Assembly (NCBI RefSeq): GCF_013283665.1
Contig: NZ_JABEKU010000001.1
Coordinates: 930,001-994,000 of the forward strand
DNA length: 64,000 nucleotides
Reading direction: 5' to 3'
Source: Ensifer sesbaniae
GTDB lineage: Bacteria > Pseudomonadota > Alphaproteobacteria > Rhizobiales > Rhizobiaceae
Of this stretch, positions 1-64,000 are shown piece after piece. A program made the translations under genes and the position numbers. The notes under the pieces are model-generated. The model ran no database searches. It worked only from the letters and a program-made list of their open reading frames with translations, and was not told the origin of the DNA. Numbering within the stretch: the first letter of the stretch is position 1; the number at the start of each line of letters is the position of its first letter.

Positions 1-1809
1 CCAGGATCCGCCGACGAAGAAGCGCAGCCTTTGTCCAGCGTTGAGCGTGTCGATGAAGGTGCCGGCGAGCGCCAGGCTGCCGGTGCGATAGGGAATGACT
101 CCATTGACCGAGAGACTGCCGGTGTGGCCGGTGAAGAGCGCCTGGTTCAGCCGCGCCGACCCCTCGCCGAAACTGGCTTCGATATCGGCGGTCTGGAAGG
201 CGAAGCTGCCGTCGCTCGCCTGAGCCAGCGAGAAGAACTCTCCCGCCCTGACTAGGTCTGCGAAGGCGTTTGCGTCGAAGCCGGAGAGGCTGCCGTTGGC
301 GAGCGAGAGCCTGATGCGGCCCGAGGCTTCCGCCGCCTCCTCGGTCCAGAACGGATGCTCGGTCTCCAGGTCGAAGTTGACGTTGCCTCGGCCGGTCGGG
401 ATCGGGCCTGTAAACCCGAAGTCCGCAAGCGCTGCGGCGAGGTCGGCGTTCTTCAGGACCAGTTCGAGCTTGCCGCCCTTTGCCAATCCTGCTTCCGAGA
501 TCGCGATCCGGCCGCTGAGCCGACCATTGGCATAGGTGCTGTCAGCGATGTCGATGGAAGCGTGCCCATGATCGATGATGACGCCGGCGGCGACATCCAT
601 CAGCCGGAGAGGGCCTATCGATGCCTCCTGCGCCGATAGGCGGAGGTCGGCGCGCCAGGTCCGCACGAAAGCGTCACGGAGCTGCTTGGTGACGTCGTCA
701 GGCTCTACCGGCAATTGATCGATGAGTGGCTGCAGGCCGTTGAGGCCGATACGATCGAAGGCGAGCGTGCCTTCTATCCGGGGCGTATCGTTGGTCGGTG
801 TGGAGACGTCGAGAACACCGGTCGCATTGGCGCCGCCCAGAGCAAGCTGCAGATCGTCGAACTTCAGGGAGCGATCGCCTGTCGTGACATTGGCGCTGAG
901 GTTGAGGCTGCTGTCGGGCAGGGCGCGGCCAGCCTTGCCCTGATACCAGGCCGCCAGCGTTTGCAGGGATGCCGTCGAAAGCTGGAGCCGCCCCGAACTG
1001 ATCGGTGCCTTCGAGAGGCTGCCGATGCCTTCGAAGGAGAGGTTCAATGGAGTTGAGCTCAGCGATGTCCTGAGCGTCGTGTTGCGGCCGGCGAGCAGGG
1101 CAAGCGGCTCGTTGCAGTCGAGCGTCCAGGTCACCAGCTGTCCGCCAAGGCTGCCCGAGAACTCGGCGCCCAGAGGCTCGGTGAAGGAGGGCCACTTGAC
1201 CGTTCCGGCGATGCCGGAAAATTCCCGGGTCTGGTTGGTGATAAGGTCGATGACCTGCAGGCGCCCGTTTTCGACCGTGACGTCACCAAAGGGCGTATCG
1301 TCGCTGGAGGTCGGCCTTTCCGGCGCAGCCAACCAGTGTGGGCGTTGCCAGTTGAGCGTGCCATCCGTCCGTCTTTCCAGCGTGACGACCGGCTCGATCA
1401 AGCGGATGTCCTCGAGTTCCGGATCGCCGTCGATGGCCGAAAGCAGGCTGAAGGAAGCGGTTATTCTGCCGATATTCGCGAGCTTGCGCGATGTACCATC
1501 TGCCGTCTCGATCGTCGCCGAGTGGAGCGTGAGGGTCGGTTCCGGCCAGAAGCTGATCTCGGGATTGCCTGTTATCCGGCTTTTCCCACCTGACCAGGCG
1601 TCGAGCATGTGCTCCACCCTTGGGCGCACGTCGGCGGTGGAAATCAGCAGAGGCAGCGCGGCGTTGTAGGCGGCAGCAAGCCCCACTCCGATCGCCGCTG
1701 CCCAGAGGAAGTGGCGACGGCGGAGCCGCGAGCGCAGGCGTGCGTCGCGCATCATATGCAGGAATTTCCGTGTCATGTCCGCCTGGTCGCCGTCGCTTGG
1801 GTCACGCAT
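1..1809 (-). CDS. AsmA-family protein, C-terminus beyond window edge
   Basis: The minus strand is open from an ATG at 1809 to base 1, giving 603 codons with no stop, so the gene continues outside the window. An alternative ATG lies at 1776. Residues about 30-55 form one hydrophobic N-terminal membrane segment after an Arg-rich stretch, which predicts a protein anchored in the inner membrane with its bulk in the periplasm. The rest is a long series of beta-rich repeats of the AsmA/AsmA_2 type, including layered LxxxxGxL and DVSTPTNDTPRIEGTLAF-like strands typical of AsmA C-terminal domains. AsmA-like proteins are linked to outer-membrane assembly and lipid transport between membranes. The exact role of this copy cannot be told. 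It is divergent from acsA2. Several short frames on the other strand are shadows. Confidence 0.82.
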   Translation of the reverse strand, partial: MRDPSDGDQADMTRKFLHMMRDARLRSRLRRRHFLWAAAIGVGLAAAYNAALPLLISTADVRPRVEHMLDAWSGGKSRITGNPEISFWPEPTLTLHSATIETADGTSRKLANIGRITASFSLLSAIDGDPELEDIRLIEPVVTLERRTDGTLNWQRPHWLAAPERPTSSDDTPFGDVTVENGRLQVIDLITNQTREFSGIAGTVKWPSFTEPLGAEFSGSLGGQLVTWTLDCNEPLALLAGRNTTLRTSLSSTPLNLSFEGIGSLSKAPISSGRLQLSTASLQTLAAWYQGKAGRALPDSSLNLSANVTTGDRSLKFDDLQLALGGANATGVLDVSTPTNDTPRIEGTLAFDRIGLNGLQPLIDQLPVEPDDVTKQLRDAFVRTWRADLRLSAQEASIGPLRLMDVAAGVIIDHGHASIDIADSTYANGRLSGRIAISEAGLAKGGKLELVLKNADLAAALADFGFTGPIPTGRGNVNFDLETEHPFWTEEAAEASGRIRLSLANGSLSGFDANAFADLVRAGEFFSLAQASDGSFAFQTADIEASFGEGSARLNQALFTGHTGSLSVNGVIPYRTGSLALAGTFIDTLNAGQRLRFFVGGSW

Positions 1810-1962
1810 GTTGGATAGGCCTTCGGCCCTCAGAAATCAAATGTGGCGGACAGGAAACAGACAGGTAAATGTCGCCGGCTCGATGCCGAGGCGACTGCGG
1901 GTACTGTTTATTTTGCGATGCAGCATGGTATAGAGAGCATGGAGCAGGAGTGGAGGAAAAGC

Positions 1963-3915
1963 ATGCAAGCAGAGCAGCCGTTGTGGGTTCCCAGTCCCGA
2001 GATCCGTGAGCATAGTCCCATGGCCGAATTCATCGCCTGGTGCAGCGAACGTTTCGGCAGGACCTTTGCGGATTATGACGCGTTCCATGCATGGTCGGTG
2101 GCCGAGCGTGGTGATTTCTGGACCGCAGTATGGGAGCATTGCAACGTCATCGGCGAGCGTGGCGCGACCGCCCTCGTCAATGGCGACCGGATGCTCGACG
2201 CTCGTTTTTTCCCTGAAGCGAAGCTGAACTTCGCCGAGAACCTGCTTCGTGAAACCGGCGATGGCGATGCGCTTGTGTTCCGCGGCGAGGACAAGGTCGC
2301 TTACCGCCTGTCGTGGAACGAGCTGCGCGCTTTGGTGTCGCGACTGCAGCAGGCGCTGAAAGCGCAAGGGATTGGCCCGGGTGACCGCGTCGCGGCGATG
2401 ATGCCGAACATGCCGGAAACCGTCGCGCTGATGCTGGCGACCGCCTCGATCGGGGCGATCTGGTCCTCCTGCTCTCCCGATTTCGGCGAGCAGGGCGTTC
2501 TCGATCGATTCGGCCAGATCGCGCCGAAGCTGTTCATCGCCTGCGACGGCTATTGGTATAACGGCAAGCGCCAGGACGTCGACGCGAAGGTGCGCGCGGT
2601 CTCGGCCAGCCTTGCCGTGCCGGCGTTGATCGTACCCTACGCCGGCGACAGCGCGGCGCTTGCCGCCTCGATCGCAGGCGGTACGACTCTCGGAGACTTC
2701 ATCGCGCCCTTCGAGGCGAAGGTCCTGACGTTCGAGCGGCTTCCCTTCAGCCATCCGCTCTATGTGCTGTTTTCGTCAGGCACGACGGGTGTACCGAAGT
2801 GCATCGTGCATTCGGCCGGCGGCACCTTGCTGCAGCATCTGAAGGAACACCGTTTCCACTGCGGCCTTCGCCGCGGCGAAAAGCTCTTCTACTTCACCAC
2901 CTGTGGCTGGATGATGTGGAACTGGCTGGCCTCGGGCTTGGCGGTCGGCGCCACGCTTTGTCTCTTCGACGGCTCGCCCTTCTACCCCGACGGCAACGTG
3001 CTCTTCGACTATGCCGCGGCCGAGAAGTTCGCGGTGTTCGGCACCTCGGCCAAGTATATCGATGCGGTCCGCAAGGGCGGCTTCGTGCCGGCCAAGACCC
3101 ATGACCTCTCGACCCTGAGGCTGCTCACCTCCACCGGTTCGCCCTTGTCGCCGGAAGGCTTCTCCTTCGTCTACGAAGGGATTAAGTCGGACGTGCAGCT
3201 CGCTTCGATATCCGGAGGCACGGATATCGTCTCCTGCTTCGTGCTCGGCAATCCCCTGAAGCCGGTCTGGCGCGGCGAGATCCAGGGGCCAGGCCTCGGA
3301 TTGGCCGTCGACGTCTGGAACGACGAGGGGCAGTCCGTGCGCGGTGAAAAGGGCGAGCTCGTCTGCACCAAGGCGTTCCCGTCGATGCCGGTGATGTTTT
3401 GGAACGACCCGGAAGGCGCCAAGTATCGCGCCGCCTATTTCGAGCGCTTCGACAACGTCTGGTGCCATGGCGACTTTGCCGAATGGACCGAACACGGCGG
3501 TATCATTATTCACGGCCGCTCCGACGCGACTTTGAACCCCGGCGGCGTGCGCATCGGCACCGCGGAGATCTACAATCAGGTCGAGCAGATGGAAGAGGTC
3601 GTCGAGGCCCTCTGCATCGGGCAGGATTGGGAAGACGACGTCCGCGTCGTTCTGTTCGTCCGCCTCGCATCCGGGATCACGCTAACCGACGATCTGATCA
3701 AGGCGATCAAGAACCGTATCCGCGTCGGCGCGTCGCCGCGCCACGTGCCGGCGAAGGTGATCGCGGTCACCGACATCCCCCGCACCAAGTCGGGCAAGAT
3801 CGTCGAGCTTGCCGTCCGTGATGTCGTGCATGGCCGTCCGGTGAAGAACAAGGAGGCGCTCGCCAACCCCGAGGCGCTCGACCTTTTTGCCGGTCTCGAG
3901 GCCCTTAAGAATTGA
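1963..3915 (+). CDS. acsA2: acetoacetyl-CoA synthetase
   Basis: A 650-residue ANL-superfamily acyl-CoA synthetase. It activates acetoacetate with ATP and CoA, feeding products of polyhydroxybutyrate breakdown into acetoacetyl-CoA in the cytoplasm. The P-loop SSGTTGVPK lies near residue 271, and the C-terminal catalytic lysine motif [10 protein letters not shown] lies near residue 607. The start at 1963 is chosen because GGAGG sits 6-7 bases upstream and the length then matches the family. An in-frame upstream start at 1843 would add a non-conserved tail. Neighbours support the role: a phasin gene lies 6 kb away. In S. meliloti acsA2 is needed for growth on acetoacetate and hydroxybutyrate (established knowledge). 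Followed by an inverted repeat at 3922-3950 (GTTAACT/AGTTAAC) without a T-run. Confidence 0.93.
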
Positions 3916-4084
3916 GGGTGCGTTAACTTGTTGGCGCTCCCCGAGTTAACCAAGCCTTCAGACTTGCTGAAAAATCACTAAAATTGCGCAGTCGCCTGGT
4001 AAGGTCTTGTTAAGAATTCGGGGCGCATTGTCATGTCAACTTGGGCCCGGTCGATGTAGGTCGGCGTTCGGCAGCGATGCCGCC

Positions 4085-4166
4085 GCAGACATGATGTCAT
4101 CCCTTTTCGAGCACTTGTTGGTTTAGCATTCGACTATCGAGGTGGCCTCCCAGCCACCTTTTTTTT
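4085..4166 (+). ncRNA. candidate small RNA ending in an intrinsic terminator
   Basis: The 299-bp gap after acsA2 holds no plausible reading frame, but it ends in a textbook terminator: stem GGTGGC (4141-4146) / GCCACC (4153-4158) followed by eight T. It lies 225 bases past the acsA2 stop, too far for a simple acsA2 terminator, and the next gene is on the other strand. The loop exposes CCTCCC, an anti-Shine-Dalgarno element typical of alphaproteobacterial sRNAs. Size and setting recall MmgR (alpha-r8 family), an sRNA tied to PHB granules in S. meliloti. That identity is a guess from memory. The 5' end is not defined and 4085 is a placeholder. Confidence 0.45.
4141..4166 (+). terminator. intrinsic terminator with CCTCCC loop
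   Basis: Six-base-pair GC-rich stem with loop CTCCCA followed by TTTTTTTT. It defines the 3' end of the candidate sRNA, or less likely of a long acsA2 3' UTR. Confidence 0.85.
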
Positions 4167-4214
4167 ATGCCGCTTCGGCCGTCAGAAACGAGTGGAGCCA
4201 ATGCCCCCGGTCGA

Positions 4215-5897
4215 TCAGGATCGGCCTTCGAGCGACCGCGACACCGCGATGACCGGGATCATGCCGGCGATGACGATGATCATGGCGGCAACCGAGGCAT
4301 CCTCGACCTTCGCCCGCGAGGCGTCCTCGTAGACGAGGGTGGCCAGCGTGTTGAAGTTGAAGGGCCGCAGCATGATCGTGGCCGAAAGCTCCTTCATCGT
4401 TTCGATGAAGACGAGCAGGGCCGCAGTCAGAACGGCCGGACGCATCATCGGCAGCAGCACGGTGCGCAGGGTCTGTCCGCCCGTGCGCCCGAGTGCGCGC
4501 GCGGCCATGTCGAGATGCGGAGAGAGCTTATGGAAGCCGGCTTCGAGTGTGCCTTCCGCCATGGTCAGAAAGCGCACGCTGCAGGCATAGATGATGGCAA
4601 AGCCGGTGCCGGTCATCATCAGTCCGGTGGAGATGCCGAAGGTTTCCCGCATGCCGGCATCGATCGCATTGTCGAGAGCGGCGAGCGGAAAGAGCACGCC
4701 GATCGCCAGCACCGTGCCGGGCACACCGTAGCCGAAGGAGGCAAGCCGCCCCGCCGTGTCGGAGACCCGGGAGTGCCCGGTGCGCGCCGCATAGGCCAGT
4801 ACGAAGCCGAGCAGCACCGTGGCGATCGCCGTCGCGCCCGAAACCAGGATGCTGTGGAAGAGCGCGTTCAGCAGACGAGGCTCCACAAACTGGTCGATCC
4901 GCTTCAGGGCAAAGTTGCCGAGGATGAAGAACGGCACGGCGAAACCGGAGAGAACTGGCAGCAGGCAGGCAAGCATCGCCGACCATTTCTTCCAGCCGGT
5001 CAAAGACAGCCGGACGGCATCGTGGACGGCCGAGGTGGTCTTCTGGCTGGAGAAGCGCTGGCGGCGCCGTGCGGCCCGTTCGATCATCATCAACCCGATG
5101 ACGAAGACCAGCATGATGCAGGCGATCTGTGCGGCGCCCGCAAGGCTGCCGCGGTTCAGCCAGGTATCGAAGATCGAGAAGGTCAGGGTCTGCACGCCGA
5201 GGAATTCGACGGCACCGATATCGTTCAAGGTCTCCATCGCCACCAGCGTCAGGCCGATCATGATCGCCGGGCGGGCCATCGGGATCTGGATGCGGAAGAA
5301 CACCTTGAGCGGACCGGCGCCGAGGGTGCGCGCGACGTCCGCAGCCGCCCGTCCCTGCATCAGGAACATCGAGCGGCAAGCGAGATAGATGTATGGATAG
5401 AGCACCGAACTCAACACCAGCACCGCGCCGCCGAGCGAGCGGATATCCGGAAACCAATAGTCGCGGCTCGTCTTGAAGCCGAAGATGAAGCGGACCAGGC
5501 TTTGCACCGGCCCGGTGAAGGTGAGGAGTTCACCGAAGGCATAGGCAGCCAGATAGGCTGGGATGGCGAGTGGCAGCACGAGGGCTGCGGAGAGAAACCG
5601 GCGGAGCGGAAACTCGCAACTTGCCACCAGCCAGGCGGTGAGGATGCCGACGAACGCAGTGCTGGCACCCGTCAGCGAAACGAGGAGCAGCGTTCGCCCG
5701 GTCGCGCGTGGAATGACGTTTTCCATGAGGTGCGGCCAGTTGCTGCCGCCACCCGATACGGCAAGCCACGCGATCGCGATGATCGGCATCAGCACGATCA
5801 CCGACGTCAGGCCGGCCCAGGTCGCCAGGAGAGGATGGGAAAGACCGGTTCCTGCACGTGCAAGACGCCGCTTTGTGCTGTGAGAGGTGGACTGCAA
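4215..5897 (-). CDS. Fe(III)-type ABC transporter permease (two fused permease halves)
   Basis: A 560-residue inner-membrane protein with about twelve hydrophobic segments. It is made of two BPD_transp_1 halves, each with an EAA-type loop: GAGPLKVFFRIQIPMARPA in the first half and ALGRTGGQTLRTVLLPMMRPA in the second. This fused architecture is typical of FbpB/SfuB-like ferric-iron permeases. The likely start is a TTG at 5897 (GGA about 9 bases upstream), because no ATG precedes the first membrane segment. It sits 92 bases downstream of cbrA on the same strand, with a hairpin at 5938-5957 between them that lacks a T-run, so read-through from cbrA is possible. No ATPase gene is nearby. The likely partner binding protein, fbpA, is 11 kb away. 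Substrate is inferred from family and from fbpA. Confidence 0.8.
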   Translation of the reverse strand: MQSTSHSTKRRLARAGTGLSHPLLATWAGLTSVIVLMPIIAIAWLAVSGGGSNWPHLMENVIPRATGRTLLLVSLTGASTAFVGILTAWLVASCEFPLRRFLSAALVLPLAIPAYLAAYAFGELLTFTGPVQSLVRFIFGFKTSRDYWFPDIRSLGGAVLVLSSVLYPYIYLACRSMFLMQGRAAADVARTLGAGPLKVFFRIQIPMARPAIMIGLTLVAMETLNDIGAVEFLGVQTLTFSIFDTWLNRGSLAGAAQIACIMLVFVIGLMMIERAARRRQRFSSQKTTSAVHDAVRLSLTGWKKWSAMLACLLPVLSGFAVPFFILGNFALKRIDQFVEPRLLNALFHSILVSGATAIATVLLGFVLAYAARTGHSRVSDTAGRLASFGYGVPGTVLAIGVLFPLAALDNAIDAGMRETFGISTGLMMTGTGFAIIYACSVRFLTMAEGTLEAGFHKLSPHLDMAARALGRTGGQTLRTVLLPMMRPAVLTAALLVFIETMKELSATIMLRPFNFNTLATLVYEDASRAKVEDASVAAMIIVIAGMIPVIAVSRSLEGRS

Positions 5898-5989
5898 TCG
5901 ATCGATTCCGAAGCGAGACGGCAGGAATAGCTAACCAGCGGCCAGCAAACTGGCCGCCGCAAGTCAACATTTCCTTATAACATCCGGTC

Positions 5990-8900
5990 TCAGTTCGCCA
6001 AGACGCGTTGTGACGGGAAGGAGATTTCCACCAGCGTGCCATCGTTCGGCGCGGAGGTGATCGAGAAATGCGCCCGGTTCGCTTCCGCCATGGCCTTCGT
6101 CAGTGGCAGGCCGAGCCCGGTGCCGTCGCCGCGCTTGCGTCCGCCCGTCGTTACCTGCCGGAACGGTTTCATCGCCTGGTCCAGTTCGCTGCGCGTCATG
6201 CCGACGCCGGTATCGCGGATCCGCAGGATGACGCTGCCATTCGCCTCGTAGGAGGTCGATACGACGATCTGACCGCCCGACGGCGTGAAGCGGATGGCAT
6301 TCGCCAGGATGTTGAGCGCGATCTGCTTGATCGAGCGGCCGTCGGCGACGACGTTCGGCACGGCCGCCGAAAGCGAGGTACGGATGATGACGCGCTGGCT
6401 GTTGGCCTGGGGCTGGACGAGAGACACGGCCTCGGAAATCGCCTCGTTGATCTCGACGGCGCCGAAGTCGAGTTCCATCTCTCCGGCTTCGATTTTCGAG
6501 ATATCCAGGAGATCGTTGACGATATCGAGCACGTGCCGGCCCGACCGGCCGATATCGCCGGCATATTCGATATAGCGCGGATGGCCGACCGGGCCGAAAT
6601 GCTCGCTTGCCATCATGTCGGAGAAGCCGATGATCGCGTTGAGCGGCGTGCGGATCTCGTGGCTGACGCGGGCAAGGAACTCGGTCTTGTGGGCGTTTGC
6701 CGTTTCCGCCGCGCGCTTGGCGTTCCGGAGCTCTTCTTCCGTCCGCTTCCACTGGGTGATGTCGCGGATCACGGCGCAGAAGCCGTTGGAAGCCGAAAGC
6801 CTGCCGATGGTCATGAACAGCGGGATGAAGCCGCCATTGGCCTCCCGCCCGATCACTTCGCGACCGTCATTCAGCACACTCGCCACGCCATGACCGGAAA
6901 GACCGTGCAGATAGTCGATGACCGCCTTCTGGCTCTCATGGGCGAAAAGCGCCGCGAAGGGTTTGCCGCGGATCTCGCCCTCGTCATAGTTGAAGAGGGC
7001 GCTGGCCGAACGGTTCACCGAGCGGATATCGCCGTCATGGCCGAGAACGACCACGCCATCGGTGGCTGTTTCCAGAATGGACTTGAGCTCGTCGATTTCC
7101 GTCTTCAGGCTCTCGATCTGCTCGCCCCCTGCGACCGCCTCGTCACCCTTGGCCGCTTCGGTGCTCGGCGCGCTCGCCGGTGTCAGTGCCAGCATCAGGG
7201 CGCCCTTGCCGTCCCAGCGGATCGAGTGCAGGCGGGCGGTGACCGGCCGCAATTGGCCGTCCTTGCGGATCAGCGTCATGGTGCCGTCGGGCTCGCCGTC
7301 GATTGCCTCTTCGCCATTGGCAAACAGCGCGTCTATGCCGCCTTCCTGCGCGAACGCGTCGAGGTCGTCATAGGCGGTGAGGCGCAGGAACTCCGGATTG
7401 GCGTGCAGCAATTGGTCGCCGCGATGGACGAGCATGCCGATCGGCAGGCTGTCGAGGATCTCGCCGCTGAGACCGATATCGGCCGTCTGCTGCTGGACTT
7501 CGATTTCGCCGGCCGCGTCGTCGGGTGTCTTCGCGTCGAGCGCGGTTTCGCTTCCGTCCTCCTCGACGGGTACAGCGTCTTCGATCTCCGGCTCGCCTGA
7601 CGGCTGCATTGAAGCCGTGTTATCGTCCTCGCTCGGGGGCAGGGGCTCGGCCGTTGTCGCGCTGACTGTTTTGCCGTTTTCCGGCGCCGCTTCTGCTTCT
7701 TCGGCCGGCTTGCCGAAATTCTCGCCCAGTTGGCGGGCGATCTCGCGAAAGGCCGCCTGTTCGCCGCGCGTCAGCCCGCTCGCCGCCCGGTGCTGCTCGA
7801 GTTCGACGATCTTGTCGGAAGTCCGGCGGCCCGGTGTCTCCACGATGCGCAGCGCCGGGCGCTCGCCTTGGGAAGGACCCGGGGGCGACGCAGGCTCGTC
7901 AATAGGGCTTTCCTCTTCAGGCGGAAGATCCGCTGCTGCCGGCGCGACCGAGAAAAGCGGCAGGCCTTCGGGTTCGGCAGCGCCGCCCTCATCCGTGGCA
8001 TGCTCTGCGGCAACCTGGCTTTCGGCCTCGATCTCGCCGGTTGGTCCTTCGCTCCCGGCCTCTTCCGGCAGAGATGAGGCCACGGGCCCGTCCACCCTTA
8101 CCTCGGGGCCGAGCGCCAGGCCGTTGGCGTTCTCGTCCTCGACGGCATCGGCAAGGCGTACGATGCCGAACCCGCGGAAGCCGTCGAATTCGCGCGAGCG
8201 GGAATAGGTGGGCAAAGCGGCAAGATCGACCGGAACCTTGAGGCTCGTGCCTTGAACGGGCCAGAAGATCGTCTTGCCGGACCAGGTGTCGCGGCGCTGC
8301 AGCAGCGTGCCGATCTTGTGGTCGCGATCGAGATCGTAACGCACCGCAACATCGGTGAAGCTCATGCCGATCACGTCGGCCGCGCGCGGCCCCACCGCGG
8401 TCGCGAATTCCTCGGAAATTTCGCTGAAGCGACCCTCGGCATCGATTTTCCAGACGAAACGCACCGCACGGCCGCCAGGCGTAAAGACGAAGTCCGCCTG
8501 TTCCGTCGGAGCGATTTCCACCTCGCCGATTTCGCCCGTTTCGCCTTCGGCGCGGCGTTCCTCAGCTCCGTCGGCAGAAATCTCGGGGGGCTCGACACTT
8601 CGTTCCTCGGCATCGCTCTCGTCACCGGGCTGTGCCGCCTTAGCCTCGTCGCCGGTGCTGGACGGTTCCGGTTCGATGACGTCGTCCGCTGGAATGCCAG
8701 CTTCGTCCGTGACTTGGGCACCGTCGTCGACCTGCGCTTCAACGTCCGATGCCTTGGGTTCGTAGGCCGGTTCCAATGGCGCGACAGGCGCTAGACTTGC
8801 AGCCGGTTCGTCGATCATTTCATCGGTTGCCGGTTCGGCGCCGGATGCAATCTCGCTTGCGTCCCGATCCTGATCCTGGACTGGGGGCAGCATGGACGCC

Positions 8901-9607
8901 TGCTCGGCCGCGGGCGAAACGTCCTCGGGGTCGAGGGTGCCGAGGATGGTCTCGACAGCAAAGAGCAGATGCAACGGCGGATCGTCGGCAATCTTGCCCA
9001 CGGCCGCCGGCAAGTGCCCCTTCCGGGTAGCCACCGGGCGTTTGATCAGCCAGTCATTGTCGCGCGAAACGGCGACAACGAGTTGCCTGCGCGTCTCGTC
9101 CGACATGCCGAGATCGGGAAAACCCAGGGAGTGCGCGACAATGGCGCCTTCACCATCGAGCACCGCCATGTGGGTATCGGGGCCGTCCAGGCCGGCGATC
9201 ATTCGGGCGGCCCGATCCTCGATCGAAAGCGGCGCGCCCGTATGCGGCGCGGTAAAGAGCACGGCATCCTCGTCCGGCCGAACGCGGATCATCTCGACGG
9301 CGACATTGAGCGGCGTACCGCGAAAGCCCGAGAACTTCCGTATCGAAAGCTGGCGGCGATCGCCGACGCGTACGAGCTGCGCGGCCGCGGCGCGCAGCTG
9401 GCGCAGCGAAAGATCGTTCTGGTCCGGCCCCGCATCGATGAAATCATAGATCGATCCGGCGCCGAAGAACGCGGCGCCCTGGTCGTTTGCCCAGAGGATG
9501 CGTTCGAAATCCCGCGAAAACAGGATCGCCGCATCGCCGCGGGCGAAATGCTCTCGCACCCGCGCATGCACGGCGATGTCGATGAAGGGATACTGTCTCG
9601 CGGGCAT
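5990..9607 (-). CDS. cbrA: PAS-domain sensor histidine kinase of the PleC/DivJ group
   Basis: A 1205-residue soluble-looking kinase without a clear membrane segment. In order: an N-terminal PAS-like region (about 20-120), a long acidic/proline-rich linker, a second PAS-like region (about 375-490), a second low-complexity linker, two further PAS regions (about 720-800 and 845-960), then HisKA and HATPase_c. The phospho-acceptor His is in RVSHEIRTPLNAIIGFSD near residue 980. The G-box GDGTGLGLPL is near the C-terminus. This H-box is the one found in kinases acting on DivK (PleC, DivJ, PdhS). Position between acsA2 and the phasin gene matches S. meliloti cbrA as I remember it, where CbrA restrains CtrA through DivK and affects envelope and symbiosis. 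A perfect CtrA-type box lies just upstream. ATG at 9607 has only a weak ribosome site. Confidence 0.85.
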   Translation of the reverse strand: MPARQYPFIDIAVHARVREHFARGDAAILFSRDFERILWANDQGAAFFGAGSIYDFIDAGPDQNDLSLRQLRAAAAQLVRVGDRRQLSIRKFSGFRGTPLNVAVEMIRVRPDEDAVLFTAPHTGAPLSIEDRAARMIAGLDGPDTHMAVLDGEGAIVAHSLGFPDLGMSDETRRQLVVAVSRDNDWLIKRPVATRKGHLPAAVGKIADDPPLHLLFAVETILGTLDPEDVSPAAEQASMLPPVQDQDRDASEIASGAEPATDEMIDEPAASLAPVAPLEPAYEPKASDVEAQVDDGAQVTDEAGIPADDVIEPEPSSTGDEAKAAQPGDESDAEERSVEPPEISADGAEERRAEGETGEIGEVEIAPTEQADFVFTPGGRAVRFVWKIDAEGRFSEISEEFATAVGPRAADVIGMSFTDVAVRYDLDRDHKIGTLLQRRDTWSGKTIFWPVQGTSLKVPVDLAALPTYSRSREFDGFRGFGIVRLADAVEDENANGLALGPEVRVDGPVASSLPEEAGSEGPTGEIEAESQVAAEHATDEGGAAEPEGLPLFSVAPAAADLPPEEESPIDEPASPPGPSQGERPALRIVETPGRRTSDKIVELEQHRAASGLTRGEQAAFREIARQLGENFGKPAEEAEAAPENGKTVSATTAEPLPPSEDDNTASMQPSGEPEIEDAVPVEEDGSETALDAKTPDDAAGEIEVQQQTADIGLSGEILDSLPIGMLVHRGDQLLHANPEFLRLTAYDDLDAFAQEGGIDALFANGEEAIDGEPDGTMTLIRKDGQLRPVTARLHSIRWDGKGALMLALTPASAPSTEAAKGDEAVAGGEQIESLKTEIDELKSILETATDGVVVLGHDGDIRSVNRSASALFNYDEGEIRGKPFAALFAHESQKAVIDYLHGLSGHGVASVLNDGREVIGREANGGFIPLFMTIGRLSASNGFCAVIRDITQWKRTEEELRNAKRAAETANAHKTEFLARVSHEIRTPLNAIIGFSDMMASEHFGPVGHPRYIEYAGDIGRSGRHVLDIVNDLLDISKIEAGEMELDFGAVEINEAISEAVSLVQPQANSQRVIIRTSLSAAVPNVVADGRSIKQIALNILANAIRFTPSGGQIVVSTSYEANGSVILRIRDTGVGMTRSELDQAMKPFRQVTTGGRKRGDGTGLGLPLTKAMAEANRAHFSITSAPNDGTLVEISFPSQRVLAN

Positions 9608-9636
9608 GGACTGGCCTATTGACGGATCGCTTACGG

Positions 9637-9652
9637 GTTAACACTCTATTAA
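9637..9652 (-). promoter_or_regulatory. CtrA-type box upstream of cbrA
   Basis: On the minus strand the sequence reads TTAATAGAGTGTTAAC, an exact TTAA-N7-TTAAC match to the CtrA consensus. It ends 30 bases before the cbrA start codon. This would let the cell-cycle regulator CtrA control the kinase that controls it. The match is seen; binding is inferred. Confidence 0.6.
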
Positions 9653-9732
9653 TACCCGGCCCGCCCGCGAGGGTCCAGCGAGGCCCCGACCTTCGTCCCG
9701 GCTTTCACGGCGAAAGGTTAATGCCTCGGATT

Positions 9733-9765
9733 TTGTGCGCTGCACAATTTTATTGCAATGCACAA
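9733..9765 (+). promoter_or_regulatory. PhaR/AniA-like operator of the phasin gene
   Basis: A perfect inverted repeat TTGTGC-GCT-GCACAA (9733-9747) is followed by a second, partly matching TTGCAATGCACAA (9753-9765). TGC/GCA-rich dyads are the usual target of the PHB-responsive repressor PhaR (AniA in rhizobia), which binds phasin promoters and is titrated by PHB granules. The second element overlaps the -35 box TTGCAA. Confidence 0.55.
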
Positions 9766-9781
9766 GGAGATCGATTATATA
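9753..9781 (+). promoter_or_regulatory. sigma-70-type promoter of the phasin gene
   Basis: TTGCAA (9753-9758), 17-base spacer, TATATA (9776-9781). Transcription would begin about 45 bases before the phasin start codon. Confidence 0.55.
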
Positions 9782-9836
9782 GTGCGCATCAAGCAACGGC
9801 GCCTCAAAAGAGGGCCTGACACCAAGGAGCGCTTTC

Positions 9837-10286
9837 ATGGCTACCAAGAAGACCGACGACGTATTTTCCCTTTCCTCGTTCGACCCGGCGAAGTTCACCG
9901 ACAGCTTCCGCGATTTCGCGGAAAAGGGTGCCGCCCAGTCGAAGGAAGCCTATGCCAAGATGAAGACGGCCGCCGAAGAAGCGACGAAGACCGTCGAAGC
10001 CACGCTTGAAAGCGCTCAGACCGGCACCGTCGAACTCGGCCTCAAGGCGATCGATGCGCTGCGCACCAATGCCGAAAACTCGCTTTCGCACATGGAAGCG
10101 CTGCTCGGCGTGAAGTCGCTCTCCGAACTCGTCGAACTGCAGACGAGCTTCATCCGCAAGCAGGCCGAACTCGCCGTCGAGCAGGCGAAGACCATGCAGG
10201 AAGCGACCAAGAAGGTCGCCGAGAACGTCGCAAAGCCGGGCAAGGAAGCTGCCGAAAAGGCAATGTCCTCCTTCAAGAAGGCCTGA
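9837..10286 (+). CDS. phaP: phasin
   Basis: A 149-residue, highly helical, Ala/Lys/Glu-rich protein without a signal peptide, of the Phasin_2 type. Phasins coat polyhydroxybutyrate granules and control their number and size. The core ELGLKAIDALRTNAENSL followed by SLSELVELQTSFIRKQAE is the conserved phasin segment. The C-terminus is Lys/Ala-rich. The start has GGAG 8-9 bases upstream (ACCAAGGAGCGC). The gene is monocistronic: it has its own promoter with a PhaR-like operator and a strong terminator. In S. meliloti two phasins (PhaP1, PhaP2) exist, and this is likely the PhaP1 locus next to cbrA (from memory). Confidence 0.93.
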   Translation: MATKKTDDVFSLSSFDPAKFTDSFRDFAEKGAAQSKEAYAKMKTAAEEATKTVEATLESAQTGTVELGLKAIDALRTNAENSLSHMEALLGVKSLSELVELQTSFIRKQAELAVEQAKTMQEATKKVAENVAKPGKEAAEKAMSSFKKA

Positions 10287-10361
10287 GCCGACCGATTGCG
10301 TTGCCTAGCCGGTGGCGACAGGCCGCTGTTGCCCCCTGGATCTACGGGTGCGCCGAAATTC

Positions 10362-10395
10362 AAAAAGACCGGATGGGTTGCCATCCGGTCTTTTT
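10362..10395 (+). terminator. phasin terminator
   Basis: AAAAAGACCGGATGG, loop GTTG, CCATCCGGTCTTTTT: 15 paired bases with A- and T-runs, so it works in both directions. Confidence 0.9.
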
Positions 10396-10418
10396 GCAGG
10401 ATAATCTCAAGTTAAGGC

Positions 10419-10447
10419 TTGCAAATCGACGGAAGTCTCCGTATGTG
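10419..10447 (+). promoter_or_regulatory. tRNA-His promoter
   Basis: TTGCAA (10419-10424), 17-base spacer, TATGTG (10442-10447), about 32 bases before the mature tRNA. Confidence 0.5.
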
Positions 10448-10478
10448 AGCCGCCAAGCGACACGACGTCGCCAGCCGT

Positions 10479-10555
10479 GCGGTTGTAGCTCAGTTGGTTA
10501 GAGCGCAGGTTTGTGGCACCTGAGGTCAGTGGTTCGACCCCACTCAACCGTACCA
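10479..10555 (+). tRNA. tRNA-His (anticodon GTG)
   Basis: A full cloverleaf can be folded: acceptor GCGGTTG/CAACCGT, D-arm with AGCTCAGTTGGTTAGAGC, anticodon loop TTGTGGC (anticodon GTG at 10513-10515), T-arm with GGTTCGACCCC, and encoded CCA at 10553-10555. The base before position 1 is T, not G. The first pair is G1-U72 and the discriminator is A73. That is the known unusual tRNA-His type of many alphaproteobacteria, which lacks the otherwise universal G-1. Confidence 0.97.
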
Positions 10556-10619
10556 TTTCTTCCCTATCTCACGGATGTTGAAGCATTTTGTCGAAGCCGC
10601 CGGCGCGAGCATCGCGCGC

Positions 10620-10820
10620 TCAGAACAGCTTGGCCATCGCTCTCAACGCCGTCACGTCATCGACGCCATTCTGGTAGAGCTCGATCAGTCGGGCGGCCAG
10701 TGCAGTGGCCTCGGCTGAGCGGCGCGGGAGATTTCTTTCCCGTATCGCATCGCTGAAGACGTCGTCGATCTTGATGAATTCACCGGGCAGGATTGGCCTG
10801 CCCGTTACAGCGACAAGCAT
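10620..10820 (-). CDS. small conserved-looking protein, likely stress-regulated
   Basis: A 66-residue soluble protein of unknown function, beginning MLVAVTGRPILPGEF and ending in a helical region rich in Ala and Leu. The ATG at 10820 is preceded by AGGAGG seven bases upstream, so this start is preferred over an in-frame ATG at 10907. A perfect EcfG/RpoE2-type promoter lies upstream on the same strand (10929-10954), suggesting membership in the general stress regulon. It is convergent with tRNA-His. I do not recognise the family. Confidence 0.6.
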   Translation of the reverse strand: MLVAVTGRPILPGEFIKIDDVFSDAIRERNLPRRSAEATALAARLIELYQNGVDDVTALRAMAKLF

Positions 10821-10928
10821 CGTTCCATCCTCCTTGCTCGACTCCACGTACGAATCGCTTCCGCGCGATCCCGCGCGCTCGTGGGCAATTGCCCCGAACC
10901 ATCGCACGGGAGTCTCCCATTGAGCAGA

Positions 10929-10954
10929 AACGCTGGGAGACGGCGCTCTGTTCC
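10929..10954 (-). promoter_or_regulatory. EcfG/RpoE2-type promoter
   Basis: Minus strand: GGAAC (10954-10950), 17-base spacer, CGTT (10932-10929). Exact match to the alphaproteobacterial general stress sigma consensus. It faces the small gene at 10620-10820. The rest of the 10821-11176 gap holds no clear gene. Confidence 0.65.
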
Positions 10955-11176
10955 TGCGCTGCGATACCCAAAACGGGTCGATCGGTGACGCTACCGCAGT
11001 CAGCCGGAGATGAAAGCCGGTCCGGTTGCGCGAATTGCCCGTCGCGTACAGAGGCGATGGCGACTGTCTTCCTCAGGCGTGAAATCAGCGGCCGCTGACG
11101 CCTTCCGTCCGAATAGACATTGGCGCCATCCGTCGGTAAAATTTCGACAACGGATTCTCGGAAGGCGCTGCAATCC

Positions 11177-12937
11177 ATGGCCAACGAATCCATCACACGC
11201 AGGCTCGCTGCGATCCTGGCTGCTGACGTCGTCGGTTATAGCCGGCTGATGGAGCGTGACGAGAAAAACACCTACACACAGCTCATGGCGCGCTGGAAGG
11301 AGGTTCTGGAGCCACTTGTCGCCACCCATCAAGGCCGTGTCTTCAAGACGACGGGCGACGGTGTGCTCGTCGAATTCTCCAGTGCCGTCAATGCCGTCGA
11401 ATGCGCCGCAGCACTTCAGCAAGCGATGACGGCGGCAAACCGGGACGTACCGGCGGATCAGGCAATCGTGCTGCGCGTCGGGGTCAACATGGGCGATATC
11501 ATGGTCGCCGACAGCGACCTCTATGGCGATGGCGTCAACGTCGCGGCCCGGATAGAAGCGCTCGCCAAACCGGGCGGCGTGGCGATCTCGGATGGGGTGC
11601 ACGAATATGTGCATGGCCGCATCGACCTCGATTTCGTCGACAGTGGCCAGCACGAGGTCAAGAACATCGAGCGCCCCGTGCACATCTGGAGCTGGTCGCC
11701 GGACGAATATGACGCGCCGGTGAAGGTTGTCCCCGAAGCGCCGCCGCAGCTCCCGAGCCGGCCATCGATCGCCGTACTGCCGTTCGACAACATGTCCGGC
11801 GATCCGGAACAGGGCTATTTCGCCGACGGCATCACCGAGGACATCATCACCGATCTTTCCAAGGTTTCAGGCCTCTTCGTCATCGCCCGCAATTCCTCCT
11901 TCGCCTATAAGGGCAAGTCACCGGATATCCGTCAGGTCAGCCGCGATCTCGGCGTTCGCTACGTGCTTGAAGGCAGCGTTCGCCGTGCCGCCAATCGGAT
12001 CCGGATCAACGCCCAGATGATCGACGGAACGACAGGCGGTCATCTCTGGGCCGAACGCTACGACCGCGGAATGGAAGACATCTTCGAGGTTCAGGACGAA
12101 GTGACCCGCACCATCGTCACTGCGCTCAAGGTAAAGCTGACGGCCGGCGAAGAGGAGCGGCGCGAGACTCGCAGCAAGGTCGACCCGGAAGCCTATGACC
12201 TGCTCGTCCGATCCCGCCAGGCCATCCTGCGGTTCGACGTGCAATCTTCCGCCGAGGCGCGCAGCATGCTCGAGCGCGCCATCTCCATCGATCCGGGCCT
12301 TGCCGCTGCCTATGCGTCGCTCTCGATCGTCGCCTTGACCGACTACATCAACCGGTGGAACGGCGGGACATTCGACAATATTTCGCGTGCCCTCGAGCTC
12401 GCCGAAAAGGCTGTCGAAACCGACGAGAACGAGGCGCATGGCCATCATGCCCTGTCGCTCGCGCTCTGCTGGGCACGGCGTTACGACGAGGCGGAAGTCG
12501 CGGCGCAGCGCATGCTCAAGCTCGACCCCAATTCCGCCGGTGGTCACACGGCTCTCGGCTCGATCCGGGATTTCCAGAGCCGGTTCGAGGACGCGCTGCC
12601 CTATTACACGCGGGCCCACCGGCTCGATCCGCAATTCGACCTTTCGCTGCACTTCCTTGGGCGGACCCTGCTCAATCTCGGCCGCTTCGACGAGGCCGAG
12701 ATTGCCTTCAAGCGTCGACTGGCACTGGCTCCACGTTCGGACATGACGCGTTTCTATCTCGCCTGTCTCTACGGCCGCACCGGGCGCCATGAGGAGGCGC
12801 GGCGTTATTGGCATGAGGTGTTCGAGGTCAATCCGAATTTCTCGATAGATCACCTCAGGCGTGCCATGCCCTACAAGGATCCGGGCGTTCTGGGCCGGTT
12901 GGTGGACGGACTACGGGAAGCCGGGATTTCGCTTTAG
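11177..12937 (+). CDS. class III adenylate/guanylate cyclase with TolB-like and TPR domains
   Basis: A 586-residue soluble protein. Residues about 8-175 are a class III nucleotide cyclase domain: AAILAADVVGYSRLM carries the first metal-binding Asp, and the KTTGDGVLVEF and GDIMVADSDLYGDGVNVAARIE segments are typical. Residues about 195-330 are the TolB/FlgO-like module common in this rhizobial family (SIAVLPFDNMSGDPEQGYFADG). The rest is a run of TPR repeats. It would make cAMP or cGMP in the cytoplasm, with the C-terminal half as sensor or scaffold. Rhizobia carry many such cyclases; the signal sensed is unknown. The ATG at 11177 follows GGAAGG. An upstream in-frame start at 11120 would add a non-homologous tail. 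Confidence 0.88.
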   Translation: MANESITRRLAAILAADVVGYSRLMERDEKNTYTQLMARWKEVLEPLVATHQGRVFKTTGDGVLVEFSSAVNAVECAAALQQAMTAANRDVPADQAIVLRVGVNMGDIMVADSDLYGDGVNVAARIEALAKPGGVAISDGVHEYVHGRIDLDFVDSGQHEVKNIERPVHIWSWSPDEYDAPVKVVPEAPPQLPSRPSIAVLPFDNMSGDPEQGYFADGITEDIITDLSKVSGLFVIARNSSFAYKGKSPDIRQVSRDLGVRYVLEGSVRRAANRIRINAQMIDGTTGGHLWAERYDRGMEDIFEVQDEVTRTIVTALKVKLTAGEEERRETRSKVDPEAYDLLVRSRQAILRFDVQSSAEARSMLERAISIDPGLAAAYASLSIVALTDYINRWNGGTFDNISRALELAEKAVETDENEAHGHHALSLALCWARRYDEAEVAAQRMLKLDPNSAGGHTALGSIRDFQSRFEDALPYYTRAHRLDPQFDLSLHFLGRTLLNLGRFDEAEIAFKRRLALAPRSDMTRFYLACLYGRTGRHEEARRYWHEVFEVNPNFSIDHLRRAMPYKDPGVLGRLVDGLREAGISL

Positions 12938-13259
12938 ATGCGACGCGGGACGACCTGCATTCTGGCACGCTCTGTCCATCGCTCCTGGAGGGAAGGGCGC
13001 GTGCCGGGAAGCGCGTGCCGTGCACGGACCATGAAACGCCGTTTGCTGCTTGCTCGTGAGCCAATGTGGGGCCATTCTCAGCTTGATTATGGCTATGCGC
13101 TTGGACGGGAGGTCAGATCGGGCGACGCTTGATCTCGACCCCGCACCATGACGGGGCCGAGTGCATTTTGCGCTGGAGCAGGGCGTTTACGCCGCGCTCA
13201 ACATCGCAGAGCTTGCCGTGCGGCCTCTTTTTCTGGTCCTTCGGGCGAGGAGGTTGACC
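12938..13259 (+). other. 322-bp intergenic region, no gene seen
   Basis: Only short, poorly biased frames are present. A weak CCCCG/CGGGG hairpin lies around 13140-13158. An in-frame GTG/ATG extension of the next gene (13161) exists but lacks a ribosome site and homology. Confidence 0.6.
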
Positions 13260-13940
13260 ATGTCTCCACAATATCTGGACCATCCGTTACGATTGGGCGA
13301 CCAGGCTCCGAACTTTGTGCTGGATGCGATCTCACGCGAGGGGAAGATCGCACTCGATGATTTTCGCGGCCGTCGTCCGTTATTGGTCGGGTTGTATCGG
13401 GGCCTGCTGTGTCCCTTCTGCCGGCGCCATGTCGCGGCGATGGCGCAGTTCAACCCGGCGCTGCGCGAAAAAGGCGTGGATTCCCTGGCGGTGGTGAACA
13501 CCCCGGTCGAACGCGCGCGGCTCTATTTCCGCTATCATCCGATACCCGGCCTTCTTGCTGCGTCCGACCCGGAGCGGGCGTCACACCGTGCCTTCGGCTT
13601 ACCTCTCATCGAGTTCACGGAGGACGAGACCGACTGGCCACGCAGGGTCGGGATGGACCTCGTCAAGACGATGCGGGTCGATCTGCCGAGCGAATTGCCC
13701 GAACCGATGGACCCGGCGACGGCCGGCGACCTCCTGAGCGAAAAGGACGGATACGAAATCACGGACGCCGATCAGCAGGTGAGGACACCCGGCCATATGC
13801 AGCTTGTCGGCCATTTTCTGCTCGATCGTGAAGGTGTGGTGCGCTGGAGCTTTACGGAAGTTGAGGACCAGGGCCAAAACATGTGCCAGGCGCTCAATCC
13901 CGAGGAGTTGTTGGCGGCCGCTTCGCAAGTCGCACATTGA
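13260..13940 (+). CDS. peroxiredoxin-like (AhpC/TSA, thioredoxin-fold) protein
   Basis: A 226-residue cytoplasmic thioredoxin-fold protein of the AhpC-TSA/Redoxin group. The N-terminus has the family opening LRLGDQAPNFVLDAISREGK, and the active-site region is GLLCPFCRRHVAAMAQ with a CPFC pair near residue 47. The C-terminal half (GHFLLDREGVVRWSFTEVE) is the usual closing strand. Likely a thiol peroxidase or related redox protein; substrate unknown. The ATG at 13260 is chosen because GAGGAGG is placed 6-7 bases upstream. Confidence 0.8.
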   Translation: MSPQYLDHPLRLGDQAPNFVLDAISREGKIALDDFRGRRPLLVGLYRGLLCPFCRRHVAAMAQFNPALREKGVDSLAVVNTPVERARLYFRYHPIPGLLAASDPERASHRAFGLPLIEFTEDETDWPRRVGMDLVKTMRVDLPSELPEPMDPATAGDLLSEKDGYEITDADQQVRTPGHMQLVGHFLLDREGVVRWSFTEVEDQGQNMCQALNPEELLAAASQVAH

Positions 13941-13974
13941 TAGCGACAATTCGCTCGACGAGGCCGCCGGGTCG

Positions 13975-14082
13975 CTACTGCATGTTTCCTTGAATCGTAT
14001 CCGCTCTAAGGACAAAAACATGCAGCACTTCAAAGTGCTACGGCGGCCTTTGCGCGTCCGAGGACGCACGGCGCTGTAGCGC
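13975..14082 (-). repeat. RIME-like intergenic palindromic element, copy B
   Basis: A 108-bp element. Read on the minus strand it aligns almost base for base with copy A (27938-28041): both contain CAGCGCCGTGCG or GAGCGCCGTGCG, then CGCAAAG or GCACAAAG, then TAGCACTTTGAAGTGCTGCA, TGTTTTTGTCCTT and a closing AAGGAAACAYGCAGTAG. It lies between convergent genes. Confidence 0.85.
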
Positions 14083-14116
14083 ACGATTGGTCCGCGGATT
14101 TCTCCGTTGAGGTGCA

Positions 14117-14998
14117 TCAGATGAAGATCTGGTGCTCCGCCATTACCAGTTCCTGCAGGAAGGCGACCACCGTGCGCACGCGCACGAGGTCGCGGGCGCT
14201 TTCGTGGTAGGTGGTCCAGTAGGCGCGGCGGATGGTCGTCTCCGGCAGCACGCGTTTGAGCTCCGGCGTGTGGCGGGCGATGTAATTGTGCAGGATGCCG
14301 ATGCCGGCGCTGGAGCGCACCGCCTCCGTCTGGCCGGTGGCGCTGGAGATTTCGAAAGAGGCATCCCAGCTTCGCATGATCTCGGCAGAAAAATTCAGCG
14401 ATGGCGTGAAGATCAGGTCCTCGACATAGCCGATGCGGCGATGCTCCCTGAGGTCGTCGATCGTCCGTGGCGTACCGTGCTTTTCGAGATAGGCTGACGA
14501 GGCGTAGAGGCCGAGCGTGTAATCCGTGAGCTTGGAGGAGACGAGACGCCCCTGTTCCGGCCGCTCGATGGTGATCGCGATATCGGCCTCGCGCTGCGAC
14601 AGCGAGAAGGAACGCGGCACCGGCACGAGCTGCAGTTTCAGCTCCGGATAGCGAGCCGTCAGCCGACCGAGGCGCGGCGCCAGGAAAGACACGCCGAAAC
14701 CGTCGGGTGCGCCGATGCGAACGGTGCCGGCGATTGCCGTATCGATCCGGCCGATCTGCGACTGCGCTGCCAGCATCTCGGTTTCCATCCGCTCGGCTGC
14801 CGTCAGGAAGATCTCTCCCTCGGCCGTCAGTTCGCAGCCGTTCGGCCGGCGCACCAGAAGCCGCGTCTTCAGCGTTTCCTCGAGCGCGGTCACCCGGCGG
14901 CTGAGAGTGGCATGGTTGACGCCGAGCCTTTTCGACGCCGCCAGGATCTGTCCGGTGCGCGCGACGGCTAGAAACATTCTGACATCGTCCCAGTTCAT
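14117..14998 (-). CDS. LysR-family transcriptional regulator
   Basis: A 293-residue LysR-type regulator. The helix-turn-helix is at residues about 3-60 (MFLAVARTGQILAASKRLGVNHATLSRRVTALEE), and the substrate-binding domain follows. It is divergent from mmsA with a 127-bp shared promoter region, so it most likely controls mmsA and responds to a branched-chain amino acid or inositol degradation intermediate. The start at 14998 gives the canonical N-terminus; longer in-frame starts to 15127 would run over the mmsA start. Confidence 0.88.
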   Translation of the reverse strand: MNWDDVRMFLAVARTGQILAASKRLGVNHATLSRRVTALEETLKTRLLVRRPNGCELTAEGEIFLTAAERMETEMLAAQSQIGRIDTAIAGTVRIGAPDGFGVSFLAPRLGRLTARYPELKLQLVPVPRSFSLSQREADIAITIERPEQGRLVSSKLTDYTLGLYASSAYLEKHGTPRTIDDLREHRRIGYVEDLIFTPSLNFSAEIMRSWDASFEISSATGQTEAVRSSAGIGILHNYIARHTPELKRVLPETTIRRAYWTTYHESARDLVRVRTVVAFLQELVMAEHQIFI

Positions 14999-15067
14999 AG
15001 TGTCGAAACCTCGGTGCGCAGCCGTGGACTTTAATTTCTGCACAACGGTTGCTGAATATAGGAAATT

Positions 15068-15081
15068 GATTTGTTGAAATC
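15068..15081 (+). promoter_or_regulatory. candidate LysR operator in the LysR/mmsA intergenic region
   Basis: Inverted repeat GATTT-GTTG-AAATC centred about 50 bases before the mmsA start. It fits the size and AT-rich arms of LysR-type sites, but only one copy was found. Confidence 0.35.
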
Positions 15082-15125
15082 GTAGTGCGATCATGCCGCC
15101 ACAATCAAGGTCTGGAGGAACCACC

Positions 15126-16622
<1,497 letters not shown>

Positions 16623-16647
16623 CGGGACACGATATCCTCCCGCCTCG

Positions 16648-16672
16648 GGGCCTCCTTCGGGAGGCCCTTTTT
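16648..16672 (+). terminator. mmsA terminator
   Basis: GGGCCTCC, TTCG tetraloop, GGAGGCCC and five T. Confidence 0.92.
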
Positions 16673-16730
16673 GTTGGATCCGGCGCATGGCAAATGCTGC
16701 TGGCTATCCACGACCGCTACGGCACCAACC

Positions 16731-16756
16731 GAAAACAGCGGGCCGGGGCCCGCTGT
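16731..16756 (-). terminator. fbpA terminator
   Basis: Read on the minus strand: ACAGCGGGCC paired with GGCCCGCTGT and then TTTTC, 33 bases after the fbpA stop. Confidence 0.75.
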
Positions 16757-16788
16757 CGGTAACTCGAAAACTCGACCTTAGCTCGCGA

Positions 16789-17829
16789 TCATTCCTGCGG
16801 ACCGTCGTTGTAGCCGACCCTGTCGACCAACTCCGACGCCTTCTTGCGGTTGGCTGCGATCTCGGCGAGCGGCAGTTCGTCCGGCTTGATCGTGCCGAAG
16901 GACTTCACGACGTCAGACGGTTCGGCGCCCGGCAGAACCGGATATTCGAACACCTGCTCGGCGTAGATCTTCTGGGCTTCGCCTTCCGAGAAGAATTCCA
17001 TCAGCTTCAGCGCGTTTTCCTTGTTCGGGGAATTCTTGGCGAGCGCCATGCCCGAGATGTTGACGTGGGTGCCGCGGTCCTTGGCGTTCGGGAAGAGCAC
17101 CTTGATGGCAGCCGCCCACTCCTTCTGTTCCGGCTCCCGTTCGTTGGTCATCATCAGGCCGACGTAATAGCTGTTGCCGAGCGCCAGGTCGCATTCGCCG
17201 GCAAAGATCGCCTTGGCCTGGTCGCGGTCGCCGCCGTCGGGCTTCTTGGCGAGATTGTTCTTGAGGCCGGTCAGCCACTTCTCGGTCTCGGCCTCGCCGT
17301 GGTGGGCGATCATCGAGGCGAAAAGGCCGATGTTGTAGGAGTGCTGGCCGTCGCGGGTGCAGATCTTGCCCTTCCACTTCGGATCGGCAAGCTCCTCATA
17401 GGTGATGTCGTTCTGGGCGACGCGATCCTTGGAGGCGTAGACGACGCGGCCGCGTGTGGTGAGCCCGAACCAGTTGCCGTCAGGATCGCGGAAATGTGCC
17501 GGGATGTCCTTGTTGATCGTCGCGTTGACGACCGGCTGCGTGACGCCTGCGTCCTTGGCTTCCGTCAGGCGGCTGATGTCGACGGTCAGGATCACGTCGG
17601 CCGGCGAGTTGGCGCCTTCGGCCTGGATGCGCTCGACGAGACCCTTGTCGAGGAAGAGCACATTGGTGGTGATGCCGGTTTCCTTGGTGAAGGTATCGAG
17701 CAGCGGCTTGATCAGATCGGGCTGCCGGTAGGAGTAGATATTGACCTCACCGTCGGCCCAGGCGGCGCTCGTCGTAAGCAGGGTTGCCGTCAGGGACAAA
17801 ACGCCCATCGCTGCTCTTGAAACGGACAT
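16789..17829 (-). CDS. fbpA: Fe(III) ABC transporter periplasmic binding protein
   Basis: A 346-residue exported binding protein of the FbpA/FutA ferric-ion family. Residues 1-26 form a Sec signal peptide ending near AWADG, followed by the family opening VNIYSYRQPDLIKPLL. The paired tyrosines in LGNSYYVGLM fit the ferric-binding tyrosine cluster of FbpA. The ATG at 17829 is preferred because GGAGGAAGCG sits directly upstream; an ATG at 17841 contains that ribosome site. It is divergent from rirA, the iron regulator. No permease or ATPase gene is adjacent; the likely permease is 11 kb upstream (4215-5897). A one-mismatch iron-responsive operator lies 22-36 bases before the start. Confidence 0.92.
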   Translation of the reverse strand: MSVSRAAMGVLSLTATLLTTSAAWADGEVNIYSYRQPDLIKPLLDTFTKETGITTNVLFLDKGLVERIQAEGANSPADVILTVDISRLTEAKDAGVTQPVVNATINKDIPAHFRDPDGNWFGLTTRGRVVYASKDRVAQNDITYEELADPKWKGKICTRDGQHSYNIGLFASMIAHHGEAETEKWLTGLKNNLAKKPDGGDRDQAKAIFAGECDLALGNSYYVGLMMTNEREPEQKEWAAAIKVLFPNAKDRGTHVNISGMALAKNSPNKENALKLMEFFSEGEAQKIYAEQVFEYPVLPGAEPSDVVKSFGTIKPDELPLAEIAANRKKASELVDRVGYNDGPQE

Positions 17830-17850
17830 CGCTTCCTCCATTTTCTTGTT

Positions 17851-17865
17851 TGAGCTAAGTTAACA
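17851..17865 (-). promoter_or_regulatory. weak iron-responsive operator (RirA box) candidate
   Basis: TGA-GCTAAGTTA-ACA on the plus strand differs at one base from the TGA-N9-TCA iron-responsive operator bound by RirA. No better match exists in the fbpA-rirA gap. Confidence 0.3.
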
Positions 17866-17950
17866 AAATCGCTCATCTTTCTGACGTCGACGCCGCAAAC
17901 AGTCAATCGGGAAACCGCTAACACTCAAGAAGAAGTGATTTTTCAAGGTT

Positions 17951-17967
17951 TTTGGAATTGTTCCAAA
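17951..17967 (+). promoter_or_regulatory. Irr-type ICE box over the rirA promoter
   Basis: Perfect palindrome TTTGGAA-TTG-TTCCAAA, close to the iron control element TTTAGAA-N3-TTCTAAA bound by Irr. It covers a likely -35 box TTGTTC (17958-17963), which is 17 bases from TATATG (17981-17986). Binding there would repress rirA under low iron. Confidence 0.65.
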
Positions 17968-18022
17968 CTACGATCCGTCCTATATGATGAACTCGTGAAC
18001 CTCTCGAATGCCGGAGTGAATG

Positions 18023-18487
18023 ATGCGTCTGACGAAACAAACGAACTACGCGGTTCGCATGTTGATGTACTGCGCTGCGAACGGAGAAAAGCTCAGCCGC
18101 ATTCCCGAAATCGCCAGGGCCTATGGCGTTTCCGAGTTGTTTCTCTTCAAGATTTTGCAGCCGTTGACCAAGGCCGGCCTGGTCGAGACCGTTCGTGGCC
18201 GCAATGGCGGCGTGCGCCTGCCTAAGCCCGCATCGGCCATTACCCTGTTCGATGTCGTCAAGGTGACGGAAGACAGCTTCGCGATGGCGGAGTGTTTCGA
18301 GGCGGGCGAGATCGACTGTCCGCTCGTCGATAGCTGCGGCCTGAACGCGGCACTCCGCAAGGCGCTCAACGCCTTCTTCGAGGTGCTGCAGGGCTATACG
18401 ATCGACGACCTCGTCAAGGCGCGTCCGCAGATCAACTTCCTGCTCGGCCTCGAAGAGACGAAGCGTCCGCAGACGACGGCCGCCTGA
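18023..18487 (+). CDS. rirA: rhizobial iron regulator RirA (Rrf2 family)
   Basis: A 154-residue Rrf2-family winged-helix regulator (MRLTKQTNYAVRMLMYCAAN). Counting from the ATG at 18023, three cysteines fall at residues 91, 99 and 105, the known Fe-S ligands of RirA. RirA represses iron-uptake genes when iron is plentiful. An ATG directly before (18020) would add one Met; the cysteine numbering favours 18023. GGAG lies 7-10 bases upstream. It is divergent from fbpA, a likely target, and carries an Irr-type ICE box over its promoter. Confidence 0.93.
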   Translation: MRLTKQTNYAVRMLMYCAANGEKLSRIPEIARAYGVSELFLFKILQPLTKAGLVETVRGRNGGVRLPKPASAITLFDVVKVTEDSFAMAECFEAGEIDCPLVDSCGLNAALRKALNAFFEVLQGYTIDDLVKARPQINFLLGLEETKRPQTTAA

Positions 18488-18499
18488 CGATCCCATACC

Positions 18500-18563
18500 C
18501 ATGTGCAGCAAATCAAAGTGCTGCAGCGACCGTTGCGCGTCTAAGACGCGCGGCGCTGTAGTG
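18500..18563 (-). repeat. RIME-like element, truncated copy C
   Basis: About 64 bp matching the first half of the family on the minus strand (ACAGCGCCGCGCGTC ... GCAGCACTTTGATTTGCTGCA). The second half (TTTTTGTCC...GCAGTAG) is missing. It lies between convergent rirA and the response-regulator gene. Confidence 0.75.
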
Positions 18564-18578
18564 GAGGTTCGCCGCCTC

Positions 18579-18968
18579 TCACGTCTGCGGTAGATACTCG
18601 CGCAAAATGAAATCGATCGCAGTCGGGTCGATTTCCGCCTTGTCGATGCGGAAATCCGCACCGTATTCCTCCAGATTCTGAAAATACGGATCGGCGAGGG
18701 ACGCCGAAATCACCCCGATTGGCCCGATGTAACCCTGGTGCCGGAGCGCCGGCACGGTCTCGCGGAAATCGAGTTGCGGGTGAAGCCGGTTGTCCAGCAG
18801 GATCATCGACACCGGTTTGCCCGAGCGCAGGAACTCCAGCGCGTCTTCCATCGTCCGGCAATAATGCAGTTCGATCTGGATGTTGCTTACCTTGCGGATC
18901 AGCGCACGCAGGATCAGGTTTTCCGTCGGATCGTCGTCAACGAGCAGGATGTGGGCGTTTCGCGTCAT
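18579..18968 (-). CDS. single-domain response regulator
   Basis: A 129-residue protein consisting only of a receiver domain: acidic cluster LLVDDDPTENLIL, phospho-acceptor Asp in SMILLDNRLHP, and Lys in DFRIDKAEI. There is no output domain, so it would act through protein contacts or as a phosphate relay. ATG at 18968 has AAGGG about 8 bases upstream; a GTG start at 19031 would overlap the LuxR gene end region. It follows the LuxR-family gene by 73 bases on the same strand and is probably co-transcribed. Confidence 0.83.
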   Translation of the reverse strand: MTRNAHILLVDDDPTENLILRALIRKVSNIQIELHYCRTMEDALEFLRSGKPVSMILLDNRLHPQLDFRETVPALRHQGYIGPIGVISASLADPYFQNLEEYGADFRIDKAEIDPTAIDFILREYLPQT

Positions 18969-19041
18969 GACCGATACCCTTGCTGACTTGCGGGCGTCCT
19001 GTTCGTGGGGCGTTGCGTAATGCAATACCACGCACCGGCTG

Positions 19042-19755
19042 TCACTGGATGATCTGTTCTCGGATCGCCTTCGCCACCATCTGGGTGCGGTTGACGACGT
19101 CTAGCTTCTTCAGGATCGTTGCTGTGTGGGAATTTACGGTGTGCTCCGACACGGAAACGATGAGGGCGATCTCGCTTGCCGTCTTCCCGTGCGAGATCCA
19201 TTTGAGAATTTCGGTTTCCCGCGGAGTCAGGCCCATGCCGGTCTTGTTGGCCAGGGCGACGCGATAGAAATAGTCGAAGGCTGAGACCGCGTCATAGGCA
19301 AGCTCGAAATGTTCGGCGCGGCCGATGTCGTCGCCATCGCCGAGAAAGAGCACCGCATAGCGGGCGCCGGTCGCGGCCGCATGCACGGGCACGCTGAGGA
19401 GCAGCTCGAAGCCAAGTTGCACGAGCAAATTCTGGCCGGCGTCGCAACCCGGGTCGTCCGTCCGCCAGACGGAGGAAATCGCCGACCGGTGCAGAGTCTT
19501 GTAGAAAAGAGAGTCACCGAAGCGGTGGCGCTTGTCGTATTCCTCGGCGAGACCGGACGGCAGATCATGCAGCACCAGGCGGCTGGACAGCATGCACGCG
19601 TCGTTCTCGTTGCCGAGTTGGAGAATGCCGAAATGGCTGAAGCCGAACCGGAGTGCCATCGTGTGGAAGATGCGGAAGAAGTCGACGCGGTTCAGCGCTT
19701 TCTCGAGGTCGTCGCGAAGGTCGTACCGCCTGTGATTTTCCAGCAAAGCCGCCAC
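19042..19755 (-). CDS. LuxR-family regulator with autoinducer-binding-like domain
   Basis: A 237-residue protein with a GTG start. The N-terminal two thirds resemble the Autoind_bind fold (FFRIFHTMALRFGFSHFGILQLG ... HRFGDSLFYKTLHRSA). The C-terminus is a LuxR/GerE helix-turn-helix (GLTPRETEILKWISHGKTAS, SVSEHTVNSHTATILKKLDV). No LuxI-type synthase is in the window, so it is a solo. Whether it binds an acyl-homoserine lactone is open. It probably forms an operon with the downstream response regulator. Confidence 0.85.
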   Translation of the reverse strand: MAALLENHRRYDLRDDLEKALNRVDFFRIFHTMALRFGFSHFGILQLGNENDACMLSSRLVLHDLPSGLAEEYDKRHRFGDSLFYKTLHRSAISSVWRTDDPGCDAGQNLLVQLGFELLLSVPVHAAATGARYAVLFLGDGDDIGRAEHFELAYDAVSAFDYFYRVALANKTGMGLTPRETEILKWISHGKTASEIALIVSVSEHTVNSHTATILKKLDVVNRTQMVAKAIREQIIQ

Positions 19756-20402
19756 GGAATGGCTATCCCCTTGTCGTCGCGCGGCAGTCTATCCGGCGCG
19801 CCGGCGCAATCAACCGGCAAAGATCGGCTGTGGCATTGCTGGCAGCAAGCGTCATGCCCGTCCCTCGGCAGCCCTGCCGAAAGACGGCGATCTGTAAAAG
19901 GCGGCTGCCGGTCCCTCCCAAGGACGTCTGGGCACGTCGATTGTCTCCCCCGAGTTTGTATACATTTTATTGCACAATCCCGTTGGTGATTTCTACCATA
20001 GTATCTTGGGATTGACGGAAAGCTGTAGGGACCGAATCGAGCCTCGTGCGGTGAATGATCGCGTATTTCGCCAGCCCGCCGTTCGCGGTAGAATAGAAAT
20101 GGGCATCCGGGGTGAGACTAACCCCGGTGGAGGGACGGACGAGGCGTGTGACAAACCCTGCGGAAGCAGGCGGAAACCTTGGTCCGAAAAGCGTCGCGCT
20201 GCACTGATTCGTCAGCCGATTCTAAAACAGTGGACAGATATCCCGGCTCTACCTGCGGACGAATTTTTCGCATAGACAAATTTATGCGGCGACTTATTGC
20301 AATGCGACGCCAAATGTCGTTCCATCCGGCCTTGACCGGGGGGCAACGGCGTTCCGCGTCAGGAAAACACGAGAACAAAAACAAATCTGGGAAGCAAAGC
20401 TC
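19756..20402 (+). other. 647-bp gap: structured leader upstream of dppA
   Basis: No convincing reading frame. The left part is the LuxR promoter region. CAATCCC (19975-19981) pairs with GGGATTG (20008-20014). A candidate promoter TTGCAC (19970-19975)-N18-TACCAT would start a transcript near 20005, giving dppA a leader of almost 400 bases. The 20041-20170 part is strongly self-complementary (separate entry). Confidence 0.5.
20041..20170 (+). ncRNA. candidate structured RNA in the dppA leader
   Basis: GCCTCG (20041-20046) can pair with CGAGGC (20140-20145), closing a multibranch domain. Inside it lies CCGGGGT (20107-20113)/ACCCCGG (20121-20127). Just outside lies CCTGC-GGAA-GCAGG (20057 offset: 20157-20170) with a GGAA tetraloop. 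No Rfam family is recognised by eye, and it could equally be a separate sRNA. Confidence 0.3.
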
Positions 20403-21998
20403 ATGAAAAAGCTCACTACTCTCTTTGCAGCGACGGCGCTTGCCACGCTGATGGCCGGCTCTGCCTGGTCGAAGACGTTCGTCTATTGCTCGGAAGGTTC
20501 GCCTGAGGGTTTTGACCCGGGTCTGTACACCGCCGGCACGACCTTCGACGCGGCTGCGCACACGGTCTACAACCGCCTGCTCGAGTTCAAGAAGGGCACG
20601 ACCGAAGTTGAGCCGGGCCTCGCCGAGAGCTGGAAGATCTCCGACGACGGTCTCGAATACACCTTCAAGCTGCGTCCGGGCGTCAAGTTCCAGACGACTG
20701 AGTTCTTCACGCCGACCCGCGACCTCAATGCAGACGACGTCGTCTTCTCCTATGAACGTCAGCTCAAGGCCGACAACCCGTGGAACAAGTACATCGCTGG
20801 CGCTTCGTGGGAATACGCAGCCGGCATGGGCTTCCCGGAAGTCATCAAGTCGGTCGAAAAGGTCGACGACCTGACCGTCAAGTTCACCCTGACGCGCAAG
20901 GAAGCGCCGTTCCTCGCCAACATCGCGATGCCCTTCGCTTCGATCCTGTCGAAGGAATATGCCGACAAGCTGCAGGCCGATGGCAAGATGGAACAGATGA
21001 ACCAGATGCCGCTCGGCACCGGTCCGTTCGCCTTCGTCGCCTACCAGCAGGACGCCGTCATCCGCTACAAGGCGAACCCGGATTACTGGGGTGGCAAGCA
21101 GAAGATCGACGACCTCGTCTTCGCGATCACCACCGACGCTTCGGTTCGCTTCCAGAAGCTCCAGGCCGGCGAATGCCACCTGATGCCGTACCCGAACGCT
21201 GCCGACGTTGAAAAGATGAAGGCAGACCCGAACCTGAAGGTCATGGAACAGGCCGGCCTCAACGTCGCCTACCTCGCCTACAACACGACCCAGGCTCCGT
21301 TCGACAAGGTCGAAGTCCGCAAGGCGCTGAACAAGGCGATCAACAAGCAGGCAATCGTCGACGCCGTCTTCCAGGGCGCTGCCCAGCCGGCCGTCAACCC
21401 GATCCCGCCGACGATGTGGTCCTACAACGACAAGCTCGAAGACGACACCTACGAGCCGGAAGTAGCCAAGAAGATGCTCGAGGACGCAGGCGTCAAGGAC
21501 CTGTCCATGAAGCTCTGGGCCATGCCGGTTTCGCGTCCGTACATGCTGAACGCTCGCCGCGCGGCCGAGCTGATGCAGTCCGACTTCGCCAAAGTCGGCG
21601 TCAAGGTCGAGATCGTTTCCTACGAGTGGGCCGAATACCTCGACAAGTCCAAGGCCAAGGATCGTGACGGTGCCGTCATCCTCGGCTGGACCGGCGACAA
21701 CGGCGATCCGGACAACTTCCTCGACACGCTTCTCGGCTGCAATGCCGTCGGCGGCAACAACCGCGCGCAGTGGTGCAACGAGGAATTCGACAAGCTCGTG
21801 AAGAAGGCGAAGGAAACCTCCGACATCGCCGAGCGCACCAAGCTCTATGAAGAGGCGCAGGCCGTCTTCAAGCGCGAAGCGCCGTGGGCGACGATCGACC
21901 ACTCGCTCTCCGTCGTTCCGATGCGCAAGAATGTCGAAGGCTTCGTTCAGAGCCCGCTCGGCGATTTTGCCTTCGACGGCGTGGACATCGTCGAGTAA
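20403..21998 (+). CDS. dppA: dipeptide ABC transporter binding protein
   Basis: A 531-residue exported SBP_bac_5 protein. The signal peptide is MKKLTTLFAATALATLMAGSAWS; the mature part opens KTFVYCSEGSPEGFDPGLYTAGTTFDA, characteristic of DppA rather than OppA. DppA captures dipeptides in the periplasm and, in E. coli, also delta-aminolevulinate and haem. First gene of dppABCDF. The ribosome site is GGGAAG. A hairpin terminator and an intergenic repeat follow it before dppB, which would leave more dppA than dppB-F message. Confidence 0.94.
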   Translation: MKKLTTLFAATALATLMAGSAWSKTFVYCSEGSPEGFDPGLYTAGTTFDAAAHTVYNRLLEFKKGTTEVEPGLAESWKISDDGLEYTFKLRPGVKFQTTEFFTPTRDLNADDVVFSYERQLKADNPWNKYIAGASWEYAAGMGFPEVIKSVEKVDDLTVKFTLTRKEAPFLANIAMPFASILSKEYADKLQADGKMEQMNQMPLGTGPFAFVAYQQDAVIRYKANPDYWGGKQKIDDLVFAITTDASVRFQKLQAGECHLMPYPNAADVEKMKADPNLKVMEQAGLNVAYLAYNTTQAPFDKVEVRKALNKAINKQAIVDAVFQGAAQPAVNPIPPTMWSYNDKLEDDTYEPEVAKKMLEDAGVKDLSMKLWAMPVSRPYMLNARRAAELMQSDFAKVGVKVEIVSYEWAEYLDKSKAKDRDGAVILGWTGDNGDPDNFLDTLLGCNAVGGNNRAQWCNEEFDKLVKKAKETSDIAERTKLYEEAQAVFKREAPWATIDHSLSVVPMRKNVEGFVQSPLGDFAFDGVDIVE

Positions 21999-22019
21999 TT
22001 TAGTTAACTGATCGTTAAG

Positions 22020-22052
22020 GGGGCGTTTGTCATAGGGCAAGCGCCCCTCTTT
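22020..22052 (+). terminator. attenuating hairpin after dppA
   Basis: GGGGCGTTTG pairs with CAAGCGCCCC across an 8-base loop, followed by TCTTT. The weak T-run suggests partial read-through into dppB. Confidence 0.7.
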
Positions 22053-22058
22053 GCATCT

Positions 22059-22165
22059 ACCACAGCGCCGCGCGTCTGATCAGGCGCGCAAAGGTCGCTG
22101 TGACAATTTGAGTTGCTGCGTGTTTTTGCCCTAGGATCCGGTAGGATTTAAGCAGACATGCAGTG
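22059..22165 (+). repeat. RIME-like element, copy D, between dppA and dppB
   Basis: A 107-bp copy with the family order CAGCGCCGCGCGTC, GCGCGCAAAGGTCGCTG, GAGTTGCTGCGTGTTTTTGCCCT and ending AGACATGCAGTGG. It is diverged from copies A and B. It sits inside an operon and may act as an mRNA stabiliser or attenuator. Confidence 0.8.
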
Positions 22166-22214
22166 GTGCCAGCGGTGGGATACAATGCCGCGGCAACGTG
22201 GCGCGGGGTTTAAC

Positions 22215-23219
22215 ATGTTCCGATTTCTCATGGGGCGATTGGCTGTCCTGATTCCGACATTCATCGGGGTCTCCATCATCGCCTTCTCCTTCATTCGCCT
22301 GCTTCCGGGCGATCCCGTAGCGCTGCTTTCGGGCGAGCGCGTCATGTCGCCGGAGCGACATGCGGAAATTTCTCATCAACTCGGTTTCGACCGGCCGATC
22401 GTGGTCCAGTACCTCGATTATCTCTGGGGCGTGCTTCAGGGGGACTTCGGCACCTCGATCGTGACCAAGAAGCCGGTCATCGACCAGTTCTTCGAGCTGT
22501 TCCCGGCAACCGTCGAGCTTTCGCTCTGCGCGATCCTCTTTGCGGTCATTCTCGGCATTCCCGCCGGCGTGGTCGCGGCGATCAAGCGCGGCTCGGCCAT
22601 CGATCAGGCGATGATGGGCACCGCGCTCGTCGGCTTTTCCATGCCGATCTTCTGGTGGGGCCTGCTGCTGATCATGCTGGTCTCCGGCATGCTGCAGTGG
22701 ACGCCGGTCTCGGGCCGCATCTCGCTGATGTACTTCTTCCCGCCGGTTACGGGCTTCATGCTGGTAGACTCGCTGCTGTCCGGCCAGGCCGGTGCCTTCA
22801 AGTCTGCGGTCAGCCACCTGGTCCTGCCGACGATCGTGCTCGGCACCATTCCGCTTGCGGTCATCGCGCGTCAGACGCGTTCGGCGATGCTCGAAGTGCT
22901 CTCTGAAGATTACGTGCGCACGGCGCGCGCCAAGGGGCTTTCGACTTTCCGTGTCGTCGGCGTTCATGCGCTGCGCAATGCGATGATCCCGGTGGTCACC
23001 ACCATCGGCCTGCAGGTGGGCGTCATGCTCGCCGGCGCGATCCTGACCGAAACGATCTTCTCCTGGCCGGGCATCGGCAAGTGGATGGTGGATTCGGTGT
23101 CGCGTCGTGACTACGCCGTCATCCAGGGCGGCCTGCTGGTCATCGCCGCGGTGATCATGCTGGTCAACCTCATCGTCGACCTGCTCTACGGTCTCATCAA
23201 TCCGCGCATCCGGCACTAA
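22215..23219 (+). CDS. dppB: dipeptide ABC transporter permease
   Basis: A 334-residue inner-membrane permease with six membrane segments. The N-terminus MFRFLMGRLAVLIPTFIGVS aligns with the DppB family opening. The EAA loop is YVRTARAKGLSTFRVVGVHALRNA. The ATG at 22215 gives the family length; an in-frame ATG at 22158 lies inside an intergenic repeat and is rejected. Confidence 0.93.
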   Translation: MFRFLMGRLAVLIPTFIGVSIIAFSFIRLLPGDPVALLSGERVMSPERHAEISHQLGFDRPIVVQYLDYLWGVLQGDFGTSIVTKKPVIDQFFELFPATVELSLCAILFAVILGIPAGVVAAIKRGSAIDQAMMGTALVGFSMPIFWWGLLLIMLVSGMLQWTPVSGRISLMYFFPPVTGFMLVDSLLSGQAGAFKSAVSHLVLPTIVLGTIPLAVIARQTRSAMLEVLSEDYVRTARAKGLSTFRVVGVHALRNAMIPVVTTIGLQVGVMLAGAILTETIFSWPGIGKWMVDSVSRRDYAVIQGGLLVIAAVIMLVNLIVDLLYGLINPRIRH

Positions 23220-23229
23220 GGAGGGCGTC

Positions 23230-24138
23230 ATGTCTCAAGCTGCTGCAACAAGCGCCGTTTCGACCGATCCGTCCCGCCGGGCGCGACTGGCCGAGTTCTG
23301 GTATTACTTCGCCGAGAACCGCGGCGCCGTCATCGGCCTCGTGTTCTTCCTGTTCCTCGTTCTGCTCGCCGTCTTCGCGCCGTGGATCGCCCCGCATGAT
23401 CCGGTGGCACAGTACCGCGATGCGGTGCTGGTCCCGCCCGTCTGGCAGGAGGCCGGCCGCGCCGACTACCTGCTCGGCACCGACGCCGTCGGTCGCGACA
23501 TGCTGTCCCGCCTGATTTACGGCACTCGCTTCTCGCTGTTCGTCGGCGTCATCGTGACGACGCTGTCGCTCGTCGGCGGCATCGCGCTCGGCGTCATCGC
23601 CGGCTACTTCCGTGGCTGGGTCGATACCGTCATCATGCGCGTGATGGACATCATCCTTGCCTTCCCGTCGCTGCTGCTGGCCCTTGTGCTCGTCGCGGTG
23701 CTCGGCCCGGGCCTCGTCAACGCCATGATCGCCATTGCGCTCGTCTTCCAACCGCACTTCGTGCGCCTGACGCGCGCTGCCGTCATGAGCGAAAAGACCC
23801 GTGACTATGTCGTTGCCGCCAAGGTTGCCGGTGCCGGCCATGGTCGCCTGATGTTCAAGACGATCCTGCCGAACTGCATGGCGCCGTTGATCGTCCAGGC
23901 GACGCTCTCCTTCTCGAGCGCCATTCTCGATGCTGCGGCCCTCGGCTTCCTCGGCATGGGCGCCCAGCCGCCGACACCGGAATGGGGCACGATGCTCGCC
24001 GAAGCACGCGAGTTCATCAGCAGCCACTGGTGGGTGGTCACGCTGCCGGGCATCGCGATCCTGGTCACGGTGCTGGCGATCAACCTGATGGGTGACGGCC
24101 TGCGCGATGCGCTCGATCCCAAGCTGAAGAGGTCCTGA
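23230..24138 (+). CDS. dppC: dipeptide ABC transporter permease
   Basis: A 302-residue inner-membrane permease with the DppC-specific N-terminal extension before the first membrane segment. The EAA loop is YVVAAKVAGAGHGRLMFKTILPN. It starts 10 bases after dppB behind AAGGAGG. It forms the transmembrane pore with DppB. Confidence 0.94.
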   Translation: MSQAAATSAVSTDPSRRARLAEFWYYFAENRGAVIGLVFFLFLVLLAVFAPWIAPHDPVAQYRDAVLVPPVWQEAGRADYLLGTDAVGRDMLSRLIYGTRFSLFVGVIVTTLSLVGGIALGVIAGYFRGWVDTVIMRVMDIILAFPSLLLALVLVAVLGPGLVNAMIAIALVFQPHFVRLTRAAVMSEKTRDYVVAAKVAGAGHGRLMFKTILPNCMAPLIVQATLSFSSAILDAAALGFLGMGAQPPTPEWGTMLAEAREFISSHWWVVTLPGIAILVTVLAINLMGDGLRDALDPKLKRS

Positions 24139-24140
24139 TC

Positions 24141-24983
24141 ATGGCGCTTCTCGAAATCGAAAATCTGGTCGTCGAATTCCAGACGGCCTCCGGTCCCTTC
24201 CGCGCCGTCAACGGCGTGTCGATGAAGGTCCACGAGGGCGAAGTTCTGGCGATCGTCGGCGAATCCGGCTCGGGCAAGTCCGTGTCGATGCTGGCCGCCA
24301 TGGGACTTCTGCCGTGGACGGCGAAAGTCACGGCCGACAAGTTGGCCTTCAACGGCCGCGACCTGCTCGGCATGTCGGCGAATGAGCGGCGCAAGATCGT
24401 CGGCAAGGACATTGCCATGATCTTCCAGGAGCCGATCGCCAGCCTCAACCCGTGCTTCACGGTCGGCTTCCAGATCGAGGAAGTGCTGCGCGTCCATATG
24501 GGCCTCGACAAGGCCGCCCGGCGCAAGCGGGCGATCGAGCTGTTCGAGGCGGTCGGCATCCCGGATCCGGCCGAGCGGCTCAACCACTACCCGCACCAGA
24601 TGTCGGGCGGTCAGTGCCAGCGCGTGATGATCGCGATCGCGATCGCCTGCAACCCGAAGCTTCTGATCGCCGACGAGCCGACCACCGCGCTCGACGTGAC
24701 GATCCAGAAGCAGATCCTCGACCTCCTGATGAAGCTGCAGGCCGAGCACAAGATGGGTCTGATCATGATCACGCATAACATGGGCGTGGTTGCGGAAACC
24801 GCCGACCGGGTGGTCGTCCAGTACAAGGGCCGCAAGATGGAAGAAGCCGACGTGCTGACTCTCTTCGAGAATCCGAAGAGCAACTACACGCGCGCACTCC
24901 TGGCGGCTCTGCCTGACAACGCAACCGGCGATCGTCTGCCGACGATTTCCGAACTCTTCGTCGATGAGGGAGCTGCCCAATGA
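24141..24983 (+). CDS. dppD: dipeptide ABC transporter ATPase
   Basis: A 280-residue ATP-binding subunit with Walker A GESGSGKS (residues 40-47), signature MSGGQCQRV (near 154) and Walker [14 protein letters not shown]. It is about 45 residues shorter than E. coli DppD. The C-terminal oligopeptide/dipeptide region is short and lacks the cysteine cluster that binds an Fe-S centre in DppD of E. coli. It starts 2 bases after dppC and overlaps dppF by four bases. Confidence 0.93.
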
Positions 24984-25807
24984 GCGTGATTCTCGAAGCG
25001 CGCAATCTGGTGCGCGACTACCATATCCCCGGCGGTCTCTTGAAGAAGGCGAAGACCGTTCACGCGCTCAAGGGCGTGAGCTTCAGCGTCGAACAGGGCA
25101 AGACCCTGGCGATCGTCGGCGAGAGCGGTTGCGGCAAGTCGACGCTTGGGCGCATTCTCACCCTGATCGATCCGGCAACCTCGGGCGAACTGCTGATCGA
25201 GGGCAAGAAGATCGACATTGCCAAGGGCGACATGACGCCGGAGATGCGCCGCAAGGTGCAGATCGTCTTCCAGAACCCCTATGGCTCGCTCAATCCGCGC
25301 CAGAAGATCGGCGACATCCTGATGGAGCCGCTGGTCATCAACACCGATACGCCCGCCGACGAGCGTCGGGATCGGGCGATGACGATGCTGAAGAAGGTCG
25401 GTCTCACCGAACTGCACTTCAACCGCTACCCGCACATGTTTTCGGGCGGTCAGCGCCAGCGCATCGCCATTGCGCGCGCGCTGATGCTGAATCCGAAGCT
25501 GCTGGTGCTGGACGAACCGGTGTCGGCGCTCGACCTGTCGGTTCAGGCACAGGTCTTGAACCTGCTCGCCGATCTGCAGGACGAGTTCAAGCTGACCTAC
25601 GTCTTCATCAGCCACGATCTTTCGGTCGTGCGCTACATCGCCGACGACGTCATGGTGATGTATTTCGGCGAGGCCGTGGAATATGGCAGCCGCGACGAGG
25701 TCTTTGCGGATCCGAAGCACAGCTACACCAAGACCCTGTTTGCCGCGACGCCGCGTGCGGATGTGGCGAGCATCAAGGCCCGGCTTGCCAAGAAACGGGC
25801 CGCCTGA
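24980..25807 (+). CDS. dppF: dipeptide ABC transporter ATPase
   Basis: A 275-residue ATP-binding subunit with Walker A GESGCGKS (residues 47-54), signature FSGGQRQRI and Walker B LLVLDEPVSALDLS. It pairs with DppD. Start overlaps the dppD stop (ATGA), implying translational coupling. Last gene of the operon, followed by a terminator. Confidence 0.94.
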   Translation: MSVILEARNLVRDYHIPGGLLKKAKTVHALKGVSFSVEQGKTLAIVGESGCGKSTLGRILTLIDPATSGELLIEGKKIDIAKGDMTPEMRRKVQIVFQNPYGSLNPRQKIGDILMEPLVINTDTPADERRDRAMTMLKKVGLTELHFNRYPHMFSGGQRQRIAIARALMLNPKLLVLDEPVSALDLSVQAQVLNLLADLQDEFKLTYVFISHDLSVVRYIADDVMVMYFGEAVEYGSRDEVFADPKHSYTKTLFAATPRADVASIKARLAKKRAA

Positions 25808-25831
25808 ACCTCGCCCACGAAATGAAACACC

Positions 25832-25862
25832 GAAGCCGGGCAGCCACTGTCCGGCTTCTTTG
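25832..25862 (+). terminator. dpp operon terminator
   Basis: GAAGCCGG (25832-25839) and CCGGCTTC (25851-25858) with an 11-base loop, then TTTG. Confidence 0.75.
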
Positions 25863-25978
25863 ACTCGGGGACGCGATCGTGTAGAGGTGTCGCGCCGCCT
25901 TCACTTCTCGCCTTTCGGCGGCGGGCAGCCGCTTTTCGGCCGGACGGACCCGTTCGGCCCAACCTCAGGAACACGATC

Positions 25979-26326
25979 ATGGAAATCAAGCGTTTCGAAA
26001 CCGGCCCCCGTATGAGCCAGGCCGTGGTCTACAACAACACCGTTTACCTCGCCGGCCAGGTCGGCAATGCCGGTGACGATGTCGTGACGCAGACGAAGCA
26101 GGCGCTTGCCGAAGTCGACCGTCTTCTGGCGCTCGCGGGCACCGACAAGACCCGTATCCTGTCGGCCACCATCTGGCTCGCCGACATGGCCGACTTCCCG
26201 AAGATGAACTCGGTCTGGGACGCCTGGGCTCCGCAGGGTCATACCCCGGCGCGCGCCACCGGCGAAGCCAAGCTCGCGACCCCGGAATATCTCGTCGAAG
26301 TTATCGTCGTCGCTGCTGCCGCCTAA
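25979..26326 (+). CDS. RidA/YjgF-family protein
   Basis: A 115-residue RidA-superfamily protein. RidA members hydrolyse reactive enamine/imine intermediates from PLP enzymes. The substrate-binding Arg lies in TPARATGEAKL and the conserved Glu in YLVEVIVVAA, so activity is likely retained. The sequence has the shorter loops of a Rid4-7-type branch rather than archetypal RidA, so its natural substrate is uncertain. GGAA sits about 8 bases before the ATG. It is monocistronic with a strong terminator. Confidence 0.9.
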   Translation: MEIKRFETGPRMSQAVVYNNTVYLAGQVGNAGDDVVTQTKQALAEVDRLLALAGTDKTRILSATIWLADMADFPKMNSVWDAWAPQGHTPARATGEAKLATPEYLVEVIVVAAAA

Positions 26327-26356
26327 GGCCCGCGGTACGATCGTCGCGTTTTTCCG

Positions 26357-26387
26357 CGCCGCCGGCCCCGGGTCCGGCGGCGTTTTT
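26357..26387 (+). terminator. terminator after the RidA-family gene
   Basis: CGCCGCCGG paired with CCGGCGGCG and followed by TTTTT. Confidence 0.92.
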
Positions 26388-26412
26388 CGTTGCGTAGCAT
26401 GAGCGCGCCAGC

Positions 26413-26438
26413 GGAACCAATCGACGTGCCCGCACGTT
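26413..26438 (+). promoter_or_regulatory. EcfG/RpoE2-type promoter
   Basis: GGAAC (26413-26417), 17-base spacer, CGTT (26435-26438). It lies 60 bases before the small membrane protein gene at 26499. Confidence 0.7.
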
Positions 26439-26498
26439 AACTGTCCGATCCAAGAAACCGGCCGAAAAACCAGGCCAACTCAATTGGGAGGACTGTCT

Positions 26499-26669
26499 AT
26501 GCTCTATTGGCTGCCACGGATCTGTGTCCTTCTCCTCGCAGGCATCCTGATCGGGTTTGGTCTCGTTCCGCACACCGCAGCAGGTGTCGCCTATACCTTG
26601 CTCATCATCATTCTGGGTCTCGGCCTGCTGTCGCTGACCCTGCACGTCTTCCCGCCGGAGCATCATTGA
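26499..26669 (+). CDS. small two-helix membrane protein, likely stress-induced
   Basis: A 56-residue protein made of two hydrophobic helices (LYWLPRICVLLLAGILIGF and AAGVAYTLLIIILGLGLLS) and a short HVFPPEHH tail. The ATG at 26499 has GGGAGG 7-8 bases upstream. It is preceded by a perfect EcfG-type promoter, so it probably belongs to the general stress regulon. Function unknown. It may be read through into the permease gene 134 bases downstream. Confidence 0.75.
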   Translation: MLYWLPRICVLLLAGILIGFGLVPHTAAGVAYTLLIIILGLGLLSLTLHVFPPEHH

Positions 26670-26803
26670 TCGGGCGCCAAGGCGACGACTGTCCTTCTCT
26701 GCGATGAGTGCTGGACCGTCAGGGCATAGGGCTCTGGCAGGCGGTCGCGCATCGCGCGTCACAGGGAGGCGCTATCCGGGTGGATGAGAGAAAGCGAGGC
26801 GTG

Positions 26804-27937
26804 ATGGTGGAAATGTTGCGGCAGGTCGCGTCCCGGCAGAGGTCGAAGCGCCTCATCGACGAGGAAATCGCGGTCGTAACAGCAGCGCCCTCAGCGGCCC
26901 CAAAGCGCGATGCAATCGAAATCCTCGTGGCCTGGAGCATTGTTGGCCTCTTCGTGATTGCCTGTTCGGCCGCCGTCTATACCATGGAAACGATCCTGAT
27001 GCCGGTTGCGCTGGCGATCGTCATCGGCATCGTGCTGGGGCGCGCTGCCGATAGCCTGGCGCGGTTCGGCTTGCCACCCATCATGGGCGGCCTGCTTCTG
27101 GCGGTGTTCTTCGCCCTTGGCCTTTCGGCGATTGTCAACACATTGCTCGGCCCGTTGAGCGACCTCGCTCAACAGGCGCCTCGCCTCGCGGAGAGCGTCA
27201 TGGAGCGCCTGCTGCCGTTCATCGAGCGGTTCGAGTGGGGCCGGCTGGCGCTGGCCCGGGGCGCGGGCGAAGATGCGATGGCCGACACGGTTATCAAGAA
27301 TGCCGGGCCGATGCTCGGTCTCGTCGTCGCCGGATTGACGCCGGCGCTGGTTCAGACCCTGATCTTCCTCGCCGCCCTCGGCTTCTTCCTGCTTGGACGG
27401 CTGCAATTGCGTCGGGCCCTGATCCTTGCGTTTACCAGCCGGGAAAGCCGCCTGAACACCATTCGCATCATGAATGCGATCGAGGAGGCTTTGGCGCGTT
27501 ATTTCTCGATTGCCAGCCTGGTCTATCTGGCGCTGGGTGTCGTCACGATGTTGATCGCGCTCATCGGTGGGCTTGCCGTGCCGCTGCTTTGGGGGTTGTT
27601 CGCCTTCGTCTCCAGTTTCATTCCCTATCTCGGCGTCACCGCCATGACCGCTGGATTGCTGGTGGGCGGGCTTATGACCCACGAGACGATTCTGCTGATC
27701 GTCGCTCCGGCCGCCGCCTTCTTCGTCGTCCATCTTGCCATGGAAAATCTGGTGATGCCGGCGATCCTGGGAAACCGGCTCGAGGTCAACCCGTTCCTCG
27801 TCTTCCTGGCGATCATCTTCTGGACATGGATGTGGGGCGCCGTCGGCGCCATGCTGGCGCTTCCGCTCTCGCTGATCGCCATGGCGATCGTAGAGGAAAT
27901 GCGCGAGCAGCCGTCGGAACGACAGCTTCCCGGTTAG
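26804..27937 (+). CDS. AI-2E family (PerM-like) membrane protein
   Basis: A 377-residue polytopic membrane protein of the AI-2E_transport family, with about eight hydrophobic segments. The first pair begins ILVAWSIVGLFVIACSAAVYTMETILMPVALA, and the hallmark SSFIPYLGVTAMTAG and LAMENLVMPAILGNRLEVNPF segments are present. Family members export small molecules or sodium; a role in AI-2 uptake is not established here. The start at 26804 is behind GAGGCG; longer in-frame starts exist up to 26708. Confidence 0.85.
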   Translation: MVEMLRQVASRQRSKRLIDEEIAVVTAAPSAAPKRDAIEILVAWSIVGLFVIACSAAVYTMETILMPVALAIVIGIVLGRAADSLARFGLPPIMGGLLLAVFFALGLSAIVNTLLGPLSDLAQQAPRLAESVMERLLPFIERFEWGRLALARGAGEDAMADTVIKNAGPMLGLVVAGLTPALVQTLIFLAALGFFLLGRLQLRRALILAFTSRESRLNTIRIMNAIEEALARYFSIASLVYLALGVVTMLIALIGGLAVPLLWGLFAFVSSFIPYLGVTAMTAGLLVGGLMTHETILLIVAPAAAFFVVHLAMENLVMPAILGNRLEVNPFLVFLAIIFWTWMWGAVGAMLALPLSLIAMAIVEEMREQPSERQLPG

Positions 27938-28041
27938 AGCGCCGTGCGTTCATATGAACGCACAAAGGACGCTGTAGCACTTTGAAGTGCTGCATGTTTT
28001 TGTCCTTTAATTGGCTACGATTAAAGGAAACACGCAGTAGT
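27938..28041 (+). repeat. RIME-like element, copy A
   Basis: A 104-bp element starting next to the permease stop codon. Arms GTGCGTTCA/TGAACGCAC and AGCACTTT/AAGTGCT are palindromic. Nearly identical to copy B on the other strand at 13975-14082. It lies between convergent genes. Confidence 0.88.
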
Positions 28042-28046
28042 TCACG

Positions 28047-28844
28047 TCAGCGCCGGGCCGAGCGTGCATGCTCGTCGAAGAACAGGGCCTGGCTGATCAG
28101 CGCCTTGACCATGTCCGGATTGAACGGCTTTGTGACGAGGAAGGCCGGTTCCGGTCGCTTGCCGGTGAGCAGCCGTTCCGGGAAGGCGGTGATGAAGATC
28201 ACCGGCACCGCAGCCTGCGTGAGGATTTCGTTGACGGCATCGATACCCGAGCTGCCATCGGCAAGCTGGATGTCGGCGAGCACCATCTTCGGAGAGGTTT
28301 TGCGATAGAGATCCATAGCCTCCGTATGGGTGCGGGCGATGCCGGTGACCTTGTGACCGAGGCTGGTTACCATGTCTTCGATGTCGAGCGCGATCAGCGG
28401 TTCGTCTTCGATGATCAGCACATCGGTGGCGACCTGGCGCGAGATATCTTCCGAGGCAGCCGTCAACAGCTTTGAAAACTCGCCTTGGCTCAACCCCATG
28501 ATCTCGGCCGCATCGGCGATCGAGAAGCCTTCGACCGAGACGAGCAGAAAGGCCTGGCGCGGGGCAGGCGCGATCAGCGAGAGGTTGGCGGCCGCCTGTT
28601 TCTCCCAGGCAAACGGCGAGGCGTTTTCCGTCCGATCGATCGAAATCTTCTCGAACTGCGAGCAGAATAGCTTGTAGAGGCTGATTCGGTCGTTCGACGT
28701 GTCCGGAAAGAGGCTGATGTCTTCGATGAGTGCTTCGAGAACGGCGGCGACATAACCGTCACCCGCAGCCTGCGAACCGGTGACGGCGCGGGCGTAGCGG
28801 CGCAAAAAGGGCAGATGTGGCGCGATCCGGGTTGAAAGTGACAT
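28047..28844 (-). CDS. phyR: PhyR-type response regulator of the general stress response
   Basis: A 265-residue protein with an N-terminal ECF-sigma-like domain (residues about 1-130; the SIADAAEIMGLSQGEFSKLL segment resembles sigma region 4) and a C-terminal receiver domain (about 140-260) with acidic DVLIIEDEPLIALDIED, phospho-acceptor Asp in MVLADIQLAD and Lys in FLVTKPFNPD. When phosphorylated, PhyR binds the anti-sigma factor NepR and frees EcfG/RpoE2. In S. meliloti such proteins are RsiB1 and RsiB2, and the position beside the AI-2E-type gene fits RsiB2 (memory). ATG at 28844 has AAGGAAG 7-8 bases upstream. A NepR gene is divergent nearby. Confidence 0.92.
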   Translation of the reverse strand: MSLSTRIAPHLPFLRRYARAVTGSQAAGDGYVAAVLEALIEDISLFPDTSNDRISLYKLFCSQFEKISIDRTENASPFAWEKQAAANLSLIAPAPRQAFLLVSVEGFSIADAAEIMGLSQGEFSKLLTAASEDISRQVATDVLIIEDEPLIALDIEDMVTSLGHKVTGIARTHTEAMDLYRKTSPKMVLADIQLADGSSGIDAVNEILTQAAVPVIFITAFPERLLTGKRPEPAFLVTKPFNPDMVKALISQALFFDEHARSARR

Positions 28845-28939
28845 CAACGACTTCCTTAGGTGCAAAACGATTCGTTTGTTTTCTGAGGATAGGGGAGATC
28901 CGGCGGAATACGTGAATGGTTTTGAACACGTTTTTCGGC

Positions 28940-29048
28940 CTAGAGCATCCCACTTTCAAGTGGAATCACTTGAAAGTGGAAAGATGCTCTAGAAACAAAG
29001 TGCTAGAGCGACCTTAGTGCGTTCATCTGAACGCACGGCGCTCTAGAG
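28940..29048 (+). repeat. large palindromic intergenic element between phyR and nepR
   Basis: Two adjacent perfect hairpins. The first has arms CTAGAGCAT/ATGCTCTAG and CCACTTTCAAGTG/CACTTGAAAGTGG (28940-28992). The second has TAGAGCG/CGCTCTA enclosing GTGCGTTCA/TGAACGCAC. The second half matches the start of the RIME-like family in inverse orientation, so this is a mosaic relative. Confidence 0.8.
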
Positions 29049-29132
29049 CAAATCCGGCAAACCCCTGCAGCGGTCTTCCGTGCGGGCGGATTGAAGACAC
29101 GGGAAGACGGCAAGCGGCGGTAGATATTGAGC

Positions 29133-29333
29133 ATGGATGACGGGATCGAAAGACGGGATGGGCCGGGCAGGGAATTGGATGTGGCCGCAGAAGGCCCGGA
29201 TGCCCATGGATTGATCGGCGCCCGATTGAAGGCGCTATACCAGGCCTTGGAACAGGAGCCGGTTCCCGACCTCTTCATCGATCTGCTTGAAAAGCTGGAA
29301 AAAGCAGAAGCGACGGCTGAACGCGCGTCCTAA
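29133..29333 (+). CDS. nepR: NepR-type anti-sigma factor
   Basis: A 66-residue protein with the NepR core LIGARLKALYQALEQEPVP followed by DLFIDLLEKLEKAEA: the two amphipathic helices joined by EPVPD that clamp EcfG or PhyR. N- and C-terminal tails are disordered-looking. The ATG at 29133 is used; a TTG two codons upstream (29127) is possible. It holds the stress sigma inactive until PhyR-P takes it away. Divergent from phyR across a palindromic element. The EcfG sigma gene itself is not in this window. Confidence 0.9.
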   Translation: MDDGIERRDGPGRELDVAAEGPDAHGLIGARLKALYQALEQEPVPDLFIDLLEKLEKAEATAERAS

Positions 29334-29341
29334 CCCGCTTT

Positions 29342-29373
29342 ATGGAGAAACGGGCTTTGGCCCGTCTCTCCAT
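29342..29373. terminator. bidirectional terminator
   Basis: ATGGAGAAACGGGC, loop TTTG, GCCCGTCTCTCCAT: 14-bp stem with one mismatch, between the convergent nepR and lipoprotein genes. It lacks a strong T-run. Confidence 0.65.
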
Positions 29374-29384
29374 TGTCATGCCGA

Positions 29385-29633
29385 TCAGCAGGCCGCCTCA
29401 TAGCGACGGCCGTAGCGGTCGCGATAGATGCAGCGGCCCGGCTCGTTGGCATGTCCGATGAGCGCACCGGCGACACCACCAATCGCTGCGCCGACGGCTG
29501 CACCTCTGACATTGCCTGTTGCTGCGCCACCGATGATGGCGCCACCGGTTGCGCCGATTGCTGCACCCTTTTCCGTTTGCGTGCAGGCGGCCAGTGGGAG
29601 AATGAGGCTTGCTACGATCAGTAACTTTTTCAT
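29385..29633 (-). CDS. small glycine-zipper lipoprotein
   Basis: An 82-residue lipoprotein. The signal MKKLLIVASLILPLAAC ends in lipobox LAAC, and the mature part is a glycine-zipper run (IGATGGAIIGGAATGN, VGAAIGGVAGALIGH) followed by CIYRDRYGRRYEAAC. Such proteins sit in the outer membrane and resemble the 17-kDa surface antigen/YMGG families. Function unknown. Convergent with nepR. Confidence 0.85.
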   Translation of the reverse strand: MKKLLIVASLILPLAACTQTEKGAAIGATGGAIIGGAATGNVRGAAVGAAIGGVAGALIGHANEPGRCIYRDRYGRRYEAAC

Positions 29634-29758
29634 GACGCGTTCCTATCTGAAGGTTGCTCTGTTGAACATAGAATCGGTTGCTCGAAATTGATTTGCCGGG
29701 ACTGATGACGAACAGAATGACGACAATGAGGCATCTGTCGGTCGCACCCCGTGCCGCG

Positions 29759-29899
29759 TCATTGGCCAGCTTTGACTTGCTCGTAAGGAGCGAGCTCCGT
29801 GTTGTGTGTCTTTGCCTCCCAGCATCTCCTCCATCGCTCGGCCGCAGTCGCAGCACCTGTTATCGTTGCGAAAACGACGACTGCGGCGTTTTGTTCCAT
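29759..29899 (-). CDS. possible 46-residue protein behind a stress promoter
   Basis: Minus-strand ATG at 29899, stop at 29761-29759. The product has a hydrophobic start (AAVVVFATITGAATAA) and a polar tail. GGAGG lies only 2 bases before the ATG, which is poor spacing. The only strong support is the perfect leftward EcfG-type promoter about 120 bases upstream. It overlaps a plus-strand frame; at most one is real. Confidence 0.25.
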   Translation of the reverse strand: MEQNAAVVVFATITGAATAAERWRRCWEAKTHNTELAPYEQVKAGQ

Positions 29900-30020
29900 A
29901 GCCTCCGCTCGGGCATCGCATCGTGCGGCGGTAGTGTATCGCGCAGTCGTGCTCGTCGGCGGCAGTGACGGCTGCCGGAGTGGTGTTCTTGCGAATCTAA
30001 AGCGCGAGGCGGGCGCGGCC

Positions 30021-30045
30021 AACGCATTACGCGGGCAAAGGTTCC
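30021..30045 (-). promoter_or_regulatory. EcfG/RpoE2-type promoter, leftward
   Basis: Minus strand: GGAAC (30045-30041), 16-base spacer, CGTT (30024-30021). Confidence 0.55.
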
Positions 30046-30069
30046 AACAAAAATTTGATCTCGGTCGGC

Positions 30070-30095
30070 GGAACGGGAGGGCATGCATAGCCGTT
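30070..30095 (+). promoter_or_regulatory. EcfG/RpoE2-type promoter, rightward
   Basis: GGAAC (30070-30074), 17-base spacer, CGTT (30092-30095), 35 bases before the gene at 30130 and likely also serving the CsbD-like gene behind it. Confidence 0.7.
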
Positions 30096-30129
30096 TGCCG
30101 TTCTCAAGTTTGACGCTGGGAACATGCCC

Positions 30130-30453
30130 ATGGAACATATCGCTGCCATCATCGTCCTGGTCGGCTGCTTGCAGCCCACGGATGCCTGCCGCGAGGTGCC
30201 GGCGCCGATCGAAGCCTTCGAAACTGTAGACGAATGCCGAGAACTGCTTTCGCCGGCGATCGAGGCGACCGCCGGGAGCTTCAAGCATGCCTATGGCGCC
30301 TGTGCCGAGGTCGACCCGGCCCTGTTTGTGGAGGAGGCGACGATCGAATGGCAGGTTACCGCTTCGGGTCGCCTGCAGGTCAAGATGCAGCTAGATGACG
30401 GCAGCTACGCCGTCGCAGCGCGCCACGGCGGCAATGCGAAGGGCCGCAATTGA
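30130..30453 (+). CDS. small exported-looking protein of unknown function
   Basis: A 107-residue protein. A short hydrophobic start ([16 protein letters not shown]) is followed by a soluble part with four cysteines, which would suit a periplasmic disulfide-bonded protein. ATG at 30130 has GGGA 8 bases upstream; an ATG two codons earlier (30124) is too close. Directly downstream of a perfect EcfG-type promoter and 47 bases before a CsbD-like gene, so probably a stress-induced pair. No family recognised. Confidence 0.65.
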
Positions 30454-30500
30454 ATTCGCTGGGCGCCGCGCCGCGGCGTCGTCAACCGAAAGGCGAAGCA

Positions 30501-30698
30501 ATGAACTGGGATATCGTTAAAGGCAAATGGCATGAACTGAAAGGCAAGGTTCAGGCGCATTGGGGCGAACTCACCAACGACGACCTCGACGTCATCGATG
30601 GTCGCCGGGAGGAGCTTGCGGGGCGCATTCAAGCCCGTTACGGGGTCGCGCGCGACGAGGCTGAGCGACAGATCGACGAATGGATGTCTCGGCGCTGA
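30501..30698 (+). CDS. CsbD-family stress protein
   Basis: A 65-residue CsbD-like protein: [18 protein letters not shown], then [19 protein letters not shown] and a C-terminal helix. CsbD-family proteins are small, hydrophilic, abundant in stressed or stationary cells and of unknown molecular role. ATG at 30501 follows AAGGCG. Probably co-transcribed with the preceding gene from the EcfG-type promoter at 30070, which matches the known link of CsbD genes with general stress sigma factors. Confidence 0.88.
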
Positions 30699-30789
30699 GG
30701 CATGCCGCGCGAAAGTCCGCAGCGATTTTGCGATAGGACATGCGAAGTGTCCAAACATGAAGCGCAAGGCGCGAATCTGAAGGATCGCG

Positions 30790-30864
30790 ATGGGCTACGG
30801 GGAAATTCTTGATATCGTCAAGGGTGAATTATTCCCCAGTAATGCTCAAGTGCGAATACGGTAA
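30790..30864 (+). CDS. possible 24-residue peptide
   Basis: ATG at 30790 with GAAGGA 6-7 bases upstream encodes MGYGEILDIVKGELFPSNAQ plus four residues. It sits in an AT-rich stretch (about 30800-30900) unlike its neighbours. Its start echoes the CsbD opening (IVKGE), so it could be a remnant of a CsbD duplicate. Confidence 0.25.
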   Translation: MGYGEILDIVKGELFPSNAQVRIR

Positions 30865-30933
30865 GGGAAAATATAATAAGACCAGACGTCCGGTGTTGGT
30901 CACGGTCGCTTCTTATTCACCTGCAGAGTTTGG

Positions 30934-31131
30934 TTATTTCTTCTTTTTCATCCGTTCGCGCCGGCGAAGTTCTTTGAGAAGATGTTCGAGTTTTGCGCTC
31001 TGATCTTCGCTGCTGCTGACGTATAGTTCGCGCATCGTCTTGCCGATGTGGAGATTCCGGTCCTGGATATCCCTTCTCTCCCGACCCGCTTCAACCGCAG
31101 TTTTCCAGATATGTGCTGCCGGCATTTTCAT
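30934..31131 (-). CDS. small NepR-like helical protein without the EPVP linker
   Basis: A 65-residue, very basic protein. The segment LHIGKTMRELYVSSSEDQSA, followed by KLEHLLKELRRRE, matches the spacing of NepR (IGxxLRxLY ... LLxxL) within one residue, but the conserved EPVPD between the helices is replaced by EDQSA. The C-terminus ends in KKKK. ATG at 31131 has AGGG about 8 bases upstream. A perfect EcfG-type promoter lies 29-53 bases before it on the same strand. It could be a degenerate anti-sigma factor, a decoy or an unrelated small helical protein. Confidence 0.6.
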   Translation of the reverse strand: MKMPAAHIWKTAVEAGRERRDIQDRNLHIGKTMRELYVSSSEDQSAKLEHLLKELRRRERMKKKK

Positions 31132-31159
31132 TTCGACCCTGCATATTCCTTGGAGGAGG

Positions 31160-31184
31160 AACGTCAGAGTATCGCGAAGGTTCC
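31160..31184 (-). promoter_or_regulatory. EcfG/RpoE2-type promoter
   Basis: Minus strand: GGAAC (31184-31180), 16-base spacer, CGTT (31163-31160), directly upstream of the NepR-like gene. Confidence 0.7.
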
Positions 31185-31300
31185 GGGCGTTTCCTGTACA
31201 AACAGTCTCGAATCGGGACTCTTTTGTCTATCATGGTAAATCATTGGTTAATGGTCTGTTGAGATGAAGGTTCGCGTAGATCGCATTTCATATGCCATTC

Positions 31301-31325
31301 GGAACAAAGTGATAGTTGTGGCGTT
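31301..31325 (+). promoter_or_regulatory. EcfG/RpoE2-type promoter
   Basis: GGAAC (31301-31305), 16-base spacer, CGTT (31322-31325), 34 bases before the DUF1328 gene. Confidence 0.75.
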
Positions 31326-31358
31326 TGCTCTGCAGTAATCCTGGCAAGGAGAATTGCT

Positions 31359-31523
31359 ATGTTATACTATGCACTTGTCTTTCTCGTTGTGGCAATCATA
31401 GCGGGTGTACTTGGTTTCAGTGGCATCGCGGGGGCCTCCGCGGGGATCGCGCAGGTCCTTTTCTTCCTTTTCCTCGTCTTCCTGGTGATTTCGCTGGTTG
31501 CAGGCCTGGTGCGTCGAGGCTGA
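31359..31523 (+). CDS. DUF1328 small membrane protein
   Basis: A 54-residue protein, [20 protein letters not shown] then [19 protein letters not shown] and a VRRG tail: two membrane helices separated by the small-residue loop typical of DUF1328/UPF0391 (YtjA-like) proteins. AAGGAG sits 7 bases before the ATG. Directly behind a perfect EcfG-type promoter. Such genes are frequent general-stress targets in rhizobia; molecular role unknown. Confidence 0.85.
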
Positions 31524-31833
31524 GCGGTCGCAAATTTGAGCGGGTTCGAAACGGGCGGCGGCAACGTCGCCCTTGCTGCATCTGACCTCTCGGCTTGGTC
31601 TTGCTTGCCCTTACGGGCCGGCTTGGCTATTGATGCCGAAACCGCAGCTTTTTCCTTGAGGGTACCGAGCATCGTGAAATCGCTGGAACTTGGCTGAAGA
31701 TCAGGTCGCCTCTTCGATCGTGGCAATCTCCTCCAGCCATCTGCTGCGGATCCTCCTGAGCCGCAGCGATATTCGAGCGAGCAACCGACGTGGGGCGGCG
31801 GCTTGACTTGATCGGACAATGGGGCAGCCGCAA
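31524..31833 (+). other. 310-bp gap, no gene supported
   Basis: A 150-codon minus-strand frame (31367-31819) crosses this gap but runs antisense through the whole DUF1328 gene and has shadow-like composition. No terminator or promoter stands out. Confidence 0.5.
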
Positions 31834-33087
31834 ATGAAGACTGATGTAGTGGTTCTCGGCGCCGGTATCGTCGGCATTTCCACCGCCATCCATCTGGCGC
31901 GGCGTGGCAAGTCGGTGGTGCTGCTCGACCGTCGCGGTGCCGGCGAGGAAACCTCCTACGGCAATGCGGGCCTGATCCAGCGCGAGGGGGTGTTTCCCTA
32001 TGGCTTCCCGCACGACTTCGGGGCGCTCTTCCGCTACGCGCTGAACAATACCATCGACGCGTCCTATCATTTCCGGGCCCTGCCGGGGCTAGTGCCGTTC
32101 TTGGCCCGCTACTGGTGGCATTCGGGCTTTACCCAGCACCAGCGCATCGCGCATCTCTATGCGCCGTTGATCGAGCATTCGATCAGCGAGCACCAGGACC
32201 TGATCGAGGCCTCCGGCGCCGGCGACCTCATCCGCAAGGATGGCTGGATGAAGGTGTTTCGTACGGAGAAGGAGCGAGACGCCGCCTACAAGGAGGCGGA
32301 GAAGCTCTCGGCCGGCTTCGGCGTCAATCACCAGAAGCTTTCGACGAGCGAGCTGAAGACGATCGAGCCGTCGATCAGGGCCGATCTCGTTGGCGGCCTG
32401 CGCTGGAGCGATCCCTGGTCGATCCGCGACCCGCACAGCCTCAACAAGGCCTATCTCGCCTATTTCCAGTCCTTGGGTGGGCGTCTGGTTTCCGGCGACG
32501 CGGCAACCACGGAGCATATCCTCGAAGGCCCCGGCTGGCGCGTCGCGACACCCGAGGGACCGCTGGAGACGCGCGAGGTGGTCGTGGCGCTCGGTCCCTG
32601 GGCTGACACGGTCACCCGCAAGCTCGGCTACCATTTCCCGCTGGCGGTCAAGCGCGGCTACCATATGCACTACGGCGTGCAGGAGGGCGCGCAACTCAAC
32701 AACTGGGTGCTCGACGCCGAGAGGGGCTATTTCCTCGCGCCGATGCTGCGCGGTGTGCGCCTCACCACCGGCGCCGAATTTGCCTGGCGCGACGCGCCGA
32801 AGACGCCAGTGCAATTGACGCGGGCCGAGCGAGTGGCGCGCGAGTTCTTCCCGCTCGCGGAACGCCGCGACGAGGAGCCATGGATGGGCGCGCGTCCCTG
32901 CACGCCCGACATGATGCCGGTCATCGGCAAGGCGCCGCGCCACGAGGGCCTGTGGTTCGCCTTCGGCCATGCGCATCATGGCATGACACTCGGGCCCGTG
33001 ACCGGCCGGGCGCTGGCAGAGGCCATGACCGGCGAAAAGACAGTGATCGATATCGCGCCCTACCGCCCGGAACGCTTCCTGGTCTAA
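31834..33087 (+). CDS. FAD-dependent oxidoreductase (D-amino acid dehydrogenase-like)
   Basis: A 417-residue DAO/DadA-family flavoprotein. The dinucleotide-binding motif VVVLGAGIVGISTAIHLARRG is at the N-terminus, and the C-terminal family block GARPCTPDMMPVIGKAP is followed by HAHHGMTLGPVTGR. It probably oxidises a D-amino or N-methyl amino acid, passing electrons to the respiratory chain. ATG at 31834 has GGGGC 8 bases upstream; 31819 is an alternative. No amino-acid racemase is adjacent. Substrate undetermined. Confidence 0.87.
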   Translation: MKTDVVVLGAGIVGISTAIHLARRGKSVVLLDRRGAGEETSYGNAGLIQREGVFPYGFPHDFGALFRYALNNTIDASYHFRALPGLVPFLARYWWHSGFTQHQRIAHLYAPLIEHSISEHQDLIEASGAGDLIRKDGWMKVFRTEKERDAAYKEAEKLSAGFGVNHQKLSTSELKTIEPSIRADLVGGLRWSDPWSIRDPHSLNKAYLAYFQSLGGRLVSGDAATTEHILEGPGWRVATPEGPLETREVVVALGPWADTVTRKLGYHFPLAVKRGYHMHYGVQEGAQLNNWVLDAERGYFLAPMLRGVRLTTGAEFAWRDAPKTPVQLTRAERVAREFFPLAERRDEEPWMGARPCTPDMMPVIGKAPRHEGLWFAFGHAHHGMTLGPVTGRALAEAMTGEKTVIDIAPYRPERFLV

Positions 33088-33170
33088 AGCAATTCCGCAA
33101 GAAGTATCGGGCGGTTTTCCGTCCGGAAGCGCGTTTCAAGTATTGTGCGGGCAGGCTGCGCGCAATGCTT

Positions 33171-33204
33171 GAACAAGGCCGGAGCAATGCTTCCGGTCTT
33201 GTTC
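33171..33204. terminator. bidirectional hairpin between convergent genes
   Basis: AACAAGGCCGGAGC pairs with GCTTCCGGTCTTGTT around AAT. T-runs are weak on both sides. Confidence 0.6.
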
Positions 33205-33218
33205 GTTTGCCAGTCGGT

Positions 33219-33959
33219 TCAGGCGTTGGTGCCGCCGTCGATGGTGAATTCGGCGCCGGTGATACTGCGGCCGTCGGGACCAGCAAGCCACGCGACGACA
33301 CCTGCCACATCGCTTGCTTCGTTGAAGCGCGGGATCGCCATCAGCCCGCGCTGCGGACCGGCGTGCTCGCCATCGGCAGGGTTCATGTCCGTATCCGTCG
33401 AGCCGGGATGGACAACGTTGACGGTGATCCCCCTCGGCCCGAGATCGCGCGCCACCGCCTTGGTAAACCCGACCAGGGCGCTCTTGCTCAGCACATAAAG
33501 GCTCATGCCGGGCCACGGAACGCGGGCGGCGAGGTTGCTGCCGATCGAGATGACACGTCCACCATCGGGCATGTGCGCAGCCGCGGCGCGCGTCGCAACG
33601 AACACGGCCTTCACATTGACGTCGATTGTCCGGTCGAAATCGTCGGTGGTCACCTCCGTCACCGTTCCGGCATCGAATACACCGGCATTGTTGACGAGGA
33701 TATCGATGCGGCCGTGTTTTTCGGCGACTGTCTGGACGGCGGCCTCGACGGCGCCCGCCTCGCGATTGTCCGCCTTGATTGCCAACGCGCTGCCGCCGGC
33801 CCGCGTGATCTCCGTCACCAGCGTCTCGGCCTTCGCCTTGGATTGACTGTAGGTCACCGCTACGGTTGCGCCTTCCGCCGCCAGCCGTTTTGCGATTGCC
33901 GCGCCGATGCCACGGCTGCCGCCCGTCACCAGGGCCACCTTGTCTTTCAGATTCGTCAC
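33219..33959 (-). CDS. short-chain dehydrogenase/reductase
   Basis: A 246-residue classical SDR. Cofactor motif TGGSRGIGAAIAKRLA (TGxxxGxG), NNAG in DILVNNAGVFD, active-site Ser in SIGSNLAAR and catalytic YxxxK in YVLSKSALVG. Ends with the family closing TGAEFTIDGGTNA. Likely NADP(H)-dependent; substrate unknown. Start is a GTG at 33959 behind GGAGAG. A longer in-frame start (34571) would run over the divergent TetR gene and is rejected. Shares an operator region with the TetR gene, which probably represses it. Confidence 0.88.
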   Translation of the reverse strand: MTNLKDKVALVTGGSRGIGAAIAKRLAAEGATVAVTYSQSKAKAETLVTEITRAGGSALAIKADNREAGAVEAAVQTVAEKHGRIDILVNNAGVFDAGTVTEVTTDDFDRTIDVNVKAVFVATRAAAAHMPDGGRVISIGSNLAARVPWPGMSLYVLSKSALVGFTKAVARDLGPRGITVNVVHPGSTDTDMNPADGEHAGPQRGLMAIPRFNEASDVAGVVAWLAGPDGRSITGAEFTIDGGTNA

Positions 33960-33975
33960 TGCGTCTCTCCATATT

Positions 33976-33991
33976 TGTAGTGATCGATACA
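33976..33991. promoter_or_regulatory. TetR operator, copy 1
   Basis: TGTAGTGATCGATACA, an imperfect palindrome centred on GATC, set inside a wider CTCCATAT/ATATGGAG dyad, 17 bases before the SDR start. Confidence 0.65.
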
Positions 33992-34032
33992 TATATGGAG
34001 AGACGACTTGCCAGGCACTGTCAAGCGATTTA

Positions 34033-34048
34033 TGTATTGATCGATACA
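34033..34048. promoter_or_regulatory. TetR operator, copy 2
   Basis: TGTATTGATCGATACA, identical to copy 1 at 15 of 16 bases, 16 bases before the TetR start codon. Centres are 57 bp apart. Confidence 0.65.
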
Positions 34049-34064
34049 GAAAGGAATTGCTCCC

Positions 34065-34685
34065 ATGCCGAGCCGCGGCCGTCCACGCAATTTTTCCCGA
34101 GAGGAGGCGCTGGCGCGTGCCATGCAGCTGTTCTGGGATAAGGGCTACGACAACACGTCGCTTGCGGATCTGACCCAGGCAATGGGGCTGAAACCGCCGA
34201 GCCTCTACGCCGCCTTCGGCAGCAAGGCACGGCTCTTCATCGAAGCGGTCGATCTCTATGGCCGGACGGGTGGCGCCGGCATCTGGGATCATCTGGAGTC
34301 GGCGCCCACGGCCAAGGCGGCGGTACACGACCTCTTGAGACGAACCGCCGACAACTTCACCCGCGGCGGCGAACCGCGCGGCTGCATGGTCGTGCTCTCG
34401 GCGCCGCAGATGGCGGGCGGGGATGCAGAGGTCTGTGACGCGCTGAAGATGCGTCGTCTTCAGAAGCAGGTTGCGCTCGAGCGGCGGTTTGAGCGCGCCA
34501 TCGCAGAAGGCGACCTGCCGGAAGGCACCCCATGCGCGGCAATCGCGGCCTATGTCGCTTCGCTCCAGCACGGAATGTCAATCGAAGCCCGCGACGGGGC
34601 GACACGAGAAACCCTGCTGGCAATCGCCGACTGCGCAGCCGCGGGCTGGGATGCGATGATCGCGGCATCGATCAAGCCGAATTGA
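34065..34685 (+). CDS. TetR-family repressor
   Basis: A 206-residue TetR regulator. N-terminal helix-turn-helix: FSREEALARAMQLFWDKGYD, then TSLADLTQAMGLKPPSLYAAFGSK. The C-terminal ligand domain carries the GEPRGCMVVLSA segment common in TetR members next to SDR genes. AAGGA is 9 bases before the ATG. Divergent from the SDR gene with two nearly identical operators between them. Confidence 0.9.
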   Translation: MPSRGRPRNFSREEALARAMQLFWDKGYDNTSLADLTQAMGLKPPSLYAAFGSKARLFIEAVDLYGRTGGAGIWDHLESAPTAKAAVHDLLRRTADNFTRGGEPRGCMVVLSAPQMAGGDAEVCDALKMRRLQKQVALERRFERAIAEGDLPEGTPCAAIAAYVASLQHGMSIEARDGATRETLLAIADCAAAGWDAMIAASIKPN

Positions 34686-34767
34686 GCGCGCGCTCGATCT
34701 GCCGCGTGATCCCACTCCGCGAATTGGCCGGAGGGAGAGCCCTCCAGCCACCGGTACGGTCAGCCGT

Positions 34768-35211
34768 TTACTGTGCGGGCTGCGTCATATTGGGCGTGGT
34801 GCCCGGGGTAGAGCCCTGCGTTTCGGGCGTCTGGGTACCCTGCTGCGGCGTCGCTTCGGGTGCCGGCTGCGTCGCCGTTCCGCTGGAGGGTGCCGTGCCG
34901 GTGTCGGCCGGCGGCGTGGCCTGGCCCGTCGTGCCCGTGCCCGGCGCCGTCGCATCAGGGGTTGCCTGGCCAGTCGCCGGCTGGTCCGTCGTCGGCGGCG
35001 GTGCCGCCGTTTCGGCCGAATCGCGGCTCAGTTCAGCCGGCAGCCAGGCGATCAGCGCCAATACCAGACCGGCGAGCAGGATGATGACGATCGGCCAGTT
35101 GCTGCGCCCCGAGCGGGCCGGAGGCACATCGCTCATCTGCGTTTGCGGCATAGGCTGCCCGGTCACCGGATCGATTACCGGCTTGTCCTTGAAGTCTTCC
35201 TGCTTGTTCAT
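34768..35211 (-). CDS. single-pass membrane protein with Pro/Thr-rich tail
   Basis: A 147-residue protein: a short cytoplasmic part (DPVTGQPMPQTQMSDVPPA), one membrane helix (WPIVIILLAGLVLALIAWL), then a low-complexity Pro/Thr/Ala/Gly periplasmic tail. The DPVTGQPMP motif recurs in small rhizobial membrane proteins. ATG at 35211 has AGAGG 8-9 bases upstream; 35220 is also possible. An EcfG-type promoter lies about 130 bases upstream. Function unknown. Confidence 0.72.
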   Translation of the reverse strand: MNKQEDFKDKPVIDPVTGQPMPQTQMSDVPPARSGRSNWPIVIILLAGLVLALIAWLPAELSRDSAETAAPPPTTDQPATGQATPDATAPGTGTTGQATPPADTGTAPSSGTATQPAPEATPQQGTQTPETQGSTPGTTPNMTQPAQ

Positions 35212-35344
35212 TGCGTTCATCCTCTTCTTGGCGTCCTCCTGGCCACAGGCGACTGCTCCTGAACCTTCCCCGGCAGTCGTGGGCAACGGATTTCGCGCCG
35301 TCGCGAAGCGACAAGGGCGCCCGGGGGCGCGTGGCATAACCGTA

Positions 35345-35369
35345 AACGCGTGAAAATTTGCAATGTTCC
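35345..35369 (-). promoter_or_regulatory. EcfG/RpoE2-type promoter
   Basis: Minus strand: GGAAC (35369-35365), 16-base spacer, CGTT (35348-35345), reading toward the membrane protein gene at 35211. Confidence 0.65.
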
Positions 35370-35465
35370 GGATATTGCAACCCAAGGGATGTTCACGCCC
35401 GCCGTCGACTTTACAGCCCCCTTCTCGGCTGCAAGAAATAGAGCGCTCATGGAGGAAGAGGCAGC

Positions 35466-36605
35466 ATGACCGATACAGCGTTTAGCAAGGGCACTTTTGT
35501 CGGCCGCGTCTGGAGACCCGATCTCGGCGGGCCGTCGCTTGTCACGATCCGTGACGGCGCTCTGTTCGATATCACCTCGAAAACGACGCCGACCATGCGC
35601 GACCTGCTCGAGCTTCCGGATCCGGTCGCGCATGTGCGCGCCATGTCCGGTGACCGACTCGCCTCGCTTGAGGACTGCCTCGCGCGGAAGACGGAGGCAT
35701 CGACCCTTCATCTGATTGCCCCCTCGGATCTGCAGGCGGTGAAGGCCTGTGGCGTCACCTTCGCGCGCTCGATGATCGAGCGCGTCATCGAGGAGCGGGC
35801 GGCGGGCGACGCCTCCCGTGCCGAGGCGATCCGCAGCCGCGTCACCGCAGTCATCGGTGACAGCCTGCGCAACCTGAAGCCCGGCTCGCCGGAAGCAGCC
35901 CGCGTCAAGGCAGCACTCCAGGAGGAGGGCGTCTGGTCGCAATATCTGGAAGTGGGCATCGGCCCGGATGCCGAGGTCTTCACCAAGGCCCAGGTGCTTT
36001 CGGCGGTCGGTCCCGGTGCCGATGTCGGCCTGCACCCCGCCTCGCACTGGAACAATCCGGAGCCGGAGATCGTGCTCGCGGTCTCCTCCGGCGGTCAGGT
36101 GAAGGGCGCAACGCTCGGCAACGACGTCAACCTGCGCGACATTGAGGGCCGCTCCGCGCTGCTTCTCGGCAAGGCCAAGGACAACAACGCCTCCTGTGCC
36201 ATCGGCCCCTTCATTCGCCTCTTCGACGAAACCTACACGATCGACGATGTCCGCAAGGCCGAGCTCACCCTGTTCGTCGAAGGGGAGGACGGCTATCGGC
36301 TTACCGGCCGAAGCTCGATGGCGGAGATCAGCCGTGACCCGCTCGACCTCGTCGCCCAGACCATCGGTCCGCACCACCAATATCCCGATGGCCTGATGCT
36401 GTTCATGGGCACGCTCTTCGCTCCCGTCGAAGACCGCGACGAACCCGGCCAGGGCTTCACCCACAAGCTGGGCGACGTCGTGACGATCGCCAACGCGGAG
36501 CTCGGCCGGCTGACCAACACCGTCCGGCTTTCGACGGAATGTGCGCCCTGGAGCTTCGGCGCGGCGGCGCTGATGCGCAACCTTGCTGGACGGGGGCTGC
36601 TCTAG
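35466..36605 (+). CDS. fumarylacetoacetate hydrolase-family protein
   Basis: A 379-residue FAH-superfamily enzyme. The C-terminal catalytic domain has EPEIVLAVSSGGQVKGATLGNDVNLRDIEGRS, with the Glu/Asp metal ligands and the family's LGKAKDNNASCAIGPF. The N-terminal domain is longer than in small FAH hydrolases and resembles sugar-acid-pathway members. It probably cleaves or hydrates a 2-keto acid in a Mg2+-dependent way; substrate unknown. GGAGGAAGAGG lies before the ATG. Confidence 0.85.
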   Translation: MTDTAFSKGTFVGRVWRPDLGGPSLVTIRDGALFDITSKTTPTMRDLLELPDPVAHVRAMSGDRLASLEDCLARKTEASTLHLIAPSDLQAVKACGVTFARSMIERVIEERAAGDASRAEAIRSRVTAVIGDSLRNLKPGSPEAARVKAALQEEGVWSQYLEVGIGPDAEVFTKAQVLSAVGPGADVGLHPASHWNNPEPEIVLAVSSGGQVKGATLGNDVNLRDIEGRSALLLGKAKDNNASCAIGPFIRLFDETYTIDDVRKAELTLFVEGEDGYRLTGRSSMAEISRDPLDLVAQTIGPHHQYPDGLMLFMGTLFAPVEDRDEPGQGFTHKLGDVVTIANAELGRLTNTVRLSTECAPWSFGAAALMRNLAGRGLL

Positions 36606-36648
36606 CGCGGCCAGCTTTCCTCCGTTGGTCGCAGTCCGCTCGCCGCCC

Positions 36649-36897
36649 CTAAGTCATCTTCCGCATGATCCAGAGAGCTCGGCCGGGGTGGGCGATGTCA
36701 GGCACGGCTTGAAGGCGTGCATCGTCCTTCAGGCGCTCCGCCTCGACGGCGTCGAGGAACAGGACCTGCTGATCGGTCTCGTTCGCGTTCGGCGTAATCC
36801 ACCAGCGCTGATCCTCGCAACAAAGACCGGCTTCCGGATTTTCCTGGATGTACTCGATCGCATATTCGGCATCCGTCTTTCTGCCAGCATCGAACAT
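36649..36897 (-). CDS. small protein of unknown function
   Basis: An 82-residue soluble protein (MFDAGRKTDAEYAIEYIQEN ... ALWIMRKMT) with a CC pair. ATG at 36897 with GGAGG 7-8 bases upstream; an in-frame ATG at 36984 is less likely. Convergent with the FAH-family gene. Family not recognised. Confidence 0.62.
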   Translation of the reverse strand: MFDAGRKTDAEYAIEYIQENPEAGLCCEDQRWWITPNANETDQQVLFLDAVEAERLKDDARLQAVPDIAHPGRALWIMRKMT

Positions 36898-37112
36898 CGG
36901 CCGTCCTCCGCCTGATCGCTTGGAAGGGATGGGATTATGCGCCTCTTGCGGGGCGTTGGGCAGCCCGGAAGTGCTGTCCGCCAATCGCTTCTGCGCATGC
37001 GCCGGGCGATCGGTTGCGGCGCAGCACGCATCAACTCCGGCCTTTCCATCCGCCCGGCAGGCGCCTAGGCTCGTGCGCCTGAGTTGTTCTCGTCTCTTGG
37101 AGTTCCTGCCCC

Positions 37113-38717
37113 ATGCGTGACCTGCACCTGCCTGGCCGCTCCGTCGTCATGGGCCGGCACGGCGCCGCCGCCACCTCGCACGCCCTTGCCACGCTCACGG
37201 CCATCGAGATCCTGCGCCGCGGCGGCAATGCCGCCGATGCCGCGATTGCCGCCTGCGCCGTGCAATGCGTGGTGGAGCCCGGTTCAACCGGCATCGGCGG
37301 CGACAATTTCGTTCTCTTTGCTCCCGCCGGCACCGATGTCGCCAATGGCAATCGGGTCTTCGGCCTCAACGGATCGGGCCGTGCGCCCCAGGGCCTCACC
37401 GCCGAACACCTGCTGAAGCAGGGACTGAAGGAGATCCCTCTCACCTCGGTGCATGCGGTCACCATTCCCGGCGCGGTCGATGCTTGGAGCAAGCTGAACC
37501 AGCGTTTCGGCTCCATGCCGCTGGGTGACCTGCTGCAGCCCGCCATTCGCCATGCGGAGGAGGGTTTTGCGGTCACCGAACGGGTTGCCGTCGATTGGAG
37601 CCGCAACGAAGACAAGCTCAAAGCGGACGCCAACAGTGCGCGCATGTGGCTGAAGGATGGTCGCGCCCCGAGGGCGGGCGAACTGTTTCGCCAGCCCGAG
37701 CACGCGAAGGCTCTGCGTGAGATCGCCGCCAAGGGCCGTGACGGCTTCTATTCAGGCTGGGTCGCCGAGGACATGGTGGGCTACCTCAGCAGCCTCGGCG
37801 GCATGCACGCGCTCGACGACTTCGCCGCGCAAGAGGCCTTCTGGGTCGATCCGATATCCACGACCTATCGCGGAATAGAACTTCTGGAAATCCCGCCAAG
37901 CGGCGTCGGCATCACCACCTTGCTGATGCTCAATATCCTGAAGGGCTCCGATCTGGGGAGATACGATCCGGTCGGCGTCGAGCGTTTCCACATTGAAGCC
38001 GAGGCCACAAGGCTCGCTTTCCAGGCGCGCGACAAATATGTCGCCGATCCCGACTTTGCCGACGTGCCGGTGGAAAAGCTGCTTTCCGCTGCCTTTGCCG
38101 ACGAGCTGCGCAGCCGCATCGACCTGAAAAAGGCCATGCCGGTCGCCGGTCCAGCGGGTGCCACCACCTATCGCGACACCGTCTACATCAGCGTGGTCGA
38201 CGAAAAGGGCAATGCCTGCTCCTTCATCAATTCGCTGTTCTGGTCGTACGGCACCGGCATCAGCAGCCCGAAGACCGGCGTATTGCTGCATAACCGCGGC
38301 ATCGGTTTCCGCGTCGATCCTGCGCACCCCAATTGCGTGGGACCGCGCAAACGCCCGCTGCACACCATCATCCCGGCGATGGCGATGAAGGATGGCCGGC
38401 CGTGGCTGTCTTTCGGGGTGATGGGCGGCGGCTTCCAGCCGGTCGGGCAGAGCCATGTGCTGACCAACATCGTCGATTTCGGCATGAATGTGCAGGAGGC
38501 GATCGACTGCGCCCGCGGCTTCCACCAGATGGGCCGCTTCGAGGCTGAACGCGGCATCCGCGAGGACGTGCTGAAAGGGCTCGCGGCACTCGGCCATGAG
38601 GTCATGGTCGCCGAGATGCCGCATGGCGGCGGGCAGGCGATCCTGATCGATTCGATCAACGGCGTCTTGCAGGCGGGCTCGGACCCGCGCAAGGACGGCT
38701 GCGCGTTGGCTTTCTAG
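37113..38717 (+). CDS. gamma-glutamyltransferase-family (Ntn) hydrolase
   Basis: A 534-residue Ntn-hydrolase precursor of the GGT family. Hallmarks: HGAAATSHALATLTAIEILRRGGNAADAAIAA and GSTGIGGDNFVLF. The autoprocessing Thr is probably Thr356 in DTVYISVVDEKGNACSFINSLF, and GGGFQPVGQSHVL follows. There is no signal peptide, so unlike typical GGT it is cytoplasmic. This fits oxamate amidohydrolase (HpxW)-like members as well as true GGT. GGAG sits before the ATG. Confidence 0.87.
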   Translation: MRDLHLPGRSVVMGRHGAAATSHALATLTAIEILRRGGNAADAAIAACAVQCVVEPGSTGIGGDNFVLFAPAGTDVANGNRVFGLNGSGRAPQGLTAEHLLKQGLKEIPLTSVHAVTIPGAVDAWSKLNQRFGSMPLGDLLQPAIRHAEEGFAVTERVAVDWSRNEDKLKADANSARMWLKDGRAPRAGELFRQPEHAKALREIAAKGRDGFYSGWVAEDMVGYLSSLGGMHALDDFAAQEAFWVDPISTTYRGIELLEIPPSGVGITTLLMLNILKGSDLGRYDPVGVERFHIEAEATRLAFQARDKYVADPDFADVPVEKLLSAAFADELRSRIDLKKAMPVAGPAGATTYRDTVYISVVDEKGNACSFINSLFWSYGTGISSPKTGVLLHNRGIGFRVDPAHPNCVGPRKRPLHTIIPAMAMKDGRPWLSFGVMGGGFQPVGQSHVLTNIVDFGMNVQEAIDCARGFHQMGRFEAERGIREDVLKGLAALGHEVMVAEMPHGGGQAILIDSINGVLQAGSDPRKDGCALAF

Positions 38718-38913
38718 ACTTGCCGGCCAGCCGTTGGGACATCACGCGACAAGGTGCGACAGCGGACATGCATAGATGCCGCCGAGTTGCAGGTTTGCGC
38801 CACCTCCAGACCTTACCTCGGAAGCTGCGATCGACGCGTTTCGACCCATTGGTGCCGCTCGTCGATGCCGACAGGAAATTCCGGTGCTGGGATCCTCGGC
38901 TGTTGCCCAAGCC

Positions 38914-41364
38914 TCATTGCCCGGAGTTCTTCAATCGCCGAAGCTCCTGAACGAAGCGAGCGAGATCCTGATCGTTCGGGGTGAGCCGGAGCAACCGTTC
39001 GGCATAGTCGAGCGCGGCGACGAGATCGCGGCTATCGCGACTGAGCGTCGTCAGCGCCAGCAAAGTGTCCCGATCATGAGGATGACGCGCCAGACTCGCC
39101 TGCAGCACGGCAATCGCGTCGCCGGCGCGCCCGGCCGAATGCAAGGCGATCGCGTATGCATAGGCATATCGTGCCTGGTCGGGCGCGAGTTCGGCCGCCT
39201 GACGCAGTTCCGCAAGTGCCTCGTCGAACCGGTTGAGGCGCACGAGCGTCAAGCCGAGCGCATGATGAACGTCCGCGTCCTTCGGGAAGTCGGCGAGTGC
39301 AGCGCGCAACACTTGCTCGCTGTCGGCGTCCCGTCCGAGTTGCCTGTAGAGGTCGGCGAGATTGACTGCTGCCGGCGTGAATTGCGGACTCAAGCGCAGC
39401 GCAGCCTTGTATTCGGCTTGCGCCTCCGCAACGAGCCCGCGCTGGGCTAGGAAGGTCCCCAGCGCGCTGCGTGCCTCAGGGCGATCGGCATTGGTGCGCT
39501 GGGCGGCGATGAACTCGGCCACCGCCCGCTCGAAGCTATCGCGATCGGCTGAAGGCTGGCTTGCAGCCGGAACCGCCGCCAGCAGCGACACCGCCCTGAG
39601 GCGCACGCCGCGGACCGGGTCGGACAGAAGCGGCGACACCAGCGGCCAGAGCTGATCAGCGGGCACGCCTTCGAGCATATCGAGCCCACCGAGGCGCACC
39701 ATCGGGTCACGATCGGAAAGCCCGGATCGCGCAAGATCGACGTTGAGGGCGGACAAGTACGCGCTCAACTCGGTCAGTGCGCTGGCGTGAACGAAGGGCG
39801 ATGCGGCCGGGTCGCTGGCGACGGGGGCGAGAAGCTTGTCCGCATCGGGACGATCGGTCCACGCTGCATGGAATGCTTCAGCATAATTCTGAAATCCCTT
39901 GCGCTGCGGCCCGAACCAGCGCTCGACCGCCGCGGCTGCCCATTGCGCCGATTCCTCCCGATGGCAGTCGTTGCAGGCGTTGGGGGTGCCGAGTTTGGCT
40001 GACAGATCCGGTCGCGGGATGCGGAAGCTGTGATCATGCCGCTGGTCGATCACCATATAGGTGCGTTCTGGCATGTGGCAGGATGCGCATGCCAGCGGCG
40101 GGTTCGCCTTGTCGTGGTGGCGATGGGCAGCGGTCTCGTACGTCTCCGATGCGTGGCACTGTCCGCAGACGCCGTCCCCCGGAAGGCGCAGCGCGGCGCT
40201 GTGCGGGTCATGGCAGTCGCTGCAAGTGACGCCTCCGGCGAACATCTTGCTCTGCTTGAAGGGACCGTAGTTGTAGGTCTCCTCGACGTCGCGCATCTGG
40301 CCGTCGGCCTCAAACAGGCTGCGATCGATCGGCGAAATCCTGTGAGTGTCGGACAGCCACGTTCCGGGCACCCAATCCTCGGAGAATTGGCCGCGCCTCG
40401 CATGACACAGGCCGCAGGTTTCCACCTCCTTGCGCAGCAGCGGTGGCGATGCACTGCGCCGCGGCTTTCCCGTCCCGGTATCGTGTGACCAGCCGACGCT
40501 CGCCCGTTCGTCGAAGCGGACCCCTAGTCCCTTGTCCGGGCTTTCCGTCTTGCCGAACGGCCACCAGCTTTGGCGGTCGCGCGCCCAGGCGACGTGGCCG
40601 GAGCCCTTGCCGTGGCAGGCCTCGCAGCCGACGCTGATTTCGGACCAAGACGTTGCGAAGCGATCACTTGCGGCATCGTAGTTCTTGCGCACGCCAGTCG
40701 AGTGGCATTCGGCGCACATATAGTTCCAGTTCTGATTGGGCTTGGTCCAGTGCAGAATGTCGTCGTGACGGATTGGCTCGCCCGGATAGAGATGAAACCA
40801 GCGCTGTCCGCCTTGCTCCCTTGGGCGGCTGTCCCAGGCAATCGAAAGCGCCTGAATCCGGCCGTCCGGGAACTCGATCAGGTATTGCTGCAGGGGATCG
40901 ATACCGAACGTGTATTTGACTTCGAAGGTCGCCGGCTTGCCGTCCGGTCCGTCGGTTTCGACGAGGAATTTTCCACCCTTGCGGAAGAAGCGTGATTGTA
41001 CCCCGTAATGATCGAAACGCACGTCGTTGAAGTCGCCCCGCACGGAACCGTCGGTCGCGTGGTCCATCGCGAGCTTATGCTGCGAACCACGCCAGAGATT
41101 CGCTTCCGCGCCGTGGCACCCGGCGCAGGTCTCGCTCCCGACGAACGTCGCGGCAGAGGACGAGCCGCCCGTCTCGCGCGACACACGCGATGGCCAGATG
41201 CCATCGTTGACAAGCCAGAAGGCCATCGCGACGCCGCCCAAGACCATCGCCAGGATCGCAAGTTTGGCCCGGAGGGCGCGCGCCTGCTTGAAGCGACGCT
41301 GCACGCCAGCCGACTGCGGATGTGAGCGGGCGACCGGCTCGTGCTTACGGCTGGCTTTCGACAT
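38914..41364 (-). CDS. octaheme c-type cytochrome with HEAT/TPR C-terminus
   Basis: An 816-residue protein anchored by one N-terminal helix (about 33-52), the rest periplasmic. Eight CXXCH haem motifs lie at residues 80, 217, 247, 317, 381, 400, 426 and 464 (first Cys). Residues about 510-610 are HEAT-like (ASALTELSAYLSALNVDLA, VRGVRLRAVSLLAAV) and 620-810 are TPR repeats. The class is widespread in Bacteroidetes, Planctomycetes and marine proteobacteria; electron partner unknown. Multihaem cytochromes of this size are unusual in rhizobia. It opens an accessory block and is transcribed away from the sulfatase genes. The 279-bp gap to its right holds nothing clear. Confidence 0.9.
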   Translation of the reverse strand: MSKASRKHEPVARSHPQSAGVQRRFKQARALRAKLAILAMVLGGVAMAFWLVNDGIWPSRVSRETGGSSSAATFVGSETCAGCHGAEANLWRGSQHKLAMDHATDGSVRGDFNDVRFDHYGVQSRFFRKGGKFLVETDGPDGKPATFEVKYTFGIDPLQQYLIEFPDGRIQALSIAWDSRPREQGGQRWFHLYPGEPIRHDDILHWTKPNQNWNYMCAECHSTGVRKNYDAASDRFATSWSEISVGCEACHGKGSGHVAWARDRQSWWPFGKTESPDKGLGVRFDERASVGWSHDTGTGKPRRSASPPLLRKEVETCGLCHARRGQFSEDWVPGTWLSDTHRISPIDRSLFEADGQMRDVEETYNYGPFKQSKMFAGGVTCSDCHDPHSAALRLPGDGVCGQCHASETYETAAHRHHDKANPPLACASCHMPERTYMVIDQRHDHSFRIPRPDLSAKLGTPNACNDCHREESAQWAAAAVERWFGPQRKGFQNYAEAFHAAWTDRPDADKLLAPVASDPAASPFVHASALTELSAYLSALNVDLARSGLSDRDPMVRLGGLDMLEGVPADQLWPLVSPLLSDPVRGVRLRAVSLLAAVPAASQPSADRDSFERAVAEFIAAQRTNADRPEARSALGTFLAQRGLVAEAQAEYKAALRLSPQFTPAAVNLADLYRQLGRDADSEQVLRAALADFPKDADVHHALGLTLVRLNRFDEALAELRQAAELAPDQARYAYAYAIALHSAGRAGDAIAVLQASLARHPHDRDTLLALTTLSRDSRDLVAALDYAERLLRLTPNDQDLARFVQELRRLKNSGQ

Positions 41365-41643
41365 CGGCCCGGGTTCCCATTACAATCAAGTGCCGCTTCC
41401 TGCCCGTCAGTCTTTGAACACCCGCTTCCAATCGCGCTTCCTGTTCCCGTGATGTCGATTTGATGAGCAAGCCGCGGCCTTGACAAGGGGCAAGTCAAGG
41501 GTTTCGCGCTCGGCCACCGATGAAGCTCGATGGACAGCGATCGAAAATACACTGGCGCTGGCCATCCCGTCTTCTCGTGGTCTGCGGGCCCGAGGCTGAC
41601 CCCAGGCCCGCAGCCGGTTCGGGAGCATTGCCCGTCGCTCGGA

Positions 41644-43071
41644 CTATTGCGGCCCCGCCTGCACGTGGTGGACCGGGTTGCCGTCGACCGCCACGGCCTG
41701 TCCGGCGGCGCCGTCGCTCGCGGCCCCCTGGGCCGCCTTGAGCTTCTTGATGTCTTCCTCGGTCAGCTTGGGCCGATCGACCTTCAGCGTCAGCTTGTTG
41801 AGCTTGGCGGTCAGGGTAAACGGCGGCTGGTAGTCGGCGTCGTTGACACCGGTGAGCGTGTCCGAGCCGACATCGAAGCTTTCGTCCCACTGCAGGATCA
41901 TCGGCAGGGTGCGCTCCATCGTCTGGGTCGCGACGACCTTGCCGTCCACCTTGAGCGAGCCGGTGCCGGACCGGCCGAGTCCGCTCATGTCGTTGTAGGC
42001 GAGCGTGCCGGTGCCGAGCCCGTCATACTTGAAGTCGAACTCGAGGGTGTGTTGGCCGGGCGTCAGTGCGCCCGGGCCCTCCCACTTGACGCGCTTCAGG
42101 TCGACGAGGTTCCAAAGGAACACCGGCTTGCCCTTGAGCAGGTAGAAGCCGTAGCCGGCGAAGCGTCCGCCCGAAGTCACGATCATTCCCTCGGCGCCCC
42201 CTTCCGGCACATCGATATCCGCAGTGAAGGAATAGGAGCTGTTGAGGATGGCTGGCGAGTCGCCCTGCGGCAGCCCGGTCATCGGATGGATGTAGGTGAA
42301 CTCCGTGCGGCCGGCAGTGATGTTCGGGCGCGGCGCCACGATGCGGGCCGCCACCGAGGCGTCCATCGGGAAGACCTGGTATTTCTTCGCCTCTGCAATG
42401 AAGAGATCCTTCATCTCCTTGACCTTGTCAGGGTGCTGGTCGGCGATGTTCTGGGACTGGCTGAAATCCTTGGTGAGATCGTAGAGTTCGAGCACCTGGT
42501 TGTTCAGCGGGTCGGGATTCGCCGGACCGTATGCCTCCCACGGTGCGCGGTTAACTTTGGTGCTGAGCAGCCAGCCGTCGTTATAGAGCGCCCACTGACC
42601 CATCATCTCGAAATACTGGGTCTTGTGTCGGGTGGGCTCCTTGGCGTTCTCCTTATCGAAGGTGTAGGCGAAGCTTGTGCCCTCGATCGGCGCCTGCTTG
42701 ATGCCATCCACTGTATCCGGGGCGGGAATACCAGTCGCATCGAGAATGGTGGGCACCACGTCGATCACGTGCATGAATTGCTCGCGCAGCCCGCCCTTGT
42801 CCTTGATGCGGGCCGGCCAGGAGACCGCCATGCTCTGCCGGACGCCGCCGAGCCTCGACGCGTTCTGCTTGAACCAGGTGAAGGGCGTGTCGAAGGCCCA
42901 GGACCAGCCTGCCGACATATGGTTGTAGGTCTGCTCGGTGCCCCAGACGTCGTACCACTTCATCTGCACGTCGACTGGCATCTTGTTGATGCCGTTGAAG
43001 AAGGCGACCTCATTGGGGGTCCCGAGAGGGCCGCCTTCGGCACTCGTGCCGTTGTCGCCGTTGATATAGAC
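41644..43071 (-). pseudogene. arylsulfatase, N-terminal half missing
   Basis: C-terminal part of a type I sulfatase beginning at VYINGDNGTSAEGG (minus strand from 43071). It keeps the central DTPFTWFKQNASRLGG and the C-terminal beta domain but lacks the first about 370 residues: signal peptide, metal-binding Asp pair and the formylglycine motif CxPSR. The frame continues past 43071 only as antisense of the other sulfatase. The remaining frame is undamaged over 470 codons, so loss is recent or an assembly artefact. Paralogue of the next entry (roughly 55% identical by eye over the shared part). Confidence 0.82.
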
Positions 43072-43072
43072 G

Positions 43073-45271
43073 GTGCTGCTGATCATGACCGATGACCAGG
43101 GCTTCGGCGCGCCGAGCACCTTCGGCGGCGTCATTCCGACGCCAGCGATGGACCGGATCGCCAACGAGGGACTTCGATTCACGAATTTCCACTCGACATC
43201 GCTTTGCTCACCGTCTCGTGCGGCGCTGATCACCGGGCGCAACCATCATTCGGTTGGTTATGGGGTCGTCGGTGAAATCGCGACGGGGTATCCCGGCTAC
43301 GATTCGATCATTCCCATCGAAAAAGGCACGATCGGCACGATCCTCAAGGAGAATGGATACGCCACGTCGTGGTTCGGCAAGGATCACAACACCCCCTCCT
43401 ATCAGTCGAGTCAGGCCGGGCCGTTCCATCAGTGGCCGAATGGAATGGGCTTCGAATATTTCTACGGCTTCGTCGGCGGCGACGCCAGCCAGTGGCAACC
43501 GAACCTCTTCCGCAATACGACAGCGATCTTTCCCTTCGAAGGAAATCCCGGCTGGAACCTGGAAACGGCCATGGCCGACGAGGCAATCGGTTACATCAAA
43601 CAATTGAACGCGATCGCGCCCGACAAGCCCTGGCTCGTCTACTACGTGCCGGGTGCCACCCATGCACCGCACCATCCAACGCCGGAGTGGATCAAGAAGA
43701 TCAGCGACATGCATCTGTTCGATGACGGATGGAACAAGGTACGCGAGAAAATTTTCGCCAACCAGAAGCGGCTCGGCATCATGCCGGAAAACGCCAAGCT
43801 GACGCCTTGGCCGGATGGGCTGCCGCAATGGGATTCCCTCAGTTTCGCGGAGAAGAAACTCTTCATCAAGCAGGCGGATGTCTACGCCGCCTACCTCGCC
43901 TACGCCGACAATGAAATCGGAAGGCTCATCCAGGCGGTCGAGGACCTCGGCGAACTCGACAACACCCTGATCATCTACATCGGCGGCGACAACGGCGCGA
44001 GCGCCGAGGGCATGGTCAACGGCACGCCGAACGAGTTCACCACCTTCAACGGGGTTCCCGTGCCGGTCAAGGATCAGTTTCTCTGGTATCCCTTCTGGGG
44101 ATCGGAACGGACTTTCCCGCATTTCGCCGCCGGCTGGGCCTGGGCGATGGACACACCGTTCAAGTGGGTGAAGCAGGTGCCATCGCACTTCGGCGGGACC
44201 GCTCAAGGCATGGTCATGTCCTGGCCCGGACACATCAAGGATGCCGGCGGTATCCGCACGCAGTTCCACCACTTCATCGACATCGTGCCGACCATCCTCG
44301 AGGCGACCGGCATTCCCGCGCCGGAGGTGATCAACGGCATCAAGCAGGAACCGATCGAAGGCGTCAGCATGGCCTATACGTGGGAGAAGGCGAATGCGAC
44401 CGCCCCGACCAACCACACAACCCAATACTTCGAGATGCTCGGCAACCGTGCCATCTATCATGAGGGGTGGGTGGCAGCCACGACGCCGGCAACGCTCCCG
44501 TGGGAACTCAGCACCAAGACACCTCCCGACGTGATCACTGGCTACAATTGGGAACTCTACAACATCCAAGAGGATCCCACTCAGTCTACTGACCTCGCCG
44601 CCAAGATGCCGGACAAGCTCAAGGAGATGCAGGAGCTCTTCTATTCGGAAGCGAAGAAGTACAACGTCCTGCCGCTCGACAACTCGACGCTCGCACGCTG
44701 GAACACCCCTCGGCCGAGCCTTACGGCTGGACGGGCGGAGTTCACGTATTCTGGGGAATTGAGCGGCGTACCGGCCAGTGCAGCGCCCAGCACCCTGAAC
44801 AAGTCCTACACGATCACGGCTGAGGTCGAGATACCCGAGGGTGGCGCGGAGGGCATGATCGTCACCCAAGGCGGGCGCTTCGGCGGTTACGGCCTGTTCC
44901 TCAGCAAGGGCGAGTTCGGCTTCGGCCGAGGCAAGGTCGTGTTCCTCTACAACCTGCTCGACCTTAAGCGGACGACATGGGAGGGGCCGGAACTCGAGCC
45001 TGGCAACCACACGATCGTCTTCGACTACAAGGCGGCCGGCACCGAACTTGGTACGGGCGGTACGGGCGTCCTGACGGTCGACGGCAAGGAAGTGGCCACG
45101 AACTCCCTGGAGCACGGAATTCCGATCACGTTTCCCGAGGACGAAACCTTTGACATCGGTCAGGACACACGCACCGGCGTGGCGCTGCTCGAGTACCGCT
45201 ACGACACGCCATTCAAGTTCACCGGCAAGATCGACAAGCTGACATTCAAGTTAGAGTCCACGCAGCAGTGA
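43073..45271 (+). pseudogene. arylsulfatase lacking its signal peptide and start
   Basis: Type I sulfatase from VLLIMTDDQGFGAPSTFGGV onward, 732 codons. It keeps the metal-binding DD, the formylglycine motif in STSLCSPSRAALITGR (Cys 45 of the frame), GKDHN, and the central and C-terminal domains, but the export signal and about 30-50 first residues are absent. The first codons are GTG at 43073 or ATG at 43085, neither with a ribosome site. Sulfatases hydrolyse sulfate esters, normally in the periplasm. The frame directly abuts the truncated sulfatase on the other strand. It leads a run of same-strand genes to 50213, which would have lost its promoter. Confidence 0.8.
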
Positions 45272-45292
45272 GAGCGTTTTCGGGAGGCAGAC

Positions 45293-46792
45293 ATGAACAG
45301 CCACAATTGGGTTGTGACCCCGCTACTGCGCCGTCGCGATCTGGGTTCTGCCGCACTGGCGGTGGGCATCGCCGCGATCTTGGGGCCGCGGTTGGCGGCT
45401 GCCGAGGGCCTGCCTGAGAAAATCAGGAATGCACTGCTGGGCGAGTTCTCGGACCTGACCGACGACGCCCGCGAGGAGGCTGCCTATTACGTCGGCCTGG
45501 AATCCTACGTCTTCGGCTATCCGCTGGTCGTCATGGACGTCACCCGGGCGGTGCTGACAGCGGCGCCGGCGCCGAATGGCGAGGGCACGGCTGCCCCGAT
45601 CAACCAGCTTGCCAAGATGCCGCACTATGTCAGCCCGTATTTCACCAATGTCGTGAGGATCAGCCTCAATTCGCTGTGGACGACGGGTTGGCTCGACCTC
45701 GAGAAAGAACCGATTGTCCTGTCGGTTCCGGACACGCACGGCCGCTACTACGTGTTCTCGGTCATGAACATGTGGACGGACGTGTTCGCCTCGATCGGCA
45801 AACGCACGACCGGCACCGCGCCCGGCAGCTTCCTCATCGCCGGCCCAAACTGGAATGGTACTTCACCCGTCGGCATCAAGGAGACCTTCCGCTCGTCGAC
45901 CCGCTACGCCTGGGCCCTCGGGCAGACCCAGGCGAACGGGCCTGATGATTTTGCCGCGGTCAACGCGCTGCAGGCAGAATACAAGCTCACGCCGCTCAGC
46001 GCGTGGGGCACACCGTATTCACCGCCAGCCAATGTGCCGGTCGACGGCTCGGTTGCCCTCACGCCCACCCCGCCGATCCAGGTGGCGAACATGGACGCCG
46101 GAACCTTCTTCAACCGGCTGGCCATGGTGATGAAGGATAATCCTCCCCGCCCTGCCGATGCAAATGCCGTGTGGAAGCTCGCCAAGCTGGGGATCGTTTC
46201 CGGTGTGAAGTTCGACATCGAACAGATCGACCCGGCTGTTGCGCGTGGCCTCAAGCGCGCGGTCAAGGAGGTACAGGTCCTCATGAACGAGGGCACCACC
46301 AAGATGAAGAATGTGAACGGCTGGATCAGGCCGCCCAATCTGGGCCGTTACGGCACGGACTACGAGACGCGCACTGGCATTGCCATGGCAGGTCTTGGCG
46401 CTGATCTGCAGGAAGACACGATCTACCCGCTTGCCTTTGTCGACGGCGACGGCAATCGCCTCGACAGCGCCAACAAATACGTTCTGCGCTTCGACAAGGG
46501 GCAGCTTCCCCCGACCAATGCGACCTGGTCCGTCTCGCTTTACCAGGGGCCGAACTATGTCCCCAATCCGCTCAATCGCTACGACATCGCGCCCTGGATG
46601 GCGCTGAACTACGGCCCGGACGGTTCGCTCGAAATCTACATCCAGAAGGATTCGCCCGGGAAGGACAAGGAAGCCAACTGGTTGCCGGCTCCACCCACGG
46701 GCGAGTTCAACATCATCATCCGAAACTACTGGCCCAAGGAGGAGGCACTCAACGGCGCTTATGTGAATCCGCCGATCAAGAGAGTGCCGTGA
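45293..46792 (+). CDS. DUF1254/DUF1214 exported protein
   Basis: A 499-residue protein with an N-terminal twin-Arg signal (LLRRRDLGSAALAVGIAA), then DUF1254 (FGYPLVVMDVTRAVLTAA, YYVFSVMNMWTDVFASIG) and a C-terminal DUF1214 (WSVSLYQGPNYVPNPLNRY, GEFNIIIRNYWPKEEALNG). GGGAGG precedes the ATG. Starts 21 bases after the sulfatase frame, so same transcript. The family is common in soil proteobacteria; no biochemical function is established to my knowledge. Confidence 0.88.
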   Translation: MNSHNWVVTPLLRRRDLGSAALAVGIAAILGPRLAAAEGLPEKIRNALLGEFSDLTDDAREEAAYYVGLESYVFGYPLVVMDVTRAVLTAAPAPNGEGTAAPINQLAKMPHYVSPYFTNVVRISLNSLWTTGWLDLEKEPIVLSVPDTHGRYYVFSVMNMWTDVFASIGKRTTGTAPGSFLIAGPNWNGTSPVGIKETFRSSTRYAWALGQTQANGPDDFAAVNALQAEYKLTPLSAWGTPYSPPANVPVDGSVALTPTPPIQVANMDAGTFFNRLAMVMKDNPPRPADANAVWKLAKLGIVSGVKFDIEQIDPAVARGLKRAVKEVQVLMNEGTTKMKNVNGWIRPPNLGRYGTDYETRTGIAMAGLGADLQEDTIYPLAFVDGDGNRLDSANKYVLRFDKGQLPPTNATWSVSLYQGPNYVPNPLNRYDIAPWMALNYGPDGSLEIYIQKDSPGKDKEANWLPAPPTGEFNIIIRNYWPKEEALNGAYVNPPIKRVP

Positions 46793-46823
46793 CCAACATG
46801 CACCGGGAATGTGAGGTATCCTC

Positions 46824-47219
46824 ATGACGGTACGCCTGCTGCTGCGTGTAACCGCAATCGGCGAGGGTGTGGTGGGGCTGGCATTCCTGCTCGTCCCGAA
46901 TATCCCAACGCTGGTCCTTTTCGGGCAGCCACTCGACAGCGCGCTTTCGGAGATCATCGGCCGCTTCGTAGGCGCAGCCCTGATCGCCTTAGCCGTAGCC
47001 TGCTGGCGAGCCGCAGAGGACACGCAAAGCAGCGTCACTTCGGGCCTCATCCTTGCAATGCTGATCTACGATGTGGTCGCTGCGGCCCTGCTGGCCTATG
47101 CGCGCTTCGGGCCTGGCTTGGCCGGCATCGGTTTGTGGGTGGGGCTTATCGGCCATCTGGTGCTGGCAATCTGGTGTGTCGCAAGCCTCCGCGAAAACCG
47201 CCTTGCAACTGGGAAATAA
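46824..47219 (+). CDS. four-helix membrane protein of unknown function
   Basis: A 131-residue protein with four hydrophobic segments (TAIGEGVVGLAFLLVPNI, EIIGRFVGAALIALAVACW, LILAMLIYDVVAAALLAYA, GIGLWVGLIGHLVLAIWCV). GAGG 7 bases before the ATG; 31 bases after the DUF1254 gene. Resembles small DoxX/DUF4345-like membrane proteins, but assignment is not firm. Confidence 0.75.
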   Translation: MTVRLLLRVTAIGEGVVGLAFLLVPNIPTLVLFGQPLDSALSEIIGRFVGAALIALAVACWRAAEDTQSSVTSGLILAMLIYDVVAAALLAYARFGPGLAGIGLWVGLIGHLVLAIWCVASLRENRLATGK

Positions 47220-47235
47220 CGAAGGAGCCGCAGTC

Positions 47236-47817
47236 ATGCAGAACAATGGGCTTAACGAAAGCACGAATTCCTTACGTCGCGGCGTGATCTTGGCGGGGGC
47301 CATCACCGCCGTGGCAGGTCTGGTATCTCAACTGGGCTTGCTCGCCACTGCCCGCGCGGACGAAGCGGAAGCCAAGCCAATGCTCATGTTCGTGCAGCTC
47401 TCGGAGGGCTTCAAGCACGATGAGCAAGCAAAGACCATCCGGCTCGTGAACGTCGACTCCAACACCCTCTACTTTGCCGATCGGCCGGAGCGGATTGCCG
47501 GCCATATCAAGTTGGACCTCTACATGGAGGAATGGACGTCGAAGGCGGGTGCGGACAATTTCAAGAACGATCCGCCAAATGCTACGCTGTCGGTCTACGA
47601 GCCGGGCCAGCCCAACAATACCGCAGCCGTCATCGAAATCAGCGATCCGAAGATCGACGGCCGCGACCTCGTGTATGGCTACAAACTCATCGAGGGAAAA
47701 CTGCCGGCCGCAGGCGAGCAAACCGCACTGTTCATAGACTGGATCGGCGTGGGCGGCGGCGTTGGCTTCGGCTACCACGGCGTGGGTGTCGGGTTCCGGG
47801 GACCGGGGTGGCGTTGA
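47236..47817 (+). CDS. exported protein of unknown function
   Basis: A 193-residue protein. The N-terminus has a twin-Arg-less hydrophobic signal (GVILAGAITAVAGLVSQLGLL ending near ATARADEAEA), then a soluble domain (LMFVQLSEGFKHDEQAKTIR, LYFADRPERIAGHIKLD) and a Gly-rich end. GAAGGAG precedes the ATG at 47236. Part of the same-strand run with DUF1254. Family not recognised. Confidence 0.72.
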   Translation: MQNNGLNESTNSLRRGVILAGAITAVAGLVSQLGLLATARADEAEAKPMLMFVQLSEGFKHDEQAKTIRLVNVDSNTLYFADRPERIAGHIKLDLYMEEWTSKAGADNFKNDPPNATLSVYEPGQPNNTAAVIEISDPKIDGRDLVYGYKLIEGKLPAAGEQTALFIDWIGVGGGVGFGYHGVGVGFRGPGWR

Positions 47818-47853
47818 GCCGGTGCGGACCCGAATTGCGAAGAGGAGGCAGGG

Positions 47854-48009
47854 ATGAACAATTCCCCGGCAAATGGCAATATACGTTGCGCATCAAGTCA
47901 TGGGACACCAGCACCGAACCTGATGCAAAAGGCTTCGCCTTTGCCCCCGCCGGGGTGCGTGCAAATCCGGGATGCGTCCGGAAACATCGTGGGCTACCGA
48001 TGCCCCTAG
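47854..48009 (+). CDS. possible 51-residue protein
   Basis: ATG at 47854 is preceded by an excellent AGGAGG five bases upstream. The frame ends 10 bases inside the next gene. The product is Pro/Ser-rich and closes with GCVQIRDASGNIVGYRCP. It has no signal or known domain. The ribosome site is the main support; another frame in the same stretch is also open. Confidence 0.4.
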   Translation: MNNSPANGNIRCASSHGTPAPNLMQKASPLPPPGCVQIRDASGNIVGYRCP

Positions 48010-49304
48010 AGCGATTTTTCAGATCGAACGGTTGGCAATTGCCGGTCGCTTTAATCGTGTTCGCGGCGCTGCTCGTGGCATGCGCAAGCCGCCCGAGGGG
48101 TGTACTGCAGCCGGTGGCAGCCGCGCCGTCGACCAGCCAAGTGGACATGCTGGTTGCGACCATGCGCGACCGATCTGAAAACCCGGGCGAAATGTTCAGC
48201 GGTGAGCGTGCGCCGGCGGCGGCCTTTGCGGAGATCACGGTATCGATTCCGCCCGCCAATCGCCGCAAGGTCGGCGAAGTCGCCTGGCCGCGCAGGCTCC
48301 CGCCCAATCCGGAAACGGATTTTGCTGCGATCAAGGCCGAGCAGCTCGACAAAACGGCGGCCGAGAAGTGGCTGAGCAGTTCCGTGCGCAAGAGCCAGAA
48401 CCGCAGCGTGCTCGTCTTCATCCACGGCTTCAACAACCACTTCGAGGATGCCGTCTTCCGTTTTGCCCAGATCATGCACGATTCGAGGGCGCACACCGTC
48501 CCTCTGCTGGCGACATGGCCGTCGCGCGGGCATCTGCTCGACTATGGCTATGATCGTGAAAGCACCAATTACACGCGCAATGCGGTCGAGAATATGTTCC
48601 AGTATCTGGCACGCGATCCCGAGGTCAAGGAGGTCTCGATCCTGGCCCACTCGATGGGAAACTGGCTGGCGCTGGAATCCTTGCGCCAGATGGCCATCCG
48701 CAACGGCGGGCTGCCGGCCAAGTTCAAGAATGTCATGCTGGCCGCCCCTGATGTCGATGTCGACGTCTTTCGTTCCCAGATTGCCGACATGGGCAAACAG
48801 CGCCCGCGCTTCACGCTCTTCGTCTCGCGCGACGACCGGGCGTTGGCGGTGTCGCGGCGCGTCTGGGGCAATGTTCCCCGCCTGGGTGCGATCGATCCGG
48901 AGCAGTCCCCCTACAAGGAGGAACTCGCGGCAAACGACATCACTGTCATTGACCTCACCAAGCTCAAGGAAGGCGACAGGCTGCACCACACCAAGTTCGC
49001 GGAGTCACCGGAGATCGTCCAACTGATCGGCGCGCCCCTCTCGACCGGGCAGACTCTGACTGACAGCCGCACAGGTCTTGGCGACACGATCGTGACCATG
49101 ACCGCCGGCGCGGCACATACGGTCGGGACCGCCGCCGGTCTCGTCGTTGCTGCTCCCGTCGCCGTCATCGACCAGAACACCAGGGAAAACTATGGCCGCC
49201 ATGCCGGGGCGCTGGTCGGACCTTCCGGACAAGCAAAGCAAAGTAGTACCAATCCTGACTGCAGTAACATGAGTCAGTCGAGGGGCGGATATTGCAGCCG
49301 GTAG
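48000..49304 (+). CDS. lipoprotein alpha/beta hydrolase (DUF900 family)
   Basis: A 434-residue protein with an N-terminal lipoprotein signal ending in LLVACAS (lipobox LVAC). The hydrolase domain has SVLVFIHGFNNHFEDAVFR (oxyanion HGFN) and the nucleophile elbow ILAHSMGNWLALE (GxSxG type, HSMGN), and belongs to the DUF900 group. Substrate unknown; probably an esterase on the periplasmic side. ATG at 48000 overlaps the preceding small frame. A longer in-frame start (47532) would run antisense-free through the previous gene and is rejected. Confidence 0.83.
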   Translation: MPLERFFRSNGWQLPVALIVFAALLVACASRPRGVLQPVAAAPSTSQVDMLVATMRDRSENPGEMFSGERAPAAAFAEITVSIPPANRRKVGEVAWPRRLPPNPETDFAAIKAEQLDKTAAEKWLSSSVRKSQNRSVLVFIHGFNNHFEDAVFRFAQIMHDSRAHTVPLLATWPSRGHLLDYGYDRESTNYTRNAVENMFQYLARDPEVKEVSILAHSMGNWLALESLRQMAIRNGGLPAKFKNVMLAAPDVDVDVFRSQIADMGKQRPRFTLFVSRDDRALAVSRRVWGNVPRLGAIDPEQSPYKEELAANDITVIDLTKLKEGDRLHHTKFAESPEIVQLIGAPLSTGQTLTDSRTGLGDTIVTMTAGAAHTVGTAAGLVVAAPVAVIDQNTRENYGRHAGALVGPSGQAKQSSTNPDCSNMSQSRGGYCSR

Positions 49305-49421
49305 ATGCGATATTCGAATACGCGTCAAAAAGTGTTTTGCCAAATTACGGCCTTCAATCATGATCTTATTGGCAGGCGAATCGAGATAGGTCGTAAGCAG
49401 CGAACATTATCGGGGGATATA

Positions 49422-50213
49422 ATGAAATCTTGCATCATTCGAACTCTAGTCTCCATCGGAAGCTGCCTCATCGCCAGCGGCGTCATGGCCGCGGACATTC
49501 GATCTCCGATGACGCCGGCGGTTCAGGAGACGACGACGGAAAGCGGCTGGACGTTTTCATTCGCGCCCTATTTTTGGGCGGCGGGATTGTCGGGGGACGT
49601 TGCACAGTTTGGGCTGCCGGAAGCCCATGTCGACGCCAGTTTCAGCGATATCTTCGATCACCTCGATTTCGGGGCGATGGCGATCGGCGAGGCGCGCTAT
49701 GGTCCCTACAGCATCTTCGGCGATGTGATCTACACCAAGATTTCCGGTCAGTCCGGCACACCGAGGGGCATTCTTGCAGAGGATGTCGAACTGAAGACGG
49801 AGACCTTCGCCGGCCTGCTCGGCGCCGGTTACGCGGTCTTTGAAGACAGCTCCGCGCGGCTCGATATCGTCGGTGGCCTACGCGTGTGGTCCGTCGAAAG
49901 TGAACTGTCCTTCAGCGGCGGCATTCTCGATGGGGTATCTAGGACCGATGACGCAACCTGGGTCGACGGCTTGGCCGGCTTCAAGGGCACCTATGCGATC
50001 ACGCCGGAAATCTACCTAACCGGCTGGGGGCTCGTTGGCGCCGGCGGCGCAGACCTCGACTGGGACGTCGCCGCGGCGATCGGGTACCGCTTTAGCGAGA
50101 CTATCTCGGCCGTCGCCGGCTACCGCGCTCTGGGTGTGGACTACAGCAAGGATGGATTTGTGTTTGACGTCGTGCAGCAAGGGCCGATGCTGGGGCTTGT
50201 CGTGCGGTTTTAG
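49422..50213 (+). CDS. outer-membrane beta-barrel-like protein
   Basis: A 263-residue exported protein. The signal peptide MKSCIIRTLVSIGSCLIASGVMAAD is followed by alternating beta strands (WTFSFAPYFWAAGLSGDV, GLLGAGYAVFEDSSARLDI, ISAVAGYRALGVDYS) and a C-terminal aromatic residue (LGLVVRF), as in outer-membrane proteins. GGGGG about 5 bases before the ATG at 49422. Possibly a porin-like or surface protein acting with the exported proteins upstream. Confidence 0.8.
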   Translation: MKSCIIRTLVSIGSCLIASGVMAADIRSPMTPAVQETTTESGWTFSFAPYFWAAGLSGDVAQFGLPEAHVDASFSDIFDHLDFGAMAIGEARYGPYSIFGDVIYTKISGQSGTPRGILAEDVELKTETFAGLLGAGYAVFEDSSARLDIVGGLRVWSVESELSFSGGILDGVSRTDDATWVDGLAGFKGTYAITPEIYLTGWGLVGAGGADLDWDVAAAIGYRFSETISAVAGYRALGVDYSKDGFVFDVVQQGPMLGLVVRF

Positions 50214-50745
50214 GGAACAAGGCGGCGAATTCCGAGCATAGCCCTTGATCAGCTCGAGGCCGTCCTCCGGGCGACCACGCCGTCAGGGGCGGTGCTTAGG
50301 TGGACACGGCACGGAGGGGCGGTAAATTCCGGACCGGCTCGGACGAGTACTTCTCCGGAAGGCTCCCGTACACGACGGGTTGGTGGATCGTTTCTGGATC
50401 GATGTCATCTCGTCATCGATCGTGCCTTCGCCGCTTTCGTGAACGCCATGGGCAAGGCTGTTCGAAAGATGGCCGTTGGTTTGGGTGAACAGGTGGGCCA
50501 GAAAACGCACGTCCGCTGTTGGTGCGTATGGCAGCCGTCACAGACCACGTGGCTGAACTTCCGCTCCCCCCACCTGCTATCACCGTCGAGAGCAGCGGAG
50601 CTAAAGGTCGTCTTTGGCGCCAATTTCATACCATGGCATCGGGCGGCCATGTGTCCGGTTTTCCTGGGCATCAGGTCGCCAAGGATGCCAAAGCGGGGTC
50701 AGGCACGACTGGAAAATCAAGGAATTAAGGGGATTTAGCGAAAAT
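50214..50745 (+). other. 532-bp degenerate region left of tRNA-Gln
   Basis: No intact gene. Minus-strand frames at 50405-50671 (with CDGCH) and 50283-50510 look like broken coding remnants in two frames, which may be debris of a lost gene at the edge of the accessory block. No integrase or clear tRNA-end duplication was found. Confidence 0.45.
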
Positions 50746-50819
50746 TGGCTGGGGAACCTGGATTCGAACCAGGACTAACGGAGTCAGAGTCCGCTGGTCT
50801 ACCGTTAACCTATTCCCCA
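50746..50819 (-). tRNA. tRNA-Gln (anticodon CTG)
   Basis: Minus-strand cloverleaf starting TGGGGAATAGG and ending with CCA. Anticodon arm GCGGA-CTCTGAC-TCCGT gives anticodon CTG. T-arm CCTGGTTCGAATCCAGG. Its 3' end faces the accessory block to the left. Confidence 0.96.
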
Positions 50820-50861
50820 AGGTGCGCTGTCGGGCGCTGCCCGTCGCGTCGGTGTGGCGGG

Positions 50862-50889
50862 CTTATAAACAAAACGGCGGCCAATGCAA
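50862..50889 (-). promoter_or_regulatory. tRNA-Gln promoter
   Basis: Minus strand: TTGCAT (50889-50884), 16-base spacer, TATAAG (50867-50862). Confidence 0.55.
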
Positions 50890-51190
50890 ATACCTTTTGG
50901 CAAAAAAATGCGATCTCGATGAGGCGGCAGGATTTTTGCACCGATTTGGGGGGCGAAGGTGCGCGGTGATGCCGCGCATTTGTGGCCGAGCGGCAGCGAT
51001 GAGCGAGCCGAGGCAGAGGGCCTGAGCGTAACGGTGTCCGCAGAGTTGGCCGCATCCGGGCTTAGCCCTTGGCGACGCAGTCAAAAACAGTTTGGCGAAT
51101 GGGGTTTGCGCTGGTACAGTCGCGCCAACGAAAAATCGAGAGAGCGCCTTGAGCGGCCCAAGGGCTTGCGCGGCGCCATGGTTGAGACAA
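50890..51190 (+). other. 300-bp gap before ppx, no gene seen
   Basis: Contains only short frames and an in-frame upstream extension of the ppx frame (to 51092) of unclear status. Confidence 0.5.
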
Positions 51191-52774
51191 GTGAAAGACC
51201 CCGATCACGGCGAAAAGCCGTCCGAATCCGGGGCGTCGGCAGCAGGCCGCAGTGATGGATCGAAGCTCGGTCCGCGCAACGGCAAGGGCAAGCGGAAACG
51301 ACGCAAGTCGTCTGCTTCGCCGTCTGCAATTGCCAGCCAGTCCGGCACTGCCGGCATGGCAGGGCGTCCCGCAGGACAGAACGATGCGGAACCGGCGCGC
51401 AAGCGCAAACGGCGTCGTCGTTCGAAATCCGCAAAACAACAGGCCACAGGCGCGTCCGCGCAACAGGGGGGCAGCGCGCAACTCGTCGAGCCGTCGCTCG
51501 GTGAGCGCAAGGGCCACAAGCGCGGCAAGAAGGCGCGGCATCGTCGTGGCCTCCAGGGTCGTCCGCTGACGAGCGGCGAGCGCCAGCCGGTACAGCAAAG
51601 GACTGCCGATGGCGGCAATGCGCGGTCCGCGGCCTCCGCTTCCAATGGGCAGGCGACGTCACAGCCGCGGCCGGGCCAGCGCGCCGATCAGCCGCGCACG
51701 CCCTATGTTGCCGCCAGCGAACCGCCGGCACCGCTTTATGCTGCGCTCGACCTCGGCACCAACAATTGCCGCCTGCTGATCGCGCAGCCGACGCGCCCGG
51801 GCCAATTCCGGGTGGTCGATGCCTTTTCGCGCATCGTTCGCCTGGGTGAGGGGCTCGGTGCCAGCGGCCGGTTGTCGGACGAGGCGATGGAGCGCGCGGT
51901 CGAGGCGTTGAAGATCTGCGCCTCGAAGCTCGGCGCCCGCACGATTCGCCGCAGCCGATTGATCGCGACGGAAGCGGCGCGTGCCGCCGAAAACGGCGAG
52001 AGCTTCCTCGAGCGGGTGGCGCGCGAAACCGGGCTGGAACTGGAGATCATCAACCGCGAAACCGAGGCGCGGCTTGCCGTCTCCGGCTGCTCGTCGCTCG
52101 TCGACCGCGAGACGCGTTCGGTGGTGCTCTTCGATATCGGCGGTGGTTCGTCGGAGATTGCCGTCATCCGGATCGGTGATTCGCGCTCGAACCGGCTCGC
52201 CAACCACATCACCCATTGGACCTCGCTGCCGGTTGGCGTCGTCACGCTCTCGGAGCGCCATGGTGGCCAGCATGTGACGCCGGTAAGCTTCGAGGCGATG
52301 GTGAAAGAGGTTGAGGGCATGCTTGCCCGCTTCGAAAGCCCACCGGTCGAGGCGCTGGCAAACGGCGCTTGCGGCAGTGGCTTCCACCTGATCGGCACGT
52401 CGGGCACGGTCACCACGCTTGCCGGCGTGCATCTCGACCTGCCGCGCTACGATCGCCGCCGCGTCGATGGCCTGTGGCTCACCGACGACGAGGTTTCGGC
52501 CATGCAGGCGCGCCTGCTCTCCTGGGACTTCAATGCGCGCGCCGCCAATCCCTGCATCGGTCCGGATCGCGCCGACCTAGTGCTTGCAGGCTGCGCAATT
52601 CTCGAGGCTATCCGCCGCCGCTGGCCGTCGACGCGCATGCGTGTTGCCGACCGCGGCCTGCGCGAGGGGCTGCTGACCGATATGATGGCGGATGACGGAG
52701 CCTGGCGCCGCGCGCGGCCGCGCCGTCACCAGCGCGGCGCCAATGCCGGCAGCCAGGAAGGAAACAAGGCATGA
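51191..52774 (+). CDS. ppx: exopolyphosphatase / pppGpp phosphatase family protein
   Basis: Ppx/GppA-family enzyme. The C-terminal about 350 residues carry the actin-like phosphatase fold: [18 protein letters not shown] (phosphate 1), [17 protein letters not shown] (phosphate 2) and [12 protein letters not shown]. It hydrolyses polyphosphate or pppGpp. The first about 170 residues are a disordered, very basic Lys/Arg-rich extension ([18 protein letters not shown]) not found in E. coli Ppx, which may bind nucleic acid or polyphosphate. Start uncertain: GTG at 51191 is a guess, and ATG at 51092 is in frame. Overlaps rlmE by four bases. Confidence 0.87.
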
Positions 52775-53508
52775 CGAAACCCCCAGTTGGCGGCAACCGC
52801 AGCGGCCGCAAGCTTGGCCAGAAGGTCAAGAAGGGCAAGCTCAAGGCATCATCCCGCCGCTGGCTGGAGCGCCACATCAACGATCCCTACGTGCAGCGCG
52901 CCCAGCTCGAGGGCTATCGCGCCCGCGCGGCCTTCAAGCTCCTGGAGATCGACGAGAAGCACAAGATCCTGAACGGCGCCCGCCGCATCATCGACCTTGG
53001 TGCTGCCCCCGGAAGCTGGTCGCAGATTGCCGCCAAGGTCACCAATTCGACCGATGCCGATCCGCGCGTCGCCGCGATCGATTTCCTCGAAGTGGATCCG
53101 ATCCCGGGTGTGCGAATCCTGCAGATGGATTTCCTCGACCCGGAAGCGCCAGGCAAACTCAAGGAAGCGATCGGCGGCACCCCGGACCTGGTCATCTCCG
53201 ACATGGCGGCGCCGACGACAGGCCATCGCCAGACCGACCACCTGCGTACCATGCATCTCTGCGAGGTCGCCGCCTATTTCGCGGTCGACGTGCTCGCCGA
53301 GGGTGGGCATTTTCTGGCGAAGACCTTCCAGGGCGGAACGGAGCGCGACCTGCTCAACATGCTCAAGCAGAATTTCCGCCAGGTCATCCATGTGAAACCG
53401 GCGTCGTCGCGCGCCGAATCGGTCGAAATGTTCCTGCTCGCCAAGGGCTTCAAGGGACGCCAGAAGACCGGCAGCGAGACGGAAACCGAAGACGAGGCGG
53501 CTGAATAG
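52771..53508 (+). CDS. rlmE: 23S rRNA 2'-O-ribose U2552 methyltransferase
   Basis: A 245-residue FtsJ/RrmJ-type enzyme. SAM-binding [15 protein letters not shown], catalytic K-D-K-E residues in [34 protein letters not shown] and [11 protein letters not shown]. It methylates U2552 in 23S rRNA on the large subunit. Basic N-terminal tail. ATGA overlap with ppx indicates coupled translation. Confidence 0.94.
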
Positions 53509-53509
53509 C

Positions 53510-53890
53510 ATGCTGCTCTACGTGACCGTCGGCACAAACGATCTCGAGCGCGCCGGCTCCTTCTATGATGCGGTGCTGCCGGCGCTCGGCTACCGCCGCC
53601 AGCGGCAGGATGAGACCGAGATCGGTTATGGCTCCGAGGGCGACCGCATCCGTTTCTGGGTGGTGACGCCCTTCAATCGCGAGCCGGCCACCTATGGCAA
53701 TGGTGTGAGCATCGCGCTTGACGCCGAGTCGCGCTCGGCCGTCGATGCCTTCCACGCGGCAGCCCTTGCCAATGGCGGCACCGACGAGGGCGCGCCGGGG
53801 CCGCGTCCGTTCCATGCGAATTTTTACGGCACCTGGGTTCGCGATCTCGACGGCAACAAGATCGCCGCCGTCTGCGAGCGTCCGGAATAG
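53510..53890 (+). CDS. VOC-family (glyoxalase-like) protein
   Basis: A 126-residue single-domain vicinal-oxygen-chelate protein: LYVTVGTNDLERAGSFYDAVL at the start and the closing ANFYGTWVRDLDGNKIAAVC typical of glyoxalase/bleomycin-resistance relatives. One base after the rlmE stop, so last gene of the ppx-rlmE operon. Substrate unknown. Confidence 0.87.
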   Translation: MLLYVTVGTNDLERAGSFYDAVLPALGYRRQRQDETEIGYGSEGDRIRFWVVTPFNREPATYGNGVSIALDAESRSAVDAFHAAALANGGTDEGAPGPRPFHANFYGTWVRDLDGNKIAAVCERPE

Positions 53891-53948
53891 CTGTCACAAG
53901 AGGCGCCTTGCTTCGCACGAAGTCGCCACTTGAAGTTCCGATATTTCC

Positions 53949-55358
53949 TTACTTGCCCGCGGCCGACTCGACTTCGCGCACCGGCAGCCGGTGCCCGGAA
54001 ACCGAGGCGCCGGCGTTCTTCGCCATGGTGAGGAACGGGATCGCCGCGATCAGGTTGGCGCCGGCGATGATCATGAAGGCGGTGTGGAAATCGTCGAGCT
54101 GCAGCGGAGCTCCGCTGAGCTTGGTCTCGATTTCGAGGATCGCGCCGGCAACGGCGACGCCGAGCGCCAGGCTGATCTGCTGCAGCACCGCGCTCATCGA
54201 AGTCGCCTTGCTGGCATCCGCGTCGTCGATGTCCGCGAAGGAGAGCGCATTGACGCTGGTAAAGAAGAACGAACGGGCAAAGCCTGCAATCAGCAAGATG
54301 GTGATCATCAGCAGGTAGGGCGTGGCCGGCGTGAAGAAGCCGTTGGCGAAGGTGGTGATCGCGGCGAGGATTGCGGCGAGGATCAGTGTCGTGCGGAAGC
54401 CGGCGAAGGCGAGCACGCGCCGCGCGTAGAACTTGGTGGTGATCGCGCCGACCGCGCCGATGAAGGTGATGAGGCCGGACTGGAACGGATTGAGTCCGAA
54501 GCCGACCTGCAGCATCAGGGGCATCAGGAAGGGCACCGCGCCGACCGAGATGCGAAAGATCGTGCCGCCGATCGAGGCGGCGCGAAACGCGCTGTCTTTG
54601 AAGAGATTGAGATCGAGAACCGGCGCCGGATGGCGCCGCGCATGACGGATATAGAGCAGCGCTGAAAGCGTGCCGACCGCCACCGAAGCGATGCCGACGG
54701 CAGGCGGTAGAGCCGGCAGGCTGATCACGGAGAGACCGAAGACGATGCCGGACGCGGCAATTCCGCCGAGCACGAAACCGAGCACATCGACCGGTGGCGG
54801 ATCCCGCGGCTCCATGGTCGGCAGGTAGATGCCGGAGAGGATATAGCCGGCGATGCCGACAGGCACGTTGATCAGGAAGATCCAGTGCCAGGAGAAATAG
54901 GTGGTGATGAAGCCGCCGAGCGGCGGCCCGGCGAGCGGTCCGACAAGCGCCGGGATCGTGAGAAGCGCCATGGCCGAGACGAGTTCGCTGCGGGGCGTGC
55001 CGCGCACCAGCACCAAGCGGGCGACCGGCGTCATCATCGCGCCGCCCATGCCCTGCAGAAAGCGCGAGAAGACGAAGGCGACGAGGCTGTTGGAGATGGC
55101 GCAGAGAACAGAGCCGGCGATGAAGACGAGGATCGCCGCGCGAAAAATCTTCTTGGCGCCGAAGCGGTCGGCCATCCAGCCGCTTAAGGGAATGAAGATC
55201 GCCAGCGCCACCATATAGGCCGTCAGCGCCAGCTTGAGGGTGATCGGCCCGACGCCGATGTCGCGGGCGATGGCCGGCAGCGACGTGGAGATTACGGTGG
55301 AATCCATCTGCTCCATGAAGAGAGCGACGGCGAGGATCATCGGGACGATACGGTTCAT
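53949..55358 (-). CDS. MFS multidrug exporter, DHA2 (EmrB/QacA) type
   Basis: A 469-residue protein with about fourteen membrane segments. DHA2 motifs: MEQMDSTVISTSLPAIARDIG at helix 1, SGWMADRFGAKKIFRAAI (motif A), LQGMGGAMMTPVARLVLVR (motif B), and PALVGPLAGPPLGGFI (motif C). Proton-driven drug export across the inner membrane. No adjacent membrane-fusion protein or regulator. Convergent with the VOC gene. Confidence 0.9.
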   Translation of the reverse strand: MNRIVPMILAVALFMEQMDSTVISTSLPAIARDIGVGPITLKLALTAYMVALAIFIPLSGWMADRFGAKKIFRAAILVFIAGSVLCAISNSLVAFVFSRFLQGMGGAMMTPVARLVLVRGTPRSELVSAMALLTIPALVGPLAGPPLGGFITTYFSWHWIFLINVPVGIAGYILSGIYLPTMEPRDPPPVDVLGFVLGGIAASGIVFGLSVISLPALPPAVGIASVAVGTLSALLYIRHARRHPAPVLDLNLFKDSAFRAASIGGTIFRISVGAVPFLMPLMLQVGFGLNPFQSGLITFIGAVGAITTKFYARRVLAFAGFRTTLILAAILAAITTFANGFFTPATPYLLMITILLIAGFARSFFFTSVNALSFADIDDADASKATSMSAVLQQISLALGVAVAGAILEIETKLSGAPLQLDDFHTAFMIIAGANLIAAIPFLTMAKNAGASVSGHRLPVREVESAAGK

Positions 55359-55517
55359 GGAATGGTGCTTCGGAGACAGTCAGCGATGGCGAGAAGCTAA
55401 TGCCGGTGATGGCTTTTGTCGGGAAAAACCGGTGATTGCGGATCAAAAGCCTGTGATCCCGGCTGGCTTTTGCTGTCAAGACGCTACTTCTGGCCCGGTC
55501 GTCCATGGGGCAAGGGC

Positions 55518-55757
55518 ATGATGCTGACGGCCGATACCGCCAACCATTACGTGCTGTCGCTGCAGCGCCCGGATTGGGAAGCGCGTTTCGACATGGGCAA
55601 GGCGAAGGCGGCAGAGACGCGCCGCAGGGCTTTCGACAGGATCGCCGGCGAGCGGCCCTTCATCGGCTACCGCATGCCTTTCCCGGCCGTCGGCTTCGTC
55701 GAGAAACAGGGCGAGGGCTGTCGCTTCGTGCCCGTCAGCTATCGGCTCGATATCTGA
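55518..55757 (+). pseudogene. C-terminal remnant of an MBL-fold metallohydrolase
   Basis: The 79 codons from 55518 (MMLTADTANHYVLSLQRPDW ... FVEKQGEGCRFVPVSYRLD) match the last quarter of exported MBL-fold hydrolases of about 300 residues, whose C-termini read NHxVLSxQRPDW then RMPFPAVGFVEK. The HxHxDH metal-binding part is absent, and the sequence upstream runs straight into the MFS gene start. A short protein could still be made but would lack catalytic residues. Confidence 0.75.
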
Positions 55758-55949
55758 GCGACTCCCGGGCCGCGTCTCGCGAAATTGCTGCCCTGCAACA
55801 AATATCGGCCGCAGGCGGGACATTTCCCGGCTTTGGCTATTTTCATCCTGACATATCCGTGTTACGAGCCCTCGCCAACTTCCAAGACACGCTTTGAAGT
55901 CACCCGGTGGACAAATCGCAGCCCGTCCCCGGGGGTTTTCGTTTATTGA

Positions 55950-57464
<1,515 letters not shown>

Positions 57465-57477
57465 TCGCGACTACATC

Positions 57478-57511
57478 CGAAGGGCGCCGCGAGATCTCGC
57501 GGCGCCCTTCG
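57478..57511. terminator. guaB terminator, perfect 34-base palindrome
   Basis: Arms CGAAGGGCGCCGCGAGA and TCTCGCGGCGCCCTTCG meet at GATC with no unpaired loop in the duplex; CTTTTC follows. Confidence 0.8.
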
Positions 57512-57559
57512 CCTTTTCAGATCAAGTTTTTTCAGAAAGCCTATTTCAGGGAGCGGTGC

Positions 57560-57976
57560 ATGACGGGTTTCGAGATCTTCTGGCCGATCGTGGTCCATGT
57601 TCTTCTCGTCTTCTGCCTCTACGCTCTCCTCTCCTTCCGTCGGATGAGGCTTGTCCGCGCCGGCAAGGTGCACGCGGCCCAGTTTCGCGAGAACCGCGAT
57701 GAGCCGGGCGAAAGCCTGGTGGTGAAGAACAGCATCGCCAACCAGTTCGAACTGCCGGTTCTCTTCTACTTCTGCTGCGTGCTGCTCTACATCACCGAGG
57801 CCGACAACATCGTCTCGCTGGGGCTTGCCTGGCTTTTCGTCGTGCTGCGCTATGCGCACGCCTTCGTGCATGTCACCAGCAACCGCATCCGTTATCGCCG
57901 CCCGCTGTTCATGGCGGGCGTCGCGACGCTCTTCGCCCTGTGGGTGTGGCTTGCCGTCTGGATGGCGATGAGCTGA
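57560..57976 (+). CDS. MAPEG-family membrane protein
   Basis: A 138-residue protein with four membrane segments and the MAPEG signature region (VVKNSIANQFELPVLFYFCC, LRYAHAFVHVTSNRIRYR). MAPEG proteins include membrane glutathione transferases; the bacterial function is unclear. GGGAG lies before the ATG. Confidence 0.85.
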   Translation: MTGFEIFWPIVVHVLLVFCLYALLSFRRMRLVRAGKVHAAQFRENRDEPGESLVVKNSIANQFELPVLFYFCCVLLYITEADNIVSLGLAWLFVVLRYAHAFVHVTSNRIRYRRPLFMAGVATLFALWVWLAVWMAMS

Positions 57977-58114
57977 TCCCGACTTACGTTTCGACTGGCG
58001 CAGATCTGAGACAGTTTGCCAAAGTGATCTTCGCGCACTGATACGCATCAAGTACCCGGTGCTGCTCTTGCGGGTAGTCTGCCGACGTTGGACGACAACG
58101 TATCGGAGGACGAG

Positions 58115-59143
58115 ATGACCGCAACGATGAAAGCCGCCGTGGTGCGCGAATTCGGCAAGCCGCTGGCAATCGAGGAGGTGCCGATACCGGAGCCGGGCCC
58201 CGGCCAGGTGCTGATCAAATACGAGGCGACCGGCGTCTGCCATACGGACCTGCACGCGGCCAACGGCGACTGGCCGGTCAAGCCGAAGCCGCCCTTCATC
58301 CCCGGACACGAAGGCGTCGGCTATGTCGCCAAGCTCGGCAGCGGCGTCGCGCGCCTGAAGGAAGGCGACCGCGTCGGCGTGCCGTGGCTGCACACGGCCT
58401 GCGGCGGCTGCACGCCCTGCCGCACCGGCTGGGAGACGCTCTGCGGCAGCCAGCAGAACACAGGCTACTCCGTCAACGGCACCTTTGCCCAATATGGCCT
58501 TGCCGATCCGGATTTCGTCGGGCGCCTGCCGGCAAAGCTTGAATTCGGACCGGCCGCGCCGATCCTCTGCGCCGGCGTCACCGTCTACAAGGGCCTGAAG
58601 GAGACCGAAGTGCGTCCTGGCGAATGGGCGTTGATCTCCGGCATCGGTGGGCTCGGCCACATGGCGGTGCAATACGCCAAGGCGATGGGCATGCATGTCG
58701 CCGCCGTCGATATCTTTCCGGAGAAGCTGGCGCTGGCGAGAAAGCTTGGTGCCGATCTCGTCGTCGACGCGCGCGACAAGGATGCAGTCGATCAGGTCCA
58801 AAAGGCGACCGGCGGCGTGCATGGAGCGCTGGTGACGGCGGTGGCGCCCAAGGCGATGGAGCAGGCGTTTAATATGCTGCGCTCCAAGGGAACCATGGCG
58901 CTGGTCGGCCTGCCGCCGGGCCAGATGTGCCTGCCGATCTTCGATACGGTGCTGAAGCGCATCACCATCCGCGGTTCCATCGTCGGCACACGCCAGGACC
59001 TCGAGGAGTCGCTGGAGTTCGCCGGCGAAGGCAAGGTCGCCTCGCATTTCAGCTGGGACAAGATCGAGAACATCAACGCGATCTTTGCGCGCATGGAAGA
59101 AGGCAAGATAGACGGCCGGATCGTGCTCGACCTCAACGGCTGA
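58115..59143 (+). CDS. adhA: zinc-dependent alcohol dehydrogenase
   Basis: A 342-residue medium-chain dehydrogenase. Catalytic zinc ligands in TGVCHTDLHAANGDW and PFIPGHEGVG, structural zinc cysteines in CGGCTPCRTGWETLC, and NAD-binding ISGIGGLGHMAVQYA. Reversibly oxidises ethanol-like alcohols to aldehydes in the cytoplasm. ATG at 58115 follows GGAGG; the in-frame ATG at 58088 lies upstream of the ribosome site. Confidence 0.93.
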   Translation: MTATMKAAVVREFGKPLAIEEVPIPEPGPGQVLIKYEATGVCHTDLHAANGDWPVKPKPPFIPGHEGVGYVAKLGSGVARLKEGDRVGVPWLHTACGGCTPCRTGWETLCGSQQNTGYSVNGTFAQYGLADPDFVGRLPAKLEFGPAAPILCAGVTVYKGLKETEVRPGEWALISGIGGLGHMAVQYAKAMGMHVAAVDIFPEKLALARKLGADLVVDARDKDAVDQVQKATGGVHGALVTAVAPKAMEQAFNMLRSKGTMALVGLPPGQMCLPIFDTVLKRITIRGSIVGTRQDLEESLEFAGEGKVASHFSWDKIENINAIFARMEEGKIDGRIVLDLNG

Positions 59144-59256
59144 GGCCGTTCACGATTGGTAACGCAAGTTTGTCTGTTCCACTCCGTCCGCGCACCTATT
59201 CTGTCGCGGGCGGTTCTGTCTGCCGCCACGGGAGAACGAAACCGAAGGAGGCCGAC

Positions 59257-60132
59257 ATGCAGGAACTGAGAATTACGCAAGCGATGATCGACGCCTATGA
59301 CGAATACACGCATCTGACCCTCGATCGCCGTCGCTTCATGGAAAAGCTGACCGGGCTGGCCGGCTCTGCCGCCGCGGCAGCGGCGATCGCGCCGCTGCTT
59401 GCTGCCAACGGCGCCAAGGCGGAGATCATTGCTGCGACCGACACACGGGTCGCCGGCGAGGACATTACCTATCCCGGTGCGGCCGGCGACATGAAAGGCT
59501 ATCTCGTTCGCCCGGCGCAAATGAGAGGCAAGCTGCCGGCGGTGATCGTCATTCATGAAAACCGCGGGCTCAATCCGCATATCCGCGACATTGCGCGGCG
59601 CGTGGCGCTCGAAGGCTTCCTGGCGCTCGCCCCCGACTTCCTGTCGCCGTCGGGCGGGACGCCGACGGACGAGGACAAGGCGCGCGAGATGATCGGCGCG
59701 CTGGATGCGGCAGCAACGACGGCGAATGCAGTGGCGACCGTGGCTTTCCTGCAAGGGCATCAGCAATCGACAGGGAACGTCGGTGCCATCGGCTTCTGCT
59801 GGGGAGGAGGCCTCGTCAATCGGCTCGCCGTCGGCTCGCCCGATCTCAAGGCCGGCGTTGCCTACTACGGCGCCCAGCCCAAGGCGGAGGAAGTACCGAA
59901 GATCAAAGCCGCCCTGCTGCTGCACTATGCCAGGCTCGACGAGCGTATCAATGCCGGCATCGACGCCTATCGCAAGGCACTCAACGACAATGGCAAGGAC
60001 GCGACGATCTACGTCTATGACGGCGTCAACCATGCATTCAATAACGACACCTCGGCGGCGCGCTATGACAAGGCTGCGGCCGATCTCGCCTGGGGCCGGA
60101 CGGTCGAGTTCCTGAAGGCCAAGCTCGCCTGA
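59257..60132 (+). CDS. dienelactone hydrolase-family protein with Tat-like signal
   Basis: A 291-residue alpha/beta hydrolase of the DLH family. Nucleophile Cys in GAIGFCWGGGLVNRLA, catalytic His in GVNHAFNND, and VIHENRGLNPHIRDIARR. Residues about 23-50 (LDRRRFMEKLTGLAGSAAAAAAIAPLLA) look like a twin-arginine signal set behind a 22-residue extension, so it may be periplasmic. GAAGGAGG before the ATG. Physiological substrate unknown. Confidence 0.9.
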   Translation: MQELRITQAMIDAYDEYTHLTLDRRRFMEKLTGLAGSAAAAAAIAPLLAANGAKAEIIAATDTRVAGEDITYPGAAGDMKGYLVRPAQMRGKLPAVIVIHENRGLNPHIRDIARRVALEGFLALAPDFLSPSGGTPTDEDKAREMIGALDAAATTANAVATVAFLQGHQQSTGNVGAIGFCWGGGLVNRLAVGSPDLKAGVAYYGAQPKAEEVPKIKAALLLHYARLDERINAGIDAYRKALNDNGKDATIYVYDGVNHAFNNDTSAARYDKAAADLAWGRTVEFLKAKLA

Positions 60133-60145
60133 GTATTGGTTTCGC

Positions 60146-61057
60146 TCAGGCGGCCGCCGCCCGGATGATATCGTCGGCGCAGCCGCTGATGGCCGCCGCG
60201 AGCGCCTCCATGTCGCGCTCGCGCGGGCTGCTGCGGCGCCAGACGAGGCCGATCTCGCGGGCCGGTTCGGGGGCCGCGAACGGCACGATGCGGATCGAGT
60301 TGCGCGCGGCCTCGGTCGCAATGGCAATTTCGGGGATCAGCGTCATGCCCATGCCGTTGGCGACCATCTGCAGGAGCGTCGTCATCGACGTGGCACCGAA
60401 GCTGACAAGGCGCCGCTTGCCGGCCGTGCTGCAGACGGCCAGTGCCTGGTCGCGCAGGCAGTGGCCTTCCTCCAGCAGCAGCAACTGTTCGACGTCGACC
60501 TGGTCTTCGGTCAGCGGCGACATCAGGATGTTGCGCTCATCGTCGGCCATCGCCATGTAGAACCGGTCGGAGAAGAGCGGCTTCGTCGCAAGTCCTTCCG
60601 CGTCGATCGGCAGCGCCGCAACGACCGCGTCGAGCAGACCTTCGCCGAGATCGCCAACCAGCCGCGATGTCACCGATTCCTTCAATTCGATCTCGATTGC
60701 CGGATAGACGCTGCGCAGATGCGGCACCAGTCGCGGCACGAGGTAGGGGGCAAGCGTCGGGATGACGCCGATGCGGATCCGTCCTTCGAGCGTCCCGGCG
60801 CTGGCGCGCGCGCTCTGCTCGAGCAGATCCACCTCGGCGAGGATGGCGCGGGCGCGGGCCAGCACTTCCTCGCCCTTGCGGGTGAGGAAAACACCGCTGC
60901 GGCTGCGCTCCACCAGTTTCACGCCGAGGTGGGTTTCCATTTCCATGATCTGGGCGGAGAGCGCCGGCTGGCTGACGTGAACGAGTTCGGCGGCCTTGCC
61001 GAAGTGGCGAACGGAGGCAAGCGCCTCGAAGTAGCGCATCTGTCGGAGTGTAAGCAT
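60146..61057 (-). CDS. oxyR: hydrogen-peroxide-sensing LysR regulator OxyR
   Basis: A 303-residue LysR regulator with Cys200 and Cys209 (EEGHC ... AVCST), spaced nine apart like the redox pair C199/C208 of E. coli OxyR. N-terminal MLTLRQMRYFEALASVRHFGKAAELVHVSQPALS. Peroxide forms the disulfide and switches on catalase and related genes. An OxyR-type site lies directly upstream. In S. meliloti oxyR is divergent from katA; here no catalase gene follows. Confidence 0.92.
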   Translation of the reverse strand: MLTLRQMRYFEALASVRHFGKAAELVHVSQPALSAQIMEMETHLGVKLVERSRSGVFLTRKGEEVLARARAILAEVDLLEQSARASAGTLEGRIRIGVIPTLAPYLVPRLVPHLRSVYPAIEIELKESVTSRLVGDLGEGLLDAVVAALPIDAEGLATKPLFSDRFYMAMADDERNILMSPLTEDQVDVEQLLLLEEGHCLRDQALAVCSTAGKRRLVSFGATSMTTLLQMVANGMGMTLIPEIAIATEAARNSIRIVPFAAPEPAREIGLVWRRSSPRERDMEALAAAISGCADDIIRAAAA

Positions 61058-61058
61058 G

Positions 61059-61095
61059 ATAGGAATCCCCTATCAAATTTGAGTTCAAATGCAAT
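61059..61095. promoter_or_regulatory. OxyR binding site
   Basis: ATAG-N7-CTAT-N7-GAGT-N7-CAAT, matching the four-part OxyR motif ATAG-N7-CTAT-N7-ATAG-N7-CTAT exactly in the first half and partly in the second. It begins two bases upstream of the oxyR start codon, which fits autorepression. Confidence 0.7.
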
Positions 61096-61227
61096 CGGAG
61101 ATTATCGTCGGCGATAAAAAGCGGGTGCGCCAAGGTGGCCGGGCCGCGCTCCGGACCCGCGAAGCGGATATGATGGGCGCGGCCACGGAACAGGCCGCAG
61201 GGTGCGCTGCCGTGGACAGCCGCAGAG

Positions 61228-61270
61228 AAAAAGGCCACTCGCTCCTCCGATCGCGTGGCCTTTCTTTTTG
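61228..61270. terminator. bidirectional terminator
   Basis: AAAGGCCAC (61230-61238) and GTGGCCTTT (61255-61263) with A-run before and T-run after. It ends the LysR gene (61284, minus) and would also end any rightward transcript from the oxyR upstream region. Confidence 0.85.
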
Positions 61271-61283
61271 TTTCTCGCCGTTC

Positions 61284-62234
61284 TTACCAGCCGGGCAGCA
61301 TGTGGCTCTGCCGCAGGCGGGGATAGCGTGGGAAGCCCTTGATATCGGCATCGATATCGTCATTGGTGCTGATCGGCGTGATATTGTCGAGGCAGGCGGT
61401 GATGTGGTTGCTGATCGCATTCGAAAGCGAGGGCGACAGACCCGGACGCTTCATGATGCCGATCTGCACCGGCGCCAGCGCCGGGAAGCCGTCGGCGAGC
61501 GTCAGTACCTTCATGCCCGGACGGAGTGCTGATTCCGGCAGGACCGATACGGCCATGCCGGCCAGCACCGCGGCAGCGACCACCGTCGAAGACCAGCTCG
61601 TGAACAGGATCTGATATTCCCGCCCGGTCGCATCGAGCGCCGCGCAGGCGGCCTGCCGCCACAGGCAGTCACGTCGCCCGACGGCGAGCGGGATCGGTGC
61701 GTTCTCCGGCAGAGGATGGTTGATCGAGCTAACCCAGCAGAGCGGCTCGGTGCGGACGACATCGGAAGCGCGGGCGCGCGGATTGTGCGTGACCAGCGCA
61801 ATGTCGAGGTCGCCCTTGGCCATCTTCTCGGCGAGATCCACGGAGGGTTCGCAGACGATATAGAGCTCGACATTCGGATGCGTCTTGGCGAAGCGCATGA
61901 CGATCTCGGGCATATAGCGGTCGGCGTAATCGTCGGGCGTGCCGATGCGCAGCGTGCCTTCGAGGCGATTGTCGTCGAAGGAAGCGATCGCTTCGTTGTT
62001 GAGGCGGATCATCCGGCGAGCGAAATTGAGCAGCCGGTCGCCCTCGACGGTCAGCCGGTTGCCGCGCCCGTCCTTCATGAAAAGCGGCTTGCCGATGCGC
62101 TCTTCCAGGCGGCGCATCTGCATCGACACGGCGGATTGGGTCTTGAAGACCCGGTCGGCCGCCTTGGTGAAGCTACCCGTGTCGGCGATCGCGACAAAGG
62201 TCTGGAGCTGGTCGATATCGAGCGGTGCGGACAT
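61284..62234 (-). CDS. LysR-family regulator (LsrB-like)
   Basis: A 316-residue LysR regulator: DIDQLQTFVAIADTGSFTKA, then ADRVFKTQSAVSMQMRRLEE, followed by the ligand domain. It contains several cysteines (IVCEPS, EPLCWVS, RRDCLWRQAACAALD). Its N-terminus resembles rhizobial LsrB, a redox-responsive symbiosis regulator, which from memory also lies beside a DUF1127 gene; identity not proven. ATG at 62234; longer in-frame start at 62282 is non-conserved. Divergent from the DUF1127 gene. Confidence 0.85.
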   Translation of the reverse strand: MSAPLDIDQLQTFVAIADTGSFTKAADRVFKTQSAVSMQMRRLEERIGKPLFMKDGRGNRLTVEGDRLLNFARRMIRLNNEAIASFDDNRLEGTLRIGTPDDYADRYMPEIVMRFAKTHPNVELYIVCEPSVDLAEKMAKGDLDIALVTHNPRARASDVVRTEPLCWVSSINHPLPENAPIPLAVGRRDCLWRQAACAALDATGREYQILFTSWSSTVVAAAVLAGMAVSVLPESALRPGMKVLTLADGFPALAPVQIGIMKRPGLSPSLSNAISNHITACLDNITPISTNDDIDADIKGFPRYPRLRQSHMLPGW

Positions 62235-62443
62235 GGCCGTGAAGCATCCATAAGATTGTTTGATGAATATCATTAAAAACATTCGTTGGACTGATCAATA
62301 AGGATTTGCGATCTATTAGTGGCAATTTCATCGATCCCCGGCCGGCAATTTCGCCGGCGATTCCCAAGCTCTTTGGCCCGCCCCTGCGTTTGACCTCCCC
62401 GCAGGGGATGGGCCTCTTCGTGCCTGAAAAAAGGAGTACCGTC

Positions 62444-62737
62444 ATGCGCACGACTCACGTCCTCGATCTCGACCTCGTTGCAGGAAAGCAGTCCCATGCC
62501 TCCCGCGCCGTCGGCGTCGCAGGGATGCTGACGTCCGTATGGCGCCAACTGCGAAACCGACATGCGATCGGCCGTCTGAACGACCTGGATGACCGCCAGC
62601 TCCTCGATATGGGGCTGAAGCGAGAAGATGTGCGCGAGGCGATCACCTCGCCCTTTTTCGACAATCCGGCGAGCTATCTGACCCGCGCCTCGCGAAACCG
62701 GGCGAGCCTCTTCTACAAGGGGATCCGCCACGACTGA
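62444..62737 (+). CDS. DUF1127 small protein
   Basis: A 97-residue basic protein with the DUF1127 arginine-rich core WRQLRNRHAIGRLNDLDDRQ, then LLDMGLKREDV. AAAAAGGAG lies before the ATG. The 5' UTR has a hairpin CCCCTGC (62381-62387)/GCAGGGG (62401-62407) whose loop carries CCTCCCC. In Rhodobacter a DUF1127 protein (CcaF1) is an RNA-binding protein co-transcribed with downstream stress sRNAs; the structured region downstream here invites the same reading. Confidence 0.87.
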   Translation: MRTTHVLDLDLVAGKQSHASRAVGVAGMLTSVWRQLRNRHAIGRLNDLDDRQLLDMGLKREDVREAITSPFFDNPASYLTRASRNRASLFYKGIRHD

Positions 62738-62763
62738 CCGTTGACGAGTTGAAGCGGGGTGAA

Positions 62764-62996
62764 GGCGGGAAGCCGCGCATCCTCGGTCCGCTTCACGGCG
62801 CATCCCGCCGCTTAGGGTGTGCCAGTCGAGCATGATCCGCGAAAGCCTGCCGCCGCCGCGGATCATGCTGCGAATTTCAAGTTCGGTGCTGCCGATCGCC
62901 AGAGGTCGCGCGCCCAAACTTTCCCCGCAGGGTAGAGCCAATAGACCCTGCCGCTTGGCCCGGTACATGACCAAGACATGTACCGGGCCTTTTTCT
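62764..62996 (+). ncRNA. structured RNA downstream of the DUF1127 gene
   Basis: Three successive hairpins in a gene-free stretch: GGCGGGA (62764-62770)/TCCCGCC (62803-62809); GCATGATCCGCG (62830-62841)/CGCGGATCATGC (62857-62868), a perfect 12-bp stem; and the terminator GGCCCGGTACATG (62957-62969)/CATGTACCGGGCC (62977-62989) with a T-run. Either a long structured 3' UTR or an sRNA released from it. Confidence 0.5.
62957..62996 (+). terminator. strong intrinsic terminator
   Basis: A 13-bp perfect stem with a 7-base loop, followed by TTTTTCTTTT. It closes the DUF1127 transcript or a separate sRNA. Confidence 0.92.
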
Positions 62997-63070
62997 TTTG
63001 CTCAGGGGCGCGCGTGCTCAGGCGCAGAAGCTTGCGCCGGCCGACGGGACATGGACAGGGAAGGGGCGTT

Positions 63071-63898
63071 TCAGCTCTTTGTGCCGGGCCCGGTCTTGTA
63101 GACGTCGAACAGAGCCTCGACGTTCTTCTGGTATTCCTTCTGCATTTCCAGCCCGGTGTCGAACATGCTGTTCATTACCTGGGAGAACTGGGCAAGCGCC
63201 GGATTGTCCGGTGCCGGCTTCTGCGCGCCGGTGGCGCCCGCCTGCATCATATCCTGAAACGCCTTGACGAAAGGGTTGTCGGCAAAGACGTCCGGCGTCT
63301 TCGGCTTCTCTTCCTTCTTGGCCATGCCGAAGAAGCCCTGCATCGCCTGCGTGAAGGGGTTGTCGAAGGGGTTCGGTTGCGGCTCCGGCTTCTTGGCAAA
63401 GCCGGCCGCTTCCATCCACTGGCGCATCGCCGCTGCCATCGGGTTGTTGGCGAAGGCGTCGCTTGCGGCGGCGAATTGCCCGGTCGTCTGCTTGAACAGC
63501 CCGCCCATCAGCGTATCGGCCATGACCGGCAGCATCTGCTTGTAGATCTCCTGGCTGATGCCGGTGACCTGGGCGGCCTGCGCGGCGATCGCGCGCGACA
63601 TTTCCTTCGAACCGAACAACTGTCCGAGAACACCATTGCCGTCGACCATGCCCTGCGGCGTGAAAGCCTGGCTCATGTCTTCGAAGTATTTGGCATAGTT
63701 GCCGCTGCCGAGCGCCGTCAGCAGCGCGCCGAAATCATAAGGATTGGCCGTGTTGCGCTTGAAGGCGGCCGAAAAGGCCGGCAGCAACGCCGCCGTCGCC
63801 TTCGTCATCTGCTCCTGGGCGAGGCCGAATTGTTGAGCCATCAGTTCGATGGCCTTGCCGTTCTGCGCCTGTGCGAACATGTCAAAAAGCGGTGCCAT
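63071..63898 (-). CDS. DUF937-domain protein
   Basis: A 275-residue soluble protein. Residues about 1-150 are a DUF937-type domain (MAPLFDMFAQAQNGKAIELMA, NPYDFGALLTALGSGNYAKY, FGSKEMSRAIAAQAAQVTG). The C-terminal part is a Pro/Phe-rich linker with NPFDNPFTQAMQGFFGM and a short helix. ATG at 63898 follows AAGGGGAA; an ATG at 63946 is upstream of it. Function unknown. The last 100 bases of the window contain nothing recognisable. Confidence 0.8.
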   Translation of the reverse strand: MAPLFDMFAQAQNGKAIELMAQQFGLAQEQMTKATAALLPAFSAAFKRNTANPYDFGALLTALGSGNYAKYFEDMSQAFTPQGMVDGNGVLGQLFGSKEMSRAIAAQAAQVTGISQEIYKQMLPVMADTLMGGLFKQTTGQFAAASDAFANNPMAAAMRQWMEAAGFAKKPEPQPNPFDNPFTQAMQGFFGMAKKEEKPKTPDVFADNPFVKAFQDMMQAGATGAQKPAPDNPALAQFSQVMNSMFDTGLEMQKEYQKNVEALFDVYKTGPGTKS

Positions 63899-64000
63899 GC
63901 CAGTTCCCCTTCGGCATCTCGACGCGCGGCGCTGCAAGCGACGCATATCCTTGCACTATAACGGGAAATCGGGGGCTGGAAACCGCTTTTTGAGAGCGCC

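Follow-up and report, generated by a model that had tools for sequence, protein, structure and literature searches.

The window analysed, a 64,000-bp stretch of the Ensifer sesbaniae genome, contains a 12-kb island in which the remnants of two arylsulfatase genes, here called A and B, lie back to back on opposite strands. The coordinates of the remnants, of their junction and of the neighbouring genes are given in Table 1. The minus-strand frame containing B runs from 43242 to 41644 and is sulfatase-like only from the residues VYINGDNG (43071) to its end. The plus-strand frame containing A opens at 43070, directly after a TAG stop (43067-43069), and resembles sulfatases from VLLIMTDD (43073) onward.

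Table 1. Features of the arylsulfatase island and its right-hand flank (window coordinates).
Feature	Coordinates	Strand	Remarks
12-kb island	38760..50744		absent from relative G009, where ~58 bp lie between the flanks
Multihaem cytochrome c / TPR protein	38914..41364	-	downstream of B; B-then-cytochrome order also in G708
B remnant	41644..43071	-	last 475 codons of a ~856-codon PAS-like arylsulfatase; open frame; full-length orthologues at 79-87%
Junction	43071..43073		alignable B sequence stops at 43070/43071 and alignable A sequence begins at 43073; the CG at 43071-43072 is ambiguous or filler
Accidental in-frame extension of the B frame	43072..43242	-	57 codons antisense to A from a TTG start; not sulfatase sequence
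A remnant	43073..45271	+	732 codons remain of a ~810-codon PAS-like arylsulfatase; the 78 codons of signal peptide and N-terminal linker are lost; TDD, CSPSR and GDNG kept
DUF1254/DUF1214 protein	45293..46792	+	after A; A followed by a DUF1254 remnant also in R. mesoamericanum
Two small genes	46824-47219, ~47218-47817	+	also follow A in R. mesoamericanum, at 81-82% identity; Thiobacillus L147 has counterparts after A
DUF900 alpha/beta hydrolase	48000-49304	+	right end of island (48000..50213)
Outer-membrane-like protein	49422-50213	+	right end of island
tRNA-Gln(CTG)	50746..50819	-	island abuts its 3' end

An earlier note on this DNA had claimed that B is homologous to sulfatases only from VYINGDNG, that A is homologous only from VLLIMTDD, and that the two breakpoints touch. 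DNA alignments to independent relatives break at the same bases, and the intact orthologues continue past both cuts. When positions 41500-45500 were compared by blastn, homology to A began at 43073 for R. binae and E. adhaerens plasmids, and homology to B ended at 43068 for R. leguminosarum 3B. Against the chromosome of R. mesoamericanum STM3625, B could be aligned to 43070 and A from 43073, and the intervening bases 43071-43072 showed a clear fit to neither parent. No microhomology of note was seen at the join (43071-43073), which is blunt and lies between unlike sequences. Between the B and A remnants there is nothing that could be a mobile element, and an insertion of that kind at the junction was rejected. 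Hairpins were also considered as a cause of the breakpoints, by sliding-window folding of 60-mers of the intact R. mesoamericanum genes. The A 5' breakpoint fell in the top 1% of stable 60-mers and the mid-gene breakpoints (see below) only in the 12th to 27th percentile, and this cause was rejected.

The full-length B orthologue of R. mesoamericanum starts MKLTRLMSLASAVAALAL... and has 381 residues ahead of VYINGDNG. The earlier note had the N-terminal half of one gene removed; the head of B is indeed gone, with its size amended to ~381 codons, i.e., 45% of the gene. The missing part includes the signal peptide, the metal-binding DD and the CSPTR nucleophile motif. The remaining B sequence matches only SGSH_C, the C-terminal domain, in Pfam, with no Sulfatase match, and thus lacks the CxPSR nucleophile and the N-terminal metal ligands by which type I (formylglycine) PAS-like arylsulfatases are recognised. 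Because the nucleophile and metal ligands are lost, B is, as judged from its sequence, dead, having been disabled outright.

A is far more complete. The R. mesoamericanum A orthologue, starting MKIVRSFLACAGFVALGC..., has 78 residues ahead of VLLIMTDD, and these 78 codons, the signal peptide and linker, are what A is without, as the earlier note had proposed for the signal peptide. By alignment, the core shared with the solved Pseudomonas arylsulfatase (1hdh/4cxk) begins at the PN-VLLIMTDD strand, which is the A cut site, and the whole catalytic core is retained. The Pfam Sulfatase domain is matched over residues 2-414 (2.6e-53), and TDD, CSPSR (residue 45) and GGDNG are all present, so that A carries the CxPSR and DD/DNG metal-site motifs of a type I (formylglycine) arylsulfatase domain. 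An export signal is lacking: the full-length relatives inspected start with signal-peptide-like sequence, and in A the signal peptide and linker are absent and the frame is closed by the stop at 43067. Further, no promoter-like site was seen around the new A start when positions 42700-43400 were scanned, and no ribosome-binding sequence was seen ahead of the GTG at 43073 or the ATG at 43085. Because its signal peptide and own promoter have been lost, A is most likely silent, or at best yields a cytoplasmic protein; it is leaderless and its expression has probably been lost.

The missing B head, the missing A head, and A were used as queries against the whole E. sesbaniae assembly (6.9 Mb, 5 contigs, 100% completeness). 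Only A, B and distant sulfatases were found, and a reciprocal junction joining the A and B heads was not found. With neither head present anywhere in the assembly, a reversible inversion, and with it an invertible, phase-variable DNA switch, is ruled out as far as this assembly goes. As in a pseudogene formed by deletion, relatives continue past the truncation and the lost part is absent from the genome. The earlier note had also named the same short forms in close relatives as a finding that would speak against it. None was seen among the genomes compared. Close B orthologues in the 16 genus, 395 family and 397 order genomes searched are long frames with intact heads, and A is full length in nine close genomes of the same genus. 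Among 148 distinct A/B loci, counted with frame-shifted and contig-edge loci set aside, headless forms occur only in this genome, in a same-genus relative, G010 (A), and in R. leguminosarum 3B (B).

Relaxed constraint or secondary lesions are expected of old pseudogenes and are not required of recent ones. Constraint on the remnants was examined in two ways, by leave-one-out conservation and by pairwise dN/dS, against 68 distinct orthologues of A and 25 of B. A has no changes at invariant columns and one change at 412 near-invariant columns (orthologue median 4); for B the changes number one at 183 invariant and three at 259 near-invariant columns (orthologue median 3.5). Pairwise dN/dS was typical, at 0.09 for A and 0.15 for B. 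Neither remnant, then, shows stops, frameshifts or excess change at conserved sites, in agreement with the earlier claim that both remaining frames are otherwise intact and with one of the two readings offered for it, a very recent event. If every change at conserved columns is taken to be neutral, Poisson statistics give rough upper bounds on the neutral substitutions per site accumulated after constraint ceased: 0.005 for A and 0.013 for B. The clean state of both frames marks the event as recent, under about 1% neutral divergence on this simple and rough estimate; with a dS of about 0.7 to the nearest orthologue, it is young on the dS scale. Continued selection on A would likewise be compatible with its lack of decay.

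Where the island meets the 3' end of tRNA-Gln(CTG), G009 has about 58 bp and G001 a different, 2.6-kb segment, so that the end of this tRNA gene looks like an integration hotspot. No attachment-site repeat was found for the 38760-50744 island, no integrase-like ORF was noted among its listed frames, and the phage collection compared gave no match. Intact A arylsulfatases, including those of R. mesoamericanum STM3625 (L130) and Ensifer sp. Root278, share 90% protein identity over the whole remnant, and A orthologues about 69-91% identical occur across very distant bacteria, i.e., Rhizobium, Accumulibacter, Thiocapsa, Synechococcus, Flavobacterium and Planctomycetes (L113-L192). Conservation of A over such distances is unusually high and suggests that A has spread widely by horizontal transfer; given such spread, the deletion could have occurred either before or after the island arrived. 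In a Synechocystis sp. B12 plasmid (L008, 7779-10037) a B orthologue (72-86% identity) is frameshifted at several places. In a plasmid of R. leguminosarum ATCC 14479 (L273, 6434-7450) a gene judged by eye from its translation to be formylglycine-generating-enzyme-like lies between a full-length sulfatase and a divergent third sulfatase.

Three further independent sulfatase truncations were seen in relatives. In G010 (L077, around 9740 of the reverse complement) a deletion of 1,145 bp, measured against the syntenic G002, takes the promoter and first ~376 codons of an A orthologue, a natural beheading by deletion in a syntenic relative. It resembles the present case in being clean, with no evident microhomology, and in breaking a few codons from the position homologous to the B break; it differs in affecting one gene only, and a different gene at a different locus. 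On plasmid pRL3b2 of R. leguminosarum bv. trifolii 3B (L007, 9333-9760), B breaks off near codon 357 and stands head-to-head with another sulfatase, joined at the latter's signal peptide. There, in contrast to the present junction, B adjoins a third, distant sulfatase, which has also been truncated and ends after ~105 codons, and B carries an extra frameshift, because of which the 3B headless B is probably older. In R. mesoamericanum STM3625 (L224, 9160-9693) a single internal deletion has taken residues 84-636 out of a second A copy, which lies beside the cytochrome/TPR gene. The DUF1254 gene that follows the intact A of that strain is also mostly deleted. Two of the three truncations break within about 25 codons of the B break, so that three independent mid-gene breakpoints fall at codons ~357 (3B B), ~376-381 (G010 A) and ~382 (B here). 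We consider it very improbable that codons 357-382 of these large arylsulfatase genes are a genuine breakage hotspot; the near-coincidence of the three breakpoints is a post-hoc curiosity from few cases and not hotspot evidence.

The best-supported account of the junction, which we hold with moderate confidence, is a single deletion across a divergent, head-to-head B/A pair. The island, acquired horizontally, would have carried two full-length secreted PAS-like arylsulfatase genes, B reading leftward and A rightward. One deletion, leaving a blunt junction like those made by end joining, would then have taken away ~381 codons from the start of B, ~78 codons from the start of A and the promoter region between the two genes. 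The loss amounts to no less than 1.38 kb of coding DNA, to which the intergenic part is to be added. A layout like the presumed ancestor's is found in Thiobacillus sp. RI_561 (L147), where B (857 aa, minus strand) and A (820 aa, plus strand) stand intact and head-to-head across a 1.3-kb gap, with homologues of the same two small genes downstream of A. The likeness is one of orientation and downstream gene order; unlike E. sesbaniae, the Thiobacillus MAG is from a different class and has both genes intact. From such a layout, the present junction would require one deletion of about 2.7 kb. Head-to-head is, however, not the commonest layout. Among loci that contain both genes, a tandem arrangement on a single strand prevails; it occurs in at least eight relatives, with R. 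mesoamericanum, Phyllobacterium trifolii and two Bradyrhizobium among them. R. mesoamericanum STM3625, the nearest syntenic relative, has the same genes downstream of A as E. sesbaniae, and differs in its full-length A with signal peptide and in its order, which is A, the DUF1254 remnant, the two small genes, and then B. Because the tandem layout is so common, inversion plus loss is a live rival, although we judge it unlikely. A tandem ancestor would have been inverted between breakpoints in the A head and the middle of B, and the reciprocal junction later lost, or two sulfatase blocks would have been fused by illegitimate recombination. In keeping with such a history, B-then-cytochrome (G708) and A-DUF1254-small genes (R. 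mesoamericanum) form separate conserved blocks, the alignment with R. mesoamericanum likewise stops at 47822, where B would start, and the headless B of the 3B plasmid, joined to a third sulfatase at the latter's signal-peptide region, is a fusion of similar kind. At least two events would be required, however, neither head can be traced in the genome, and the head-to-head layout is documented in Thiobacillus. The single deletion is favoured for its economy, since a tandem ancestor needs both inversion and loss. The earlier proposal of one deletion across a divergent pair is probably right: the scar is real and an intact head-to-head pair exists, although the greater frequency of tandem pairs keeps inversion with loss in play.

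The earlier note had offered, as an alternative, the collapse during assembly of a long inverted repeat formed by the two genes. A and B are never identical over more than 13 consecutive nt, and their best inverted arms reach 70% identity over 135 nt; with so little in common, there are no near-identical arms at the join and nothing on which an assembly could collapse, and this alternative was rejected. An artefact of any kind, whether collapse or a chimeric join, would mean that both genes are intact in the living strain, which would explain the lack of decay, and one genome of the species was compared. Against this stand the slight sharing between A and B and the blunt joining of unlike sequences within a five-contig, 100% complete assembly, in which a chimeric join is unlikely; overall, we consider an artefact improbable. 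Still more doubtful is the idea that truncated A has been kept as a working cytoplasmic enzyme, the deletion being adaptive or neutral rather than a loss. The full core with all its catalytic motifs, a possible GTG start and the lack of decay in A are what such an enzyme would show. However, the lack of decay is accounted for by recency, the start is without the promoter-like and ribosome-binding sequences looked for above, and signal-peptide-like sequence stands at the start of the full-length relatives inspected.

In sum, the junction is a real rearrangement scar, an instance of ordinary pseudogenisation and a known kind of gene damage; a literature search on the feature gave nothing specific. 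On the single-deletion account, one event disabled two genes by taking out their shared upstream region, and it is clean and recent, caught before decay. For annotation the locus carries a warning: of its two "arylsulfatase" open frames, one is a dead C-terminal half and the other a leaderless enzyme. The locus also illustrates the fluidity of sulfatase islands in rhizobia.
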